DNA of 64,000 nucleotides. It comes from Bacteroides muris (ex Afrizal et al. 2022). GTDB taxonomy: Bacteria > Bacteroidota > Bacteroidia > Bacteroidales > Bacteroidaceae. Positions within the stretch are counted from its first letter, which is position 1, and each line of letters opens with the position of its first letter. The notes beneath the pieces were generated by a model. It was not told where the DNA came from, made no database searches, and saw only the letters and a program-made list of their open reading frames with translations. Shown here one piece after another: positions 1-64,000 of the stretch. The DNA lies in the NCBI RefSeq assembly GCF_004793475.1, contig NZ_SRYZ01000011.1:35093-99092 (forward strand), written 5' to 3'. Made by a program: the position numbers and the translations under genes.

Positions 1-27
1 AATGTATGTATGAATAAACAAAATTTG

Positions 28-35
28 TAACTTTG
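28..35 (+). promoter_or_regulatory. Putative -7 promoter element for purH
   Basis: TAACTTTG matches the Bacteroides -7 consensus TAnnTTTG and lies about 40 bases before the purH start. No clear -33 TTTG is seen at the usual distance, so the call rests on the -7 element and its position. Confidence 0.45.
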
Positions 36-77
36 CACATCAAATACTAATATACGCATACTTTAATACGCAAATCC

Positions 78-1601
78 ATGTCTGAAACAAAAAGAATCAA
101 AACAGCTCTGGTATCAGTTTACCATAAGGAAGGTTTGGACGAAATCATTACCAAACTGCATGAAGAAGGTGTAGAGTTCCTCTCAACCGGTGGAACCCGT
201 CAGTTTATAGAATCCCTGGGTTATCCCTGCAAGGCAGTGGAAGACCTGACTACATACCCTTCCATTTTGGGTGGACGCGTGAAGACTTTGCATCCGAAGG
301 TTTTCGGAGGCATCCTTTGCCGCCGTGGACTGGAGCAGGATATGCAACAGATTGAAAAATATGAAATCCCCGAAATAGACCTCGTCATCGTTGACCTCTA
401 TCCGTTTGAGGCTACAGTTGCCAGTGGTGCCGAAGAACCGGCCATCATCGAAAAGATTGATATAGGTGGTATCTCCCTGATTCGTGCTGCTGCCAAGAAC
501 TACAATGATGTGGTTATCATCGCTTCGCAGGCACAATATCAGCCGTTCCGTGACATGCTGATGGAACACGGGGCCACTACTACCATCGAAGAGCGTCGTT
601 GGTTTGCCAAAGAGGCGTTCGGAGTGTCTTCACACTATGATTCTGCCATCTTCAACTATTTTGATGGCGAGGAAAGTTCCGCTTTCCGTTGTTCTGCCAA
701 CAGCCAGAAGACTTTACGCTACGGTGAGAATCCGCACCAGAAAGGTTATTTCTATGGCAATATTGATGCTATGTTCGACCAGATTCACGGTAAGGAAATC
801 TCTTATAACAACCTGCTCGACATCAATGCTGCCGTTGACTTGATTGATGAATTCAAAGATACTACTTTCGCTATCCTGAAACATAACAATGCCTGCGGGT
901 TGGCTTCACGTCCCACTGTACTGGAAGCATGGAACGATGCGCTTGCCGGTGACCCGGTATCTGCTTTCGGTGGTGTACTCATCACGAACAGTGTGATAGA
1001 CAAGACTGCCGCCGAAGAAATCAATAAAATTTTCTTTGAGGTGATTATTGCTCCCGATTATGATGTGGATGCGTTGGAAATTCTCGGTCAGAAGAAGAAC
1101 CGTATTATCTTGGTTCGCAAGTCGGCAGCTCTGCCTAAGAAGCAGTTCCGCTCTCTGCTGAACGGTGTATTGGTTCAGGACCGCGACCTTAAGGTGGAAA
1201 CTCCTGAAGAGTTGAAGACTGTAACCACAAAAGCTCCCACAGCCCAAGAAATTGAAGACATGCTCTTTGCAAACAAAATTGTGAAGAACAGTAAGTCGAA
1301 TGCTATTGTGCTGGCAAAAGGCAAGCAACTGTTGGCAAGCGGTGTAGGTCAGACCAGCCGTGTGGATGCTTTGAAGCAGGCTATCGAGAAAGCCAAGAAC
1401 TTTGGTTTCGACCTGAATGGTGCAGTAATGGCGAGTGACGCGTTCTTCCCCTTCCCGGATTGTGTGGAGATTGCCGGTAACGAGGGAGTAACTGCTGTCA
1501 TCCAGCCGGGTGGGAGTATCAAGGATGAACTCTCGTTTGAATATTGCAACGAACATGGTATTGCCATGGTAATTACCGGATTCCGTCATTTTAAGCACTA
1601 A
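78..1601 (+). CDS. purH: Bifunctional AICAR formyltransferase / IMP cyclohydrolase
   Basis: This enzyme catalyses the last two steps of de novo purine synthesis in the cytoplasm: formylation of AICAR with 10-formyl-THF, then ring closure to IMP. The 507-residue product has the usual length. The N-terminal cyclohydrolase (MGS-like) domain shows FLSTGGT near residue 35 and KTLHPKVFGG near residue 70. The transformylase domain carries the catalytic Lys268-His269 pair in KHNNACG. The ATG start gives a normal N-terminus. It lies upstream of the mre cluster on the same strand, separated by about 115 bases of repeat-rich spacer. I see no damage. Confidence 0.98.
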   Translation: MSETKRIKTALVSVYHKEGLDEIITKLHEEGVEFLSTGGTRQFIESLGYPCKAVEDLTTYPSILGGRVKTLHPKVFGGILCRRGLEQDMQQIEKYEIPEIDLVIVDLYPFEATVASGAEEPAIIEKIDIGGISLIRAAAKNYNDVVIIASQAQYQPFRDMLMEHGATTTIEERRWFAKEAFGVSSHYDSAIFNYFDGEESSAFRCSANSQKTLRYGENPHQKGYFYGNIDAMFDQIHGKEISYNNLLDINAAVDLIDEFKDTTFAILKHNNACGLASRPTVLEAWNDALAGDPVSAFGGVLITNSVIDKTAAEEINKIFFEVIIAPDYDVDALEILGQKKNRIILVRKSAALPKKQFRSLLNGVLVQDRDLKVETPEELKTVTTKAPTAQEIEDMLFANKIVKNSKSNAIVLAKGKQLLASGVGQTSRVDALKQAIEKAKNFGFDLNGAVMASDAFFPFPDCVEIAGNEGVTAVIQPGGSIKDELSFEYCNEHGIAMVITGFRHFKH

Positions 1602-1604
1602 TTC

Positions 1605-1712
1605 GGATTTACGATTTGACGATTTACGATTTACGATTGAAGTTACATCGTAAGTCTGAATCTCAAATTGTAAACAAAAGGAATATCAATCGTAAATAGT
1701 TAAATCGTAAAT
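1605..1712. repeat. Degenerate ATTTACGATT word-repeat spacer
   Basis: The purH-mreB spacer is built from repeated, partly overlapping copies of GATTTACGATT and its relatives CGTAAAT and ATCGTAA on both strands. The same word family recurs at 6036-6059 before rodA. It contains no ORF and no clear terminator. It looks like a dispersed intergenic repeat rather than a protein-binding operator. Confidence 0.6.
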
Positions 1713-1716
1713 ATTA

Positions 1717-2739
1717 ATGGGATTATTCTCTTTTACACAAGAAATAGCGATGGACCTTGGCACAGCCAATACCATCATCACCACGAATGGCAAGATTGTG
1801 GTGGATGAGCCTTCGGTGGTGGCCTTAGACCGTCGTACCGATAAAATGATTGCCGTGGGTGACAAGGCAAAGATGATGCATGAAAAGACCCACGAAAACA
1901 TACGTACCATCCGTCCGCTGCGTGATGGTGTGATTGCAGACTTCTATGCTTGCGAGCAGATGATACGCGGACTTATCAAGATGGTGAACAACCGTAACCG
2001 TCTTTTCTCTCCGTCACTCCGCATGGTGATTGGAGTTCCTTCGGGCAGTACCGAAGTGGAGTTGCGTGCCGTGCGCGATTCTGCCGAGCATGCCGGCGGG
2101 CGCGACGTTTATTTGATTTTCGAGCCGATGGCCGCTGCCATCGGTATCGGTATCGACGTGGAGGCTCCCGAAGGCAATATGATTGTTGACATAGGTGGTG
2201 GCTCTACGGAAATTGCCGTTATCTCTTTGGGAGGTATCGTAAGCAACAACTCCATCCGTATTGCCGGTGATGACTTGACAGCCGATATTCAGGAATACAT
2301 GAGCCGCCAGCACAACGTGAAGGTCAGCGAGCGTATGGCTGAGCGTATTAAGATTAATGTAGGTGCCGCCTTGACGGAACTTGGTGAAGATGCTCCCGAA
2401 GACTATATCGTTCATGGTCCGAACCGCATCACGGCATTGCCCATGGAAGTGCCGGTATGCTATCAGGAAGTGGCGCACTGCTTGGAGAAGTCTATTTCTA
2501 AGATTGAGACTGCCATCTTGAGTGCATTGGAGAATACACCTCCCGAATTGTATGCCGACATCGTCCACAACGGTATCTACCTTGCCGGCGGCGGCGCATT
2601 GCTTCGTGGCCTGGATAAGCGTCTGACTGATAAAATAAACATACCGTTCCACATTGCGGAAGACCCCTTGCATGCCGTTGCCAAAGGTACGGGCGTGGCA
2701 TTGAAGAATGTTGACCGCTTCTCATTCCTGATGCGGTAA
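1717..2739 (+). CDS. mreB: Rod-shape determining protein MreB
   Basis: This is a bacterial actin that forms membrane-associated filaments and directs the lateral-wall elongasome. The 340-residue protein shows the actin-fold nucleotide motifs: DLGTANT (phosphate 1) near residue 11, IVDIGGGSTE (phosphate 2) near residue 157 and LAGGGALLRG (adenosine) near residue 290. The short N-terminal stretch MGLFSFTQE resembles the membrane-binding end of other MreB proteins. It is first of five consecutive cell-shape genes; its TAA stop overlaps the mreC ATG by one base, which suggests translational coupling. Confidence 0.98.
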   Translation: MGLFSFTQEIAMDLGTANTIITTNGKIVVDEPSVVALDRRTDKMIAVGDKAKMMHEKTHENIRTIRPLRDGVIADFYACEQMIRGLIKMVNNRNRLFSPSLRMVIGVPSGSTEVELRAVRDSAEHAGGRDVYLIFEPMAAAIGIGIDVEAPEGNMIVDIGGGSTEIAVISLGGIVSNNSIRIAGDDLTADIQEYMSRQHNVKVSERMAERIKINVGAALTELGEDAPEDYIVHGPNRITALPMEVPVCYQEVAHCLEKSISKIETAILSALENTPPELYADIVHNGIYLAGGGALLRGLDKRLTDKINIPFHIAEDPLHAVAKGTGVALKNVDRFSFLMR

Positions 2740-3581
2740 TGCGGAATTTATTAAACTTTCTCATTAAATATAATTACTGGTTCCTCTTTCTTCTGTTAGA
2801 GGTAGCCAGTTTTATTTTATTATTTCGCTTCAACCATTACCAGCAGAGTGTGTATTTCACCTCTGCCAATGGCGTGGCAGGGAAGGTTTATGAGCTATCG
2901 GGTGGCATCACTTCTTATTTTCATTTGAAGACGGTCAATGAGGACTTGCTCGACCGTAATATGTGGTTGGAACAGCGACTTTCCTTTCTGGAAAATGTAT
3001 TGAAAGAAAAAGGATTGGACTCCGCCAGACTGTACAGTATGGAACGGCTTGCTCCTACGGAGTATCAGGTATTCAAGGCGAATGTCATAAAGAACAGCCT
3101 GAACAAGGCTGATAATTACATCACTTTAGACCGTGGAACGACGGAAGGTATCCGTCCTGAGATGGGAGTGGTGGATGCCAATGGCGTGGTGGGCATTGTG
3201 TATAAGACCTCTCCCCATTATTCGTTGGTCATTCCGTTGTTGAACAGCAAGTCGAGCATCAGCAGCAAGATTGTGGGCAGTGATTATTTCGGTTATCTGA
3301 AATGGGAGGGAGGTGACTCCCGTTTTGCCTATCTGAAGGATTTACCCCGGCATGCCGAATTCAATCTGGGAGATACGGTAGTGACCAGTGGCTATTCTAC
3401 GGTGTTTCCCGAAGGTGTCATGGTGGGGACGGTGGATGATATGTCAGATTCGCACGACGGGCTTTCCTATCTGTTGAAGATAAAGCTGGCTACGGACTTT
3501 GGAAAGCTGAGCAATGTGCGTGTCATATCCCGCACCGGGCAAGCTGAGCAAAAGGCATTGGAAGCAAAGGGGGAAGAGTAG
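2739..3581 (+). CDS. mreC: Rod-shape determining protein MreC
   Basis: This is a bitopic inner-membrane scaffold whose periplasmic part links MreB/MreD to the elongation PBP. The 280-residue protein has a short cytoplasmic N-terminus, one membrane segment at about residues 9-30, a coiled-coil stretch around residues 60-95, and the beta-rich MreC domain with conserved glycines in DRGTTEGIRPEMGVV and GDTVVTSG. The start overlaps the mreB stop. Length and order match other Bacteroidales. Confidence 0.97.
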   Translation: MRNLLNFLIKYNYWFLFLLLEVASFILLFRFNHYQQSVYFTSANGVAGKVYELSGGITSYFHLKTVNEDLLDRNMWLEQRLSFLENVLKEKGLDSARLYSMERLAPTEYQVFKANVIKNSLNKADNYITLDRGTTEGIRPEMGVVDANGVVGIVYKTSPHYSLVIPLLNSKSSISSKIVGSDYFGYLKWEGGDSRFAYLKDLPRHAEFNLGDTVVTSGYSTVFPEGVMVGTVDDMSDSHDGLSYLLKIKLATDFGKLSNVRVISRTGQAEQKALEAKGEE

Positions 3582-3627
3582 TAATTGGTGATTGATGATA
3601 TATCGTTTAGCGTAAAAAAAGATAACA

Positions 3628-4131
3628 TTGTTAGTTAATTATCTGCATAAAATAGGATGGTTCATAGGCTTGGTACTGTTGCAGGTACTGATATTGAACA
3701 ATGTGCATATAGCAGGATATGCCACTCCATTTCTGTACATTTACCTGATATTGAAGTTTGAGTCGGACACTCCCCGCAATGCGTTGATGTTGTGGGCATT
3801 TTTCTTGGGCTTGGCTGTCGATGTCTTTTCCGACACGCCAGGGATGAATGCTGCTGCTACGGTGTTCCTGGCTTTCTTGTGTCCCGTTTTCCTGCGCTTA
3901 TTCGTGCCTCGTGACACGCTGGATACACTGGTTCCGGCTATCCGTACAATGGGGATTCTTCCTTTTCTGAAATATTTGGTTGTGAGTGTGCTGATACATC
4001 ACGGCTTGTTGCTTGCCCTCGAATTTTTCTCTTTTGCCCATATCGGTACGCTGTTGTTGAGAATCGTGACAAGTACCCTGCTTACTGTGACCTGCATTAT
4101 GGCTGTTGAGGGGATAAGAAAGAAAGGATAA
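3628..4131 (+). CDS. mreD: Rod-shape determining protein MreD
   Basis: This small polytopic inner-membrane protein of the elongasome has 167 residues and about five hydrophobic segments. A TTG start at 3628 is assigned because an in-frame TAA at 3613-3615 lies only five codons upstream and no ATG is available before the conserved N-terminus LVNYLHKIGWFIG. It sits between mreC and mrdA, as in related genomes. MreD is poorly conserved in sequence, so identification leans on the membrane profile and context. Confidence 0.92.
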   Translation: MLVNYLHKIGWFIGLVLLQVLILNNVHIAGYATPFLYIYLILKFESDTPRNALMLWAFFLGLAVDVFSDTPGMNAAATVFLAFLCPVFLRLFVPRDTLDTLVPAIRTMGILPFLKYLVVSVLIHHGLLLALEFFSFAHIGTLLLRIVTSTLLTVTCIMAVEGIRKKG

Positions 4132-4153
4132 AGGGATTAAGGATTAGGAATTG

Positions 4154-6007
4154 ATGAAAGATTATACATTAGAAAAGCGGAAATATGTAATCGGGGCGGC
4201 GGCTATTGTCATCGTTATTATTTACGTGTTCCGGTTGTTCGACCTGCAGATCATGACCGATGACTACAAGAAGAATGCCGACAGCAACGCTTTTCTGAAC
4301 AAGATACAATATCCCTCGCGCGGGGCTATCTACGATCGTAACGGTAAGTTGCTTGTGTTTAACCAGCCGGCATACGACATTACGTTTGTTCCGCGGGAGG
4401 TGATACAGTTGGACACGCTCGACCTTTGCAGCGCCCTGAACATCACCCGTGAACAGTTTGACAAACGGATGAAGGACGTCAAGAACCGTTGGATGAATCC
4501 CGGTTATTCCAAATACACCCATCAGGTGTTTATGACGCAACTTTCTGCCGAGGAGTGCGGTGTGTTTCAGGAGAAGCTGTTCAAGTTTCAGGGTTTCTAT
4601 ATTCAGCGGCGCACCATCCGCCAATATACTTATAATTCTGCCGGACATGCGTTGGGGGATATTGCTGAGGTGTCCAAGCGTGATATAGAGAACGATGATT
4701 ACTATATCCGTGGTGACTATATAGGCAAGCAAGGCATCGAGAAGTCTTATGAAAAGTACCTGCGTGGAGAAAAAGGGGTGGAAATCCTCTTGCGTGATGC
4801 CCATGGACGTATTCAGGGGCGCTACATGAATGGACAGTTGGATCGTCCTTCCGTGCCGGGCAAGAATTTGACCTTGGGGTTGGACATAGACTTGCAGATG
4901 CTGGGCGAACGCCTGCTGCAGAATAAAATCGGTGCAATCGTGGCCATCGAACCGGCTACGGGCGAGATTCTCTGTATGGTTTCTTCGCCTTCCTTCGACC
5001 CTCATCTGATGATTGGGCGGCAACGCGGAAAAAATCACCGGATGTTGCAGATGGACAAGCGGAAACCTTTGCTGAACCGTGCCATTATGGGGGCATATCC
5101 TCCGGGTTCTACTTTCAAGACGGCTCAGGCGCTGACGTTCCTTCAGGAAGAGATTATTCATGAGGATTATCCGGCTTATCCTTGTGCGCATGGCTTCAAC
5201 TATGGAAGTTTGCATGTAGGATGCCATGCGCATGGCTCCCCGTTGCCACTGGTACCTGCCATCGCCACTTCGTGTAACTCTTATTTCTGCTGGGGGCTGT
5301 TCCGTATGTTCGGTGACAAGAAGTATGGTTCGCCACAGAATGCGATTACGGTATGGAAAGACCACATGGTGTCGCAGGGGTTCGGCTATCGGCTCGGTAC
5401 CGATCTTCCTGGTGAGCAGCGTGGCTTTATTCCCAATGCCCAATTTTATGATAAGACGTATCGGGGCTCTTGGAACGGGCTGACAGTTATCAGTATCTCC
5501 ATCGGGCAGGGTGAGATTACCGCTACTCCGTTGCAGATTGCTAATTTGGGTGCGACCATTGCCAACCGGGGACATTTCATCACTCCGCATATCGTAAAGG
5601 AGATAGAGGACAATGAGCTCGACACTCTTTATCGCAATCCCCGTTATCCCATTGTCGACCGTGAGTATTATGAGATGGTGGTGAAGGGTATGCGTGCCGC
5701 CGTTACGGGAGGGACATGCCGTGTGGCAGGTGCTATCTTGCCCGGTATAGAGGTGTGTGGTAAGACGGGTACGGCGCAGAACCGTGGCAAAGACCATTCC
5801 GTTTTCATGGGCTTTGCCCCGATGGATAATCCCAAGATAGCCATTGCGGTGTATGTGGAGAACGGTGGTTTCGGTGCTACGTATGGAGTGCCTATCGGTG
5901 CAATGATGATGGATCAGTACCTGCATGGAAAACTGTCGCCCGAGAACGAGATACGGGCAGAAGAATTCAGCAACCGTGTGATACTCTACGGTGATGAGGA
6001 GAGATGA
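4154..6007 (+). CDS. mrdA: Penicillin-binding protein 2, elongation transpeptidase
   Basis: This class B PBP cross-links peptidoglycan during side-wall growth and works with the RodA glycosyltransferase. The 617-residue protein has one N-terminal membrane anchor (about residues 10-30), a PBP dimerisation domain starting around SRGAIYDRNG, and a transpeptidase domain with Ser319-Thr-Phe-Lys322 (SxxK), Ser373-Cys-Asn375 (SxN) and Lys537-Thr-Gly539 (KTG). A TTG directly precedes the ATG, but the ATG at 4154 is the better start. All catalytic motifs are intact. Confidence 0.97.
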   Translation: MKDYTLEKRKYVIGAAAIVIVIIYVFRLFDLQIMTDDYKKNADSNAFLNKIQYPSRGAIYDRNGKLLVFNQPAYDITFVPREVIQLDTLDLCSALNITREQFDKRMKDVKNRWMNPGYSKYTHQVFMTQLSAEECGVFQEKLFKFQGFYIQRRTIRQYTYNSAGHALGDIAEVSKRDIENDDYYIRGDYIGKQGIEKSYEKYLRGEKGVEILLRDAHGRIQGRYMNGQLDRPSVPGKNLTLGLDIDLQMLGERLLQNKIGAIVAIEPATGEILCMVSSPSFDPHLMIGRQRGKNHRMLQMDKRKPLLNRAIMGAYPPGSTFKTAQALTFLQEEIIHEDYPAYPCAHGFNYGSLHVGCHAHGSPLPLVPAIATSCNSYFCWGLFRMFGDKKYGSPQNAITVWKDHMVSQGFGYRLGTDLPGEQRGFIPNAQFYDKTYRGSWNGLTVISISIGQGEITATPLQIANLGATIANRGHFITPHIVKEIEDNELDTLYRNPRYPIVDREYYEMVVKGMRAAVTGGTCRVAGAILPGIEVCGKTGTAQNRGKDHSVFMGFAPMDNPKIAIAVYVENGGFGATYGVPIGAMMMDQYLHGKLSPENEIRAEEFSNRVILYGDEER

Positions 6008-6035
6008 TGGAGAGGAATCAAGGATGAGTAACTCC

Positions 6036-6059
6036 AATCGTAAATTGTAAATCGTAAAA
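6036..6059. repeat. ATCGTAAAT word repeat before rodA
   Basis: Three overlapping copies of TCGTAAA or TTGTAAA stand immediately before the rodA start. They belong to the same word family as the purH-mreB spacer at 1605-1712. Confidence 0.5.
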
Positions 6060-6061
6060 TA

Positions 6062-7528
6062 GTGAATAAATTGGTGACGCGGAAAGATAGTATGTGGAAA
6101 TCATTGGACTGGGTGACGATTGTCGTTTACCTGCTGCTGATTGTATTCGGCTGGTTCAGTGTCTGTGGAGCGAGTTATGATTATGGTGACCGTGACTTTC
6201 TGGACTTCTCCACCCGTGCCGGCAAGCAGTTCGTCTGGATTATATGTTCCTTCGGGCTGGGGTTTGTATTGCTGATGCTGGACGATTCCCTCTATGACAT
6301 GTTCTCCTACCTTATATATATAGGGCTGATGCTGTTGCTGATTGTCACGATATTCATTGCGCCCGACACGAAAGGATCGCGGTCGTGGATTATCCTGGGA
6401 CCGGTCAGTTTGCAACCGGCGGAATTTGCCAAGTTTGCCACGGCGCTGGCGCTGGCCAAGTATATGAGTGCCTACTCGTTTACGATGAAGAACTGGAAAA
6501 GCTCCCTTATGCTGGCTTTTTTGATTCTCTTCCCCATGTTGCTGATTATCCTGCAGCGGGAGACGGGTTCGGCATTGGTGTACTCTGCATTTTTTCTGAT
6601 GCTTTATCGGGAGGGAATGCCGGGCGTGGTGCTCTTTTCGGGTATATGTGCGGTGGTCTACTTTGTAGTGGGCATCCGTTTTGATGCGGTAATGATTGCC
6701 GATACGCCGACGCCTATCGGAGAGTTTGCCGTACTGCTGATGGTGCTGCTCTTTGCCGGAGGCATGGTGTGGGTTTATAAAAAGCGTTGGGAACCCACGC
6801 GGAATATCATCGGTGGTTCGTTGGGACTGCTACTTGTGGCTTATCTGACTTCGGAATACGTGGTACCCTTCAACTTGGTGTGGGTACAGTGGGGGCTTTG
6901 TGCACTTGTTGTCGGGTATCTAATCTTTCTTTCTTTAAGCGAGCGCCATTTATCTTATTTTCTGATCGGGCTGTTTGCCTTGGGGTCGATAGGTTTTCTC
7001 TACTCCAGCGACTACTTCTTCAATAAAGTGCTGGAACCTCATCAGCAGATACGTATCAAGGTGGTACTTGGCATGGAGGAGGACCTTGCAGGCGCCGGCT
7101 ATAACGTAAACCAGTCGAAGATAGCCATTGGCTCCGGGGGCCTGACCGGCAAAGGTTTCTTGAACGGTACGCAGACAAAGCTGAAGTATGTGCCGGAGCA
7201 AGATACGGACTTCATCTTTTGCACCGTGGGCGAGGAGGAAGGATTCGTAGGGTCTACGGCTGTACTGTTACTGTTCCTTATTCTTGTCTTACGGCTGATT
7301 GCTGTGGCCGAGCGGCAGCAATCTCCCTTTGGCCGGGTATACGGCTACTCTGTGCTTAGCATATTCTTATTCCATTTATTCATCAATATAGGTATGGTGC
7401 TGGGACTGACTCCTGTTATCGGTATCCCATTGCCTTTCTTCAGTTATGGAGGTTCGTCTCTTTGGGGGTTCACTATCCTGTTGTTTATTTTCCTACGGAT
7501 TGATGCGGGACGTAATCGCCGAATTTAG
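6062..7528 (+). CDS. rodA: RodA, SEDS-family peptidoglycan glycosyltransferase
   Basis: RodA polymerises lipid II as partner of PBP2. The 488-residue protein has about ten or more hydrophobic segments and SEDS signatures: LQPAEFAKFA, QRETGSALVY, the loop LNGTQTKLKYVPEQDTDF and PLPFFSYGGSS near the C-terminus. It is longer than the roughly 370 residues of E. coli RodA because of extra membrane segments in the middle, around residues 200-290. The assigned start is GTG at 6062; an in-frame ATG at 6092 is an alternative. It is the last gene of the cell-shape cluster. Confidence 0.96.
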   Translation: MNKLVTRKDSMWKSLDWVTIVVYLLLIVFGWFSVCGASYDYGDRDFLDFSTRAGKQFVWIICSFGLGFVLLMLDDSLYDMFSYLIYIGLMLLLIVTIFIAPDTKGSRSWIILGPVSLQPAEFAKFATALALAKYMSAYSFTMKNWKSSLMLAFLILFPMLLIILQRETGSALVYSAFFLMLYREGMPGVVLFSGICAVVYFVVGIRFDAVMIADTPTPIGEFAVLLMVLLFAGGMVWVYKKRWEPTRNIIGGSLGLLLVAYLTSEYVVPFNLVWVQWGLCALVVGYLIFLSLSERHLSYFLIGLFALGSIGFLYSSDYFFNKVLEPHQQIRIKVVLGMEEDLAGAGYNVNQSKIAIGSGGLTGKGFLNGTQTKLKYVPEQDTDFIFCTVGEEEGFVGSTAVLLLFLILVLRLIAVAERQQSPFGRVYGYSVLSIFLFHLFINIGMVLGLTPVIGIPLPFFSYGGSSLWGFTILLFIFLRIDAGRNRRI

Positions 7529-7575
7529 TTGTGATTCCGTTTTCTTGTGGAATATGCGAATGGGCTTGATTATCA

Positions 7576-7684
7576 TTACATTGCATTTACACATTGTTTA
7601 CATCGTAATGTAACGGCCGTTACACCGCATTGTAACGTCCTTTACGCTGTATCGTAACGTCTTTTACGCCAGGATGTAACGCTA
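7576..7684. repeat. 22-bp-periodic dyad array (GTAACG...TTAC type)
   Basis: Between the convergent rodA and gldH genes, a 14-bp dyad GTAACGnnnnTTAC begins at 7610, 7632 and 7654, with a final half-copy at 7676: exact 22-base steps. The first copy, GTAACGGCCGTTAC, is a perfect palindrome. Extra TTAC words at 7576, 7587 and 7598 lie 11 bases apart, in phase with the array. I see no coding content and no U-tract terminator. Function unknown. Confidence 0.75.
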
Positions 7685-7793
7685 TGAGGCAAGAGGGTCA
7701 GTTATGAGAGCTCGTCAGTTTCCCCTTCGAGGAGATGTGAGTGGGAGACTGAGACAGTTGTTAGAAAAGGTAATAAAGCAGAATAGGGAGCTC

Positions 7794-8279
7794 CTATCTC
7801 TTCAGTTTGATGCCGATGTCATTGATTCCTTGCAGCCTTTCGTCCGGTAGCGTATAGGCCACTTTAAAGAGGTAGATGCCGGGTTTGCCGATTCGAACGC
7901 TTCCTGCGGAGACGGCAGTCTGATAGAGGCCTCCCCAGCCGTCACCTTTCCAGATTCCTTCTTTGTCCGCGAGGATTAGCTGTATGGTGTCCGTGGGTGA
8001 CGGAATGGAATCTGCGGTGGTGTAGCAGATGGATAGAGGTAGATTCTGATAGGGGTAGTTGCTTCGGTTACGAACTTCCAAAGACAGTTTGTAGTAGGTC
8101 AGTGAGTCGGTGACCTTCACGTCGAAAGAGAGCGTGTCTTCGCGCAGCCAGCCTTCGGTGGGAAGGGATTGGAAGGAATGGTATACAGTCTGTTTGTCGC
8201 AAGCGCTCAGCAGGCTTGCGGCAAACAGTAGTATGATACCTTTCAGGCAGAGATTTCTATTCTTGAGTCGGTTTGTCAT
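7794..8279 (-). CDS. gldH: GldH-type gliding-motility lipoprotein
   Basis: GldH is an outer-envelope lipoprotein first tied to gliding in Flavobacteria and retained in non-gliding Bacteroides, where its job is unclear. The 161-residue product starts with MTNRLKN and has a lipoprotein signal ending LLSAC (Cys27), followed by a beta-rich GldH domain with GDGWGGLYQTAVSAG. The reading frame stays open upstream to 8576, but that part is the other frame of the PSP1 gene. The ATG at 8279 overlaps the 3' end of the PSP1 gene by 23 bases, suggesting coupled translation. Confidence 0.9.
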   Translation of the reverse strand: MTNRLKNRNLCLKGIILLFAASLLSACDKQTVYHSFQSLPTEGWLREDTLSFDVKVTDSLTYYKLSLEVRNRSNYPYQNLPLSICYTTADSIPSPTDTIQLILADKEGIWKGDGWGGLYQTAVSAGSVRIGKPGIYLFKVAYTLPDERLQGINDIGIKLKR

Positions 8280-9624
8280 TTTGGGCAGGTCTTTCACCTT
8301 GAGGTTTAGGCTTATTGTTACGGGGCGGACGACGGTTGTTATTGTTCCTTTGTTGACGTTCGCCTTGTTGCTGGTCACCCTGTTTGGGGGCTTGCCGGTC
8401 TTGTTTTTGCCTCGGTTGCCGGTCTTGCCAAGATTGTTCTCTCTGACTGTTGGCTTGGGGAGCACTCTGTTGCGGACGACCGTTTCCACTCTTTTTCTTT
8501 TTCCTGTTACGGTTGTTGTTGCTGTTTTCGCCACCGTTGCCGTCACCGCCACCCTTGCCTTTACGGTTACGGTCAAAGCGGGTGAGGCTCTCTTGTTCCA
8601 GCAAGTCTACCGGCTTTTTAGGTTCGGAGCGATGGTTTTCTTCTGTCAGGCTGTCGGGCTTGATGCCGCGTCTGTTCAAGCCGATGACCTCAAAAGCCCG
8701 TCTGCCGCTGATGGTCACCAGGTTGGCGGGGATATTCTTGTCGCTCGAGTAGGTTATCAGATTGCTCAGGATGTCAGCCTTGAAGAAGAAGAACTCGCCA
8801 TCCTTCGTTTCCAGGGTAATCTCACGTGAGGGCAGACGCTTTTGTGCTTCCACGTAACAGTCCACTTCGTAGTTGAGGCAGCATTTCAGCTTGGCGCATT
8901 GGCCGGCAAGCTTCTGCGGATTCAGGGATATGTCTTGGAAACGCGCCGCGCTGGTAGATACCGATACGAAGGAGGTCATCCAGGTGGCGCAGCAGAGTTC
9001 GCGTCCGCAAGGACCGATGCCACCGATGCGTCCTGCTTCTTGGCGGGCGCCTATCTGTTTCATCTCGATGCGTACGTGGAAGGCGTCGGCAAGAACCTTG
9101 ATGAGCTGGCGGAAGTCCACCCGCTCGTCGGCGATGTAGTAGAAGATGGCCTTGTTGCCGTCTCCCTGATATTCCACGTCGCCAATCTTCATGTTGAGGT
9201 CGAGGTCTAAGGCTATCTGACGCGAACGTATCATGGTTGAGTGTTCGCGGGCTTTTGCCTCGTTGTACTTCTCCATATCCACAGGTTTCGCCTTGCGATA
9301 AATGCGTTTGATGTCTGCCTCGGACTTGATATTGGTCTTCTTCATTTGTAGCGGTACGAGTCGTCCGGTCAGGGTTACCACACCGATGTCATGTCCGGGG
9401 GTGGCTTCTACGGCTACGATGTCGCCTTTCTCCAGAGGTATCTTGTTGCTGTTGCGGAAATAACCCTTGCGAGTATTCTTGAACTGAACCTCTACCAGCT
9501 CACTTTCATTGGCATTGCCCGGAATGTCTGCCAGCCAGTCGTAGGTGTTCAGTTGCTTGTCCTGCCTGCCGCAACTCTTGCAGCACAGGCCTCCGCTTCC
9601 GTTATGTAGTTTAAATTCCATCAT
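8257..9624 (-). CDS. PSP1 domain protein, RicT/YaaT family
   Basis: Proteins of this family form iron-sulfur-containing regulatory complexes in Bacillus (RicT/YaaT); the Bacteroides role is not established. The 455-residue product has a cysteine-rich N-terminus (CCKSCGRQ, residues 14-21), the PSP1 core, and the hallmark GPCGRELCC followed by a stretch with LAGQCAKLKCCLNYE. From about residue 340 it becomes a low-complexity tail rich in Asn, Gln, Arg and Lys, typical of Bacteroidetes versions. It lies between holB and gldH on the minus strand, a conserved arrangement. Confidence 0.9.
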   Translation of the reverse strand: MMEFKLHNGSGGLCCKSCGRQDKQLNTYDWLADIPGNANESELVEVQFKNTRKGYFRNSNKIPLEKGDIVAVEATPGHDIGVVTLTGRLVPLQMKKTNIKSEADIKRIYRKAKPVDMEKYNEAKAREHSTMIRSRQIALDLDLNMKIGDVEYQGDGNKAIFYYIADERVDFRQLIKVLADAFHVRIEMKQIGARQEAGRIGGIGPCGRELCCATWMTSFVSVSTSAARFQDISLNPQKLAGQCAKLKCCLNYEVDCYVEAQKRLPSREITLETKDGEFFFFKADILSNLITYSSDKNIPANLVTISGRRAFEVIGLNRRGIKPDSLTEENHRSEPKKPVDLLEQESLTRFDRNRKGKGGGDGNGGENSNNNRNRKKKKSGNGRPQQSAPQANSQREQSWQDRQPRQKQDRQAPKQGDQQQGERQQRNNNNRRPPRNNKPKPQGERPAQNDKPTQE

Positions 9625-9629
9625 CTGAT

Positions 9630-9662
9630 TTATTTACTATTTGACTATTTACTATTTGATAC
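9630..9662. repeat. TTTACTATTTGAC word repeat
   Basis: The holB-PSP1 spacer contains overlapping copies of TTTACTATTTGA. It resembles in style, but not in exact word, the ATTTACGATT spacers near the mre cluster. Confidence 0.45.
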
Positions 9663-9688
9663 TTTGCATTTCATTGTTTTGCCACCTT

Positions 9689-10816
9689 TCATTGTTTCAA
9701 CAGCACAATCATCTTTAGCGAGAAGTCGAAGAACACCATGCGGGCGTTTACGTTCTGCTCGATGTGGCGTTGTGCCTCACTTAGTTCGTCCATGATACCC
9801 ATGACATTCCGTTCGTTGACAAAGGGGGCGAAACGGGTGGCGAAGTTTTGTTCGGGCAACGTCATGTAGTTCATCTCCTTACGATGCAGGTTGTAGATGA
9901 AGTTCTCGCGGGTCATACGCTGGCAGTAGTCCAGGAAGTTTTTCTGCCGTTCGCGTCCCATGGCGGCAAGTTGCTCGCTCCATTGTTTCATTTCCCGTAT
10001 CTTGCGCTGGTAGGAGAGACGCATCAAGCTGACAAAGAGATTGAAGAACAGTTCGTTCTCCTCATTCAGGTGGATGGTTTCCAGCGCTTTGATGAAGTCG
10101 CCGTTTGCCAGATGGGCTATCGTCTCGCTGTCACGGGGCTGCACTCCGTATTTCTGCTGCAGAGCTTCGGCTATGTCGGCTTCTTCAATCTTGGGGATGT
10201 TGAAGCGCTGCGTGCGGCTGAGGATGGTAGGCAGTATCATTTCCGGAGCTTCGGAGATGAGGAGGAATATCGTTCTTTCGGGTGGCTCTTCCAGTAGCTT
10301 CAGTAGCTTGTTGGCGCAGACCTCGTGCATTTTTTCGGGTAGCCATACGATGGTCACTTTGTAACCTCCTTCGCTGGACTTCAGGCTGAGTTTGCGAGTT
10401 ATCTCATCACTCTCTTTGGCGTAGATGATGGCTTGTCCGTTTTCGGCATCCATTTCGTTCAGCCAATGGTTCAGCCCGAAATAGGGACTGTTCAGCAGAA
10501 GGCGTCGCCAGTTGGCGATATAATCGTCGCAGACTTCCTTTTTCCCTTTGGCGCTTTTGACGATAGGGTATACGAAGTGTACGTCGGGATGCACCAGCTT
10601 GTTCCATTTCACGCAGGAAGGGCAGGTGCCGCATGCATCGGTTTCCGTCCGGTGGGGACAGCAGAGATAGCGGGCATAGGCAAGTGCCAATGGGAGTTTT
10701 CCTACTCCGGCAGAGCCGCAGAAAAGTTGTGCGTGGGGGATGCGTCCTTCCTGCACTTCTTGTATCAGCCTTTGTTTGGCTGCCTCTTGACCTATTATCT
10801 CCTTGAAACTGAACAC
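9689..10816 (-). CDS. holB: DNA polymerase III delta-prime subunit
   Basis: This is a clamp-loader subunit that helps load the beta clamp during replication. The 375-residue protein has an AAA+ N-terminal domain with Walker A GSAGVGKLPLA (near residue 34), a four-cysteine zinc module CCPHRTETDACGTCPSC (about residues 52-68), and the clamp-loader segment KLLKLLEEPPERTIFLL. The zinc module and the altered Walker A (K followed by L) fit delta-prime rather than the active ATPase DnaX. It heads the holB, PSP1, gldH run. Confidence 0.95.
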   Translation of the reverse strand: MFSFKEIIGQEAAKQRLIQEVQEGRIPHAQLFCGSAGVGKLPLALAYARYLCCPHRTETDACGTCPSCVKWNKLVHPDVHFVYPIVKSAKGKKEVCDDYIANWRRLLLNSPYFGLNHWLNEMDAENGQAIIYAKESDEITRKLSLKSSEGGYKVTIVWLPEKMHEVCANKLLKLLEEPPERTIFLLISEAPEMILPTILSRTQRFNIPKIEEADIAEALQQKYGVQPRDSETIAHLANGDFIKALETIHLNEENELFFNLFVSLMRLSYQRKIREMKQWSEQLAAMGRERQKNFLDYCQRMTRENFIYNLHRKEMNYMTLPEQNFATRFAPFVNERNVMGIMDELSEAQRHIEQNVNARMVFFDFSLKMIVLLKQ

Positions 10817-10846
10817 GGGTTAATTAGTTATGAGTTATTACTTGTG

Positions 10847-10888
10847 ACACTGCCAGTTGCCAATTGTCAACTATCAGTCATCCATTGT
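10847..10888. repeat. CAATTGTCAACT-type dispersed repeat
   Basis: The metF-holB spacer contains the words GCCAATTGTCAACTATCAG. The reverse complement, GTTGACAATTG, closely resembles the repeat found inside the FAD oxidoreductase gene at 21881-21915. This points to one dispersed repeat family that sits both between and within genes. Confidence 0.55.
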
Positions 10889-11842
10889 TTAGTAGATTTG
10901 TTTGGCTACTTCCCTGATGCTGTCTGTGGCTCCTACCGAGTAGAAGTGGAGGCTTGGGACGCCATGGGCTATCAGCTCTTTGCACTGCTGCACGCACCAT
11001 TCGATACCCGCTTGCTGGGCTTCCGCATCGGTATTGCACTTCAGAACCTCTTGGGTCAGTTCCTCGGGCAAATCTACTTTGAACGTCTTGGGTATCATGC
11101 TGAGTTGTGACAGCTTCTTGAAGGGTTTGATGCCCGGGATAATCGGGATGGTGACACCGGCTTGACGGGCGCGCTTCACGAAGTCGAAATATTTCCGGTT
11201 GTCGTAGAAGAGCTGGGTCACGGCATACTCCGCACCCATTTCCATTTTCTTCTTCAGCCAGTGGATGTCAGTATCCATGTTGGGAGCTTCTTCATGCTTT
11301 TCCGGATAGCATGCCACACCGTATGAAAACGGGGTATTGGTGACTTTCATCTCGGAGCCGTCCACAAAGATGCCTTTGTTGAAGTTATTGATTTGTTCCT
11401 GTAGTTCGATGGCGTGGTGATAACCGTTGCCCACGGGGATAAACGAGGATTCGTGCTTTGCCTTGTCCCCACGAAGTACCAGCAGGTCGGTGATGCCGAG
11501 GAATTGCAGGTCGAGCAGCACGTACTCCGTCTCCTCGCGGGTGAAGCCGCTGCAAAGGATGTGCGGCACCATGGTGATGTTGTATTTATTCTGGATGGCA
11601 GCGGCTACGGCTACGGTTCCGGGGCGGCGGCGCAGGCGGTTCCGCTGGAACAATCCGTTGCCGAGGTCTTTGTACACATATTCGCTGCGGTGCGTGGTGA
11701 TGTTGATATATTTAGGGTCGAATTCCCGTAACGTATCTATGGTCTGATACAGCTTTTCGATGCCTGTACCTTTCAGTGGTGGCAATATTTCAAAGGAAAA
11801 AGCTGTTCTTTCGTTACTGTTTATCAGGTCGATTACTCTCAT
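10889..11842 (-). CDS. metF: 5,10-methylenetetrahydrofolate reductase
   Basis: This flavoenzyme makes 5-methyl-THF for methionine synthesis. The start is placed at the ATG giving MRVIDLINSNER, 14 codons inside the open frame, because this gives the standard family N-terminus; the product is 317 residues. Motifs include FSFEILPPLKG near residue 17, a (beta-alpha)8 fold with VLRGDKAKH, ACYPEKHEEAP and ITQLFYDN-like AVTQLFYDN, and GIKPF. It stands alone but lies 2.3 kb from metA, another methionine gene. Confidence 0.97.
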   Translation of the reverse strand: MRVIDLINSNERTAFSFEILPPLKGTGIEKLYQTIDTLREFDPKYINITTHRSEYVYKDLGNGLFQRNRLRRRPGTVAVAAAIQNKYNITMVPHILCSGFTREETEYVLLDLQFLGITDLLVLRGDKAKHESSFIPVGNGYHHAIELQEQINNFNKGIFVDGSEMKVTNTPFSYGVACYPEKHEEAPNMDTDIHWLKKKMEMGAEYAVTQLFYDNRKYFDFVKRARQAGVTIPIIPGIKPFKKLSQLSMIPKTFKVDLPEELTQEVLKCNTDAEAQQAGIEWCVQQCKELIAHGVPSLHFYSVGATDSIREVAKQIY

Positions 11843-11933
11843 TTCTTTTTCGTTATCTTTGTCCGGTTGGCAAGAAACTTGCACATTGGGAACAAAAATA
11901 CGAAAAAGAAATGAGAAATGCCGGAATTGCCGG

Positions 11934-13841
11934 CTATTCTTTTATACAGCGAATGGAAAGGGCTTTATAATAGGGCTTGCCGGTGACATGGGCGGTGCTT
12001 TTGACAAACTCGTTGCTTTCGCCGAGAAAGTAAAAGGTGCTTTCCGAAAGTGTATGCTTTGTGTAGTCCCAACTCCAAAAGGCGGTCATCTTGTTTGGGC
12101 TGTTGTGGCTCTTGTTGTACCACATTCCTACGGGGAAAGCATTGAATCGGGTATGGTTGTTGACGGGGACAACTTCGCCGGATACCATTACCTGCCATTC
12201 TCCTGCTTTTAGTATGGAGGTATCGTTGTCGGTGTAGTTTTTCAGTTGCTCCCAGTCTGTATCCGATGGAATTTTCCAGCCTTCGGGAGCCAACTCTCCT
12301 GCCAGTATGGCTTCTCCATTGTAAAAATAAATATCATATTTGTCCGGCTTGTAATATCCGGCTTTGTCCGTTCCCAAGTCAATCTGTTTTTTCAGGGGAG
12401 TTCCGTCACGGTAGGTGGTGGCATGAAGCTCTCCACCCATCCAGTATTGGGCTCCAATCTTGACAATGGGGTATTCGGTAGACACTCCTTTTCTGATGTC
12501 TCGAAGGGTGTGGCATGCCACATTCACTTTGATGGCGTTTTCCGGCTTTTCCAGAAGCAGCTTATGGTTGTTGTCTATATAGAACTTGTCTATGCCGGCA
12601 GATTCTCCTTTTGTGTAGGTAAATCCATAGTCGTCTGTATTCCAGCTTATTCTTCCTCCGCAGATGCTGTCTTTACGGTCTGCGAGTTGTAGGATGATTC
12701 CATTGCTCAGGTCGGTCTCTTCATTTTCACCTATGGGATAGGCTATAATGGCTCTGGAAGTCAATGACGCTGATTTGAGATATTCCCTACATACTTCTGC
12801 AACGGGTACTCCTTCGTGATAAATTCTGTATACATTTGAAAGAGAAAAGGAGAGAGCGGAGATATGTATGGCAGTGTAATCTTCCATATTGTCGGTGTCA
12901 ATGGGAGGGAGGCTGCTCCATTCCTTGATTTTTCCGGCAAAGCTGCTCAGTACGTTGCTGTTGCTCTGCATGGCTGATATGTTGATGGTACATTGGGTGC
13001 TGCTGTTCATTTCCACGTCGGGTATTGCACAACTGTATATACGTCCGTTCCACTCCATAATGAAGGATTGTTTGCCGTCGTTTATCGTTTGGGGTATGAT
13101 GATGAATTCCTTGCCGGTAAGTTTGTTGTCTTTGACGTTCCACTCGCCGGAGGCTATGATGTCTTGTGTTCCTGCAAGATTACTGAAAGTCCCGTCCTCC
13201 AGATTATAATCGGCCGAGGTCTTGAGCCCGGTTGCGATGATGCGCGGATTGGCTTTCAGCAAATCATTGGCGGAGTTGCTTGCGTCAGGAGTCAAAGAGA
13301 TTGCCAGTTTGGACAGCTTGTGCTGGAACTCCAAGGTTACAGATTTGGTCTTATTGGTGATTCCTTGCGCTTTGGCTACCAAAAAGTCACTTTGTGCGCG
13401 GTTCTTCTCATTGCTTTGGTCTGTCTGTACGGATACGGGAAGGACGGACGTACCGGCGGCTACCCCTTCGGTTTGGTAAGGGTGGTAACTGATAAAGTCC
13501 AGTGGTACATCTCCTTCCGGATAGAATACTGTCTTTTTGGCAACCAGTGTGGAGCCTTCCGTATATTCCAGAACCAGATTGTCAATATACCGTTTTCCCT
13601 TGATGGAGCCGGAGGAAGTGGTTGCAAACAAACCCATTCTGTCTCCTTTTTCAAAGGTGGTGTTTGTGACCTTGGTGTTTGCCTTTTCCATTTTGATAGA
13701 GAACGTAATAGGTATCGTCCCTTCCTTAATTTCCACTTCTGGTTCTTCATCAATCCGATTCACACAAGCTGTATTTCCTAAGGACATGCAGCAGAATAAA
13801 GAGGCTGCTAAGACTCCTTTTGCAAGAATAAGTTTTTTCAT
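11934..13841 (-). CDS. Fimbrillin-like lipoprotein with C-terminal FISUMP-type domain
   Basis: This is a probable cell-surface fimbrial protein of the Mfa-like/FimA superfamily, exported as a lipoprotein. The start at 13841 (MKKLILAK) puts the signal peptide directly at the N-terminus; the lipobox ends GNTAC, near residue 26. Residues about 40-320 match a fimbrillin fold in pattern (TFEKGDRMGLFA, FQHKLSKLAISL, IIPQTI). The C-terminal ~200 residues look like the Fibrobacter major paralogous (FISUMP) domain: GAQYWMGGEL, EGWKIPSDTDWEQL, and a closing LSIRCIKE. No fimbrial operon partners are next to it. The product is about 635 residues. Confidence 0.8.
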   Translation of the reverse strand: MKKLILAKGVLAASLFCCMSLGNTACVNRIDEEPEVEIKEGTIPITFSIKMEKANTKVTNTTFEKGDRMGLFATTSSGSIKGKRYIDNLVLEYTEGSTLVAKKTVFYPEGDVPLDFISYHPYQTEGVAAGTSVLPVSVQTDQSNEKNRAQSDFLVAKAQGITNKTKSVTLEFQHKLSKLAISLTPDASNSANDLLKANPRIIATGLKTSADYNLEDGTFSNLAGTQDIIASGEWNVKDNKLTGKEFIIIPQTINDGKQSFIMEWNGRIYSCAIPDVEMNSSTQCTINISAMQSNSNVLSSFAGKIKEWSSLPPIDTDNMEDYTAIHISALSFSLSNVYRIYHEGVPVAEVCREYLKSASLTSRAIIAYPIGENEETDLSNGIILQLADRKDSICGGRISWNTDDYGFTYTKGESAGIDKFYIDNNHKLLLEKPENAIKVNVACHTLRDIRKGVSTEYPIVKIGAQYWMGGELHATTYRDGTPLKKQIDLGTDKAGYYKPDKYDIYFYNGEAILAGELAPEGWKIPSDTDWEQLKNYTDNDTSILKAGEWQVMVSGEVVPVNNHTRFNAFPVGMWYNKSHNSPNKMTAFWSWDYTKHTLSESTFYFLGESNEFVKSTAHVTGKPYYKALSIRCIKE

Positions 13842-14184
13842 TGTATTATTATTGCGGGGCAACGGTTTTTCCGCTTTCCCAGTTATACTTAATAGACCTT
13901 GTCTTAACTTAAAATGAGGATTTAGCAGAGCTATAACTGGTATGGAAAAGTCTTTTACGCTTTTGAATGCTAATTATCGGCATCATGCTTGATGCTGCAG
14001 TGCTTTTAAATCTTGTTTTTTAATAATTTTTATAAGGTTCGGGTGCAAATATAAGGAAACGTGTTAAATAAAGAGGGATAAATCAATAAAACTTTTATAG
14101 TTTATTTATCACACTCTGATTTTTTGCCTAACTTTACACGCTAAAATCATAGACAGTAATAAGTTAAACCATAGATATAAGCTC
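13842..14184. other. Intergenic region between the fimbrillin-like gene and metA
   Basis: This AT-rich, 343-base divergent spacer has no ORF. It holds a good -7 element for the leftward gene (see 14046-14053) and a small dyad GCATCAtgcTTGATGC near 13980-13996. A weaker rightward -7, TAACTTTA at 14129-14136, may serve metA. I looked for a SAM-type riboswitch before metA and found none. Confidence 0.6.
14046..14053 (-). promoter_or_regulatory. Putative -7 element for the fimbrillin-like gene
   Basis: On the minus strand this reads TATATTTG, a perfect TAnnTTTG. It implies a 5' leader of about 200 bases for the fimbrillin-like gene. Confidence 0.5.
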
Positions 14185-15102
14185 ATGCCTTTAAATTTAC
14201 CCGATAAACTACCTGCTATCGAGTTGCTGAAAGAGGAGAATATTTTTGTCATTGACAATTCCCGGGCAACCCAGCAGGATATCCGTCCGTTGCGTATTGT
14301 TATTCTGAATTTGATGCCGTTAAAGATTACTACGGAAACGGACTTGGTGCGTCTGCTTTCCAATACTCCGCTTCAGGTGGAAATATCGTTCATGAAGATA
14401 AAAAGCCATACTTCCAAGAACACTCCGATGGAGCACATGAAAGCGTTCTATACGGACTTTGACAAGATGCGCGATGAAAAGTACGACGGCATGATTATCA
14501 CCGGTGCTCCGGTAGAACAGATGGATTTTGAGGAGGTGACTTATTGGGATGAGATTACCGGGATATTCGACTGGGCACGTACGCATGTCACCTCTACTCT
14601 CTATATCTGCTGGGCGGCGCAGGCAGGGCTCTATCATCATTATGGAGTGTCGAAGCATGCACTGGATAAGAAGATGTTCGGTATCTTTGAACATCGTACC
14701 CTGCAGCCGTTGCATCCCATTTTCCGAGGATTTGATGATATGTTCTATGTGCCGCATAGCCGTCACACGGAAGTGCGCCGGGAAGATATACTGAAGATTC
14801 CGGAATTGACGTTGCTTTCCGAGTCGGAGGATGCCGGTGTATATATGGCAGTGGCCCGTGGAGGGCGTGAGTTCTTCGTGACCGGCCATTCGGAATACTC
14901 TCCGTTGACGCTGGACACAGAGTATCGACGTGACTTGAATAAGGGCCTGCCCATCGAGATGCCCCGTAACTACTATGTGGACGATGACCCGGACAAAGGA
15001 GTGCTGGTGCGTTGGCGCGCCCATGCCAATTTGTTGTTCTCCAATTGGCTGAATTATTTCGTATATCAGGAGACGCCGTATAATATCAACGATATAGAAT
15101 GA
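14185..15102 (+). CDS. metA: Homoserine O-acyltransferase, MetA family, likely acetyl-specific
   Basis: This enzyme activates homoserine for methionine synthesis. The 305-residue protein carries the catalytic Cys142 (YICWAAQAG), His235 and Glu237 (GHSEY) at the same positions as E. coli MetA. Residue 111 is Glu (GAPVEQMDF). Work on the Bacillus cereus enzyme showed that Glu at this position favours acetyl-CoA, whereas E. coli has Gly and uses succinyl-CoA. I therefore infer homoserine O-acetyltransferase activity in spite of the MetA name. It is followed 26 bases later by the U32 gene. Confidence 0.93.
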
Positions 15103-15128
15103 GTCGTGAGTAATTTGTAACTGAACAA

Positions 15129-16994
15129 ATGATAAAACAACGTAAAATAGAGCTGCTGGCTCCTGCCAAGAATTTGGAGTGTGGCATAGAAGCCGTGAAT
15201 CATGGAGCGGATGCGGTCTACATCGGTGCACCCAAGTTCGGTGCGCGTGCCGCTGCCGTCAACTCTTTGGAGGATATTGCAGTCTTGGTGGAGCATGCCC
15301 ATTTGTATAATGCCCGTATCTATGTGACGGTCAATACCATTCTGAAAGAAGAAGAGCTGAAGGAGACGGAGAGGATGATTTGGGAATTGTACCGCATCGG
15401 GGTGGATGCGCTGATTGTGCAGGACATGGGGATTACGCGGCTGAATTTGCCACCCATCCCGTTGCATGGCAGTACGCAGATGGATAACCGTACGCCGGAG
15501 AAAGTACGTTTTCTTGCCGATGCCGGTTTCCGTCAGGTTGTGCTGGCACGCGAGTTGTCGTTGCAGGAGATACGCGGTATCCACGAGGCTTGTCCCGACG
15601 TGCCGCTCGAGGTTTTTGTACACGGGGCTCTTTGTGTCAGTTATAGCGGGCAGTGCTATGTCAGCCAGGCCTGTTTCGGACGGAGTGCCAACCGGGGGGA
15701 ATGTGCGCAATTCTGCCGTTTGCCCTTCAGCCTGGCAGATGCCGATGGCAAGACTATTGTGCACGACAAGCATCTGCTTTCTTTGAAAGACCTCAACCAA
15801 AGCGAGGTGTTGGAAGAACTGCTGGATGCCGGAGCCACTTCCCTGAAGATAGAAGGCCGTTTGAAGGATGTGACCTATGTGAAGAATGTGACGGCGGCTT
15901 ACCGTAGGAAACTAGATGCCATCTTTGCCCGTCGCAAGGAATATGCCCGTGCTTCTTCAGGCACCTGCCGTTTTGATTTCCGGCCACAGTTGGACAAGAG
16001 TTTCAGTCGTGGTTTCACTCATTATTTCCTGCAAGGAAGAGGAGGGGAAATTACTTCATTCGATACGCCCAAATCTTTGGGAGAAGAGATGGGCACCTTG
16101 AAGGAGCAGCGCAGAGGCTATCTCACTGTGGCCGGTGTAAAGCCTTTCCACAACGGAGACGGTGTCTGTTTTCTGGATGAGCAGGGACGTTTGCAAGGTT
16201 TCCGTATCAACCGGGTGGATGGCAACAAACTCTATCCGGCAGGGGAAGTGCCTCGTATCAGACCGCGTACCCGGCTTTATCGTAACTTCGACCAGGAGTT
16301 TGAACGTGCCCTTACCCGTAAATCTTCCGAACGTAAAATAGGTGTTTGTTGGGAGTTGGCAGATACTTCTTTCGGATTCAGCCTGACGGCTGCGGACGAA
16401 GATGATAACCGCGTGACACTCTCTTTCCCTTATCCGAAGGAGTTGGCACGTACACCGCAGGCGGATAACCTGCGCAGCCAACTGGTTAAGTTGGGAAATA
16501 CCCCTTTCGAGGTAGCCGGGCATCTGTCAGAAGAGGCGTCGGGTATCAGGCTCAATCTTTCTGCGAACTGGTTCCTTCCTGCTTCTGTGGTGGCAGACTG
16601 GCGCCGGCAGGTGATAGATAAGCTGATTGTGGCCCGGCGTGTTACTTGTCGTCGTGAGCTGGCCGTCTGGAAACCGACAAGCCATGTTTTCCCGGCTACT
16701 TCGCTGACCTATTTGGGCAATGTGATGAACAGTGCTGCCCGGAGTTTCTACCATGAGCATGGACTTTCGTCTATAGCGCCTGCCTACGAGGTGCAAGCGG
16801 TTCCGGATGCTGTACTCATGTTCTGCAAGCATTGTCTGCGTTTCAGTATGGGATGGTGTCCCACCTATCAGAAAGGACATTCTCCTTATAGAGAACCGTA
16901 TTATTTGGTTGGAACGGACGGCAAGCGCTTCCGTTTGTCGTTTGACTGCAAGAATTGCCAGATGAAAGTCCTTGCTCATCAAGAACCGCTTTAA
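15129..16994 (+). CDS. U32 peptidase-family protein, probable RNA hydroxylation factor
   Basis: The 621-residue protein begins with the U32 pattern LLAPAKNLECGIEAVNHGADAVY and contains the diagnostic block EVFVHGALCVSYSGQC, then GECAQFCRLPF with clustered cysteines. The C-terminal half ends with a second cysteine group (CKHCLRFSMGWCPTY, CKNCQMKV). U32 members RlhA and TrhP in E. coli are needed for RNA hydroxylation, so a role in rRNA or tRNA modification is more likely than proteolysis, though which RNA is unknown. It follows metA closely and may be cotranscribed. Confidence 0.9.
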   Translation: MIKQRKIELLAPAKNLECGIEAVNHGADAVYIGAPKFGARAAAVNSLEDIAVLVEHAHLYNARIYVTVNTILKEEELKETERMIWELYRIGVDALIVQDMGITRLNLPPIPLHGSTQMDNRTPEKVRFLADAGFRQVVLARELSLQEIRGIHEACPDVPLEVFVHGALCVSYSGQCYVSQACFGRSANRGECAQFCRLPFSLADADGKTIVHDKHLLSLKDLNQSEVLEELLDAGATSLKIEGRLKDVTYVKNVTAAYRRKLDAIFARRKEYARASSGTCRFDFRPQLDKSFSRGFTHYFLQGRGGEITSFDTPKSLGEEMGTLKEQRRGYLTVAGVKPFHNGDGVCFLDEQGRLQGFRINRVDGNKLYPAGEVPRIRPRTRLYRNFDQEFERALTRKSSERKIGVCWELADTSFGFSLTAADEDDNRVTLSFPYPKELARTPQADNLRSQLVKLGNTPFEVAGHLSEEASGIRLNLSANWFLPASVVADWRRQVIDKLIVARRVTCRRELAVWKPTSHVFPATSLTYLGNVMNSAARSFYHEHGLSSIAPAYEVQAVPDAVLMFCKHCLRFSMGWCPTYQKGHSPYREPYYLVGTDGKRFRLSFDCKNCQMKVLAHQEPL

Positions 16995-17028
16995 TGAAAA
17001 ATGAGGTGTTACTAACAAATGCTTGAAA

Positions 17029-18084
17029 ATGAGTAGTGAGGAACGGAAATGTAATAAAAGGCTGGCAAATGACCGGTGCCGGGAAGCGGGTAGAGACAAG
17101 CATCCTTTGCGCTCACTGCGTTCTCTCCTGTTCTTCATTCTTTATTTTTCATGCTTCATAGCTTTAGTTTCCTGCCATTATCCCCGTCCTAATCTTGAAG
17201 ATGAGAATCTGTCTAAGGAAACGCGTGATTCGCTGACTTGTCTTTTTGAGCGGCATTATACCTGGAACGCCAATCTGGAAGTGCTGGCGGATTCCGTGAA
17301 TTTGGCTTGCCTGCCCGTGAAAGACTGCTATAACATGCTTCATCGGGGAGACCGCGTGGTTGTCGCGGAGTTTGCCATCCACCCTGCCGACAGCGTGGAC
17401 AGTGTATGGGTGAAGCTTGCCCATTCGCAGGAGGTGCAGGGATGGCTGAGGGAGTCCGAGATGCTGCATGCTTTTATTCCTACGGACAGTATTTCGCAGG
17501 CCATCTACTTGTTCAGTGATACCCATGTCTCTTATTTCATCATGATTTTTGCCTTGTTCGTGGCGGTCTGGCTGTTCCATGCTTTCCGGCGCAAGCAGTT
17601 GAAGATGGTGTACTTCAATGACATAGACAGTCTCTATCCGTTGTTGCTATGCTTGATGATGGCGTCTTGTGCCACTATTTATGAGTCTGTTCAGGTTTTT
17701 GCACCGGAAACGTGGCAGCACTTCTACTTCAATCCTACCTTGTCTCCGTTCAAGGTGCCGCTTGTGCTTTCTGCTTTTCTGATGGGTTTCTGGTTGTTCA
17801 TTGTGGTATTGCTGGCAGTGCTCGATGACTTGTTCCGCCAGCTTTCACCGGCAGCCGCCGTATTCTATCTGTTGGGGCTGGCCTCCTGCTGCATCTTCTG
17901 TTATTTCTTCTTTATCCTTGCTACATCCATCTATGTCGGATACTTGTTTTTGGCTGCTTTTGTATGGGTATTCTTCAAAAGGCTTCGTGTTTCGCTGCTG
18001 GCTTCACGCTATCGTTGCGGCAGATGCGGGCAGAAACTGAGGGAAAAAGGAGTCTGCCCGCATTGCGGAGCGATTAATGAATAA
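17029..18084 (+). CDS. Polytopic membrane lipoprotein with C-terminal zinc ribbon, function unknown
   Basis: I do not recognise a named family. The 351-residue product starts at ATG 17029 (a TTG two codons earlier is possible). It has an unusually long basic N-region, then a hydrophobic stretch ending IALVSC (Cys49), which looks like a lipobox. Residues about 50-155 are soluble and resemble an SH3-like tail in composition. About five membrane segments follow (residues 160-320). The protein ends with a CxxC...CxxC zinc ribbon: CGRCGQK and CPHCGA. It converges on the TonB receptor gene with one base between the stops. Confidence 0.75.
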   Translation: MSSEERKCNKRLANDRCREAGRDKHPLRSLRSLLFFILYFSCFIALVSCHYPRPNLEDENLSKETRDSLTCLFERHYTWNANLEVLADSVNLACLPVKDCYNMLHRGDRVVVAEFAIHPADSVDSVWVKLAHSQEVQGWLRESEMLHAFIPTDSISQAIYLFSDTHVSYFIMIFALFVAVWLFHAFRRKQLKMVYFNDIDSLYPLLLCLMMASCATIYESVQVFAPETWQHFYFNPTLSPFKVPLVLSAFLMGFWLFIVVLLAVLDDLFRQLSPAAAVFYLLGLASCCIFCYFFFILATSIYVGYLFLAAFVWVFFKRLRVSLLASRYRCGRCGQKLREKGVCPHCGAINE

Positions 18085-18085
18085 A

Positions 18086-20494
18086 TCAGAATCTGCATCG
18101 CAGTTCTATCCCTGCCTGCACGGGACGTCCTTTCTGCATGAATCCGTTTCCCATACTCTCGAAATAGAAGGAGGCGTAATCTTTGTCGAGTGCATTACGT
18201 ACCCAGAAGTCAATCTGTCCATGCCCTTTCTGGAAGCTGATGCGTCCGTTCAGCGTGCCGTAGAAGGCTTGGCTCACGTTGTTCTCTTCCGTCCAGTAGA
18301 TACGTCCGGCGCCGGTATAGTTGGCGCTCAACCGGATACAGTCCAGCCAGCGTCCCGGACGGATGCGGAAGATGTACTGCCCGCCCACGTTCATGGTATG
18401 CTTGGGGACAAACGGTACATATTTGCCGTTGTAGCTCACTTCCTGGAGTTCTCCGTTGATACGGGCATTGCCGACGTACTCCTTGAAGGTGGCGTATGTA
18501 TATCCGTAGCAGGCATTCAGCGTGAACGCGTCGGTCAGGGCAGCCTGCAGGCTTGCTTCGGCTCCGTAGCTCCGGCTTTTCCCGGCGTTTACAGTAATGC
18601 GTCCCAGTCCGCTTTCTGCGAATTTGGATATTTGCTGGTCGCGGGTGTCCATATAGAAAGCGGAGACATCGGCCAGCAGACGGTCTTCCCAAAGCGTGAG
18701 GTGCATACCTGCCTCGTAATTCCAGGTATATTCGGGCTTGTAGCGGGTTGCTTCACGTACTTCCGGTACCTTTTGTTTGATGGTGTTCACATCAATCATC
18801 AGGTTTATCATCTTCAGGTTCTCGTCCGCAGCGATGGCGTCTATCATCGAATTGCTCAATACGCCGGTAATCAGGTCGGAGAACATCTGTATGTTGTATC
18901 CCCCCGAACGGTATCCTCGGGTAGCGGTGGCATATACATTGTTCCCTTTACTCCACTCGTATTGCAGGGCGAATTTGGGCAACAGCTGTACGTAGTCCGT
19001 CGACTCCTTTCCCTGATAGGCTGCATTGCCTCTCAGCGGCGAGGCGTTCTCAATGACGATAGGGAACGGCATACCTGGTTTGTTGACCGTCACCTTGAAG
19101 TCGAAATCGGTAGGAGTAGAGGCCGAATTATAGTCCATCCGTATCTTTTCATAATCCAGACGCAGGCCGACTGTAGCGGACAGTCCTTCTGTCAGCAGGT
19201 CGTTGAAGGTGGACTGGTGGAAGATGGCTCCGCTTAGTGTGGGTGTGTCGAAACTGCCGCTTACCCGCATGTTTTGGTCGTTGATGGTCAGGTGCATGTC
19301 CGGTGCTCCCGAAAGCCCGGCGAATACATTGTTCGCGTTTCCTTCTATCACCTGGTCGATGCCTTCCTTGTGGAACACGACCGGTCCGTCCGTGTGCAGC
19401 CATTGATAGAATCCGAAGGCACCGGTGGTCCATTGCCAGCGGCGGTTGGGCCTCGACTTGAGGACAACTTCCTCGGAGAGGGTGTTCATCTTCTGCCTCT
19501 GCTCGATGTTGAAGATGTTGGCGGGGCTGAAGTCCTGGTCCATGAACATGCGGTCTTTGAGGTATTGATAGCCGGTGACCATACTCAGAGTGAAGTTACG
19601 GGCTTGATATTCCAGGTTCAGTCCGGCATTCAGCAGGTTGCGGTAGTAACTGCTTGCCTCGTCGTTGGAGATTTTGCCGATGTAGGGTTTCAGTTCCTCT
19701 TTCTGTCCGGCAGGGGCCAGACTGCCCAGGTAAAAGTAGGGATATCCTCCTTGGTCGCTGTATTCGTAGTTGATGTTCAGGTCTGCCTTCCAGTTGTCCG
19801 AGGGGAGGTAGATGGCACGGAAGCGTCCGCCTGCCGATTGCCCCTTGTCGGCTTTCTCGTCTCTCACCGTGTTGCGGAAGAATCCTCCCTGGTAGTCGTA
19901 GAATCCTCCGGCAGAAAAGGCGAACCGTTCCGAAAGCTGGTGATAGTGGGTCAACGAGGTGTTATAGGCATTGTGCGTGCCTGCCCCCACGTGGAAGTCC
20001 GTTCCTTGGTAGGAGAAGGGGGATTTGGTGTGTACCTTTATCAGCCCGCCCATGGCATTGCGTCCGTAGAGCGTGCCTTGCGGACCGCGAAGCACGTCAA
20101 TGCGCTCCACGTCGGCGTAGCTGAAGTCGAAGGCCGACTTGTCTATATAAGGAATGTTATCCACGTAAAGTCCCACCGAGGGAGTGTTGATGCGCGAACC
20201 TATGCCGCGGATATAGACAGCCGAAGTCAGTCGCGAGCCGTAGTCGGGGATAAACATATTGGGTACTACGGACGTCAGATTCTTGATGGAGTTTACTTGT
20301 GCGTTCTGCATGTCTTGTTGCGAAAGCAGGGTGACGGCAGCGGGCTGCTCGCGCAGTTTCCGGTTCTCTTTTGGGGCAGCAATGACGGTTATTTCCTCCA
20401 CATCCACCACTTTCAAAGTGTCTGCCTCTTCGGCAAGTACATTGCCGGTTGCCAAAAGGCAGAAGATACCGGCTAAAATTCTATATCTGTTCAT
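18086..20494 (-). CDS. TonB-dependent outer-membrane receptor
   Basis: This is an outer-membrane active transporter for an unidentified ligand. The start at 20494 (MNRYRILAG) gives a clean signal peptide ending VLAEEA; the product is 802 residues. The plug domain shows PAAVTLLSQQDM, VYIRGIGSR and the well-conserved RGPQGTLYGRNAMGGLI. The barrel ends with aromatic LRCRF. It lacks the SusC N-terminal extension and has no SusD partner, so it is more like siderophore, heme or vitamin receptors. A LuxR-type regulator lies just upstream on the same strand and may control it. Confidence 0.93.
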   Translation of the reverse strand: MNRYRILAGIFCLLATGNVLAEEADTLKVVDVEEITVIAAPKENRKLREQPAAVTLLSQQDMQNAQVNSIKNLTSVVPNMFIPDYGSRLTSAVYIRGIGSRINTPSVGLYVDNIPYIDKSAFDFSYADVERIDVLRGPQGTLYGRNAMGGLIKVHTKSPFSYQGTDFHVGAGTHNAYNTSLTHYHQLSERFAFSAGGFYDYQGGFFRNTVRDEKADKGQSAGGRFRAIYLPSDNWKADLNINYEYSDQGGYPYFYLGSLAPAGQKEELKPYIGKISNDEASSYYRNLLNAGLNLEYQARNFTLSMVTGYQYLKDRMFMDQDFSPANIFNIEQRQKMNTLSEEVVLKSRPNRRWQWTTGAFGFYQWLHTDGPVVFHKEGIDQVIEGNANNVFAGLSGAPDMHLTINDQNMRVSGSFDTPTLSGAIFHQSTFNDLLTEGLSATVGLRLDYEKIRMDYNSASTPTDFDFKVTVNKPGMPFPIVIENASPLRGNAAYQGKESTDYVQLLPKFALQYEWSKGNNVYATATRGYRSGGYNIQMFSDLITGVLSNSMIDAIAADENLKMINLMIDVNTIKQKVPEVREATRYKPEYTWNYEAGMHLTLWEDRLLADVSAFYMDTRDQQISKFAESGLGRITVNAGKSRSYGAEASLQAALTDAFTLNACYGYTYATFKEYVGNARINGELQEVSYNGKYVPFVPKHTMNVGGQYIFRIRPGRWLDCIRLSANYTGAGRIYWTEENNVSQAFYGTLNGRISFQKGHGQIDFWVRNALDKDYASFYFESMGNGFMQKGRPVQAGIELRCRF

Positions 20495-20587
20495 AAACTG
20501 TTTTTTTGCGCTTGCAAAGTAAAGGGATTCTTGCGGAAGAGGCAATCCTCATTTATTAGGATTTCGTTCTTGGACTGCCAATCATGA

Positions 20588-20677
20588 ATCGTTCCATCAC
20601 ATAGAAAATATCGTTCCACCATGGGGTAAAAATCGTTCCACCATGATGGAACGATTTTTACCCCATGACGGAACGAT
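20588..20677. repeat. 22-bp-periodic long palindrome (ATCGTTCC type)
   Basis: ATCGTTCC occurs at 20588, 20610 and 20632, and its reverse complement GGAACGAT at 20648 and 20670, all in 22-base steps. The two 34-base arms 20610-20643 and 20644-20677 match at 31 of 34 positions, so the whole can fold into a long hairpin. There is no run of U at either end. It sits between the TonB receptor start and the end of the LuxR gene. Confidence 0.8.
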
Positions 20678-20757
20678 TAAGTTGTAGCATATAAGTATAT
20701 TGATTGGGGCGGAGCCTTTCTGAAAAACTCCGCTTCTGATGTATTCCGGTTGTAGGA

Positions 20758-21369
20758 TTATATTCTGTCGGCTTCCACATATCCATGCATGACTGCATAG
20801 ATAGTCAGCCCGGATACGGACTTGATGCCCAGCTTCTCGGTGATATTCTTGCGGTGTGAGATGACGGTAGTCTGGCTGATGTTCAGTTTGTCGGCAATCT
20901 CCTTGTTGATAAGTCCTTTGATAATCAGCACCAGTACTTCTATTTCCCGGGCGGAAAGGTCGTGTCCGGCAGCTGTATTTACTGCCATATCCGAGTGTCT
21001 GGCAGGTGCCGGCTTTTCGTGGTTTTGTCTGTATTGGTTTCCGTATTGGCGCAGTTGCAGGATGTTCTTTGCCAAGTTTTGTTCGTCCTGATAGATGTTC
21101 AGCGTCGGCATGCCCGACAGTTGGGGAACGGTTTCACCATTGACCAGCACAATGGTTTTGGGCATGCGCTCCAGAAAGAAAGCGGTATGCTCGAAGTAAA
21201 TCTGTGAAGAGATGAAGTAATGCACATACATGTCAGGTGTATCATCCATCAACTCACCAAAGGAACGGAAAGAGCGGATGACGGCTGTCGGGATGATTTC
21301 CTCCAGCAGGTTCTGCAGTCCCAGGCATGAGAGGGTGTTGGAGTCGACGATTGCTATTTCAGGAGTCAT
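20758..21369 (-). CDS. LuxR-type DNA-binding response regulator with degenerate receiver
   Basis: The start at 21369 (MTPEIAIVD) gives a two-domain regulator of 203 residues. The C-terminal NarL/LuxR helix-turn-helix is clear (LSAREIEVLVLIIKGL, NKEIADKLNISQTTVISHR). The N-terminal half resembles a receiver at its start (IAIVDSNTLSCLGLQNLL), but where the phosphorylated Asp should stand there is PDMYVHYFISS. No histidine kinase is adjacent. I infer a phosphorylation-independent regulator, possibly of the downstream TonB receptor on the same strand. Confidence 0.85.
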   Translation of the reverse strand: MTPEIAIVDSNTLSCLGLQNLLEEIIPTAVIRSFRSFGELMDDTPDMYVHYFISSQIYFEHTAFFLERMPKTIVLVNGETVPQLSGMPTLNIYQDEQNLAKNILQLRQYGNQYRQNHEKPAPARHSDMAVNTAAGHDLSAREIEVLVLIIKGLINKEIADKLNISQTTVISHRKNITEKLGIKSVSGLTIYAVMHGYVEADRI

Positions 21370-21437
21370 TCTCGTTTTTTTGTTTCTGCAAAAGTACGGA
21401 TTATTTTTATGAACGAAAAGAAAATCAAAACAGTGTC

Positions 21438-23018
21438 TCAGCCGAAGAAAGCCTTTGCCGCTTCCGCACACCGTTCGCCGTCAATTCCGGCAGACACAAT
21501 GCCTCCGGCATATCCGGCGCCTTCTCCGCAAGGGAACAAGCCTTTTATGCGTATATGTTGCAACGTTGCTTTGTCTCTTGTTATGCGTACCGGTGCTGAT
21601 GTACGCGTTTCCACTCCAATCATTACCGCCTCGTTCGTCAGGAAACCGTGGCTGTATTTTCCGAATAGCTGGAAACCTTTGCTCAGGCGTTCTGCAATGA
21701 AAGAAGGCATCCAGAAGTGGAGAGGTGAGGAAACCAATCCCGGTGCATACGAAGTTTCTGGCAGGTCGTAACTCAATTTTTTCTTAGTGAAGTCTGCCAT
21801 TCTCTGCGCCGGTGCCGTCTGCTTCATATTGCCTTGTTGCCAGCAGAGGCGCTCCAGATATTCTTGAAAGTACATCATGCTTAATGGAAAATTGACTGTG
21901 GACAATTGACAATTAGCCGCACTGTCGTGCTCTATGTCTTCCGGCCGCAACTCCACTACCATTCCCGAATTGCTCCAACGGGAGCCGCGGTTGCTGGGAC
22001 TCATTCCGTTGACAACAATTTGTTCGGGACCGCTGGCAGCGGGCACGACAAAACCGCCGGGACACATGCAGAAGCTATATACTCCTCGTCCGTCCACCTG
22101 GTTTACAAAGCTGTATTCGGCGGCGGGCAGATATTTTCCCCGTCCGTTCCGGTTATGATATTGTATCCGGTCTATCAAGGCAGCGGGGTGTTCCAGTCGT
22201 ACGCCTACGGCAATGCCTTTGGCTTCAATCTCTATATTGTTGGCGGCAAGCCAGCGGTATACGTCCCGGGCGGAGTGGCCGGTGGCAAGTATCACCGGGC
22301 CGAGGAAGGTCTTGCCGGTATTCGTTTCAATGCCTTTGACTTCATCCTTCTCTATGAGCAGGGCGTCCATGCGTGTCTCGAAGTGAACTTCGCCACCGCA
22401 TTCGATGATGGTGTTCCGCATGTTTTCGATGATACGCGGCAGTTTGTCCGTACCTATGTGCGGATGTGCATCTACCAGTATGGAAGTAGAGGCGCCATGT
22501 TGGCAGAAGACGTTCAGAATCTTGTCTACATTACCGCGCTTCTTGCTGCGTGTGTACAGCTTGCCATCCGAGTAGGCTCCGGCGCCTCCCTCTCCGAAGC
22601 TGTAATTGGACTCCGGGTTGACGAGTTGCTGGCGGCCGATTTGCGCCAAGTCTTTCTTGCGTTCCCGTACGTTCTTTCCACGTTCCACGATGACGGGGCG
22701 CAGACCGAGCTCTATCAGGCGCAGGGCGGCGAAGAGTCCTCCGGGACCGGCTCCCACCACTATCACTTGCGGTTTTCCTTCTACATTATTATATGGGGTA
22801 TGTTGATATTCGTCCTCTTTCGGCATCTCGTTCAGATATGCCCGCACGTTGAGATTGATATAGATAGTCCGCTGACGGGCATCGATACTGCGCTTCAGGA
22901 TGCGCGTGGCTGTTATTTCCCGTGCGTTCAGGCCTTTTTCGTGTACTAGGTAGTCTTTCAGGCGTTGCTCGTTTGCCGCAACTTCGGGCAATACGCGCAG
23001 TTGGTATTCTTGTATCAT
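21438..23018 (-). CDS. NAD(P)/FAD-dependent oxidoreductase
   Basis: This is a soluble flavoprotein of unknown substrate, 526 residues, with an N-terminal domain of about 80 residues followed by the FAD-binding VVGAGPGGLFAALRL, then FGEGGAGAYSDGKL, VILATGHSARD and a C-terminal GEGAGYAGGI that closes the FAD site. This architecture is widespread in bacteria as an uncharacterised dehydrogenase. The segment SAANCQLSTVNFPLS, about residue 370-384, is encoded by a dispersed intergenic repeat inserted in frame (21881-21915), so this copy carries an extra loop. The stop is 5 bases from the radA frame boundary, suggesting an operon with radA. Confidence 0.88.
   Translation of the reverse strand: MIQEYQLRVLPEVAANEQRLKDYLVHEKGLNAREITATRILKRSIDARQRTIYINLNVRAYLNEMPKEDEYQHTPYNNVEGKPQVIVVGAGPGGLFAALRLIELGLRPVIVERGKNVRERKKDLAQIGRQQLVNPESNYSFGEGGAGAYSDGKLYTRSKKRGNVDKILNVFCQHGASTSILVDAHPHIGTDKLPRIIENMRNTIIECGGEVHFETRMDALLIEKDEVKGIETNTGKTFLGPVILATGHSARDVYRWLAANNIEIEAKGIAVGVRLEHPAALIDRIQYHNRNGRGKYLPAAEYSFVNQVDGRGVYSFCMCPGGFVVPAASGPEQIVVNGMSPSNRGSRWSNSGMVVELRPEDIEHDSAANCQLSTVNFPLSMMYFQEYLERLCWQQGNMKQTAPAQRMADFTKKKLSYDLPETSYAPGLVSSPLHFWMPSFIAERLSKGFQLFGKYSHGFLTNEAVMIGVETRTSAPVRITRDKATLQHIRIKGLFPCGEGAGYAGGIVSAGIDGERCAEAAKAFFG
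21881..21915. repeat. Intergenic-type repeat inside a coding sequence
   Basis: The words GGAAAATTGACTGTGGACA and GACAATTGACAATTAG match the style and partly the sequence of the spacer repeat at 10847-10888. Here the repeat is translated in frame within the FAD oxidoreductase without creating a stop. Confidence 0.6.
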
Positions 23019-23023
23019 AATGA

Positions 23024-24391
23024 TTATCCGAATAGGGCACGGAATGCTTCTTCCACCTTCCGCACCGGTATCAATTCCATTTTAATCTTTTTCGTGTTCA
23101 GTCCTTGCATGTTATACTTGGGAAGTATGAATCGCTTGAATCCAAGTTTCTCTGCTTCTCCGATACGTTGCTCTATGCGGTTGACAGGACGTATTTCGCC
23201 TGACAGGCCTATCTCTCCCGCCATGCATACCTCCGGTTCTACGGCTGTGTCCATGTTGCTGGAGAGGATGGCGCTGATGACAGCCAGGTCTATGGCGGGA
23301 TCGTTTACCTTCAATCCTCCGGCAATGTTGAGAAACACGTCTTTCTGTGCCAGCTTGAAGCCTACACGTTTTTCCAATACGGCCAGCAGCATATTCATGC
23401 GGCGGATGTCGAATCCCGTGGCAGAACGTTGCGGGTTGCCATATACAGCGCTGCTGACCAATGCCTGCGTTTCGATGAGGAACGGCCTGACGCCTTCTAT
23501 CGCCGAGGCAATGGCTATGCCGCTCATGCCTTCATGGTCCTGGCTCAGCAGCAGTTCGGAGGGGTTGCTTACCTGTCGTAATCCATCTTGCCGCATTTCG
23601 TAGATACCCAGTTCGGCGGTACTTCCGAAGCGGTTCTTGATGCTGCGTAGGATACGGTACATATAATGTTGGTCGCCCTCGAACTGGAGTACGGTATCCA
23701 CGATATGTTCCAGTACCTTGGGACCGGCTATGCTGCCTTCCTTATTGATATGCCCGATGAGGATGACCGCCGTATGCGTTTCCTTGGCAAAGCGCAGGAT
23801 GGAAGCGGAACATTCCCGCACCTGAGCGATGCTCCCCGGCGAGGATTCGAGGGTTTCGGTAGAAATCGTCTGTATGGAGTCGATGATGACTATGTCCGGA
23901 CGAATGTTCTTGACGTGGACGTAAATCTGTTCCAAGGAAGTTTCGCACACGATGAGGCAGTCACTGGAAGTGTTTGTCAAGCGGTCGGCACGCAGTTTCA
24001 ACTGGCGGGTGCTTTCTTCACCGGATACATAAAGGATGCGTTTCTCCGGTATGCGGAGTATGGTCTGTAGCACCAGGGTGGATTTGCCGATGCCCGGTTC
24101 GCCGCCAATCAGTACAAGAGAGCCTTGTACAAGACCGCCGCCAAGTACCCGGTTCAGCTCGGCGTCATGGAGGTCGATACGCGGCTCGTCATCGGCCACA
24201 ATTTCATGGAGGGTGACGGGTTTGGCCTTGGCAGTTGCTATGCCCGATACGGGACGCTTGTTCACCACTTCTTTCCGCACCACCTCTTCCACATACGTGT
24301 TCCACATTCCGCACGACGGGCATTTGCCTACCCATTTGGGAGAGTCTTGCCCGCAGTTGCTGCATACATAAACCGTCTTTTCTTTAGCCAT
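23024..24391 (-). CDS. radA: DNA repair protein RadA
   Basis: RadA is a RecA-like ATPase that drives branch migration during recombination repair. The 455-residue protein has an N-terminal C4 zinc finger (CSNCGQDSPKWVGKCPSC), Walker A GEPGIGKST near residue 97, the RadA-specific KNRFGS motif, and a C-terminal Lon-protease-like domain (NIAGGLKVNDPAIDLAV, GEIGLSGEIRPV). All are intact. A minus-strand TACCTTTG at 24421-24428 is a plausible -7 element. Confidence 0.98.
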   Translation of the reverse strand: MAKEKTVYVCSNCGQDSPKWVGKCPSCGMWNTYVEEVVRKEVVNKRPVSGIATAKAKPVTLHEIVADDEPRIDLHDAELNRVLGGGLVQGSLVLIGGEPGIGKSTLVLQTILRIPEKRILYVSGEESTRQLKLRADRLTNTSSDCLIVCETSLEQIYVHVKNIRPDIVIIDSIQTISTETLESSPGSIAQVRECSASILRFAKETHTAVILIGHINKEGSIAGPKVLEHIVDTVLQFEGDQHYMYRILRSIKNRFGSTAELGIYEMRQDGLRQVSNPSELLLSQDHEGMSGIAIASAIEGVRPFLIETQALVSSAVYGNPQRSATGFDIRRMNMLLAVLEKRVGFKLAQKDVFLNIAGGLKVNDPAIDLAVISAILSSNMDTAVEPEVCMAGEIGLSGEIRPVNRIEQRIGEAEKLGFKRFILPKYNMQGLNTKKIKMELIPVRKVEEAFRALFG

Positions 24392-24420
24392 AATTGAGCA
24401 TTCCTTCTAAAATGATTGCC

Positions 24421-24428
24421 CAAAGGTA
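24421..24428 (-). promoter_or_regulatory. Putative -7 element for radA
   Basis: Read on the minus strand this is TACCTTTG, a full TAnnTTTG match about 30 bases upstream of the radA start. Confidence 0.55.
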
Positions 24429-24446
24429 CAATTTTTCGATGCAGGG

Positions 24447-24479
24447 CTTGCAGACTCCCATAGAGTTTTTTTATTTTTG
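24447..24479 (+). promoter_or_regulatory. Putative promoter of the carbonic anhydrase gene
   Basis: CTTG at 24447-24450 and TATTTTTG at 24472-24479 are separated by 21 bases, a good match to the Bacteroides -33/-7 arrangement. The gene starts 32 bases after the -7 element. Confidence 0.6.
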
Positions 24480-24511
24480 TGGGTAGAAAACAATAACATA
24501 TCATAAAAGCC

Positions 24512-25054
24512 ATGATAGAAGATATTCTTGCATATAACAGACGTTTTGTAGCCGAAAAGGGGTATGAGAAATACATCACGAATAAATACCCGGATAAGAA
24601 GATTGCCATCCTCTCTTGTATGGATACCCGTTTGACCGCTTTACTGCCGGCCGCTTTGGGCATAAAGAACGGCGATGTGAAGATGATAAAGAATGCGGGT
24701 GGAATCATTTCGCATCCGTTTGGCAGCGTCATCCGTAGTCTGATGGTGGCCATCTATGAGTTGGGAGTGACGGAAGTTATGGTGATTGCCCACTCCGATT
24801 GCGGCGCGTGCCATATGAGCAGTGCCCAGATGATAGAGCATATGAAGACCCGGGGTATCAAGCAGGAGACGATTGATATGATTCGTTTCTGCGGAGTGGA
24901 TTTTGAGTCCTGGTTATATGGATTCGAAGATACGGAGAAATCGGTAAAAGGTACGGTGGAAGCCATTATCAATCATCCGCTGATACCGAATGACATCAAT
25001 GTCAGCGGTTTCATAATAGATTCTGTGACGGGAGAACTGACCCCGGTGCGGTGA
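24512..25054 (+). CDS. Beta-class carbonic anhydrase
   Basis: This enzyme interconverts CO2 and bicarbonate, which matters to CO2-requiring Bacteroides. The 180-residue protein has the zinc ligands Cys36 (SCMDTR), His94 and Cys97 (HSDCGAC), and the Asp38-Arg40 dyad. It belongs to the short, bacterial-type beta class, similar in layout to Mycobacterium Rv1284. It is monocistronic, divergent from radA. Confidence 0.93.
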   Translation: MIEDILAYNRRFVAEKGYEKYITNKYPDKKIAILSCMDTRLTALLPAALGIKNGDVKMIKNAGGIISHPFGSVIRSLMVAIYELGVTEVMVIAHSDCGACHMSSAQMIEHMKTRGIKQETIDMIRFCGVDFESWLYGFEDTEKSVKGTVEAIINHPLIPNDINVSGFIIDSVTGELTPVR

Positions 25055-25064
25055 TGGTTGTGCT

Positions 25065-26102
25065 TCACACGGTAATTTCCCCTGCCAGCGGCCGTCCCAT
25101 CAGTTCGCGTATTTCGGCAGGCGGATAATCGTGCCCCAGGAGGAACATCAGCTTGGTTACGGCAGATTCCGTCGTACTGTCATATCCGCAGACAACTCCT
25201 GCCTGCATCAGTTGGTAACCGGTTTCATAACGCTCCATCTCAACGGTGCCGGCGCTGCATTGGGTGACATTGACAATGATGATTCCCTGTTCGCAGGCAT
25301 CGTGCAGGCGGCGTAGGAACCATTCCTTTCGGGGAGCGTTGCCGGAACCGTAGGTTTCGAGGACTACGGCTTTCAGTCCTTCAGTGGCAAGTATGGCTGC
25401 CACGACATTTTCCTGAATACCTGGAAAAAGCTTCAGTATGGCGATGTTGGTATCGAGCAGATAGTGAGGCTCCAGTTCGCGGGGAGTGCCGTGCGTATGA
25501 ATCTGCACATTATTATATTTAATATGTATACCGGCGGAAGCGAGTACCGGATAATTGAAGGAACGGAAAGCATTGAAGTTCTCCGCGTTCATTTTGGTGG
25601 TGCGGTTGCCGCGCATCAGGTGGTTTTCGAAGAAGATGCAGACTTCGGGCACGATGGGCCGTCCGTTGGCGTGGCAGGCGGTGGCTATCTCGATGCTGGT
25701 CAGTAGGTTTTCTTTGCCGTCTGTACGGAGCACGCCGATGGGCAGTTGTGAACCGGTCAGGATAACGGGTTTGTTCAGTCCCTCGAGCATGAAGCTGAGT
25801 GCGGATGCAGTATAGGCCATCGTATCTGTGCCATGCAGAATGACGAAACCCGTATACCGGTCGTAGTTGTCGCTGATGATGCGTACCAGTTTACGCCAGG
25901 CATCGGGGGCCATGTCCGAAGAATCCATGGGCGGGTCGAACTGATAAGTGTCGATACGGAACGCAAACCTCTGAAGCTCGGGAACATGTTTCTGCAACTG
26001 CTCGAAATTGAAGCTTTCCAGAGCACCGGTCTCTGTATTCTCTATCATTCCAATAGTTCCGCCGGTGTATATTAGCAAAACGGAAGTGTTTTCTGGGTTC
26101 AT
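25065..26102 (-). CDS. ansA: Type I L-asparaginase
   Basis: This enzyme hydrolyses asparagine to aspartate and ammonia. The start at 26102 (MNPENTSVLLIYTGGT) drops ten unlikely residues and leaves 345. Catalytic threonines are seen in YTGGTIGMI (Thr16, with Thr13 nearby) and in ILHGTDTMAYTASAL near residue 90. There is no signal peptide, so it is cytoplasmic, as expected for type I. It converges on the carbonic anhydrase gene. Confidence 0.93.
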   Translation of the reverse strand: MNPENTSVLLIYTGGTIGMIENTETGALESFNFEQLQKHVPELQRFAFRIDTYQFDPPMDSSDMAPDAWRKLVRIISDNYDRYTGFVILHGTDTMAYTASALSFMLEGLNKPVILTGSQLPIGVLRTDGKENLLTSIEIATACHANGRPIVPEVCIFFENHLMRGNRTTKMNAENFNAFRSFNYPVLASAGIHIKYNNVQIHTHGTPRELEPHYLLDTNIAILKLFPGIQENVVAAILATEGLKAVVLETYGSGNAPRKEWFLRRLHDACEQGIIIVNVTQCSAGTVEMERYETGYQLMQAGVVCGYDSTTESAVTKLMFLLGHDYPPAEIRELMGRPLAGEITV

Positions 26103-26129
26103 GCGCACTTTTCTTTCATATTTTTCATG

Positions 26130-26137
26130 CAAATATA
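26130..26137 (-). promoter_or_regulatory. Putative -7 element for ansA
   Basis: The minus strand reads TATATTTG, a perfect TAnnTTTG, 28 bases upstream of the chosen ansA ATG. Its position also supports starting the gene at 26102. Confidence 0.55.
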
Positions 26138-26319
26138 ATGATTTATCTTAATAATAGTATCAAAATGTTAGAAAAGAATGGACGGATATACAGAAAAAAG
26201 GTATGGAAAGTGTGAAAGTGTAAGCCGGAAGTTGTGCATATATCTTGCCTTTTTAGAGCCTTTCTATATTTTTATCGCAAAAAAGTCGTAAAAAGTGATA
26301 TATTGAATGTTTTTATTGT

Positions 26320-26327
26320 TACTTTTG
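26320..26327 (+). promoter_or_regulatory. Putative -7 element of the threonine operon
   Basis: TACTTTTG matches TAnnTTTG and lies 35 bases before the leader peptide start. A TTG at 26303 is closer than usual for a -33 box. Confidence 0.55.
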
Positions 26328-26361
26328 CAACACTTATCATAAACGATAGAAACAAGAGACA

Positions 26362-26421
26362 ATGAACAAGTACTATCTGCATACAGTCACATCCATGTGG
26401 ACTATGACCCTTAGGGGTTAG
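26362..26421 (+). CDS. Putative threonine-operon leader peptide
   Basis: A 19-codon ORF (MNKYYLHTVTSMWTMTLRG, then TAG) lies between the promoter and thrA, preceded by a purine-rich AACAAGAGACA. Four of its residues are Thr, two pairs of them spaced one residue apart, as in classical attenuation leaders. It is followed by about 130 bases of leader with a strong hairpin before thrA. I infer transcription attenuation by threonyl-tRNA supply; the peptide is too short for homology to prove it. Confidence 0.65.
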   Translation: MNKYYLHTVTSMWTMTLRG

Positions 26422-26490
26422 GGATAGTATTTTGTGTTTCTACGTGTTACACCATTTTTAAGCAGTTTTTCCATTTAATTAAAGTCAATG

Positions 26491-26507
26491 CAAGCTGTAG
26501 CAGCTTG
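26491..26507 (+). promoter_or_regulatory. Leader hairpin before thrA
   Basis: CAAGCTG-tag-CAGCTTG is a perfect 7-bp stem with a 3-base loop, followed by TTT. It lies between the leader peptide and thrA and could be an attenuator or antiterminator arm. A GACCCTTAGGGGT dyad over the end of the leader peptide could be a pause hairpin. Confidence 0.5.
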
Positions 26508-26550
26508 TTTCCGACACATTGTATCAACCATCTCAACAATATAAAGAGAA

Positions 26551-28983
26551 ATGAAAGTAATGAAATTCGGCGGAACGTCCGTAGGTTCCGTGAACAGTAT
26601 TTTGAGCGTCAAGAGAATTGTAGAAGCAGTTGACGAACCGGTTATCGTGGTAGTGTCCGCATTGGGCGGCATCACGGACAAGTTGATTAACACTTCCAAG
26701 ATGGCGGCAGTCGGTGATGCTTCTTACGAGAATGAGTTTCGGGAGATTGTCCACCGTCATGTGGAAATGATAAAGGAAGTGATTCCGGCAGGCGAGGCGC
26801 AGGTTGTCTTGCAGCGCCAGATTGGTGAGCTGCTCAACGAGCTGAAGGACATCTTCCAGGGTATTTATCTGATAAAAGACCTTTCGCAGAAGACATCCGA
26901 TACCATTGTGAGCTATGGCGAGCGTCTTTCATCCATCATTGTTGCCCAGTTGACGGGGGCTGAATGGTTTGATTCGCGTAAGTTTATCAAGACGGAAAAG
27001 AAGCATTCCAAGCATGTACTGGATACGGACTTGACCAATTCGCTGGTACGTGAGACATTCAGCAGCCTGCCCAAGCGTGTGCTGGTTCCGGGTTTTATCG
27101 CCACAGACAAGATGACGGGCGAGGTGACAAATCTGGGTAGAGGTGGTTCCGACTATACGGCGGCAATTATTGCTGCCGCGCTGGATGCCGACAGTCTGGA
27201 AATCTGGACGGATGTGGACGGGTTCATGACGGCTGACCCGCGTGTGATTTCTGGGGCATATACAATCAATGAATTGAGCTATGTGGAAGCTACGGAGCTT
27301 TGTAACTTCGGTGCGAAAGTTGTCTATCCGCCGACAATCTATCCGGTTTGCCACAAGAATATCCCCATTCTGGTAAAGAATACCTTTAATCCGGAGGGGG
27401 TAGGAACTGTTATCAAGCAAGAGGCTTCCAATCCGCAGAGTAAGGCCATCAAAGGTATTTCTTCCATTAACGATACGAGCCTGATTACAGTGCAAGGCCT
27501 TGGTATGGTAGGTGTTATCGGTGTGAACTACCGTATCTTCAAGGCGTTGGCAAAGAACGGCATCAGTGTGTTCCTTGTGTCCCAGGCTTCTTCAGAGAAT
27601 TCAACCTCTATCGGTGTGCGCAATGCGGATGCCGACTTGGCTTGCGAGGTACTGAACGAGGAGTTTGCCAAGGAAATCGAGATGGGAGAGATTTCCCCCA
27701 TTCAGGCGGAAAAGAATCTGGCTACTGTGGCCATCGTAGGCGAGAACATGAAGCATACGCCGGGTATTGCCGGAAAATTGTTTGGTACGTTGGGACGTAA
27801 CGGTATCAATGTAATTGCCTGTGCGCAGGGTGCCTCGGAAACCAACATCTCGTTTGTTGTGGACAACAAGTCGTTGCGCAAATCGCTGAATGTTATTCAT
27901 GATTCTTTCTTCTTGTCAGAATATCAGGTATTGAATCTCTTTATCTGCGGTATAGGAACCGTAGGCGGCAGCCTGATAGAGCAAATTCACAGCCAGCGCC
28001 AGAAGTTGATGCAGGAGAACGGCTTGCAACTGAATGTAGTGGGTATCGCCGATGCAAACAAGGCCATGTTCAGCCGCGAAGGTTTCGATTTGGGACGTTT
28101 CCGTGAAGAGCTGCGGGAGAAAGGAAAGAACAGTTCCCTGGAAACGTTGCGCAATGAGATTATCGGTATGAACATCTTTAACTCTGTCTTTGTGGACTGT
28201 ACGGCAAGTGCAGGCGTGGCTTCCCTTTACAAGGACTTGTTGCTGCACAATGTTTCGGTAGTGGCTGCCAATAAGATTGCCGCTTCTTCTGAATACGAGA
28301 ACTACCGTGAACTGAAACAGATTGCCCGCCAACGCGGTGTGAAGTACTTGTTTGAAACGAATGTAGGCGCCGGACTCCCTATCATCAATACCATTAACGA
28401 CCTTATCCATAGCGGTGACAAGATATTGAAGATTGAAGCAGTGCTGAGTGGTACGTTGAATTACATCTTCAATAAAATCAGTGCAGACATTCCTTTCAGC
28501 AAGACCATCAAGATGGCACAAGAGGAACGTTACTCCGAGCCCGATCCGCGTATCGACCTCAGTGGAAAGGATGTTATCCGCAAACTGGTGATTCTGGCAC
28601 GCGAGGCCGGTTATCGTTTGGAACAGAGCGATGTGGAGAAGAACTTGTTTGTGCCCGATGACTTCTTTGAAGGCTCCCTGGATGACTTCTGGAAGAAAGT
28701 GCCGGGCCTCGATGCCGATTTCGAAGCCCGCCGCAAGGTGTTGGAAGCCGAGAACAAGCATTGGCGTTTCGTAGCCAAACTGGAAAACGGCAAGGCATCT
28801 GTCGGTTTACAGGAAGTCTGTGCCAACCATCCGTTCTACGGTCTGGAGGGCAGCAATAACATCATCCTGCTGACCACGGCACGTTATAAGGAATATCCGA
28901 TGATGATACAAGGCTACGGAGCCGGTGCGGGTGTAACGGCTGCAGGGGTATTTGCGGATATTATGAGCATTGCAAACGTTTAA
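26551..28983 (+). CDS. thrA: Bifunctional aspartate kinase / homoserine dehydrogenase
   Basis: This enzyme catalyses the first and third steps from aspartate to homoserine. The 810-residue fusion has an N-terminal aspartokinase (KFGGTSVGS at residues 5-13, GRGGSDYTA), a central pair of ACT regulatory domains (about residues 310-460), and a C-terminal NAD(P)-binding homoserine dehydrogenase beginning ICGIGTVGGS, with KIAASSEYENY and LSGTLNYIF. The ACT domains suggest feedback by threonine. It is first in an operon with the mutase-like gene and thrC. Confidence 0.98.
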   Translation: MKVMKFGGTSVGSVNSILSVKRIVEAVDEPVIVVVSALGGITDKLINTSKMAAVGDASYENEFREIVHRHVEMIKEVIPAGEAQVVLQRQIGELLNELKDIFQGIYLIKDLSQKTSDTIVSYGERLSSIIVAQLTGAEWFDSRKFIKTEKKHSKHVLDTDLTNSLVRETFSSLPKRVLVPGFIATDKMTGEVTNLGRGGSDYTAAIIAAALDADSLEIWTDVDGFMTADPRVISGAYTINELSYVEATELCNFGAKVVYPPTIYPVCHKNIPILVKNTFNPEGVGTVIKQEASNPQSKAIKGISSINDTSLITVQGLGMVGVIGVNYRIFKALAKNGISVFLVSQASSENSTSIGVRNADADLACEVLNEEFAKEIEMGEISPIQAEKNLATVAIVGENMKHTPGIAGKLFGTLGRNGINVIACAQGASETNISFVVDNKSLRKSLNVIHDSFFLSEYQVLNLFICGIGTVGGSLIEQIHSQRQKLMQENGLQLNVVGIADANKAMFSREGFDLGRFREELREKGKNSSLETLRNEIIGMNIFNSVFVDCTASAGVASLYKDLLLHNVSVVAANKIAASSEYENYRELKQIARQRGVKYLFETNVGAGLPIINTINDLIHSGDKILKIEAVLSGTLNYIFNKISADIPFSKTIKMAQEERYSEPDPRIDLSGKDVIRKLVILAREAGYRLEQSDVEKNLFVPDDFFEGSLDDFWKKVPGLDADFEARRKVLEAENKHWRFVAKLENGKASVGLQEVCANHPFYGLEGSNNIILLTTARYKEYPMMIQGYGAGAGVTAAGVFADIMSIANV

Positions 28984-29003
28984 TCCCAAGGGTAAATAGA
29001 AAG

Positions 29004-30263
29004 ATGAAACACATCATTATATTAGGTGACGGTATGGCCGACTGGCCCGTGAAGGCTCTGGGAGGAAAGACCTTGCTACAGGCGGCTGCAACGCCCTATA
29101 TGGACAAGCTGGCATGTATGGGACGTGTGGGAAGGCTGGTGACAGTGGCCGAGGGATTTCATCCCGGCAGTGAGGTGGCGAATATGTCCGTTCTGGGCTA
29201 TAACCTGCCGAAGGTGTATGAAGGCCGTGGTCCGTTGGAGGCGGCGAGCATTGGTGTGGACTTGCAGCCGGGTGAGATGGCGATTCGCTGCAATATTATC
29301 TGCATCGAGGGAGACGATATCCGGAATCATTCTGCCGGGCACATCACCACAGAGGAAGCGGATGTGTTGGTGAAATACCTTCAGAAGCATCTGGGCGACG
29401 ACCGTGTGTGTTTCCATACGGGCGTGCAATATCGCCATCTGCTGGTAATAAAGGGAGGGGACAAGCGCATTGACTGCACACCGCCCCACGATGTCCCCTT
29501 GAAGCCTTTCCGTCCGTTGATGGTGAAGCCGATGGAGGGTACGGAAAACATTACAGTCCCCGAAGGAGAGGCAGCACTTACTCCGAAGCAGACTGCCGAC
29601 TTGATTAACGATTTGATTCTCCGTTCGCAAGAGTTGCTGGAAAACCATCCGGTCAACGTGAAGCGGAAGGCGGAGGGGAAGGACCCTGCCAATAGCATCT
29701 GGCCATGGAGCCCTGGTTATCGTCCGCAGATGGAGCGCCTTTCAGACAAGTTCCCGCAGGTGAAGCGTGGTGCAGTGATTTCTGCCGTGGATTTGATTAA
29801 CGGTATCGGCTACTATGCCGGATTGCGGCGCATCACCGTAGAAGGTGCGACGGGGCTTTATGATACCAACTATGAGAATAAGGTGGCTGCCGCCCTCGAT
29901 GCATTGCGGACGGATGATTTTGTCTACCTGCATATCGAGGCTAGTGATGAGGCCGGTCATGAAGGAAACGTCTCCTTGAAGATTATGACGATTGAGAATC
30001 TGGACAGCCGTGCCGTAGGTCCTATCTATGAGGCTGTGAAGGATTGGGAGGAACCCGTTGCCATCTCCGTATTGCCCGACCATCCCACTCCCTGCGAGCT
30101 CCGTACGCATACGGCCGAACCTATTCCGTTCCTCATCTGGCATCCGGGTATCGAGGCTGACGAAGTACGGACATTTGATGAAGTGGCAGCCTGTGAAGGC
30201 AGTTACGGACTGATGAAAGAAGACGAGTTTATTAATGAATTTATGAGTTCCACCACAGAGTAA
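29004..30263 (+). CDS. Cofactor-independent phosphoglycerate mutase-like protein, putative homoserine kinase
   Basis: The 419-residue protein belongs to the archaeal-type phosphoglycerate mutase (ApgM) family of the alkaline phosphatase superfamily: metal motif ILGDGMADWP at residue 5, the serine in ANMSVLGY, and HIEASDEAGHEG and VLPDHPTP for the second metal site. Its place between thrA and thrC, where thrB would normally be, fits the subfamily named as a proposed homoserine kinase (TIGR02535). No GHMP-type thrB is in the window. Activity is inferred from context. Confidence 0.85.
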   Translation: MKHIIILGDGMADWPVKALGGKTLLQAAATPYMDKLACMGRVGRLVTVAEGFHPGSEVANMSVLGYNLPKVYEGRGPLEAASIGVDLQPGEMAIRCNIICIEGDDIRNHSAGHITTEEADVLVKYLQKHLGDDRVCFHTGVQYRHLLVIKGGDKRIDCTPPHDVPLKPFRPLMVKPMEGTENITVPEGEAALTPKQTADLINDLILRSQELLENHPVNVKRKAEGKDPANSIWPWSPGYRPQMERLSDKFPQVKRGAVISAVDLINGIGYYAGLRRITVEGATGLYDTNYENKVAAALDALRTDDFVYLHIEASDEAGHEGNVSLKIMTIENLDSRAVGPIYEAVKDWEEPVAISVLPDHPTPCELRTHTAEPIPFLIWHPGIEADEVRTFDEVAACEGSYGLMKEDEFINEFMSSTTE

Positions 30264-30316
30264 CACAGAGTTTCACGGGGTTTTATTTATAGAGAATTCT
30301 GTGAGACTCTGTGGTG
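30251..30316. repeat. CACAGAG inverted repeat across the stop codon
   Basis: CACCACAGAGT at 30251-30261 pairs perfectly with ACTCTGTGGTG at 30306-30316. Between them are more CACAGAG and CTGTGAG words. The left arm covers the last codons and the first base of the stop of the mutase-like gene. It fills the spacer to thrC. It may slow or end transcription, but there is no U-tract; a dispersed repeat is as likely. Confidence 0.6.
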
Positions 30317-30333
30317 AATAAAAAAATACCGCA

Positions 30334-31635
30334 ATGAAATATTATAGCACCAACAAACAAGCCCCCGAAGCCACTCTTGAAGAGGCCGTGGTAAAGGGGC
30401 TTGCCGCAGACAAGGGGCTTTTCATGCCCTTTACAATCAAAACTCTGCCACAAGAGTTTTACGATAGCATCGATACGCTCAGCTTTCAGGAGATAGCCTA
30501 TCGCGTGGCCGATGCCTTCTTTGGCGAGGATGTTCCTGCCGATACGCTGAAACAGATTGTTTATGACACACTCAGTTTCGATGTCCCTCTGGTCTGGGTG
30601 ACGGAGAATATTTATTCACTTGAGCTGTTCCATGGTCCGACGCTTGCCTTTAAGGATGTAGGCGGGCGCTTCATGGCGCGTTTGCTGGGGTACTTTATCA
30701 AGAAGGAGGGCAAGAAGCAAGTTAATGTTCTTGTGGCTACTTCCGGTGATACGGGGAGTGCCGTTGCCAACGGTTTCCTCGGTGTGGAAGGCATACACGT
30801 CTATGTGCTCTATCCGAAGGGAAAAGTCAGTGAAATTCAGGAGAAGCAATTCACTACCTTGGGACAGAATATCACGGCTATTGAGGTAGATGGCACGTTC
30901 GACGATTGCCAGGCTCTGGTCAAATCTGCTTTTATGGACTGTGAACTCAATGAACGCTTGCAACTGACCAGTGCCAATTCCATCAACGTGGCGCGTTTCT
31001 TGCCACAGGCATTCTATTATTTCTATGCCTATGCTCAATTGAAGAAAGTGAAAGGTGACTCATCACCGGTTGTCTGTGTCCCCAGCGGTAACTTCGGCAA
31101 CATCACTGCCGGACTTTTCGGTAAGCGTATGGGGCTTCCCGTGGAGCGTTTTATCGCTTCCAACAACCGCAATGATATTTTCTTCCAATATTTGCAGACG
31201 GGCATTTATACGCCGCGTCCCAGCATCGCCACCATTGCCAACGCGATGGATGTGGGCGACCCAAGCAACTTTGCCCGCGTACTCGACCTTTATGGAGGCA
31301 GTCATGCCGCTATCTCTGCGGAAATCAGCGGTGCTGCTTATACCGACGAGCAGATTGCCGAAACCATGCGGGAAGTGTGGAAGAAGGACCATTATCTGCT
31401 CGATCCGCATGGAGCCTGCGGTTTCCGGGCCTTGGTCGAAGGACTGAAACCCGGCGAAACGGGCGTGTTCCTGGAAACGGCTCATCCGGCGAAATTCAAG
31501 GATACGGTCGAAAAGATTATCGGTGAAGCCGTAGAAATACCTGCTAAGCTTCAGACCTTTATGCGCGGTGAGAAGAAGAGCCTGCCGATGCCGAAGGACT
31601 TTGCAGACTTCAAGGCCTATTTGCTGACGCGCTAG
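30334..31635 (+). CDS. thrC: Threonine synthase
   Basis: This PLP enzyme converts O-phosphohomoserine to threonine. The 433-residue protein has the PLP lysine Lys107 in LAFKDVGGRFM and the phosphate-binding ATSGDTGSAVANGF. The length fits the longer (class II, E. coli-like) branch. It closes the threonine operon, 70 bases after the mutase-like gene. Since it needs phosphohomoserine, its presence supports a kinase role for the gene before it. Confidence 0.97.
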   Translation: MKYYSTNKQAPEATLEEAVVKGLAADKGLFMPFTIKTLPQEFYDSIDTLSFQEIAYRVADAFFGEDVPADTLKQIVYDTLSFDVPLVWVTENIYSLELFHGPTLAFKDVGGRFMARLLGYFIKKEGKKQVNVLVATSGDTGSAVANGFLGVEGIHVYVLYPKGKVSEIQEKQFTTLGQNITAIEVDGTFDDCQALVKSAFMDCELNERLQLTSANSINVARFLPQAFYYFYAYAQLKKVKGDSSPVVCVPSGNFGNITAGLFGKRMGLPVERFIASNNRNDIFFQYLQTGIYTPRPSIATIANAMDVGDPSNFARVLDLYGGSHAAISAEISGAAYTDEQIAETMREVWKKDHYLLDPHGACGFRALVEGLKPGETGVFLETAHPAKFKDTVEKIIGEAVEIPAKLQTFMRGEKKSLPMPKDFADFKAYLLTR

Positions 31636-31686
31636 GACGGTATACTTTTTCTGCTTCGTACCAAGTGGGGAGAAGAGGGAGGAGAA

Positions 31687-32301
31687 TCAGCGGAGAACGG
31701 TATCGTTGAGGAATACCAAGTATTCTCCTTCCGCTTCGATGGTGAATTCCGTATCGGTGCATTCGTTGAGTGTGCCTTGCCACCAGTTGGTGAAGTCGCT
31801 GAGAGGATAGACCAATCCTTTGCCATGCAGGCCGCGTGCGGTGAAGTTGATGATGGATACTTGCTGTCCGGGATGACTTGGGAAGGTGCGGGTACCCTGG
31901 CAGGGGATGAAAATACCGTAATCTGTATAGGTGCGTACGTCGGCTCCGGCTCGGAGATAGTCGATGAGCAGGCTGATATTTCCCAATGTATGGTCCTCGC
32001 GTTTGCCCGTAGCGCCGATGATGGCGATGTGGCGTTTGCCTTGCGCCAGCAGGAAGTTGACGGCTTTGGTTTGGTCGTTGGTTTCCTGGTCGCTGATGCG
32101 GTGTAGGATATGCCCGAACTTCCGGCGGTTTTCATCACTGAGGGAGTCACCGTCGCCGATGATTACGTCGGGAGTATTGCCTCGGCGGATGTATTCGTCC
32201 GCTCCACCGTCGCAACAAACCACGTAAGGCGCTTCTGCCAATATCTTCAAAGGCAGGGGATTGGCAGGATATTCCCCGTTCGCCAGAACTACTGCTTCCA
32301 T
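31687..32301 (-). CDS. thiN: Thiamine pyrophosphokinase
   Basis: This enzyme converts imported thiamine to thiamine diphosphate. The 204-residue protein has the TPK catalytic pattern CCDGGADEYIRR, IIGDGDSLS and DQETNDQTKAVNFLL, plus GATGKREDHTLGNISLL, and a beta-rich C-terminal thiamine-binding domain. It begins one base after pnuT ends on the minus strand, so it is the last gene of a TPP-riboswitch operon. Confidence 0.95.
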   Translation of the reverse strand: MEAVVLANGEYPANPLPLKILAEAPYVVCCDGGADEYIRRGNTPDVIIGDGDSLSDENRRKFGHILHRISDQETNDQTKAVNFLLAQGKRHIAIIGATGKREDHTLGNISLLIDYLRAGADVRTYTDYGIFIPCQGTRTFPSHPGQQVSIINFTARGLHGKGLVYPLSDFTNWWQGTLNECTDTEFTIEAEGEYLVFLNDTVLR

Positions 32302-32302
32302 C

Positions 32303-32893
32303 TTACATCATTTTTCTCCATTTGAAGTAGCCAAAGATAGCTATAATTGTGTAAAGGGCATACAGTCCGGCTGTAAAATCAAGCCCCTTGTAGATGTACA
32401 GCCCGGTGCTGACGGCATCTACTGCAATCCATGCCCACCATTGTTCTACATATTTCCGTGCCAACATCCACATGCCGACGATGCTCAGTGCGGTGGTGAA
32501 GGAATCTAGCCAGGGCACATTGCTGTCCGTGAAGTTCATCAGTATCCAGGCAATGCCGAGGAGGGCGGCGATGAATACGGCGGTAAGCGGCAGCAGGTAG
32601 CGCGTCGGCATGTGGGTAATGGGGGAGGACTGCTGCCTTGCATCTTTCCGTTTCAAGATAGTCCGTCGTAGAAACGCCCCGTACTTCCACATCATCCAGC
32701 CGTAGATGGCAGCCCCCATATAGTAGATATTGATACTGAAATCGGCATACAACCCTGCCTCGTAGTAGACAAAAATATAGACGGCGGGCATAATGATGCC
32801 CGCTATCCAGAGATAAATGCTTGCTCGGTATTCCAACCAGAGGTAGAGAATCCCGACAATAGTGCCTATGATTTCAAGACCGTGTTCCATCAA
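32303..32893 (-). CDS. pnuT: PnuC-family vitamin transporter, probably thiamine (PnuT)
   Basis: This is an inner-membrane facilitator of about seven helices and 196 residues. PnuC-family features include WxxW-like AGIIMPAVYIFVYYEAG, MMWKYG and WIAVDAVSTGLYIYKGL. The family carries nicotinamide riboside or, in members next to thiamine genes, thiamine. The location between a TPP-riboswitch TonB receptor and thiamine pyrophosphokinase makes thiamine the best call. It overlaps the receptor gene by 4 bases. Confidence 0.9.
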   Translation of the reverse strand: MMEHGLEIIGTIVGILYLWLEYRASIYLWIAGIIMPAVYIFVYYEAGLYADFSINIYYMGAAIYGWMMWKYGAFLRRTILKRKDARQQSSPITHMPTRYLLPLTAVFIAALLGIAWILMNFTDSNVPWLDSFTTALSIVGMWMLARKYVEQWWAWIAVDAVSTGLYIYKGLDFTAGLYALYTIIAIFGYFKWRKMM

Positions 32894-35202
32894 AAATTAA
32901 TAGCTATGTGTCCCAGTACGTTCGTTCCCGCCTGCGCGGCATAGCCCGCATAGTTGTAACGGGCTTTTTCTCCTTTATCGTCGCGGTAGTATCCGCTGCC
33001 TGCGTATCCGTTATTCTCGTATTCTTCATTGAACAGATTGTAGATGGTGCATCCTACGGTTACCGACTTTACTTTAGGAAACTTGAAGGTATAGGAGAGA
33101 TTCAGGTTGCTTACGAAATAAGCATCCAGCGTGCACTCCTTTTGCTTGGCGTTGCTCATGTATTGCTTGCTGATATATTGCGACTGTAACGAGGCCTCGA
33201 ATCCCTTGAATGAATAGCCGAAGCGGTTATTCAGTATGAAGCCGGGAGAGAATGCGATGGGGGTATCCCCGTGTTTGACGCCCCATGCCTCAGACCCGAC
33301 TTCTTCGTTCTCGTAGAGTGTCTCGGTGAAGTTTTGCACACGGTTTTTGCTTAGCGTGGCGTTGATGTCCCATTGGATACCGCACTCCAGCCGGATGCCT
33401 GTCATCAGTTCGATACCCATACGGTAGCTGTCAGGCACGTTGCTGGCCATGGCTTCGCCTATCTCGTTCAGCTCTCCCGTCAGTACCAGCTGATCTTTAT
33501 AATCCATATAGTAGAAGTTGGCACCTGCATGGAGCCATGAGTTGGCAAAGGTATATCCCAGTTCGTAGTCGAACAAACGTTCAGCCTTGGGATGTTCGGT
33601 GAAGTAGCCGTCGGTGTAGTTGTTGCGCGTAGGTTCTTTATGGGCTACGCTGAACGAACCGTATAGGCGGTGGTTGCGGTCGATTTGCCAGGACAGTCCG
33701 GCTTTCGGGTTGAAGAAGTCGAAATCTTCGTCAATGTCCAATTTTTGCATTCCCGGAGTAGCGGCAGTCCAGTTGTACTTGTCGTTCAGTCCGTTTATCC
33801 TGTAGTTGATGTGGCGGTATTGCAGGTCAAGGTAGGCGCTGAGGCCGTTTACCAGTTCATAATTGGCTTTCAGATAAATATTTCCGTCGTTCTTTGTGGC
33901 GTTGTTGCGGTAGTAGTCGTGGTCGGGGTTCAGGTGGCCGATATAGTTCTTTACCCAAAGCACCCGGCCGAAGTGGTCGCCGTCATAGCGGTTCAGTGCA
34001 CCGCCTAGCGAGGCATGCAGACGGTCGGCTTTGTAGCTTACAGAGAAGATTCCGCCGCCAAACCAGTTGTCCATTGCCTTCTTGCGGATAAGGTCGCTTA
34101 CTTCTACCTTGCCGCCATTGTATTCGAAAGGCGACATACCGTACTCTGCCAAGGAGCGTTCACCTTTATATTCTTGATAGTATCCGTCGCCTTTGGTGTA
34201 GTGCAGGCCGATATTCAGATTCCATTGTGAAGTGAAGTTGTGGTTGAGGAGCAGTTGGTAGTTCTTCTGTGTATAGTTGTCGGTCTGGTCGTTATAGAAG
34301 TGCAGGGCGCCTCCTTCGTTCGTGAGGTAATGTTTCTCTCCGTTGTCGTCTTTATAATATTCTTTGCCGTACACGTTGCCTTCCCGGTCGGTGGCGTACA
34401 TGAAGCCGCAGGAATTATAACGCCGTCCGTAGCGTTCCATCTCCTCCTTGCTGGCGTAGTTCCATGCGTGGTAAGTGCGTTCTTTGCCGGCAAAGGTTAT
34501 CAGCTTGATGGAGGTATTGTCATTGTAATATCCTCCTTGCAGGTAATAGGAGTTCAAGCTCACGGACGCCCGGTCTATATATCCGTCCGTGCTGATGTTG
34601 GAGAGCCGTGCATCGAACGACCAATGATTATTGATGAGTCCTGTTCCCACTTTCACCGTTTCCTTGTGTGTATTGAAGGAGCCGTAGGAACCGTTGAACT
34701 CTGCGTAGGGTTCCATGGAGAAATCACCCGTCTGCATGTTGATGCTGGCACCGAAAGCCCCAGCTCCGTTTGTTGAGGTCCCTGCTCCGCGTTGCACCTG
34801 CATGTCTTTGACGGAGGAGGCAAAGTCCGGCAGGTTGACCCAGAACACCGTGTGGCTCTCGGCATCGTTGATGGGGATGCCGTTGGCGGTGACGTTGATG
34901 CGCGTGCCGTCTGTGCCGCGGACCCTCAGCGTGGTGTAACCTACTCCCGCACCGGCATCGCTGGTGGTAATGGCGGAGGGCGTCATGCTCAACAGATACG
35001 GCAAATCTTGTCCGAAATTCTGTTTTTTCAGTTGTTCTTTTCCGATGTTGGTGAATGCCACCGGTGTGCTGCTGGTGGCACGCGTGGAGATGACCTCCAC
35101 TTCTTGCAGGTTCACCACCCGCAGGCTGTCTTGTTCCCGTGTCTGCGCACAAACACTCAGTGCTGCCATTAGGAGGCAGGCTGCCATTGCATGTCTTTTC
35201 AT
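32890..35202 (-). CDS. TonB-dependent receptor for thiamine
   Basis: This outer-membrane transporter (about 770 residues; start at MKRHAMAAC) has a signal peptide ending SVCAQ, a plug with YTTLRVRGTDGTRINVTANGIP and VQRGAGTSTNGAGAFGASINM, and a barrel ending NVLGHIAINF. It is preceded by a TPP riboswitch and followed by pnuT and thiN, the arrangement known in Bacteroides for thiamine scavenging. The ligand is inferred from this regulation. Confidence 0.93.
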   Translation of the reverse strand: MKRHAMAACLLMAALSVCAQTREQDSLRVVNLQEVEVISTRATSSTPVAFTNIGKEQLKKQNFGQDLPYLLSMTPSAITTSDAGAGVGYTTLRVRGTDGTRINVTANGIPINDAESHTVFWVNLPDFASSVKDMQVQRGAGTSTNGAGAFGASINMQTGDFSMEPYAEFNGSYGSFNTHKETVKVGTGLINNHWSFDARLSNISTDGYIDRASVSLNSYYLQGGYYNDNTSIKLITFAGKERTYHAWNYASKEEMERYGRRYNSCGFMYATDREGNVYGKEYYKDDNGEKHYLTNEGGALHFYNDQTDNYTQKNYQLLLNHNFTSQWNLNIGLHYTKGDGYYQEYKGERSLAEYGMSPFEYNGGKVEVSDLIRKKAMDNWFGGGIFSVSYKADRLHASLGGALNRYDGDHFGRVLWVKNYIGHLNPDHDYYRNNATKNDGNIYLKANYELVNGLSAYLDLQYRHINYRINGLNDKYNWTAATPGMQKLDIDEDFDFFNPKAGLSWQIDRNHRLYGSFSVAHKEPTRNNYTDGYFTEHPKAERLFDYELGYTFANSWLHAGANFYYMDYKDQLVLTGELNEIGEAMASNVPDSYRMGIELMTGIRLECGIQWDINATLSKNRVQNFTETLYENEEVGSEAWGVKHGDTPIAFSPGFILNNRFGYSFKGFEASLQSQYISKQYMSNAKQKECTLDAYFVSNLNLSYTFKFPKVKSVTVGCTIYNLFNEEYENNGYAGSGYYRDDKGEKARYNYAGYAAQAGTNVLGHIAINF

Positions 35203-35229
35203 TTGCAATTGTTTCGTTTAGATGAATAC

Positions 35230-35249
35230 AGAAAAGGGGAGACTTTTCT
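35230..35249 (-). promoter_or_regulatory. Hairpin in the TPP riboswitch expression region
   Basis: AGAAAAG and CTTTTCT flank a 6-base loop between the aptamer and the receptor start. No U-run follows on the minus strand, so control may be at translation rather than termination. Confidence 0.4.
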
Positions 35250-35255
35250 CGTTTT

Positions 35256-35328
35256 TCCCTCCGCCGGCACTACCCGGATCAGGTCAATGGGTATAATCTC
35301 AGCCCGTCGTATTAGGGCACCCCTTAGT
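35256..35328 (-). ncRNA. TPP (THI-box) riboswitch
   Basis: The minus strand carries the conserved aptamer blocks in order: GGGGTGCC, GGGCTGAGATTATACCC, ACCTGATCCGGGTA and GTGCCGGCGGAGGG. This matches the TPP riboswitch consensus with the CUGAGA and ACCUGAUC cores. It lies about 55 bases upstream of the thiamine TonB receptor, so high TPP should turn down the receptor, pnuT and thiN. Confidence 0.97.
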
Positions 35329-35401
35329 TGAAATCGAGGGCAAAAGTAGGGAGTTCCGTCGAAAAAGACAAGCTAAGTGAACGAAAACCTGAGTTATTTG
35401 T

Positions 35402-35409
35402 TAATTTTG
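35402..35409 (+). promoter_or_regulatory. Putative -7 element for the mscS-like gene
   Basis: TAATTTTG matches TAnnTTTG, 28 bases before the ATG at 35437. Confidence 0.5.
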
Positions 35410-35436
35410 TACGCTTAATTTCAAAAAAGTATAGTT

Positions 35437-36306
35437 ATGTTATTATCCTTATTCATGGCAACTTTTGCCATCCAAACTGCTGACGATGGTTTCAGCAAAC
35501 TGCAAATATTTCTTCAGCAATTGATAAATTGGAGTGTGGATGCCGGTGGGCGCATCATTGGGGCTGTCATCATTTTTGTGGTGGGGCGATTCTTGATATC
35601 CCTTCTCCGGAAAATGCTGGCGAGATTATTGGAAAAAAGGCGTGTGGATGCCAGTATCCAGAGTTTTGTGAAAAGTTTGGCCAATATCTTGCTGACCGTT
35701 CTGCTGATTATTGCCGTTGTCGGCAAGTTGGGAGTGGAGACCACTTCATTTGCAGCTTTGTTGGCATCTGCCGGTGTGGCTGTTGGTATGGCACTTTCCG
35801 GAAACTTGCAGAACTTTGCGGGTGGATTGATTGTGCTGTTGTTCCGTCCTTTCAAGGTAGGCGACTGGATTGAAAGTCAGGGCGTGTCCGGAACGGTACG
35901 TGAAATCCAAATCTTCCATACGATTTTGACCACAGCCGATAATAAGGTGATTTATATCCCCAATGGCGCGTTGAGCAGTGGGACGGTGACCAATTACAGC
36001 CGTGAGGATACGCGTCGTGTAGATTGGGTAATCGGGGTGGAATACGGTGAAAATTATGATAAGGTGGAAAGCACCGTGCGTCGTATCATCTCCGAAGACA
36101 GCCGTATCCTGAATGTTCCCGAGCCGTTTGTCGCCCTTCATGCTTTGGATGCCAGCAGCGTGAATGTAGTAATCCGTGTCTGGGTAAAGAGTGGCGACTA
36201 CTGGGACGTATATTTTGATATGAACAAGAAGGTTTACTCCGTATTCAACGAAGAGGGCATCGGCTTCCCGTTCCCACAACTTACGGTGCATCAGGCGAAA
36301 GAGTGA
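35437..36306 (+). CDS. Small-conductance mechanosensitive channel, MscS family
   Basis: This inner-membrane channel releases solutes on hypo-osmotic shock. The 289-residue protein has three N-terminal membrane segments; the third, LLASAGVAVGMALSGNLQNFAGG, carries the Ala/Gly packing pattern that lines the MscS pore. A beta domain follows (FRPFKVGDWIESQG, IPNGALSSGTVTNYS) and a mixed C-terminal domain. An in-frame ATG at 35455 is an alternative start. It is monocistronic, with a terminator-like hairpin downstream. Confidence 0.95.
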   Translation: MLLSLFMATFAIQTADDGFSKLQIFLQQLINWSVDAGGRIIGAVIIFVVGRFLISLLRKMLARLLEKRRVDASIQSFVKSLANILLTVLLIIAVVGKLGVETTSFAALLASAGVAVGMALSGNLQNFAGGLIVLLFRPFKVGDWIESQGVSGTVREIQIFHTILTTADNKVIYIPNGALSSGTVTNYSREDTRRVDWVIGVEYGENYDKVESTVRRIISEDSRILNVPEPFVALHALDASSVNVVIRVWVKSGDYWDVYFDMNKKVYSVFNEEGIGFPFPQLTVHQAKE

Positions 36307-36310
36307 TTAA

Positions 36311-36492
36311 GAGCATAGTGGGCTATGTGACGAGCAAAAGAAGGAATACAAATCTTGATTGCTCTTCGTGTTTTTTGAAGGCGAAAAGCTAATATGATTT
36401 TAGTTTTTCGCCTTCGTGCTTCTAAGAATCTGTTTTAATCTTATTCAGCATTTTTTGGGAGCATAGCGAGCTATGTAACGAATAGAAAGGGG
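36311..36492. repeat. Two copies of GAGCATAGnnnGCTATGT hairpin repeat
   Basis: GAGCATAGTGGGCTATGTGACG at 36311 and GAGCATAGCGAGCTATGTAACG at 36459 are near-identical and each contains the small stem CATAG-n4-CTATG. Both are followed by a purine-rich run (AAAAGAAGG, AGAAAGGGG). They bracket the mscS terminator hairpin. Confidence 0.55.
36377..36415 (+). terminator. Terminator-like hairpin after the mscS-like gene
   Basis: GAAGGCGAAAAGCT at 36377 pairs with AGTTTTTCGCCTTC at 36402 over an 11-base loop. The stem is long and near perfect; the T-rich bases lie within the stem and not after it, so it may work as a bidirectional terminator. Confidence 0.55.
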
Positions 36493-36505
36493 GAAACAGG
36501 CTCTA
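36425..36505. mobile_element. Possible MITE with IS5-like ends
   Basis: The left end AGAATCTGTTTTAA and the right end (reverse complement AGAGCCTGTTTCCC) each match the 14-bp terminal repeat of the nearby IS (AGAGCCTGTTTAAA) at 11 of 14 positions, in inverted orientation. The 81-base interior is non-coding. This could be a non-autonomous relative of the element at 38554-39411; the target duplication is not clear. Confidence 0.4.
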
Positions 36506-36570
36506 GGTTTTATTTTGTGCCCATTCATTTCCCTCTATTTATTGCTCAAGGGTTCCCTTTATCTCCCAGG

Positions 36571-38460
36571 TTATAAAGCTTGTTGCAAAACTGTCAAAGC
36601 AAATATGCCGACTTCCGCAATAGAAGTGCAATTCTTTGCATTGATTTCCATCAGCGGCTCTAATTTGAAATATCTGCCGTTATAACTTCTTTCGAATTGT
36701 ACGACATTAGGTACAGGATTGTGCATGATGTTGCTGAATTCACCATGGGTAATGCATTTTGTCCATTTCTTACCGTTATTACTTACATAAAAATTATATT
36801 TGTAGATTGTTCCATCTAAGTTTTCATCGGTAGCAGGGGCATAGCTGAAACCAGTAATTTCTGTTTCACTGCCTAAGTCAACCACCAATGGAATCAATCC
36901 CTCTGTACGCCAAACGCTCTGAAGATTTCCGTCTATGGCTTTACCGGCTTCTTTGTCATCACCAACGATGTGGTATTGAGAAATTGGCACATTACCCAAC
37001 TTCACTTTGGCATTAGTGTTCGAGAGTGGTTGTGCATAGAATAGTCCGGCATTTAGAAAATTGGCTTTGCCTCGTGCCGAACGAATAGTCAGTCTTACTT
37101 TTTCCGGTTGGCATGAATCAAAACGTATCAGGCGTTTATAGCCTACGGTGGTGCCTTCTGCCAGTTTATGCCATGCATTGTCCATCCATCCTTCCAATAG
37201 GAAATCTTCTACTCGTTGCCCTTTTGCTATATCCTCCTGAAGCATAAAAGTATTGACCAGTGCGTTTGTCTGAACTGTAAATTCTCTTGATTCTCCAGAG
37301 GAAGCCTGCCAATATGAGTTTCCCTTTTTCAGGAAATTGTCATTGAACGTATTTTTCAGATAACTGGCAAATTCATTCAACCGGAGACGATCTGTTTCAT
37401 GAATCAATCCTCGTTTGTCAGGTGGTATATTCAGTAGCAATACAGAATTATATCCTACCGATTTAAAATAAATATCCACTAAATGTGACAATGGCTTTAC
37501 TTGCTCATTTTGGTCTGCATGATAAAACCAACCTGGTCTGATGGATACATCTACTTCTGAAGGATACCAATAAAGTTCCGATGCACGTGCCAGTACCTCT
37601 CTACCTCCCAAATCTTTTGAACGGTTAAAAATGCCTATCTCCTTATTCCTTTGTTCGGAGTGTGTATAAATACCAGGAGTAAGTACCGTGGCACTCCATT
37701 CTGTTTCACGGCCAATCCCTTTTTCGTTGCCAACCCAACGCACATCGTCGCCCATGATGGCAGTTACGGCTTTGGGCTGCAAACTGCGGATTGTCTTCTC
37801 GATGGCAGCCCAGTCATAGATTTGCTTCTTTCCGTTCGGTCCCTCACCATTAGCACCGTCAAACCACACTTCATGTACTTCACCATAATTAGTGAGCAAT
37901 TCTGTGAGTTGTTTAATAAAAAACTGATTATAAATATCACCTTGTCCATAGCATTTAGCATTACGATCCCATGGTGAAAGATAAACACCAAATTTCAATC
38001 CGTATTTTTTGCAGGCATTACGTAATTCGCGTACCACATCGCCTTTTCCTTCTTTCCATGGTGAAGAAGTTACGGAATATTGGGTAGTTTTAGTGGGCCA
38101 CAGACAAAAGCCGTCATGATGTTTGGCGGTAATGATGGCCATCTTGAAACCACTTTCTTTCAAAGATTTTACCCATTGTTCACAATCCAAAGATGTGGGA
38201 TTGAATAAAGATGGGTCTTCCTTCCCTTCTCCCCATTCTCGACCTGTAAAGGTATTAATTCCGAAATGGAGAAATGCTGTCAACTCCATTTGTTGCCAAT
38301 CCAACTGTTGCTTGCTGGGTACGAGTCTTGAAGCCATATCTATTTTTTGTTCAAGGGTAGCTCCTGATGGAAATACCACATGCTTTTCAAAATATTGTTG
38401 CGCTCTCGCAGGTATAGCCGAAGTTACAGTTAAGGCAATGTAAAAAATAAATTTTTTCAT
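36571..38460 (-). CDS. GH29 alpha-L-fucosidase with F5/8-type C-terminal domain
   Basis: This secreted enzyme removes alpha-L-fucose from glycans. The 629-residue protein has a signal peptide ending PARAQ, then a GH29 catalytic domain: LTAFLHFGINTFTG, ITAKHHDGFCLWPTK, GVYLSPWDRN, and the nucleophile Asp in EVWFDGANGEG. Residues about 490-620 resemble a discoidin/F5/8 type C carbohydrate-binding domain (DGNLQSVWRTEG, VDLGSETEITGFSY). It lies next to a broken SusD gene and a sulfatase, pointing to a host-glycan PUL. It appears intact. Confidence 0.95.
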   Translation of the reverse strand: MKKFIFYIALTVTSAIPARAQQYFEKHVVFPSGATLEQKIDMASRLVPSKQQLDWQQMELTAFLHFGINTFTGREWGEGKEDPSLFNPTSLDCEQWVKSLKESGFKMAIITAKHHDGFCLWPTKTTQYSVTSSPWKEGKGDVVRELRNACKKYGLKFGVYLSPWDRNAKCYGQGDIYNQFFIKQLTELLTNYGEVHEVWFDGANGEGPNGKKQIYDWAAIEKTIRSLQPKAVTAIMGDDVRWVGNEKGIGRETEWSATVLTPGIYTHSEQRNKEIGIFNRSKDLGGREVLARASELYWYPSEVDVSIRPGWFYHADQNEQVKPLSHLVDIYFKSVGYNSVLLLNIPPDKRGLIHETDRLRLNEFASYLKNTFNDNFLKKGNSYWQASSGESREFTVQTNALVNTFMLQEDIAKGQRVEDFLLEGWMDNAWHKLAEGTTVGYKRLIRFDSCQPEKVRLTIRSARGKANFLNAGLFYAQPLSNTNAKVKLGNVPISQYHIVGDDKEAGKAIDGNLQSVWRTEGLIPLVVDLGSETEITGFSYAPATDENLDGTIYKYNFYVSNNGKKWTKCITHGEFSNIMHNPVPNVVQFERSYNGRYFKLEPLMEINAKNCTSIAEVGIFALTVLQQAL

Positions 38461-38553
38461 GATAATTTAATTAATTGAAGGGTTCACAAAAGACTTATGT
38501 ATTACGAATACAAATATAGCAAAAAATAATGGATAAATTAATAATTTTATTTA

Positions 38554-39411
38554 GAGCCTGTTTAAAAATGCCTGAAATCTTTTTCTAAAGAGGTTTCCGT
38601 ATCCGCCAGATTATTTCTTTCTTTGAAGCGACCAAACTTAAAAAAAGATGTATCATACAGATTTAACGGAAACCGATTGGCGATATATAACAAAAGTATT
38701 GAACCTGCAAGAAAGAAAGCGAAAATATGATTTGCGATTGATTTGGAACGCTATATTTTACCTGGTAAAGACAGGTTGTCAATGGCGGATGCTTCCTCTT
38801 GACTTTCCCAAGTGGCAGTTGGTCTATTACTACTATCGCAAATGGGCCTCTCAATTGGATTTTGACTTGTTGTTAGAGAAATTGCGTGGGCATGTACGTG
38901 TGAAACGCGGTCAAAGCATGGAACCCAGTGTAGGAATTATGGACAGTCAAAGCGTCAGATGTGGGAACAATGCTTCTTTGAACGGTATTGATGGAAACAA
39001 AAAGGTAAAAGGCATAAAACGGCATGTCATAGTGGATAAGAATGGCTTTCTTATTGCCGTTATGGTCACCATAGCTAATGTGCATGACAGTAAAGCCGCT
39101 TATTTGCTGATGAGGGTTCTTAAGGAGATGTGCTCCAGTGTAAAAAACATTCTTGCCGACGGAGGTTACCGAGGAGAACTTGTCGATAACATAAGAAAGA
39201 AATTCGGATATGTCATTCAGGTTGTTATCAGTGCGTACAAGGAACAGGGATTCAGACCCATTCAAAAGAGATGGATTGTGGAAAGAACATTCTCATGGAT
39301 GGATTACAATAGAAGGCTCTGCCGAAACTATGAACTAACATTCGACTCGGCAGAGGAAATGGTCAAATTAGCCGCTATAAGATTATTATTGAGGAAAATT
39401 TAAACAGGCTC
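38554..39411. mobile_element. IS5-family insertion sequence
   Basis: The element is about 858 bp, with 14-bp perfect inverted ends (AGAGCCTGTTTAAA at 38553 and TTTAAACAGGCTCT ending 39412) that include part of the flanking TA. A 2-bp TA duplication is possible. One transposase gene fills it. The right end joins SusD coding sequence, while the left end joins spacer upstream of the fucosidase, so the insertion came with a deletion or rearrangement. Confidence 0.9.
38648..39403 (+). CDS. IS5-family transposase
   Basis: The 251-residue protein has the short IS5-type helix-turn-helix start (DLTETDWRYITKVL, GCQWRMLP) and a DDE catalytic core: Asp in GIMDSQSVRCG, Asp in ILADGGYRGE and Glu in RWIVERTFSWMDYNRRLCRN. 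It is in one frame with no programmed frameshift, so it resembles the shorter IS5 subgroups. It appears intact and could move the element. Confidence 0.95.
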   Translation: MYHTDLTETDWRYITKVLNLQERKRKYDLRLIWNAIFYLVKTGCQWRMLPLDFPKWQLVYYYYRKWASQLDFDLLLEKLRGHVRVKRGQSMEPSVGIMDSQSVRCGNNASLNGIDGNKKVKGIKRHVIVDKNGFLIAVMVTIANVHDSKAAYLLMRVLKEMCSSVKNILADGGYRGELVDNIRKKFGYVIQVVISAYKEQGFRPIQKRWIVERTFSWMDYNRRLCRNYELTFDSAEEMVKLAAIRLLLRKI

Positions 39412-39412
39412 T

Positions 39413-40699
39413 AAATCTGCCGGTGATGGCGACAATACCATTAATACCAATGTCGTGAGGGCTTTGATTTCACGGTTTGCTTTGTTTGAAGGTACGTGGC
39501 GAAGATATCACAACTTGGGGGATGAGGAGAAATATTTTGATGCTTGTATCAAATACTCAGAAAAGCTGATGCAAGCATATCCCGATTTGCATGACAATTG
39601 GGGAGAAATGCTGACTTCCAATCTGGCCGGTATGAAAGGTATTATCCTCTACAAAGAATATGTGCCGTCAGAAGTGAACAACTATGCCATGCACTTGGTA
39701 GAGCGTACTTCCACTCACAACATTGAAATGCCTCAGCATATTGTTGATATGTACCTGTGTTCTGACGGTAACCCCATTGGTACCAGTGAGAAATACGAAT
39801 GGGGAAAGACTGATAAAACTATGTACTCCACATTCCGTAATCGTGACCGCCGTCTTCTGGAAACCGTGGCACCTCCTTATGAAGTGGTTAATCATGCTAA
39901 TAAAAGTTGGGAGTATGTAGACGGTAAACGTGAGTATATGGATATTTTGGGAGTTACTACCTATACTGGTTATGGTGGCGGTAACGGTGAGGCTGGTAAG
40001 CATAAAGTGTTTCCTATGATGAACTGGTCGGGAAACATCCTCCCTGCAGTTCCCCATTTCTTTACCAATCAAGGCGGTGTAGGGTTCTGTGTGGCTAAGA
40101 GCGGAAACTATGTATGGAGATTATATAACGTCTGGGATTGCTCGTTGGAGAACAAGGCAGAGGCCGACATACCTATTTTTAAGATTGATGAAGTACTGCT
40201 GAACTATGCGGAAGCTAAATATGAAAAAGGTGAGTTCAATAACGAGGTAGCCGACATTACTATCAACAAGTTGAGAAGGCAATTCGCAAAAATTGCAGAT
40301 ATGGACGTGAATGCTATCAATAACGGTTTTGACCCGAATCGCGATCCGGATGTAAATCCGGTTTTGTGGGAAATCCGCCGTGAACGTATGGTTGAACTGA
40401 TGGGGGAAGGATTTGGTTTCTATGATGTACGTCGCTGGAAGAAAGCCGAATGGTTTATAAATAAAGTGGCTTATGGACAATGGGCTACCAAGGAACAAAT
40501 TGGCGAAGGAGGAACCTTCATCAATCTTGAAACAGGTTTGGCAACTACTGATAAAGAGCAGAAAGAAGGTTACATATATATGTACAATGACCCTACCAAA
40601 GTAGGTAAGGGATGGTTGGATAAATACTATCTGTATCAGATTCCGACCAATGAAATTGCACTGAATCCTAATTTGCTTCCCAATAATCCGGGATGGTAA
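39413..40699 (+). pseudogene. SusD-like protein, 5' part lost at an IS
   Basis: The frame is open from the IS right end (KSAGDGDNTINTN...), before the first ATG at 39455, so coding sequence once continued upstream. What remains, about 428 codons, is the central and C-terminal SusD fold: VVRALISRFALFEGTWRRYH, DEVLLNYAEAKYEKG, IRRERMVELMGEGFGFYDVRRWKK, ending LLPNNPGW. Signal peptide, lipobox and roughly 150-200 residues are missing. It cannot make a normal surface glycan-binding lipoprotein. Confidence 0.9.
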
Positions 40700-40839
40700 A
40701 ACTATAGGACTTAGACTGAAAACTTTATAAATGGAGTGTCTCTCAACACTCCATTTATTTTTCAAGATATCTTCAACTTTTACTCAATTATCATTATCTT
40801 TACATACAAAATGTTTATTAATACTTTTAATACTGAATT

Positions 40840-42387
40840 ATGAAGCCCAATCAATCCCTTTTCTGCTGCACGGCCTTGCTGGGCATACTTTGCAGCAATG
40901 GTATATCTGCTGCCGATAGAAATAAAGAGAACAAACCCAATATCCTTTTTATCTTGTGTGACGACATGGGATATGGAGACCTCGGGTGTTATGGACAAAA
41001 AAATATTGATACTCCCTGTTTGGATCAAATGGCGCAAGAAGGTATGCGTTTTACCCAGGCATATGCTGGAAGTCCTGTCAGTGCACCTTCACGGGCATCT
41101 CTGATGACCGGACAGCATACTGGACACGGACATGTACGAGGAAACAAGGAATATTGGCGGGAACAGTCTATCGTGATGTATGGCAACAACAAAGACTTTT
41201 CTGTAGTAGGGCAAGAACCTTACAGTCCAGATCATATCATACTTCCCGAAATCATGAAGAATAACGGATATACCACCGGTATGTTCGGTAAATGGGCAGG
41301 TGGTTATGAAGGCTCCTGTTCTACTCCTGACAAACGTGGTGTTGATGAATATTACGGCTTTATCTGTCAATTTCAGGCACACCTTTATTATCCTAATTTC
41401 TTGAACAGATACAGCAAGGCAATGGGAGATACCGCTGTTGTGCGAGAGGTCTTGGAAGAAAACATTCAATATCCCATGTATGGCGAAGATTATAAGAAAC
41501 GACCGCAATATTCTGCCGACTTGATTCATCAACGTGCTCTGCAATGGATTGAACAGCAGAACCCTGAACAGCCTTTCTACGGTCTGCTGACCTATACACT
41601 ACCTCATGCGGAATTGGCACAGCCCAATGATTCCATCTTGAGAATGTACAAACAGCGTTTCTTTACCGACAAGACTTGGGGAGGAGATGAGGGATCGCGT
41701 TATAACCCTGCGGTATATACCCATGCTGAATTTGCGGGTATGATTACTCGGTTGGATAAATATGTGGGTGAGATCCTGACCAAACTGAAAGAGAAGGGAC
41801 TGGATGAAAATACCATTGTTATATTTAGCAGTGATAATGGTCCTCATGAAGAAGGGGGGGCGGATCCTGCTTTTTTCGGACGTGACGGCAAATTGCGTGG
41901 GTTAAAGCGACAATGTCACGAAGGAGGTATTCGGGTACCATTTATTGTACGCTGGCCGGGGCATGTACCTGCGGGCACAGTAAACAACCATCAGTTGGTA
42001 TTTTATGATGTAATGCCAACCTTCTGTGAATTGATAGGAGACAAACGTTTCCCTAAAAAATACCTGAATAAGCAGACTGAGGGAGACTGCTTTGATGGGA
42101 TTTCTTTTGCTCCTACCATGTTGGGCAATGATGAAAAACAGCAAAAGCATGACTTTCTTTATTGGGAATTTCATGAAACAGATCAAATAGGTGTGCGTAT
42201 GGACGATTGGAAAATGCTTGTAAAGAAAGGTGTTCCATACTTATATAATTTGGTGACTGACCTTCATGAAGACCATGATGTGTCTGCCGATTATCCTGAA
42301 ATTGTTAAACAGATGAAAGAGGTTATCTATAGGGAACATCGTCCTAGCGAACTGTTTAGAATTACGCTTCCCTCTTTGGAACCGTAA
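40840..42387 (+). CDS. Serine-type sulfatase, secreted
   Basis: This enzyme removes sulfate esters from glycans. The 515-residue protein has a signal peptide ending GISAAD, metal ligands in LCDDMGYGDLGCYG, and the formylglycine motif Ser81-Ala-Pro-Ser-Arg85. As Ser, not Cys, is the precursor, maturation needs an anaerobic sulfatase-maturing radical SAM enzyme, not in this window. Further blocks SSDNGPHEEGG and RVPFIVRWPGHVPAG are typical of the S1 family. It follows the broken SusD and appears intact. The sulfated sugar cannot be told from sequence. Confidence 0.94.
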   Translation: MKPNQSLFCCTALLGILCSNGISAADRNKENKPNILFILCDDMGYGDLGCYGQKNIDTPCLDQMAQEGMRFTQAYAGSPVSAPSRASLMTGQHTGHGHVRGNKEYWREQSIVMYGNNKDFSVVGQEPYSPDHIILPEIMKNNGYTTGMFGKWAGGYEGSCSTPDKRGVDEYYGFICQFQAHLYYPNFLNRYSKAMGDTAVVREVLEENIQYPMYGEDYKKRPQYSADLIHQRALQWIEQQNPEQPFYGLLTYTLPHAELAQPNDSILRMYKQRFFTDKTWGGDEGSRYNPAVYTHAEFAGMITRLDKYVGEILTKLKEKGLDENTIVIFSSDNGPHEEGGADPAFFGRDGKLRGLKRQCHEGGIRVPFIVRWPGHVPAGTVNNHQLVFYDVMPTFCELIGDKRFPKKYLNKQTEGDCFDGISFAPTMLGNDEKQQKHDFLYWEFHETDQIGVRMDDWKMLVKKGVPYLYNLVTDLHEDHDVSADYPEIVKQMKEVIYREHRPSELFRITLPSLEP

Positions 42388-42461
42388 AGTAACTGCTGGA
42401 AACATTTGAATTATGAAATTGAGAAAAATAAGAATCTAAATTATAGGAATCAGTTTAATTC

Positions 42462-42495
42462 ACCGTCTGGCTTGTAATGAGTCAGACGGTTTTTG
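42462..42495 (+). terminator. Rho-independent terminator after the sulfatase gene
   Basis: ACCGTCTG and CAGACGGT form an 8-bp stem with a 13-base loop, followed by TTTTG. It lies 75 bases after the sulfatase stop. Confidence 0.8.
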
Positions 42496-42645
42496 TTTCC
42501 ACATGACTCTAATTGGTTGATGTTCAATGTTATTTTTGTGTAAAGGAGGGCTATATGCAGATTTTACGCCTTTTATATCTCCTGAAGATAGATAACTGCG
42601 TTGCGCTCCAAAATATAAACCGTTTCTGGTTTCATAGTTTGCTCA

Positions 42646-43020
42646 CTATTGATTGAAAAAGCTGACATCCGTTGTGAAAAGAGGCACTTCCGAATTTTTC
42701 TTTTCTTTTGAAATAATACGTAAGAGATGGTAGCTGTGTGATGATTGGTCTGGGCCAGCATTCTTGTTTTTGTAAACCATTACTCTTATTATATATTCAT
42801 ACCCTATTTCATGATTGAAATTTGAAATGCCAGTATGCATTAGTTCCCAGTTTGTTTTTCCGTTTTTCTTAACCCAATAAGCTGTACCCTCATTGGTGGT
42901 AATGACTTCTGATGCAATAACTAATGTTTCATCATAAGAATTTTCGTCATCAGAACACGAGGTGCAAAAGCTTACCATAAGTGTTAATAACACATAGCAC
43001 AAGAAATTTGTAGTTTTCAT
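42646..43020 (-). CDS. Small DUF4377-type lipoprotein
   Basis: The 124-residue product has a lipoprotein signal (LMVSFCTSC, lipid Cys about residue 22) followed by a short domain with W near the middle and FNHEIGYEYIIRVMVYK...YHLLRIISKEK, the pattern of DUF4377 proteins. Function unknown. It stands alone on the minus strand and faces the sulfatase terminator. Confidence 0.75.
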   Translation of the reverse strand: MKTTNFLCYVLLTLMVSFCTSCSDDENSYDETLVIASEVITTNEGTAYWVKKNGKTNWELMHTGISNFNHEIGYEYIIRVMVYKNKNAGPDQSSHSYHLLRIISKEKKNSEVPLFTTDVSFFNQ

Positions 43021-43078
43021 AAAATGGTGTATTAGAAGTTATGTAGCAAATATAACTTATTTTATAATAAGTTGTCTA

Positions 43079-43220
43079 TTATTTCTTGTTTTTATTTAGG
43101 CCTTTTTGTTTTCTAACCTTCTTGGCGTTTGTTTCTAAGGTCTTCTTATTAATAGCGTTGATTACATAGCCAATGAAATCGGGAATCTTTTTTTCTTATG
43201 GCTTTTTCGACAGTCTGCAT
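43079..43220 (-). pseudogene. Possible short remnant with a frameshift in an A7 run
   Basis: On the minus strand an ATG at 43220 opens MQTVEKAIRKK, and after a one-base shift at a run of seven A the next frame continues IPDFIGYVINAINKK and a Lys-rich tail to a stop at 43079. Read as one it would be a small basic protein or the end of one. I do not recognise it and the call is weak. Confidence 0.25.
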
Positions 43221-43246
43221 TGTTTACAAAACCAATAGGGTGACCT

Positions 43247-43329
43247 TTTATCCGTATACTGAAGGTAATTCAGTCGTATACTGAATGTATTTCAATATAC
43301 GACTGAATTGCGTTCAGTATACGACTGAA
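43247..43329. repeat. 22-bp-periodic dyad array (TTCAG...CTGAA type)
   Basis: Four 17-bp dyads of the form TTCAG-n7-CTGAA begin at 43247 (degenerate left arm), 43269, 43291 and 43313, in exact 22-base steps. Each has a GTATAC or ATATAC core. The array lies in a 500-base gene-poor stretch. Nothing else in the spacer resembles a promoter or terminator. Confidence 0.8.
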
Positions 43330-43528
43330 ATAGGCTCTATTTATATGTGCTGATAATCAAATAGTTATATTTATGCTTTGTGGTGGTGCAAAATCACAAC
43401 AAATTGAAGGCTCTAAGCGAATCGGAACAGCGAAAAAATGCATTACCTGTGACTGGAAAATAGAAAAAAAACTGCAGTATCAAAGCACTATTATATATAA
43501 TGTATAGTGTCGCATCAATCCCCTTCTG

Positions 43529-44065
43529 TCACAGAGAATGGCTATGGTTTGCATTCATCGAAAGCATCAACAATGCCAGCGGCAAGTAATCTTTCAGGCT
43601 CTGCTCCAATAACTTCACGGCTTGTTGCACGCGGTAGTACACCAGCTTGTCGGCCACCCCCAGCCGTGCCGCCACCTCCTTGCACTCCAAGCCCTGCATG
43701 CGGTAGAGCATGAACGCCTCGCGATAGGTTTCCGGCAGGGATGCCAAAGCAGCCTCGATGCGTTGCTGCAACTCTTCAAGGCTGAAAGGTTCTTCATCGT
43801 AAAGCAGGTCGTTCATGTCTTGGCAGAAACGTTCGTCGGCGCGATGCATGGCATCGTCCTTGGCAAGCTTGTTCAGCACGCGGTGGTACACCATGCGGAA
43901 AAGGTACGCATTAAGCGACGAGTTGATGAGCAATGACTCACGCTTCTCCCAAAAGCAGGCAAACACATCTTGTACCACCTCCTCGGCATCGTCCATGCCT
44001 ACAAAGCGGCGGGCGTATGCGCAAAGCAGCGGATAATAGCGGTGGAACAGTTGTTCAAAACTCTT
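43529..44065 (-). pseudogene. ECF sigma factor, N-terminus lost at a junction with susC
   Basis: Minus-strand coding runs from about 44065 as SFEQLFHRYYPLLCAYARRFV, then MDDAEEVVQDVFACFWE (region 2) and LPETYREAFMLYRMQGLECKEVAARLG (region 4). This is a SusC/D-linked ECF sigma factor. Only a few N-terminal codons are missing: sequence beyond 44065 belongs to a susC-type gene on the other strand. An internal ATG at 43996 could give a 155-residue fragment lacking part of region 2. No anti-sigma gene follows it. Confidence 0.8.
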
Positions 44066-44538
44066 CTTTCGGAAACAACGCTCCCAAGATTATCTACGGT
44101 TTCAACAACGCCCTGCGCTACAAACGTTTCGATCTCAATGTATATTTCTATGGTGAAGCAGGCCGCAAAGTGACTTCCAGTTATTGGGAAGACTGGATTG
44201 ACACCAACCAGAACTCACAGAATCTCTCTCGTTATGTGTTCGACTCGTTCAGCAGCGAGAATCAAGGTTCCAAGAACCCCAGCATCTTGGCAGGTAGCCG
44301 CGGAAACGGTGACTATTACTTGAAGTCGCTCTACTTCATCCGTTGTGGAAACATTACTCTGGGTTACAACGTTCCGGTGAAGAAGAACTGGGGCATCTCC
44401 AACCTGCGTGTGTATGCTGATGTCAACAATCCGTTTGTCATCACCAACTGGACAGGTCTTGATCCCGAAACCGATACGGGTACTTACTCTTATCCTAACG
44501 TGACCTCTTACAGCCTTGGTCTGAACATCACGTTCTAA
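44066..44538 (+). pseudogene. C-terminal fragment of a SusC-like TonB receptor
   Basis: From about 44066 the plus frame reads FGNNAPKIIYGFNNALRYKRFDL and continues to the typical SusC end (LRVYADVNNPFVITNWTGLDPE, YSLGLNITF). About 157 codons of a roughly 1000-codon gene remain. The open frame reaches further left to 43933, but that part is antisense to the sigma factor and is not SusC. There is no start or signal peptide. Confidence 0.88.
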
Positions 44539-44597
44539 AAGAAAGGCAGAAGAGCGAATAAGTAAAACAAAGAAAAAAATTAAAAGATTAATCGATT

Positions 44598-45318
44598 ATG
44601 AACAAGATAACAGAACTGTTGATGGGGTCCATCCTGCTGGCAGCTTCGAGCTGTGCGTTTGAGAGTGAAGTGTATGACAAAATTAGCCCGGATAATTTTC
44701 CTTCTACCTGGATACCGCATGGCATGGTCTTACTATCACACTTTTGAAAAGGGTGATTACCGTCTGACACGCATCTACGGTGAATATACCGATACGAGCG
44801 GCAAGCAACACAGCGAAGAACTGGACAAGACCGACGGTTCGTTGAGAGTAGGTGCGGTTCCGGGCAAATACACCATCGACGGCATGATTGGCGACAAGGG
44901 CATGTGTGACGTAGTGGTATTCCGCTTCTCGGATGTTAAGACCCTTTATGCCGAGGCAGTGGTGCGCAACAGCAACAGCGTGAACGCCATGGCCAAGGAG
45001 TATCTGAACGAAATCCGTACCAAGCATGGCAAACTGCCTGCCTTCACTGATGATGAAATCGGTACGGTAGATAAGTACCTTGACAAGCTGCTTGAAGAGC
45101 GCGGACACGAGTTTTACATGGAAGGTGTACGTCGTCAGGACCTTATTCGTCATGGCCGCTATGTGGAGATGGCTATCAAGAAGAACGAATATGCAGGTCA
45201 TTCTATCGAAAACGTGAAGCGTATGGAAGGTGACAAGTACGTATATGAGCTTCTGCCCATTCCGGTGGCTACCATCCGCGACGGACAAGGTAAGATTGTG
45301 CAGAACCCAGGATTCTGA
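44598..45318 (+). pseudogene. SusD-like lipoprotein with internal deletion and frameshift
   Basis: The 5' end is a good SusD start: MNKITELL, lipobox AASSC and YDKISPDNFPST. After about residue 37 (near 44708) the frame runs out at 44745-44747. The next frame joins SusD C-terminal sequence, MAWSYYHTFEKGDYRL, then FSDVKTLYAEAVVRN, EERGHEFYMEGVRRQDLIRHG and IVQNPGF at 45318. So about 250 or more residues were deleted with a frameshift at the joint. It follows the SusC fragment, as expected for the original pair. Confidence 0.88.
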
Positions 45319-45371
45319 TGATGTAAATTCTAAAAACAAATAATTATCATATTTGTATTTTTCTTAGTAGG

Positions 45372-45400
45372 AGTCCGGCGTGTGTGATACATACCGGACT
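45372..45400 (+). terminator. Hairpin after the SusD remnant
   Basis: AGTCCGG and CCGGACT form a 7-bp stem with a 15-base loop, followed by a T-rich but interrupted stretch. It is probably the old terminator of the SusC/D pair. Confidence 0.5.
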
Positions 45401-45546
45401 TCATCTATATTCATAAATACACAAATAAACCGTATCTGATTTTTCTTGCAACATTTTTTCTCTTATCTTTGGAAATTCATTGCAGGATATGGTATCTAAA
45501 ACCTGAAAAATGATTATGACAATAAAAAGGATATATAACAGTACAT

Positions 45547-45669
45547 ATATCGCTGTGTTCTGCCCGTTATGCCATCCGTTGTGCTAACGGGAATACGACG
45601 TGGACTGTGGCTGAAGGAGGCCGCTACGGCATCAATGTACTGACGGAAGTGAGTGTGGAAAATAAATAA
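45547..45669 (+). pseudogene. C-terminal remnant of an unidentified secreted protein
   Basis: Just before the GH27 gene an open frame without a start reads YAIRCANGNTTWTVAEGG, then RYGINVLTEVSVENK and a TAA at 45667. Its composition and position after a SusD resemble the last residues of a SusE/F-type or other PUL surface protein, but I cannot name it. It adds to the evidence that this locus lost several gene bodies. Confidence 0.45.
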
Positions 45670-45673
45670 TATC

Positions 45674-47281
45674 ATGAAATTTGCGTTACTCTTTCTTTTA
45701 CTGGGATATTTCCCTGCTTTCTCCCTCGCACAGCCGACAGGCGGTGAAGTGATTCGTCCCCTGATGGGGTGGAGTTCCTGGAACACCTATCGGGTGAATA
45801 TCAGTGACGAGTTGATAAAAAAACAGGCAGATGCCTTGGTACAGACCGGATTGAAGGAAGCCGGCTATACTTATATCAATATAGACGACGGCTTTTTCGG
45901 TCACCGCGATTCCACCGGACAGATGGTTACCCATCCCGTGCGCTTTCCGCATGGGCTGAAAGGCGTGGCAGAGCATATCCATTCGCTCGGGTTGAAAGCA
46001 GGCATCTATTCGGATGCGGGCAGCAATACCTGTGGTTCCATTTGGGATAACGATACCCACGGCGTGGGCTCCGGGCTTTATGGACATGAGCTGCAGGATG
46101 CCCGGCTTTATTTTAATGACTGGGGATTCGATTTCATCAAGATAGACTATTGCGGTGCGGGCCAGGAACTGGATTTGGAAGAAGAACGACGCTATTCTGG
46201 GATATGCCGTGCTATCCGCGAAGTGACGGAACGTCCCGTCTCGGTCAATATCTGCCGTTGGGCCTTTCCGGGTACGTGGGCGGCACGGTTGGCATGTTCA
46301 TGGCGCATCAGTCCTGACATCCGGCCGGAGTGGGCATCAGTAAAATCCATCATCCGGAAGAACCTCTATCTGTCGGCATACGCCGGCGGCGGGCACTACA
46401 ATGATATGGACATGCTTGAGATAGGACGGGGGCTGACTCCCGTAGAAGAAGAGACGCATTTCGGGATGTGGTGCATCATGAGTTCGCCACTGCTGATAGG
46501 CTGCGACCTCACCACCATTTCCGAAGCTTCACTCCGGTTGTTGAAGAACAAAGAACTTATAGCTCTGAACCAAGATCGGCTGGGTTTGCAGGCATACGTG
46601 GCCTTGCGCCAGGGCGAGGGATATGTGCTGGTGAAGGACGTGGAACAATTACGTGGACGGATACGTGCCGTGGCCTTATACAACCCTTCGGACACGGTAT
46701 GCGGTTTTCATGTTCCTTTGGAAGCGCTTGAACTGGCAGGTACGGTCAAGGTGCGCGACGTGGTGCGGCAGAGGCAATTGCCGTCCATACAAGGGGTGCT
46801 TTGCAAAGAGGTGCCTCCCCACGGTGTACTGATGCTGCGCCTGGAGGGTGAAAGGAGAATAGAGCCTTCGCTTTACGAAGCCGAATGGGCTTATCTGCCT
46901 TGCTTCAATGATTTGGGCAAATCGTCCAAGACGGTGGCATATGTGCCCATGCCCGAAGCCTCGGGCGGCATGAAGATTGCTTATGTGGGAGGCAGCTGCG
47001 AGAACTATGCCGAATGGAACAAGGTATACAGTGAGCGAGGCGGATGTTACGAACTGACGGTGGATTATATTCCCGGCAAGTATCGCCGGTTGTTCATTGA
47101 GGTGAATAATGGAGAACCTATTCGGATAGACCGCCTACGTGAGACGGCGGAAGGACGTTCTGTGGCTTCGATCACGGTGCCTGTACGCTTAAAAGCGGGG
47201 TATAACACGGTGCGCATGGGTAGCCCTTATTGCTGGGCACTGGATATAGACTGCTTCCAGCTGAAACGGATAGGCGACTGA
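45674..47281 (+). CDS. GH27 alpha-galactosidase
   Basis: This secreted enzyme cleaves terminal alpha-galactose. The start at 45674 (MKFALLF) gives a signal peptide ending FSLAQ; 535 residues. GH27 marks are PLMGWSSWNTYR, YINIDDGFF, the nucleophile Asp158 in IKIDYCG and the acid/base Asp215 in SWRISPDI, with GHYNDMDMLEIG and SPLLIGCDL. After the catalytic and antiparallel beta domains, the last ~130 residues resemble a carbohydrate-binding module (AYVGGSCENYAEW, VPVRLKAGYNTVRMG). Intact; the next enzyme gene starts 50 bases later. Confidence 0.95.
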   Translation: MKFALLFLLLGYFPAFSLAQPTGGEVIRPLMGWSSWNTYRVNISDELIKKQADALVQTGLKEAGYTYINIDDGFFGHRDSTGQMVTHPVRFPHGLKGVAEHIHSLGLKAGIYSDAGSNTCGSIWDNDTHGVGSGLYGHELQDARLYFNDWGFDFIKIDYCGAGQELDLEEERRYSGICRAIREVTERPVSVNICRWAFPGTWAARLACSWRISPDIRPEWASVKSIIRKNLYLSAYAGGGHYNDMDMLEIGRGLTPVEEETHFGMWCIMSSPLLIGCDLTTISEASLRLLKNKELIALNQDRLGLQAYVALRQGEGYVLVKDVEQLRGRIRAVALYNPSDTVCGFHVPLEALELAGTVKVRDVVRQRQLPSIQGVLCKEVPPHGVLMLRLEGERRIEPSLYEAEWAYLPCFNDLGKSSKTVAYVPMPEASGGMKIAYVGGSCENYAEWNKVYSERGGCYELTVDYIPGKYRRLFIEVNNGEPIRIDRLRETAEGRSVASITVPVRLKAGYNTVRMGSPYCWALDIDCFQLKRIGD

Positions 47282-47331
47282 CCTGCCGTTTACCCGATAT
47301 GCAATATTTACTTTAAAAATAATTATATCCA

Positions 47332-49050
47332 ATGAAAAAACATTTTCTTTCTTTTTGTACCTGCCTCTTCCTTTCGCTTTTGGCAGGTAATGTAATGGCA
47401 CAGGATGTGACCGAACCAAGTGTTCCTCATGCCAATGACCCGGCATGGAACAAAACCTCTAAGAACCTACAGGCCGCCTGGGGAGACACCAATCTGCAAA
47501 CCGACAAATTCATTTGTCCCATAAGCAGTAAACTCTCAAAGCACCTAATCCTGACCGCCTGGCGTGGCGAACGCCTACATGCCAAGTTCCTGGTATGGTC
47601 AGGAGAAGAAGAAGGCAGTCTGAGTTTTGAAGTGGAAGAGCAGGAAGGATGCCGCTGGACGGATGAACAGACCACCGGATTTTTGCGTTATGTGATGACC
47701 GACGAACTGAACAAGAATGGCGGAGGTTGCGGTTATCGTCCGGACAAGACTTTGTTTGATTCTGCCCTCGTTGCCGACCGCATAGAGCCTATACGCACGT
47801 TGCGCTATGAAGCGCGTACCGTACGTCCGGCGTGGATAACTTTTGACGTGCCACGTGATGCAGTTTCCGGTATTTACAAAGGTCGGATAAGAGTGGAATG
47901 CGAAGGCAAGGAATGCGGCGTGCTGCCGTTTACAATCCGGGTGATTGACCGCACAATGGCACTGCCTGAAGAGTGCAAATTCCATCTGGATTTGTGGCAA
48001 AATCCCTTTGCGGTGGCGCGTGTGGCAAACGTGCCTTTGTGGAGCCGAGAACACTTCGAAGCCATGCGTCCGCTTATGCAACGGCTGGCACGTGCTGGTC
48101 AGCGCGGCATCACCGCTTCCATTACCCATAAACCATGGAACGGACAGACTTACGACTATTTTGAGAACATGATTACCGAAATAAAGAAGGCAGACGGTAC
48201 GTGGATGTACGACTTCACGGTATTCGACCGTTGGGTGGAATTCATGCAACAGTGTGGCGTAGGTCCTTACATCTACTGTTATTCCGTCATTCCCTGGAAA
48301 CTCTCTTTCCGCTATTACGACCAGGCAACCAACTCCATAGTAGACAAGAAGATGAATGTCAACAAGCCCGAGTTCGATGACTATTGGGTGAACAAATTGT
48401 CAGCTTTTGCAACTCATCTGAAAGCGAAAGGCTGGTTCGGACATACTATCATTGCTATGGACGAACGTCCCAAAGAGAGTATGGAGGCAGCTTTGAGAGT
48501 CATCCGTAAGGCTGATCCGAACTACAAAATATCACTTGCCGGAAACTATCACGCTGAACTTGAAGGAGAACTGTTCGACCTCTGCATTGCCTACGACACC
48601 CAATATCCCGACGGAGTGGTGGACGCACGTCGCCAACAAGGAAAGATAACGACTTTTTACACCTGTTGCACGGAATCATGGCCTAATACCTTTACTTTCT
48701 CACAACCGGTAGAGGCATCCGCTTATGGTCCGATAGCCGCCGAACGTGGACTGGACGGCTACCTCCGCTGGGCATACAACAGCTGGGTGGAATCACCAGA
48801 AGTCGATACTCGTTTTCACACATGGGCGGCAGGCGATACCTACATCGTGTATCCTGACAACCAATCGTCTGTTCGTTTCGAAAAAATGGTGGAGGGGATA
48901 CAGATGTTTGAGAAGATACAAGTGCTGAAGCAAAATCCCCGTTATGCCAAGAGCATTGAAAAGTTGTTAAAGCCTTTTGCTTACAAAAAGATTAATGCCG
49001 CCACTTTGGGTGAGGATATTAAAAGACTGAACGCTTTTCTTAACAAGTAA
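47332..49050 (+). CDS. GH123-like glycoside hydrolase (DUF4091), possible beta-N-acetylgalactosaminidase
   Basis: The 572-residue protein has a signal peptide ending GNVMAQ, an N-terminal beta-sandwich (about residues 40-210) and a C-terminal TIM-barrel-like domain. The pair Asp377-Glu378 in IIAMDERPKES matches the catalytic Asp-Glu expected for the substrate-assisted mechanism of GH123. DGYLRWAYNSWVE near residue 475 is another family block. GH123 enzymes remove beta-linked GalNAc, for example from glycosphingolipids. It forms a pair with the GH27 gene. The precise substrate is inference. Confidence 0.85.
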   Translation: MKKHFLSFCTCLFLSLLAGNVMAQDVTEPSVPHANDPAWNKTSKNLQAAWGDTNLQTDKFICPISSKLSKHLILTAWRGERLHAKFLVWSGEEEGSLSFEVEEQEGCRWTDEQTTGFLRYVMTDELNKNGGGCGYRPDKTLFDSALVADRIEPIRTLRYEARTVRPAWITFDVPRDAVSGIYKGRIRVECEGKECGVLPFTIRVIDRTMALPEECKFHLDLWQNPFAVARVANVPLWSREHFEAMRPLMQRLARAGQRGITASITHKPWNGQTYDYFENMITEIKKADGTWMYDFTVFDRWVEFMQQCGVGPYIYCYSVIPWKLSFRYYDQATNSIVDKKMNVNKPEFDDYWVNKLSAFATHLKAKGWFGHTIIAMDERPKESMEAALRVIRKADPNYKISLAGNYHAELEGELFDLCIAYDTQYPDGVVDARRQQGKITTFYTCCTESWPNTFTFSQPVEASAYGPIAAERGLDGYLRWAYNSWVESPEVDTRFHTWAAGDTYIVYPDNQSSVRFEKMVEGIQMFEKIQVLKQNPRYAKSIEKLLKPFAYKKINAATLGEDIKRLNAFLNK

Positions 49051-49153
49051 AAAGAAACCAAAGTGAATTTTTATTCAAATAATGATTCGCTATTCGAAAT
49101 AGACAAGCCGTTGGTATATGCCGACTTTTATTTTCATCCAATTCAAACAAGTT

Positions 49154-49428
49154 ATGAAGAAATACGCATTTTTATTCTTGTTGCTTAGCATGTTTTTCAT
49201 CTTTATTGCACAATCCGGCAACAAATACCGTATTGAAATCAAAGATGGACAATTTGTTTATGACGAAGAGGCTGTCTGGGTTATTTCCGGAGAAATGCAC
49301 TACACACATATTCCGCATCAATACTAGCGGCATTGTGTAAAGATGTTGAAAACCATGGGATTAAATGTTACGTATTTTGGATTTTGCATGAACTGGAGCC
49401 TGGAAATACGGACTGTCCGAAGGTGTGA
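49154..49428 (+). pseudogene. GH35 beta-galactosidase remnant
   Basis: The start MKKYAFLFLLLS is a signal peptide, followed by the GH35 N-terminus: VWVISGEMHYTHIPHQY. The next codon is TAG where Trp is conserved; the frame goes on RHCVKMLKTMGLNV. Then a frameshift is needed to reach YVFWILHELEPGN, which mirrors the family pattern YVFWNYHEPEPG. Similarity ends near 49425, so about 85 percent of the gene is gone. It was probably the last gene of the GH27-GH123 group. Confidence 0.88.
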
Positions 49429-49480
49429 TTAACGGGCAAGTCCTTGTTTTTGTTAGTGCAGGTGTATCATGTGCTGAGGG

Positions 49481-49568
49481 TGTGTCAAAACCCTCTTTTT
49501 AACAAAATCACCCTTGCTACAGATATCTGTGACAGGGGTGATTTTCATATTTTTGGTGTTTTGACACA
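49481..49568. repeat. 88-bp concentric palindrome
   Basis: Three nested perfect inverted repeats share one centre at 49524.5: TGTGTCAAAAC with GTTTTGACACA (49481-49491, 49558-49568), AAAATCACCC with GGGTGATTTT (49504-49513, 49536-49545), and ACAGATATCTGT (49519-49530). The left end can also form the terminator-like GAGGGT-n9-ACCCTC followed by TTTTT. It stands where the GH35 remnant breaks off, so it may be a MITE or a bidirectional terminator. Confidence 0.75.
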
Positions 49569-49600
49569 TTCCCGGTCTTCGTTTGAACAAAATTTCTTTG

Positions 49601-49608
49601 TATTTTTG
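49601..49608 (+). promoter_or_regulatory. Putative -7 element of the 49.6-kb membrane protein gene
   Basis: TATTTTTG matches TAnnTTTG and lies 20 bases before the ATG. Confidence 0.5.
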
Positions 49609-49628
49609 CAAAAAATATAGATGGGATA

Positions 49629-50171
49629 ATGAAAGCACTGCTTGTAAAAATACTCCGCTGTTTGATGCTGATACTGGTTATTGTATTGACTGGTCTTGGA
49701 TGTTATATCTATGAGAAAACTTTGGCTGCCTTATGGATACCTGTAGGGGTGGGGATTGTAGTAGCAGTCGTTACACTTCCTCTATCTAAGAAATGGGTAT
49801 GGTTGACGACAGTGGAGGGCATGGGCATGAATATGTTGTGTCATGTGGTTTGTGTGGGCCTCATCGGGTATTCGCTTTTTCTTATGGGGAATTATCAGAT
49901 GGCGGCTCCTGCTTCTACTCAAGAGGTGACGGTTACCGTACTTGAAAAGCTGATAAAAGAACAGGAAAAGAAACGTAAAGTAGGCAGGCACCGTTATGTG
50001 TCGGCTGGGGTGCGTAAAGAATATTTCTTAAAGGTAGCTTTCGAGAATGGAGCGATAGAGACTTTGCATGTTTCCACAGCCACATACAATAAAGCACGAA
50101 AAGGCAAACCGAAAGTCCTGACTTTGCAGAAAGGAGGTTTCGGATTGCCAGTGATAACGAAGGGGTTATAG
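49629..50171 (+). CDS. Hypothetical membrane protein
   Basis: I do not recognise this 180-residue protein. It has three hydrophobic segments (about residues 10-30, 33-53, 65-90), then a charged region with KLIKEQEKKRKVGRHRY and a C-terminal soluble part of about 90 residues predicted to be beta-rich (YFLKVAFENGAIETLHVSTATYNKA). The promoter match just upstream and a normal codon pattern argue that it is a real gene. It has no operon partners. Confidence 0.7.
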   Translation: MKALLVKILRCLMLILVIVLTGLGCYIYEKTLAALWIPVGVGIVVAVVTLPLSKKWVWLTTVEGMGMNMLCHVVCVGLIGYSLFLMGNYQMAAPASTQEVTVTVLEKLIKEQEKKRKVGRHRYVSAGVRKEYFLKVAFENGAIETLHVSTATYNKARKGKPKVLTLQKGGFGLPVITKGL

Positions 50172-50680
50172 TTTTCATCTCCTCCGTGTAAGACATCAGA
50201 TGAGTAATCGAATGCTCTTCTTAAGGATTTTTGCGTACAAATTGTCTGTGAATCCAAATGGTGGCATCAGTCCTTTGAATTTCAATAATACATAATTGGA
50301 ATCAGTCGGACTTTTGCTGAAGTGCGTAATGAACCAGTCTTGCTACATTCCGTGCTTATACTCCTGCGGGGTGGTCGGCTGTTAAGGTGTAGTTCAAAGA
50401 CAGAAAAGTGGACGAAATGAAGAGCTATTATATAATAGTACCTTGATGATACCAGCATAATCGTTTCCGGATATAGTATAATGTGAATATTCCTTTCTAT
50501 AAGGTGCTGATATTTATAAAGTTCTATATTTTTTGCAGATTTTAGGTATACGTAGTTCAAAGAATGTTATCTGAAATGAAAAGAATGGGCAATGTTTGTC
50601 ATTGCTCTGTCTTTGTCTTATCTTTGAGTAGATAATATAGGATATCATTTTAAGAAAGGAACTAATAATAAGATAATAAT
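50172..50680. other. Gene-poor spacer
   Basis: About 500 AT-rich bases hold no convincing gene. A leftward frame over 50205-50400 reads like old coding sequence (for example RNVARLVHYALQQKS) but is broken by stops. I see no dyad array and no clear terminator. Short upstream sequence before 50681 probably carries the promoter of the small winged-helix gene. Confidence 0.5.
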
Positions 50681-50890
50681 ATGAAGAATATTGAGAAGGC
50701 GACTAATAATATGAAAATGGTATATTCCATTCTGTGCAATCTTAAGAGGTGTACAATCTTTGAATTACAGAAACTGACGAAGTTCAGGGATGTGGATCTG
50801 TGTTTGGCCTTGGGGTATCTGCTGCAGAATAACCAGATTTATCAGAAGCGTATTGATAACATGGTTTACTACGGGGTCATCGCAAAATGA
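50681..50890 (+). CDS. Small winged helix-turn-helix protein (DUF2582-like)
   Basis: The 69-residue product reads as one winged helix domain: VYSILCNLKRCTIFELQKLT (helices 1-2), then VDLCLALGYLLQNNQI as recognition helix and a beta wing ending VYYGVIAK. This resembles small stand-alone DUF2582/PF10771-type proteins common in Bacteroides. DNA binding and targets are not known. The preceding spacer has a purine-rich stretch (AAGAAAGGAA) 20 bases upstream. Confidence 0.75.
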   Translation: MKNIEKATNNMKMVYSILCNLKRCTIFELQKLTKFRDVDLCLALGYLLQNNQIYQKRIDNMVYYGVIAK

Positions 50891-51091
50891 GAAGATATAC
50901 AATAGTGCGCATATCTAACTATTATTTAATCAGTGTGTTAAAAGCCTATGTTTGAGTAATGAAAGCCTGATAAATTCAACCGGATTTTGCAGCTGACCCC
51001 ATTTTCATTGTGATTCTGTATTGTGCTTTGAAGCATCGGTATGATTATAAACTTTCCAACCAACTCATTACGTAGCAGATACCTTTAAAAG
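50891..51091. other. Spacer between the winged-helix gene and tRNA-Lys
   Basis: About 200 bases without a gene; I see no repeat or clear control site other than the terminator that follows at 51092. Confidence 0.5.
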
Positions 51092-51129
51092 AAAAAAGCA
51101 ATTATCTATTTCAGATAATTGCTTTTTTT
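51092..51129 (-). terminator. Bidirectional terminator after tRNA-Lys
   Basis: AAAAAAGCAATTATCT and AGATAATTGCTTTTTTT form a perfect stem of about 16 bp with a 5-base loop and A/T runs on both sides. It directly follows the CCA end of the tRNA on the minus strand. Confidence 0.92.
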
Positions 51130-51204
51130 GGTGAACCGCTTGGGGCTCGAACCCAAGACCCCAACATTAAAAGTGTTGTGCTCTACCTGCTGAGCTAGCG
51201 ATTC
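51129..51204 (-). tRNA. tRNA-Lys (anticodon TTT)
   Basis: On the minus strand the gene is 76 nt: acceptor GAATCGC pairs with GCGGTTC, D-arm GCTCAGCAGGTAGAGC, anticodon loop CTTTTAA with anticodon TTT, T-loop GGTTCGAGCC, discriminator A and an encoded CCA. All arms pair. No integrated element is found beside it. Confidence 0.97.
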
Positions 51205-51299
51205 AGACCTTATTGCTGTTAAGCGGGTGCAAAGATAGCTACTTTTGTTTAAAGAAACAAATGTATTAAAGAAAAAAGTTTTGATGACGACTTTTATTT

Positions 51300-52415
51300 T
51301 TATTTTTCTTGTTGATTATCAGCTTGTTCAAACTTGCGAATTTTTTCTCTGTTTATGATGAAACGTTGATAGTAGGAGAGCATAAGGGTGGTAAGTGGGA
51401 GTGCTATAATCATGCCCAGCATTCCCATCAATGAACTCCAGATTGATAAAGAAAGTAGGATGATGGCAGGGTTCAGGCCCGTAATCTTCCCCATGACACG
51501 CGGTACGATGAATCCGTCTTGAATGACTTGTACTATTATGAATACCGCAAGGGCCGATGCGATGATAATCCAGAAGTTTCCTCCCGTATCCGCTGCTTTC
51601 AGTATGGCCAGCACGATGGTAGGTATAAAGCCGATAATTTGCAAATAAGGTACTAAGTTTAAAGCACCGATGAACAGGCCGAGCCCAATGGCCAGTGGGA
51701 AATCAATAATCAGAAAACCTATACTGAACAGAATACCGACACACAATGCCACGAACGCTTGTCCGCGGAAGTATCTGTTCATGCCGTCTTTTACATCGTT
51801 CATCACACTGACTACGAAAGGCCGGTATTTTTGCGGTACCAGGTGGGTCCATCCTTCGGCAATGCTTTCGTAATCCAGTAATATGAAGATTATATAGAGA
51901 AGAATGAGAAAGAAAGTAAAGAAGCTGAACAGTAGATTGACGGATTCTGACAGCAAGGACCAGAGCCGGGGAACGGTTTCCTTGATGGCGTTCAGCATAT
52001 TCTCTTCCTTGAACAATTGGGTGACGAACTGGGTGTCTATGTTCTCACGAAGGAATTCGGAGAGTGTTCTGGGCACATTGCCGTCGTGGGTTCCGTTGGA
52101 AAAGTAGTCTATTACCAAATCTTTTACCCTGACGAATTCGTTCATCATGGGAGGCACAAGCAGATAGAATGCGGTTCCTCCTACAATCAGAATACTGAAC
52201 AAGGCGCAGAAGATGGATATGACCCGGTTCTTGAGCCTTAATCCGTATTGGAAAAAGGTGACCAAGGGGTATATCAGATAGGAAATGAGCCATGCGATGA
52301 AGAATGGCAGCAATACGCCGCTTAGACGCTTGAAGAGCATAAGGATGCCGATAATGACGACACCGAGTATGACACCGCGAATAAAACTGTCGAATGTAAT
52401 CTTTTTGCGTTCCAT
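51300..52415 (-). CDS. AI-2E family (PerM/UPF0118) permease
   Basis: This inner-membrane protein belongs to a family of exporters or antiporters of unclear substrate. The start at 52415 (MERKKITFDS) removes 27 residues that overlap tdk; 371 residues remain. About eight membrane segments in 2 + 1 + 5 layout, with the typical long loop after the third segment, and the block FIGALNLVPYLQIIGFIPTI, then PRVMGKITGLNPAIILLSL. The gene starts 23 bases after the tdk stop. Confidence 0.92.
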   Translation of the reverse strand: MERKKITFDSFIRGVILGVVIIGILMLFKRLSGVLLPFFIAWLISYLIYPLVTFFQYGLRLKNRVISIFCALFSILIVGGTAFYLLVPPMMNEFVRVKDLVIDYFSNGTHDGNVPRTLSEFLRENIDTQFVTQLFKEENMLNAIKETVPRLWSLLSESVNLLFSFFTFFLILLYIIFILLDYESIAEGWTHLVPQKYRPFVVSVMNDVKDGMNRYFRGQAFVALCVGILFSIGFLIIDFPLAIGLGLFIGALNLVPYLQIIGFIPTIVLAILKAADTGGNFWIIIASALAVFIIVQVIQDGFIVPRVMGKITGLNPAIILLSLSIWSSLMGMLGMIIALPLTTLMLSYYQRFIINREKIRKFEQADNQQEK

Positions 52416-52438
52416 AATGCTCCGTTTTTTTGTATTCG

Positions 52439-53044
52439 TTAATGACCGTTTTCCTTTTGGTCGGCTTGGATGGCTTGCTGATAGCACTCCCGGCATAGGG
52501 GTTCATACTCTTCGGTTTCTCCCAGCAGTACTTGTTTGTCGTTCTTGACGGTACGGTGGGAGAACGAGGCGAGTTGACCGCATTTCACACAGATGGCATG
52601 TACTTTGGAAACTTCGTCTGCAATGGCACACAGTCCCGGCATAGGTCCGAATGGAATACCGCGGAAGTCCATGTCCAGTCCGGCTATAATGACGCGTATA
52701 CCATTGTTGGCAAGCTGGTTGCATACATCAATCAGACCGCTGTCAAAGAACTGGGCTTCGTCAATGCCCACTACATCTATCTCTGAAGTGAAGAGCAGAA
52801 TGCTGGCAGACGAGTCGATGGGAGTGGAGGCTATGGAATGACTGTCATGCGATACGACATCAGCTTCGGAATAACGGGTGTCTATGGCAGGCTTGAATAT
52901 CTCTACGCGTTGTTTGGCAAATTTTGCCCGTTTCAGTCTCCTTATCAGCTCTTCGGTTTTGCCGGAGAACATGGAACCGCAAATGACCTCAATTCTTCCC
53001 CTGCGTTTGGTTTCCTGTATATGATCTTCTGAAAATAATACCAT
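52439..53044 (-). CDS. tdk: Thymidine kinase
   Basis: This is a type II thymidine kinase for nucleoside salvage. The start at 53044 ([10 protein letters not shown]) gives 201 residues. Motifs are Walker [12 protein letters not shown], the DEAQFF block carrying the catalytic Glu, [12 protein letters not shown], and zinc-binding CVKCG with CRECYQQ near the end. It lies upstream of the AI-2E permease gene on the same strand, likely one transcript. Confidence 0.97.
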
Positions 53045-53068
53045 GTTTTCAAGTGTTATATTTAAGCA

Positions 53069-53076
53069 CAAAAGTA
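53069..53076 (-). promoter_or_regulatory. Putative -7 element for tdk
   Basis: On the minus strand this reads TACTTTTG, 25 bases before the tdk ATG. Confidence 0.55.
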
Positions 53077-53118
53077 ACACTTTTGTTTGCTTTCCGATAT
53101 TTTTTCATTATTTATTTC

Positions 53119-53126
53119 TACATTTG
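53119..53126 (+). promoter_or_regulatory. Putative -7 element for the 53.2-kb gene
   Basis: TACATTTG fits TAnnTTTG and lies 29 bases before the ATG at 53155. With the tdk element it makes a compact divergent promoter region. Confidence 0.55.
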
Positions 53127-53154
53127 TAGCGTTAACACGGACTGTGTAAAGGAT

Positions 53155-53739
53155 ATGCAAACCCTATTAAACGACATAGAATTAGATATTCAGGAATTGA
53201 AATGTTTGATGCAGGCCATTTCAAGTGATGCCAATCCGACATTGAGGATTGTGGCAAGACGGAATATCCAGCAGATGAAGGCACGCTTGGAGGCGTTGCA
53301 AGAACTGCTTGAGGAGGCGCCAACGGTTGTTGTGCCGCCCTTAGAGGAACTCCCTGCTGTTACTACTCCTTTGGCCGAATCGGCTTCTCCGGTTGAACCG
53401 GTAGTCCCTGATACAATGAAGATGGTATGTGAGGAACCGGCAACAGTTCATACGGCTGAAGCGCTCCAGACTGTTGCAACTTCGGTGTCTCCTATTTTGG
53501 CGGAACGCATCAAGCCTTCCAAGGACTTGCGGCATGCTATCAGCCTGAACGATTCGTTCCGTTTTGTCCGCGAACTGTTCGCAGGCGATACTGCACGGAT
53601 GAATGAAGTGGTACGCCGTTTGGGTGAGGCTCCTTCTTTGGACAAGGCTATGGATATTTTTGCTTCGGAAGTGCACCCGGATGAAGAAAATGAAGCCGCC
53701 GTCGATTTTATGGAACTCCTCAAAAAATATTTCAGCTAA
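53155..53739 (+). CDS. Conserved hypothetical protein, coiled-coil N-terminus
   Basis: The start at 53155 (MQTLLNDIELDIQELK) gives 194 residues; the longer frame upstream overlaps the promoter. An N-terminal helical or coiled-coil segment (residues 1-55) is followed by a Pro/Val/Glu-rich linker (about 55-120) and a C-terminal helical domain with LRHAISLNDSFRFVRELFAGD and FMELLKKYFS. I know this only as a conserved Bacteroidales protein. It ends 13 bases before rsmI. Confidence 0.75.
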   Translation: MQTLLNDIELDIQELKCLMQAISSDANPTLRIVARRNIQQMKARLEALQELLEEAPTVVVPPLEELPAVTTPLAESASPVEPVVPDTMKMVCEEPATVHTAEALQTVATSVSPILAERIKPSKDLRHAISLNDSFRFVRELFAGDTARMNEVVRRLGEAPSLDKAMDIFASEVHPDEENEAAVDFMELLKKYFS

Positions 53740-53752
53740 ACAACCGATAAGT

Positions 53753-54427
53753 ATGGGAAAACTTTATGTAGTGCCTACTCCGGTAGGAAATTTGGAAGAC
53801 ATGACATTCCGTGCTATCCGGATTCTGAAGGAAGTGGATTTGATACTTGCCGAGGATACACGTACCTCCGGCATATTGCTGAAACACTTTGAAATAAAGA
53901 ATGTGATGCAATCTCACCATAAATTTAATGAACATAAAACGGTTGAAAGTGTTGTTAATAGAATAAAGGGGGGAGAAACTGTAGCTTTGATTTCGGATGC
54001 AGGTACGCCGGGTATATCCGACCCAGGCTTTCTGGTGGTCAGAGAGTGTGTGCGTAATGGTATCGAAGTGCAATGCCTGCCGGGAGCGACAGCTTTTGTG
54101 CCGGCATTGGTGGCTTCCGGATTGCCGAATGAGAGGTTCTGTTTTGAAGGTTTCCTTCCACAGAAGAAAGGAAGGATGACCCGCCTGAAGGCATTGGCCG
54201 AGGAGCGTCGTACCATGGTGTTCTATGAGTCTCCCCACAGATTGGTAAAAGCTTTGACGCAGTTTACCGAACATTTCGGTGCCGAACGTCAGGCATCTGT
54301 TTCGCGGGAAATTTCAAAGGTGCACGAAGAAACGGTGCGTGGAACGCTTACAGAATTAATAGAACATTTCACAGCGAATGAACCGCGTGGTGAAATTGTG
54401 ATTGTAATAGCAGGAATAGACGATTAA
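53753..54427 (+). CDS. rsmI: 16S rRNA (cytidine1402-2'-O)-methyltransferase
   Basis: RsmI methylates C1402 of 16S rRNA. The start at 53753 (MGKLYVVPTPVGNLED) is the family start; the longer open frame is antisense overlap. The 224-residue tetrapyrrole-methylase fold shows LAEDTRTSG, ISDAGTPGISDPG and LPGATAFVPALVASGLP. The product is somewhat shorter than E. coli RsmI (286), lacking a C-terminal extension, as is usual in Bacteroidetes. Confidence 0.95.
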   Translation: MGKLYVVPTPVGNLEDMTFRAIRILKEVDLILAEDTRTSGILLKHFEIKNVMQSHHKFNEHKTVESVVNRIKGGETVALISDAGTPGISDPGFLVVRECVRNGIEVQCLPGATAFVPALVASGLPNERFCFEGFLPQKKGRMTRLKALAEERRTMVFYESPHRLVKALTQFTEHFGAERQASVSREISKVHEETVRGTLTELIEHFTANEPRGEIVIVIAGIDD

Positions 54428-54461
54428 ATAACTTCATTAACCAAACGTAAAACGAAAGCGT

Positions 54462-55340
54462 ATGAAAAAGTTAGCAGTTTTAATTGTATGCGCGGCTGTA
54501 ATGGCTTCGTGTGACAGCTTCTCTGGTGGCAATAAGAATCAGTTGAAAGCTGAAAATGATTCTTTATTGATGGAACTGACTCAGCGTAATGCTGAATTGG
54601 ACGAGATGATGGGCACTTTCAATGATATTTCAGAGGGATTCCGCCAGATTAATGCAGCGGAGAGCCGTGTGGATTTGCAACGTGGCGCCGTGGCAGAAGG
54701 TTCTTTGAATGCCAAGCAGCAGATTGCGTCGGACATTGAGTTTATCCGTAAACAGATGGAAGAGAATAAGGAGCAGATTGCCAAACTGCAGTCCATGTTG
54801 AAGAACAGTAAGAATAACTCTGCCCAGTTAAAGAGAGCCGTAGAATCCCTGACTCAGGAGTTGGTGGCAAAGACCCAGCGTATTGAGGAATTGCAGGCTG
54901 AATTGGCTTCCAAGAATATCCGTATTCAGGAACTGGATGCTGCTGTGACCGGTTTGTCTACTGAGAAGGAGGAATTGACTGCCGAAAATGAGGCGAAGGC
55001 TCAAACCGTTGCCGAGCAAGATAAGGCACTTAATACAGCTTGGTTTGTGTTTGGTACAAAGAAGGAGTTGAAAAATCAGAAGATATTGACAAACACCGGA
55101 CTTTTCAAAAAAGGTCAGGTGCTGAAGGATTCTGATATCAATAAGGATTACTTTACACAAGTGGATATCCGTACGACAAAAGAGATTAAACTATACTCTA
55201 AAGATGCTGATATCTTGACTACTCATCCTGCTGGCTCTTATGTGTTGGAGAAAGATGATAAAGGACAGCTGACTTTGAAGATTACAAATCCGAAAGACTT
55301 CTGGAGTGTGTCCAAGTATCTGGTAATCCAAGTAAAATAA
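54462..55340 (+). CDS. Coiled-coil lipoprotein, Cbp1-like adhesin family
   Basis: The 292-residue protein has a lipoprotein signal (VCAAVMASC, Cys17), then a long coiled coil (about residues 28-195, heptads such as AKLQSMLKNSKNNSAQLKRA) and a C-terminal domain of about 90 residues beginning TAWFVFGTKKELKNQKIL. The pattern resembles the Bacteroides protein family annotated after Cbp1, a collagen-binding glycoprotein of B. fragilis. A DSL near residue 33 fits the Bacteroides O-glycosylation motif D(S/T)(A/I/L/V/M/T). Binding of collagen by this copy is not shown by the sequence. Confidence 0.8.
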   Translation: MKKLAVLIVCAAVMASCDSFSGGNKNQLKAENDSLLMELTQRNAELDEMMGTFNDISEGFRQINAAESRVDLQRGAVAEGSLNAKQQIASDIEFIRKQMEENKEQIAKLQSMLKNSKNNSAQLKRAVESLTQELVAKTQRIEELQAELASKNIRIQELDAAVTGLSTEKEELTAENEAKAQTVAEQDKALNTAWFVFGTKKELKNQKILTNTGLFKKGQVLKDSDINKDYFTQVDIRTTKEIKLYSKDADILTTHPAGSYVLEKDDKGQLTLKITNPKDFWSVSKYLVIQVK

Positions 55341-55426
55341 CACTGTTATAGACTGATACAGAACGGACGCAGGTTATTGGAATTGATAATCTGCGTCTAT
55401 TTCTATATATCCCTCTCCTTTAAATT

Positions 55427-56125
55427 ATGGCATCCCAATATAAGAACCTGTTTTTTGACCTGGACGACACGCTTTGGGCATTTTCCCTTAATGCACGCGA
55501 TACATTTGAAGAGATGTATCATAAGTATGATTATGACCGTTTCTTCCGCTCTTTCCAGCATTTCTATACTCTTTATCAGCATCGTAATGTAGAGCTGTGG
55601 GAAGAATACGGCAGAGGCCAGGTCAGTAAGGAAGAGTTGAACCGCCAGCGTTTTCTATATCCTCTGGAGGCAGTAGGGGCGGGGGATGTTGCTTTGGCCG
55701 AGGCTTTTTCTGGTGATTTCTTTTCGGTAATTCCCACAAAAAGTCGGCTGATGCCGCATGCGTATGAGGTACTGGAATATTTGGCAGGGAAATATAACCT
55801 CTATATCCTTTCCAACGGCTTCCAGGAGCTGCAATGTCATAAGATGCGTTCGGCAGGCATTGACCACTTTTTTAAGAAGATTGTTCTCTCTGATGACATC
55901 GGTATCTTGAAGCCCTGGCCCGAAATTTTTCATTTTGCCCTTTCTGCCACGCAATCTGAGGTACATGATTCTTTGATGATAGGCGATAGTTGGGAGAATG
56001 ATGTGGCAGGAGCCAAAGGAGTGGGTATGCACCAAGTGTTTTATAATGTAACCGGAAAGGAAGAACTGCCTTTTTTGCCGACTTATCATATCAGTAATCT
56101 GAAAGAATTGATGCAGATTCTGTGA
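55427..56125 (+). CDS. YjjG-family noncanonical pyrimidine nucleotidase (HAD)
   Basis: This HAD-superfamily phosphatase probably removes phosphate from modified or noncanonical nucleotides. The 232-residue protein has motif I FFDLDDTLW, motif II ILSNG, motif III lysine in LKPWPEIF and motif IV MIGDSWENDVAGAK. The N-terminal helical cap is of the C1 type. It is followed 52 bases later by the MarC gene, which has its own -7 element. Confidence 0.92.
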   Translation: MASQYKNLFFDLDDTLWAFSLNARDTFEEMYHKYDYDRFFRSFQHFYTLYQHRNVELWEEYGRGQVSKEELNRQRFLYPLEAVGAGDVALAEAFSGDFFSVIPTKSRLMPHAYEVLEYLAGKYNLYILSNGFQELQCHKMRSAGIDHFFKKIVLSDDIGILKPWPEIFHFALSATQSEVHDSLMIGDSWENDVAGAKGVGMHQVFYNVTGKEELPFLPTYHISNLKELMQIL

Positions 56126-56143
56126 CATTGAAATTTTTAGTTG

Positions 56144-56151
56144 TACTTTTG
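56144..56151 (+). promoter_or_regulatory. Putative -7 element for the marC-like gene
   Basis: TACTTTTG fits TAnnTTTG and lies 26 bases before the ATG at 56178. Confidence 0.5.
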
Positions 56152-56177
56152 TCTGCAGAAACGTATATTATACAGCT

Positions 56178-56843
56178 ATGGACACAATCTTACCTTTCAC
56201 TCTACTTTGTTTTACCTCCTTCTTTACGTTGACAAATCCTCTCGGCACCATGCCGGTGTTTTTGACCATGACGCATGGAATGACAGACCGTGAACGGCAG
56301 TCGGTAGTATCGCGCGCCACTCTGGTTGCCTTTATTACGATTATGGTTTTTACGTTTGCAGGGCAGTTTCTCTTTAAGTTCTTCGGTATCTCTACCAATG
56401 GTTTCCGTATTGCCGGTGGAGTTATTATCTTTAAGATTGGCTTCGATATGCTGCAAGCCCGTTATACCCCAATGAAACTGAAAGATGAGGAAATCAAGAC
56501 TTATGCCGATGATATTTCCATTACTCCTCTTGGAATTCCGATGCTTTGTGGTCCCGGTGCTATAGCCAATGCCATTGTACTGATGCAGGATGCCCATACC
56601 ATTCAGATGAAAGGAGTTCTTATAGGAATGATTGCCTTTATTTATCTGATTACCTTTTTTATATTGCGTGCTTCCACGCGGTTGGTCACAATCCTGGGTG
56701 AGACGGGAAACAATGTGATGATGCGTCTGATGGGACTTATTCTGATGGTTATTGCCGTTGAGTGTTTTGTCAGCGGAGTGAAACCGATATTGGTGGATAT
56801 ATTGAAAGAAGGAGGCATACCATCACTGGCACACCTCCTCTAA
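56178..56843 (+). CDS. MarC family (NAAT) membrane protein
   Basis: This inner-membrane protein of about six helices and 221 residues belongs to the MarC/UPF0056 family, whose transport role is uncertain. Family blocks are FFTLTNPLGTMPVFLTMT near the N-terminus, GFRIAGGVIIFKIGFDML and ITPLGIPMLCGPGAIANAI. It is the last housekeeping gene before the variable SusC/D region and converges on the SusD gene. Confidence 0.93.
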   Translation: MDTILPFTLLCFTSFFTLTNPLGTMPVFLTMTHGMTDRERQSVVSRATLVAFITIMVFTFAGQFLFKFFGISTNGFRIAGGVIIFKIGFDMLQARYTPMKLKDEEIKTYADDISITPLGIPMLCGPGAIANAIVLMQDAHTIQMKGVLIGMIAFIYLITFFILRASTRLVTILGETGNNVMMRLMGLILMVIAVECFVSGVKPILVDILKEGGIPSLAHLL

Positions 56844-56901
56844 ACACTTTATTTATAAAAACACATTGGGAGAATTCCCAAGTTCTTTAGGCTACTATTG
56901 A

Positions 56902-58419
56902 TTAATAGCCTGGATTTTGTTCTATGTTCGGATTGGCATTGATTTCACCAACGGGAATTAACGGGAGCGCTTTCTTGGAGTCGCGGTTGAATGTACGTGC
57001 TTCTTCGCTCAATACGTCATGCCATCCTCTGTCATTAACGTCCGTGTAGCGTGTAACGGTTTCACCTCGGCGCATAACATCGAAGTAGCGCTGTCCTTCA
57101 CCTACAAGTTCCTTGCGGCGCTCAATGTAGATGCGGTCTAATGTGATGTTTCCGCTGGTTACTTGTTTGCTTTCATCCGTTGTGCGGTTGGATATGATAT
57201 CGTTCAGCAGGTTGGCAGCCTTGTTCTTGTTTCCGGCTTGGAAAGCTGCTTCTGCTGCTGACAAGTAAACTTCTGACAAGCGCAGCAACGGGACATTGGA
57301 GTAACGTACATCTCCGTTTACAGCAGGCATTTTGTTGATGTAAACTTTGCGTTTGTCAAATCCTCCTGCTGCCGCTGCCAGTAATATGTCGTTACGGATG
57401 TCTGCCGGGTCGGATGTAAGCATGTCAGAGAAGTCTTTTGTGACAATTACATCTCCATATCCGGGAGAAGCGCCAGCCTTGTCTGCATATAAGTAGGCAA
57501 TACCTTCACGGTCTGTCCAGTCAGTATTGTTGTTGATGGAAATCTCGAACATGATTTCTTTTGAATGATTGGCATCACTTTTGCTCCATGCAGCAACATA
57601 TTCGGACGGTTCCCAAAGTTTGTAAGACGAGTTTGATATGATGTTTTCAGCTACGGATAAAGCCTTGCTCCATTCGCCTTTTGTCATATATACACGTACC
57701 TGCAAGGCTTTGGCAGCCCAAAGGTTGACATAGCCCACTTCATTGGTTTTGGGCAGTGCATTTGAATTGATTGCATCTGTCAAATCCTTCTCAATAGCCT
57801 CATAACATTGAGCTACTGTGCTGCGGCTTGGCTTTTCTGTCGATTCCAGTGGGGAGGTAGCGATGGGCACACCGAGTGAGCTACCTTGATCTACCGTATA
57901 AGGTTTACCGTAAATGCGTGTAAGGTCAAACAGTGCCATGGCACGCAGAACTTTTGCTTCTGCATCATATTGGTCAATAGTGGCTTTTGCCTCTGCCGCA
58001 TCGGTCAGGTTGCCACTTTCTGCTGCTTGAATCAGACGGTTGGCGCGTGCAATGACTACATAAGGCATCTGCCATACAGCTGTTGAGGTGGTGAAATTGT
58101 CGGCAGTTGTATATTCCATATAGTAGTAGAAGTTTGCTCTTCCACTTCCACCGTTATATTCATATTGGATATCTTCCCCTCTCATGTCACCGTATACGAA
58201 CATGAGGCGTCCATAATAATTAATCAGGCTACTGTTACCTTTAACGGCAGCATAAAGTCCCGTCCGCACATTGGCCAGATCATCGCTGTTCTTGATTGCG
58301 GTTTCAGCATCTATTCCGTCTGCGGGTGACTGATCCAGCCAACTGTTGAGGCATGATGAAGTGCTGACTGCCATAGCTGCGCAAAGCGTTGCTGTGTATA
58401 ATGTCTTTAATATTTTCAT
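56902..58419 (-). CDS. SusD/RagB-like surface lipoprotein of the silent pair
   Basis: This surface lipoprotein lids the SusC transporter and binds ligand. The 505-residue protein is intact: signal and lipobox VSTSSC (Cys23), LDQSPADGIDAETAI, the SusD fold with ARANRLIQAAE and RLSEVYLSAAEAAFQAG, and a final PNIEQNPGY. The gene starts 17 bases after the SusC stop, and with no promoter between them it should be expressed only with SusC. In the present orientation both lack a promoter. Confidence 0.95.
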   Translation of the reverse strand: MKILKTLYTATLCAAMAVSTSSCLNSWLDQSPADGIDAETAIKNSDDLANVRTGLYAAVKGNSSLINYYGRLMFVYGDMRGEDIQYEYNGGSGRANFYYYMEYTTADNFTTSTAVWQMPYVVIARANRLIQAAESGNLTDAAEAKATIDQYDAEAKVLRAMALFDLTRIYGKPYTVDQGSSLGVPIATSPLESTEKPSRSTVAQCYEAIEKDLTDAINSNALPKTNEVGYVNLWAAKALQVRVYMTKGEWSKALSVAENIISNSSYKLWEPSEYVAAWSKSDANHSKEIMFEISINNNTDWTDREGIAYLYADKAGASPGYGDVIVTKDFSDMLTSDPADIRNDILLAAAAGGFDKRKVYINKMPAVNGDVRYSNVPLLRLSEVYLSAAEAAFQAGNKNKAANLLNDIISNRTTDESKQVTSGNITLDRIYIERRKELVGEGQRYFDVMRRGETVTRYTDVNDRGWHDVLSEEARTFNRDSKKALPLIPVGEINANPNIEQNPGY

Positions 58420-58436
58420 TTTCGTATCTTTATTAG

Positions 58437-61271
58437 TTAGAAATTCAATTCTATTCCGAATGTATATGTTCTCAATGCCGGAGTCTCAAAAGTGCATAGT
58501 CCGTCTACACGCATTTCCGGATCTACAAATAGGTCTTTGGACTTCCATGTAAGCAGGTTGGAACCAGAGAAGTAGATTCTGGCCTTGCTAAGTCCAAGCT
58601 TGCTGATGTAGTTTTGCGGAATGCTTACACCTAATGTGAGGTTCTTCAGACGTAGATAATCAGTAGGCATCAGCCAGCGTGAAGACAGTGAAGCTGCGCT
58701 TCCATATTCAAATTTAGGCAATGTGGCATTTGTATCGCCCGGTCCGGTCCACATCTTTGAGATGTCATAGTATGTTGGTACGGCACCACCATATAAATAT
58801 GAACCGCCATTGGAGTGCTGCCAAGTGGAGTAGTCAAAAGCATCACCACCCAATGAATAAGTGAAAGTGAAGCCTAAGTCTATAAACTTCCATTTGAGGT
58901 TGTTGGTAAGACCGCCTTCTATACTAGCCTGATGCTTGCCTACAATAGTTTTGTTGGCTTCAGAGATATTTGTAGTTGTTTTGCGGGCATTCTCTGTTCC
59001 GTCATTCAGGTAGAACATTTCTTTACCGGTCTCAGCGTCGACTCCGGCGTATTCATAAACGTAGTATGAATAGTAAGGCTCGCCTACACGGTGAATCAGT
59101 GGTCCTGATACGATTTCATTCTGCTGGCCATCTAATTGGGTCAGTTTGTTGCTGTTATGTGCCATGTTCAGAGAAGTGGTCCACGTGAAATCCTTGTTTC
59201 TGAAATTGGTTGATGTAATGGTCAACTCAAAACCGGAGTTCTTCAGTGAACCGATGTTTTGCGGAGTGGTATACCCATAACTGCTATCATAATATCCGCC
59301 AACTTGTGATACGGGAAGGTCGTATATGAGGTCACTGGTTTTGCGTTGATAGTAGTCGAATGTTACAGAGATACGGTCAATGAATGAAAGGTCGAGACCG
59401 ATATTCCATGTTTTGTTCTTTTCCCATTTCAAGTCCGGATTTGCAATTCCGACGATTGACATTCCTGACTGTCCATTGTATATGATCCCATATTTATAGA
59501 GATTCATATAAGCATAATAATCTGATGGTTGCGTTCCGTTTACACCGTATGACACACGTAGCTTTCCATCTGTCAATACACTTTTGACGGGATTCAGGAA
59601 ACTTTCGTCTATGAATCTCCATGCTCCGGAAACTGACCAGAAACTTCCCCACCGGTTTTCTCTAGCCAAACGTGAACTTCCGTCGGTACGATAACTGAAA
59701 CCGAGATAATATCTGTCTGCATAGTTGTAATTGGCACGTCCGAGGAACGAAGTCATGCGATAGCTCTGCCTGTTGGTTTCGGCACTTGTCGAACCGGCAT
59801 TTGTCAATTCGTACAAATCACCCGGATAGTCTTGGCCTGCCATGTAGTTGAAAGCATATTCCGTATCTTGTGTTTCAAAACCAAGCAGGGCATCAATATT
59901 ATGCAGACCGAAAGAGTTGATGTAAGAAAGTTGAGTTTGTGTATTCAACTGGTCATTACGATTGACAATACGCTGCATAACACCGCCTGGGGCACCGTTG
60001 TTTGAGTGTCGATCCCAAAGAACATCATTGGTACCTTGTGCGTAATCATAAGCAATCTTTTCACTTAAATTCAACTTATCCCAAATATTATAAGTCAACT
60101 TGATTGTATTGAATGCCTTCATTAGGGTATAAACGTCGGAACTGTGTTCTCTTTCATACAAAGGATTGACTCCAAATACACCGCAACCATTGTTTAATGT
60201 GCCGTCTTCATTATAAGGAGTTGATGAGGGATTTTGGAAGAATGCGTAATTGGCCACAGGTCCATCATAGGAGGTAGCTTCATTGGTTTTGTTTTGTCTT
60301 ACTTTTGAGAATTGGCTTGTAACCTGAACTTCAAAGTCTCCAAACTTATGAGTGAGGTTTGCATTACCAGTGAAACGTTCCAGACCTTGTTTGTAAATGA
60401 TACCTTCCTGATTGGTATAAGCTACTGAGGTGTAGAACTTGGTACGGTCGTTACCGCCAGATACGCTCAGCTGGTAGTTCTGATGAGAACCGTTACGGAA
60501 AAGCAGGTCTTTCCAATCCGTCCATCCGGTCGAGGGTTTTGAAGCAAAATCCTCGATGTTTTGGTCTGCAAAAGTTGCGGCATCTGCGTCAGACATGTTT
60601 CCGGTGTATAACCCATAATTCTTGAGACCGGTCCATAAGAGTTCACGGCGCGAGTCACCGTCGAGCATAGGACGATAATCTATTGCCATGTTTGAGAAAC
60701 CCCAGTCAGAGCGGAAACTTACATTTGTTTTGCCTTGTTTTCCGCTTTTCGTCGTAATGACCACAACACCGTTGGCAGCACGCGAGCCGTAAAGAGAGGC
60801 CGCCGCCGCATCTTTGATAACTGTGATAGACTCGATGTCATTGGTATTGAGTGAAGACAAAATATCAGTTCCTGCATCACTATAAGTGAACTCGGATAAG
60901 TCTCCACTTGTGACCGGTGTTCCGTCAATAACATAAAGCGGATTGTTTTCGGCATTGATGGAACCCATACCACGTACACGGATACTGCTTACAGAACCAG
61001 GATTACTTGAACTTGAGCCAAAAGTAACACCAGCGACATTACCAGAAAGTTTGTCGGCAACAGAAAGAACAGGTACATCTTCCAAGGTGGAAGTGTTTAC
61101 GGTAGAAGCAGCTCCAGTAAATGATGCTTTTTTAAATGTACCGTAACCGGTAACCACAACCTCTTCAAGCAGCTCAGAATCGGATTTCAAAATTACCTTT
61201 ACATGAGGTTTAATCGTTACTTCTTGGGTTTGCATACCAACAAACGAAATCACCAGAGTTTTCGCGGAACT
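58437..61271 (-). CDS. SusC-like TonB receptor body without 5' end (silent copy)
   Basis: The frame enters at the inverted repeat (SSAKTLVISFVGMQTQEV, from 61271) and runs without a break to 58437. It carries the end of the carboxypeptidase-D-like domain, the LLEEVVVTGYGT TonB-box region, the plug (ADKLSGNVAGVTFG, IRVRGMGSIN, GSRAANGVVVITTKSG) and a full barrel ending LRTYTFGIELNF. Signal peptide, start codon and promoter are absent, and an in-frame TAA lies about three codons upstream of the repeat. Joining to the module at 63745 would restore about 1010 residues. The gene is thus stored, not decayed. Confidence 0.93.
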   Translation of the reverse strand, partial: SSAKTLVISFVGMQTQEVTIKPHVKVILKSDSELLEEVVVTGYGTFKKASFTGAASTVNTSTLEDVPVLSVADKLSGNVAGVTFGSSSSNPGSVSSIRVRGMGSINAENNPLYVIDGTPVTSGDLSEFTYSDAGTDILSSLNTNDIESITVIKDAAAASLYGSRAANGVVVITTKSGKQGKTNVSFRSDWGFSNMAIDYRPMLDGDSRRELLWTGLKNYGLYTGNMSDADAATFADQNIEDFASKPSTGWTDWKDLLFRNGSHQNYQLSVSGGNDRTKFYTSVAYTNQEGIIYKQGLERFTGNANLTHKFGDFEVQVTSQFSKVRQNKTNEATSYDGPVANYAFFQNPSSTPYNEDGTLNNGCGVFGVNPLYEREHSSDVYTLMKAFNTIKLTYNIWDKLNLSEKIAYDYAQGTNDVLWDRHSNNGAPGGVMQRIVNRNDQLNTQTQLSYINSFGLHNIDALLGFETQDTEYAFNYMAGQDYPGDLYELTNAGSTSAETNRQSYRMTSFLGRANYNYADRYYLGFSYRTDGSSRLARENRWGSFWSVSGAWRFIDESFLNPVKSVLTDGKLRVSYGVNGTQPSDYYAYMNLYKYGIIYNGQSGMSIVGIANPDLKWEKNKTWNIGLDLSFIDRISVTFDYYQRKTSDLIYDLPVSQVGGYYDSSYGYTTPQNIGSLKNSGFELTITSTNFRNKDFTWTTSLNMAHNSNKLTQLDGQQNEIVSGPLIHRVGEPYYSYYVYEYAGVDAETGKEMFYLNDGTENARKTTTNISEANKTIVGKHQASIEGGLTNNLKWKFIDLGFTFTYSLGGDAFDYSTWQHSNGGSYLYGGAVPTYYDISKMWTGPGDTNATLPKFEYGSAASLSSRWLMPTDYLRLKNLTLGVSIPQNYISKLGLSKARIYFSGSNLLTWKSKDLFVDPEMRVDGLCTFETPALRTYTFGIELNF
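61252..61271. repeat. Inverted repeat IR-L of the invertible segment
   Basis: ACCAGAGTTTTCGCGGAACT is the exact reverse complement of 63946-63965. It lies in the silent SusC gene at the codons for SSAKTLV. Similarity continues outside the segment (ATTTCGT, TTGGTATGCA), where both SusC genes are homologous, and stops abruptly inside the segment. Confidence 0.92.
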
Positions 61272-61750
61272 ATAATATTTTTATTTTATTAGTAATCAGT
61301 CAATTATGCTATATAGTAGAAATAGCTATAGCGAAATTCTCTTTCTTACAAGGTATATGTATAGGGATACAATGCATAAAACCTTACTGTAGTGATACTA
61401 TTTGTAGGATTAACAACCAGATTATCAAATGCATATCATGAAGTTAATACTCTGCATAAAGATTTTAAATGATTCTTCTTATATGAAGAATATCTTTTGT
61501 CAACATCTGTCATCCTAGTTGCTTTCAATGAAGCATTTACTCTACATTGTCATTTTATCAGCGAAAGTACTAAAGTCTATGTAAAAGAATATTTCAATAG
61601 CTTCAAAGAAAAGTAAACTCAAAACTTTGTGATTAGCCAAACAATCAAGACAATTGTTGTTTCTTCATAACAGTTTTTATCACATTTCCACCTGCTCCTT
61701 GCATCCCTCTATTCATCGGCATTACAAACGCTGTGGAAGCAATGCAAAAG

Positions 61751-61775
61751 TGTGGAAGCAAAATTTGCTTCCACA
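61751..61775. repeat. 25-bp perfect palindrome (TGTGGAAGCAAA arms)
   Basis: TGTGGAAGCAAA, one A, then TTTGCTTCCACA: two perfect 12-bp arms. A further direct copy of TGTGGAAGCAA starts 19 bases to the left at 61732. It could bind a dimeric protein, for instance an accessory factor of the recombinase, or be a transcript hairpin. Confidence 0.7.
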
Positions 61776-61865
61776 CCTCTAATCAGCCTTAAATATTGAT
61801 AGTACATCAATGTCAATCTTCTATTTATGTAACACTATAGCTGTTTGATTCTCAGTAGCTTTTTA

Positions 61866-62014
61866 CTGCAAGATTTTGCAAACCTATTGCAGCGATACTG
61901 CAAAGCTGTTGCAGTGGTACTGCAAACTAATATGCAGTGCGGCTGCAAGCAATATGCAGTGATGCTGCAAACAGTTTGCAGTAGTACTGCAAAACGTATG
62001 CAGCAAGTTTGCAG
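61866..62014. repeat. 22-bp-periodic dyad array (TGCAG...CTGCA type)
   Basis: A 15-bp dyad TGCAG-n5-CTGCA occurs at 61888, 61910, 61933, 61955 and 61977, with a weaker sixth copy at 61999: steps of 22, 23, 22, 22 and 22. Half-copies flank it at 61866 and 62010. It lies 87 bases past the recombinase stop codon, inside the invertible segment. Confidence 0.82.
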
Positions 62015-62100
62015 CTAGCCGGCTGAAACAGAATAGTGAATGGACAGACTTTAAAGGAGAAGTATATGACTAATGATATGAAAGTATAGTATCGACCATG

Positions 62101-63291
62101 CTAAGTTCGTGTTTTTTTAGGTAAAGGCGTGAATGCATGGTTCTTTTCTAAATCATGTACTATAGTCATATCCATTACATTTGTATACACTTGTGTGGTT
62201 TTAACGCTTTTATGCCCCAATAATTTTTGCACCGTTGTAATGTTTACTCCATTATAAATCAATAGAGTAGCATTAGTATGGCGGGCGGTGTGAAATGAAA
62301 TCTTTTTTGACAAACCGGCTAGGCGGGAAATCACAATTAAATCCTTGTTCACATTAGAGTTGTCCCTTAAATGAAAGAAACTTTGTAAGTCATCCCGATA
62401 TTTGTCTAGAATAGCAAGTCCTTTCCCTTCGAATAAGAGATAAAGTGGCAACCTTACTTCTGTACTTGTCTTTATGGATTTATAAACCAGCCAGGGTTCT
62501 TGACGAATCTCCATGATGTTATCAGGTGATAAACTGGTAAAATCAGAATATCTCATTCCTGCATAACAACAAAACAAGAATGCATCTAAAGTTTTCTGCA
62601 ATTTTGTGTATCTGCCAGCCAAGCTTAATTTCTCCAACTTCTCCAACTCTTCAGGAGACAAGTGTGTATGCTTGTTTTCTATAGTTTTAATCTTGTACTT
62701 TCGAAAAGCGTATTTTTGTATCTCCATATAATCCTTGTTGATGGCGACATTTATATGTCGCTTCAGATGCTTCATGTGCTTGGCTATCGTATTTGTATGA
62801 TAACCTCTTGTTTGCAAGAAATATTCAAAGGAGGATATGAATTCGAATGTCAAATCAGAAAAGGTCACATCCTTTTTGAACTGTTGTAATAATGAAAGAG
62901 TGGAGAGATGATTTCGTTTTGTACTTTCTTTTAGAGTAGAGTTTACTATCTCTTGCCTAAAAAAAGGAATAAAAGAGGTTTTGCTCTCGCTTGTACTCAA
63001 AACATCCTTTAGTAACTCTAGTGAAATACGCCTTCCTTGCTGCCACAATTCCAACTCTTTTTTTTCTATCATAGCCATAAACTCATATATCAATCTATTC
63101 AGCGCATCTGCATTGGGATGATTCTTCACGACAAGCTTTTTATTGTCCCACTGTTCCGGCTTTAGATAGACTTTGGTTGAGAAGTACTTTTTCTTTCTGT
63201 CCAAATAAGCTTCCACTTGTACTAATGCCATTCCTTTTTTATTCAGGCTTTTTTTTCTGTTGCACACTAAATTGTAAATAATCTTGCTCAT
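62101..63291 (-). CDS. Tyrosine site-specific recombinase (invertase)
   Basis: The 396-residue protein has an arm-type DNA-binding N-terminus (about residues 1-95), a SAM-like core-binding domain (105-190) and a complete catalytic domain: Arg247 (YAGMRYSD), His334-x-x-Arg337 (HTARH), His360 (LLGHKS) and the nucleophile Tyr369 (TQVYTN). It resembles Bacteroides Tsr-type invertases and transposon integrases. No phage, conjugation or excision genes are nearby; instead it is enclosed by inverted repeats, so its likely job is flipping the segment it lies in. Confidence 0.93.
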
Positions 63292-63744
63292 TTTACTTGA
63301 TTTAAATTAATACCAATGACAAATAAGACGATATTCTGTACTCTATGAGGTTAGAATAAGAATTAATATCTCTAAAAAGTGTCTTTTTGTGTTTAGCTAT
63401 TAATCGGTATTTAGCCTCCGGAAACTCTCAATTTGTTTCAAAGTCAGGTCTATTCTCTGTTTTAGCGGCTTGTTTATTAACCATTTTGTTTTAAAACATG
63501 TGTATTCCTTGGGAAAATCACCCTAAAAGAGGAAATCATAGTGATAGTAAACATAAGCTAGTTTAGGTTTTTTAAGTATGAAAAATCTGTTATTAAGCAT
63601 AAAGTAACATGTTTAATTAACAAATTGATAGATTTACAAGGTTTTTTCAATAAAATAGTTGTTCGTTTCAGTTTTATTAATATATTTGCACTTTGTTAGA
63701 GTAAAGAAACAATTAATGTAAAGTTAAACTTTAAGAGAGAATTT
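63292..63744. other. Divergent spacer between recombinase and SusC module
   Basis: About 450 AT-rich bases contain the SusC promoter (63659-63688) and its leader. I see no ORF. A palindromic TTTTGTTTTAAAACA near 63488-63502 may be a regulator site. No clear TAnnTTTG faces the recombinase. Confidence 0.6.
63659..63688 (+). promoter_or_regulatory. Promoter carried by the invertible SusC module
   Basis: TTG at 63659-63661 and TATATTTG at 63681-63688 are 19 bases apart, a good Bacteroides -33/-7 pair. It lies 56 bases before the SusC ATG and inside the segment, so it moves with the inversion. Confidence 0.7.
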
Positions 63745-64000
63745 ATGAAAAGAAAATTAATGCTGTTATTGGCCTGTCTTTTTGTCGGAATAGGCCTAGT
63801 AACTGCCCAAACCCAGAAGGTTACAGGTGTTGTAATTTCTGAAGAAGACGGGCAGCCAGTTATTGGAGCCTCTGTATTGGTAAAAGGTACACAAATTGGT
63901 GCCATTACCGGTGTAGATGGTGATTTTACATTACCAAACGTACCAAGTTCCGCGAAAACTCTGGTAATTTCGTATATTGGTATGCAGACGCAGGAGGTGG
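63745..64000 (+). CDS. 5' module of an expressed SusC-like TonB receptor (runs off the window)
   Basis: ATG at 63745 opens a normal SusC start: signal peptide MKRKLMLLLACLFVGIG ending VTAQ, then the N-terminal carboxypeptidase-D-like domain (VTGVVISEEDGQPVIGASVLV, GAITGVDGDFTLPNV). The inverted repeat falls at codons 68-74. After it the frame continues VISYIGMQTQEV, close to the silent copy (VISFVGMQTQEV), and leaves the window at residue 85. The receptor body and its SusD lie outside. In the orientation seen here this gene is the expressed one. Confidence 0.93.
   Translation, partial: MKRKLMLLLACLFVGIGLVTAQTQKVTGVVISEEDGQPVIGASVLVKGTQIGAITGVDGDFTLPNVPSSAKTLVISYIGMQTQEV

What the first reader, a model, noticed from the sequence alone, without database searches (positions are those of the whole stretch)
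61252..63965. Self-contained inversion switch that moves the 5' end of SusC between two SusC/SusD loci
Perfect 20-bp inverted repeats lie at the same codons of two SusC genes that face away from each other. Only one (right) has a promoter, start and signal peptide. A complete tyrosine recombinase is inside the segment. Flipping the 2.7-kb segment joins the same promoter and first ~70 codons in frame to the left SusC body, turning one transporter pair on and the other off. B. fragilis is known to shuffle SusC/RagA genes by DNA inversion, so the principle is established; this two-way version with the recombinase inside the flipped segment may be new in detail.
Basis: partly seen in the sequence, partly recalled or inferred. 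Interest (0 to 1): 0.93.

Follow-up and report, generated by a model that had tools for sequence, protein, structure and literature searches.

The report
One flipping front end, many transporters
A 2.7-kb piece of DNA that carries one shared gene front end and its own recombinase gene lies in opposite directions in this Bacteroides and in a close relative, and it is predicted to flip so that the cell likely makes only one of at least four alternative nutrient transporters at a time.

Summary
In detail: perfect 20-bp inverted repeats (61252-61271, 63946-63965) lie at the same codon of two SusC genes, only the right one has a start and a signal-peptide-like front, and a complete tyrosine recombinase lies between them. 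The two-way reading is too small. The window ends at a contig end, and another contig of the same genome begins at the same repeat and carries three more headless SusC/SusD pairs: one head, at least four bodies. A close relative (recombinase 97% identical) carries the segment inverted; one in-silico inversion between two of its sites makes 10.5 kb of the window a single colinear match. Of 119 searched genomes of the genus, 73 have the recombinase; near it, 51 of those 73 show both a head and a headless body. Orthologous bodies are headed in one species and headless in another in 33 of 76 pairs. Within genomes the first nine site bases agree between head and headless copies. This is a SusC/SusD shufflon, a kind known from B. 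fragilis. Catalysis and expression switching remain inferred; no reads were available.

The parts
56902..58419 (-). SusD partner of the left body
   Evidence: PF07980 and PF14322
58437..61271 (-). left SusC body, headless (944 aa from the site)
   Evidence: Plug and beta-barrel domains, TIGR04056 from profile position 44 on; no start or front end upstream
61252..61271 (-). recombination site, left copy
61272..62100 (.). spacer between left site and recombinase; part of the invertible segment
   Evidence: abuts the left body here and another body in G079
62101..63291 (-). tyrosine recombinase, 396 aa
   Evidence: PF17293, PF13102, PF00589
63292..63744 (+). divergent intergenic stretch with conserved leader and a TAnnTTTG motif at 63681-63688 (motif recalled as the Bacteroides -7 element)
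   Evidence: alignment of 49 genomes; motif somewhere upstream of the head in 49 of 49
63745..63945 (+). head: 67 codons, signal-peptide-like start (by eye) and first part of a CarboxypepD_reg-like domain
   Evidence: PF13715; translation
63946..63965 (+). recombination site, right copy; the body continues on contig C139

Best explanation
A single SusC head (conserved leader, signal-peptide-like start and first 67 codons) sits with a tyrosine recombinase gene on a 2.7-kb segment bounded by perfect 20-bp inverted repeats, the segment lies in opposite orientations in this genome and in a close relative, and the recombinase is predicted to flip it so that the head is joined in frame to, and likely switches on, one of at least four headless SusC/SusD pairs at a time. 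Shown here: the anatomy; three more bodies with SusD partners on contig C139; the inverted arrangement in relatives; headed and headless versions of the same body in different species; identity of the first nine site bases between head and headless copies within genomes. Inferred: that this recombinase catalyses the exchange; that strand exchange falls in the first bases of the site; that headless bodies are silent because they lack leader, start and signal peptide; and that successive inversions between oppositely oriented sites can bring the head to the bodies lying in direct orientation on the right.
For: One in-silico inversion of G079 between two sites turns two opposite-strand matches of the window into one of 10,529 bases at 95.4%. 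G009/G059 and G033/G069 also show the head-recombinase segment reversed against its flanks; in G033/G069 the two bodies swap states. 33 of 76 orthologous body pairs (80% or more) are headed in one genome and headless in the other; 10 of 22 at 95% or more (one of the 33 rests on C139:1, whose joint lies at a contig end). First three codons of the site are identical between head and headless copies in 76 of 76, 77 of 77 and 77 of 77 same-residue comparisons although the fifth-codon-position base varies between genomes. Site 20-mers of head and headless copies are identical in 48 of 76. Recombinase start to site is 656-662 bases in 45 of 49 aligned genomes. Leader in 65 of 73 recombinase-positive against 15 of 46 recombinase-negative genomes. 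In those 15, SusC sites found were 19 headed, 1 headless.
Against: No reads: only one arrangement of this genome was seen, and the contig break at the site is explained by a 62-base repeat alone. Comparisons are between species, so they show past inversion, not its rate or present activity. Of 73 genomes, 8 showed a head only, 7 a headless body only, 7 neither (one search then found heads in 3 of the 7). G087 has a headless body but no recombinase at the threshold used. Some headed copies share up to about 40 bases past the site with the head type, not with the body, so exchange is not always confined to the first nine bases. Catalytic residues were read by eye only.
Confidence: 0.85

Rival explanations
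1. A relic: inversion happened in the past, but the locus is now fixed and the headless bodies are 5'-truncated leftovers.
For: No read evidence of two arrangements in one culture. Several relatives have recombinase frames with stops inside, so fixed versions exist.
Against: In this genome the recombinase is intact and the four bodies are open from the site for 944, 1000, 924 and 1003 codons (and body 6626), which decaying leftovers would not keep. Site bases stay matched within genomes while varying between them.
Confidence: 0.08
2. The rearrangements come from another agent: general homologous recombination in the extended repeat, or a master invertase elsewhere in the genome.
For: The inverted pair extends to 53 nt at 87%, and identity patches reach about 40 bases past the site in some pairs. 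In B. fragilis one enzyme, Tsr0667, acts on several SusC/SusD clusters (passage of PMC4747536).
Against: The recombinase lies in the segment at a nearly fixed distance from the head and co-occurs with the leader. Recombinase-negative relatives keep a head on 19 of 20 SusC sites found. The site occurs only at this locus in this genome.
Confidence: 0.06
3. An assembly artefact made the inverted layout.
For: The window ends at a contig end at the repeat.
Against: Single-contig or long-contig relatives show the same layout (for example G079, G057, G073, G062, G081, G021, G040), as do 16 of 20 loci of named records.
Confidence: 0.01

Closest known systems
Bacteroides fragilis SusC/SusD shufflon with invertase Tsr0667, including region EE (Nakayama-Imaohji 2009 not held; passages of PMC4747536, PMC11852207 and PMC5729914 seen)
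   Same: SusC/SusD pairs, multiple inverted sites, tyrosine recombinase, one expressed arrangement at a time
   Different: By the PMC5729914 passage the B. fragilis repeats overlap the start codon downstream of an invertible promoter, and by PMC4747536 one enzyme serves three clusters and nine other regions; here the site is inside the gene at codon 68, promoter and signal peptide travel with the head, the recombinase rides in the same segment and the site occurs only at this locus
Bacteroides thetaiotaomicron SusC-like rearrangement locus of Porter et al. 2020 (recalled; paper not held)
   Same: as recalled, SusC genes rearranged next to a recombinase gene
   Different: could not be compared; it may be the same family, since B. 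faecis (L017) has the module
R64 shufflon (Rci)
   Same: several sites, one recombinase, one gene completed by alternative segments
   Different: there alternative C-terminal segments are selected (passage of PMC11852207); here the constant front flips between large fixed bodies with their SusD partners

Membership tests
Tyrosine recombinase | arm-binding, SAM-like and catalytic integrase domains | tested here: met
   PF17293, PF13102 and PF00589 above cut-off
Tyrosine recombinase | R-K-H-R-H-Y catalytic residues | tested here: inconclusive
   candidates seen by eye in the translation; no alignment to a solved enzyme was made
Shufflon (multiple DNA inversion system) | three or more recombination sites, some in inverted orientation, with alternative segments of one gene | tested here: met
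   one site inverted and four in direct orientation over C22 and C139 (4 forward, 1 reverse)
Shufflon (multiple DNA inversion system) | several arrangements arise from one genome | not testable with these tools
   no reads; arrangements differ between species
B. fragilis Tsr0667 SusC/SusD shufflon | cluster of SusC/SusD pairs | tested here: met
   four bodies, each followed by SusD
B. fragilis Tsr0667 SusC/SusD shufflon | repeats overlap the start codon downstream of an invertible promoter | tested here: not met
   site at codon 68; head with leader lies inside the segment
B. fragilis Tsr0667 SusC/SusD shufflon | recombinase is the ortholog of Tsr0667 | not tested
Simple invertible promoter (inverton) | repeats in non-coding DNA flanking a promoter only | tested here: not met
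   repeats are inside coding sequence, and coding sequence and the recombinase gene move

The most novel reading that the evidence does not exclude
The head plus recombinase is a conserved, self-moving expression site for Bacteroides nutrient transporters: it flips among resident SusC/SusD bodies and, through direct-repeat sites, also excises and captures SusC/SusD cassettes, so that an open-ended, horizontally exchanged repertoire shares one promoter and one signal peptide, somewhat as integron cassettes share one promoter. Pointers: flanks of G000 and G079 are about 96% identical while inner bodies differ; bodies 97% identical occur in two genomes whose recombinases are 60% identical (no housekeeping baseline was measured, and only pairs at 80% or more were looked at); one genome carries an exact 8-kb inverted duplicate of a stretch that runs from site to site, which could also be an assembly error.
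Probability: 0.3. Interest if true: 0.75.

Novelty: new member of a known kind. Interest (0 to 1): 0.55.

Why it matters
SusC/SusD pairs are major outer-membrane nutrient importers of Bacteroides (general knowledge), and passages of PMC10939037 name SusC as a T-cell target and SusC/SusD-linked inversions among those that differ most in bowel disease. A module that likely lets a cell show one of several importers, with its recombinase in 73 of 119 searched genomes of the genus, would be a general source of surface variation. One body here resembles RagA and lies in one cluster with a predicted M64 peptidase, so the choice may include peptide import. The fixed anatomy and mapped site make switching testable by simple PCR.

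Tried and rejected
Two-way switch: too small, since C139 and G079 hold more bodies. Contig break as evidence of a mixed population: rejected, because C139:1 and C139:6626 share their first 62 bases, enough to break an assembly. RNA element in 60900-64000: Rfam gave 0 matches at gathering score. TGCAG repeats downstream of the recombinase as a general part: of 10 genomes checked only G000 (14) and G079 (13) have a dense cluster; G057 has 16 spread over 6,957 bases, the others 0 to 4. Named paper for this module: three papers sought by id (Nakayama-Imaohji 2009, Porter 2020, Milman 2023) are not held. Eight paper searches listed, among titles and abstract starts, no description of this intragenic module; I looked at passages of 11 of the listed papers only, and many papers are outside the library, so I claim no absence from print.

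Row handling: the survey used one stretch of 6.3-20 kb around the best recombinase hit in 64 genomes, 40-80 kb in 8, and the last 14 kb of the window for G000; contig ends cut many of them. A head was searched by a SusC motif, so it misses variants: one search found heads by tblastn in G042, G111 and G099, none in G030, G093, G104, G107. One site of G018 counts as headed only because of a run of N. 145 bodies were found and 138 longer than 250 residues went into the pair counts, where the three C139 bodies were scored as headless. Methionine has one codon, so the value 1.00 at codon 12 means nothing. The 10 headed/headless pairs were chosen by me from the list.

Full report
The observation. 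The site occurs five times in the 4.39-Mb assembly with up to two mismatches, two in the window and three on contig C139, and never for the reversed pattern. The recombinase frame 62101-63291 has three domains of a phage-integrase-type tyrosine recombinase. The right frame opens at ATG 63745 and carries a CarboxypepD_reg-like domain within which the site lies. The left body has Plug and beta-barrel domains and no front end.

Beyond the window. The window ends where contig C22 ends. C139 begins exactly at the site; its first 55 bases equal the last 55 of the window. C139 carries three SusC bodies at 1, 6626 and 17392, each in phase from the site, the last with one mismatch in it. Each is followed by a SusD gene. 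By elimination the head most likely joins the body at C139:1, since the other two have resolved spacers upstream; that is an inference about the assembly. The body at 6626 is closest among solved structures to RagA (608 bits), and a predicted M64 peptidase lies downstream of it.

A relative in the other orientation. G079, a one-contig genome with a 97% identical recombinase, has one head and six bodies. The window is colinear with it from 53490 to 61276 and inverted from 61222 to its end; C139 from 15697 on matches the right flank on the same G079 contig, which places C139 to the right of the window. One in-silico inversion of G079, between its left site and the first site past the recombinase, turns the two opposite matches into one of 10,529 bases at 95.4%. 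Two more pairs show the head-recombinase segment reversed against its flanks: G009/G059 (97-99% identity) and G033/G069 (75-88%). In G033/G069 the two bodies also swap states.

Survey. Of 119 genomes of the genus, 73 have the recombinase at E 1e-60 or better. Near it a divergent head was found in 59, a headless body in 58, both in 51, neither in 7. Recombinase start to site measures 656-662 bases in 45 of 49 aligned cases. The genus is Bacteroides by inference: contigs of G084, G042 and G001 have the lengths of records named B. fluxus, B. cellulosilyticus and B. faecis. Of 20 loci in named records, 16 show head plus headless body by the two scans; L013, L019, L026 and L027 do not. In the family search 25 of 201 genomes have the recombinase at 1e-100, 16 of them in three other genera; I looked at 3 of those 16, all of one genus, and in all 3 the recombinase lies between a head and a headless body.

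What the sites say. Head and headless copies of one genome use the same codon at the first three positions of the site in 76 of 76, 77 of 77 and 77 of 77 comparisons with the same residue. Identity is then 0.73-0.91 over codons 3-11 and mostly 0.5-0.7 from codon 13 on, with a few values outside. The third base of the second codon varies between genomes (commonest base 0.45-0.49) but not within them, as strand exchange across these bases would enforce. In ten chosen pairs of one body headed here and headless there, identity begins at or a few bases before the site. Against a clean picture, some headed copies, such as G086, share up to about 40 bases past the site with the head type, perhaps through heteroduplex repair.

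States differ between species. Of 76 body pairs from different genomes at 80% or more, 33 are headed in one and headless in the other, 9 headed in both, 34 headless in both; at 95% or more the numbers are 10, 4 and 8 of 22. The leader is in 65 of 73 recombinase-positive and 15 of 46 recombinase-negative genomes (Fisher p 2e-10; relatedness not corrected). In stretches of all 15 of the latter, 19 SusC sites are headed and one (G087) is headless; G088 gave none.

How it most likely works. The recombinase is predicted to pair two oppositely oriented sites and invert what lies between. Inversion between the two window sites moves the head to the left body. Bodies on the right lie in direct orientation; a larger inversion carrying the head with its current body, then a smaller one, would bring the head to each of them (reasoning, not shown). 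Headless bodies lack leader, start and signal peptide, so they are likely silent. Direct-repeat sites could also allow excision of a pair; the different inner bodies of G000 and G079 between alike flanks fit that but do not prove it.

Known or new. Shufflon-type inversion of SusC/SusD clusters by Tsr0667 is in print for B. fragilis (passages of PMC4747536, PMC11852207 and PMC5729914 seen; primary paper not held). There the repeats overlap the start codon downstream of an invertible promoter, and the enzyme serves several regions. Here the site is at codon 68 and the enzyme rides in the segment. I recall a B. thetaiotaomicron SusC rearrangement from Porter et al. 2020 that may be the same family; I could not read it. 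So I file this as a new member of a known kind, with the comparative anatomy as the addition.

Noticed in passing
window 61877-62003: A dense cluster of TGCAG/CTGCA palindromic repeats lies between recombinase and left site; G079 has it too, most other checked genomes do not.
   Followed up: partly
window 63692-63744: The untranslated leader of the head is nearly invariant across 49 genomes, more than its surroundings, which may point to RNA-level regulation.
   Followed up: no
L069, L070, L143, L144 (G073): An 8,051-base, 100% identical inverted duplicate runs from one site to the next on both sides of the recombinase; cassette duplication or assembly error.
   Followed up: partly
L006 5058-5666, 14662-15153, 15739-16965: Spacers between SusC/SusD pairs hold unrelated genes: a Zeta-toxin/AAA kinase-like frame, a DUF3990 frame and an AAA_14/DUF4143 ATPase.
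   Followed up: no
L102 (G030): The recombinase stands without a detected head or SusC body next to frames resembling the window's TP_methylase and MarC genes (53603-54427, 56178-56843), as if the module kept its place after losing its bodies.
   Followed up: no
L147-L149, L151, L152 (G003, G050, G101, G052, G026): Relatives without the recombinase carry two or three SusC genes of this family within 20 kb, each with its own head, and their site bases differ.
   Followed up: yes
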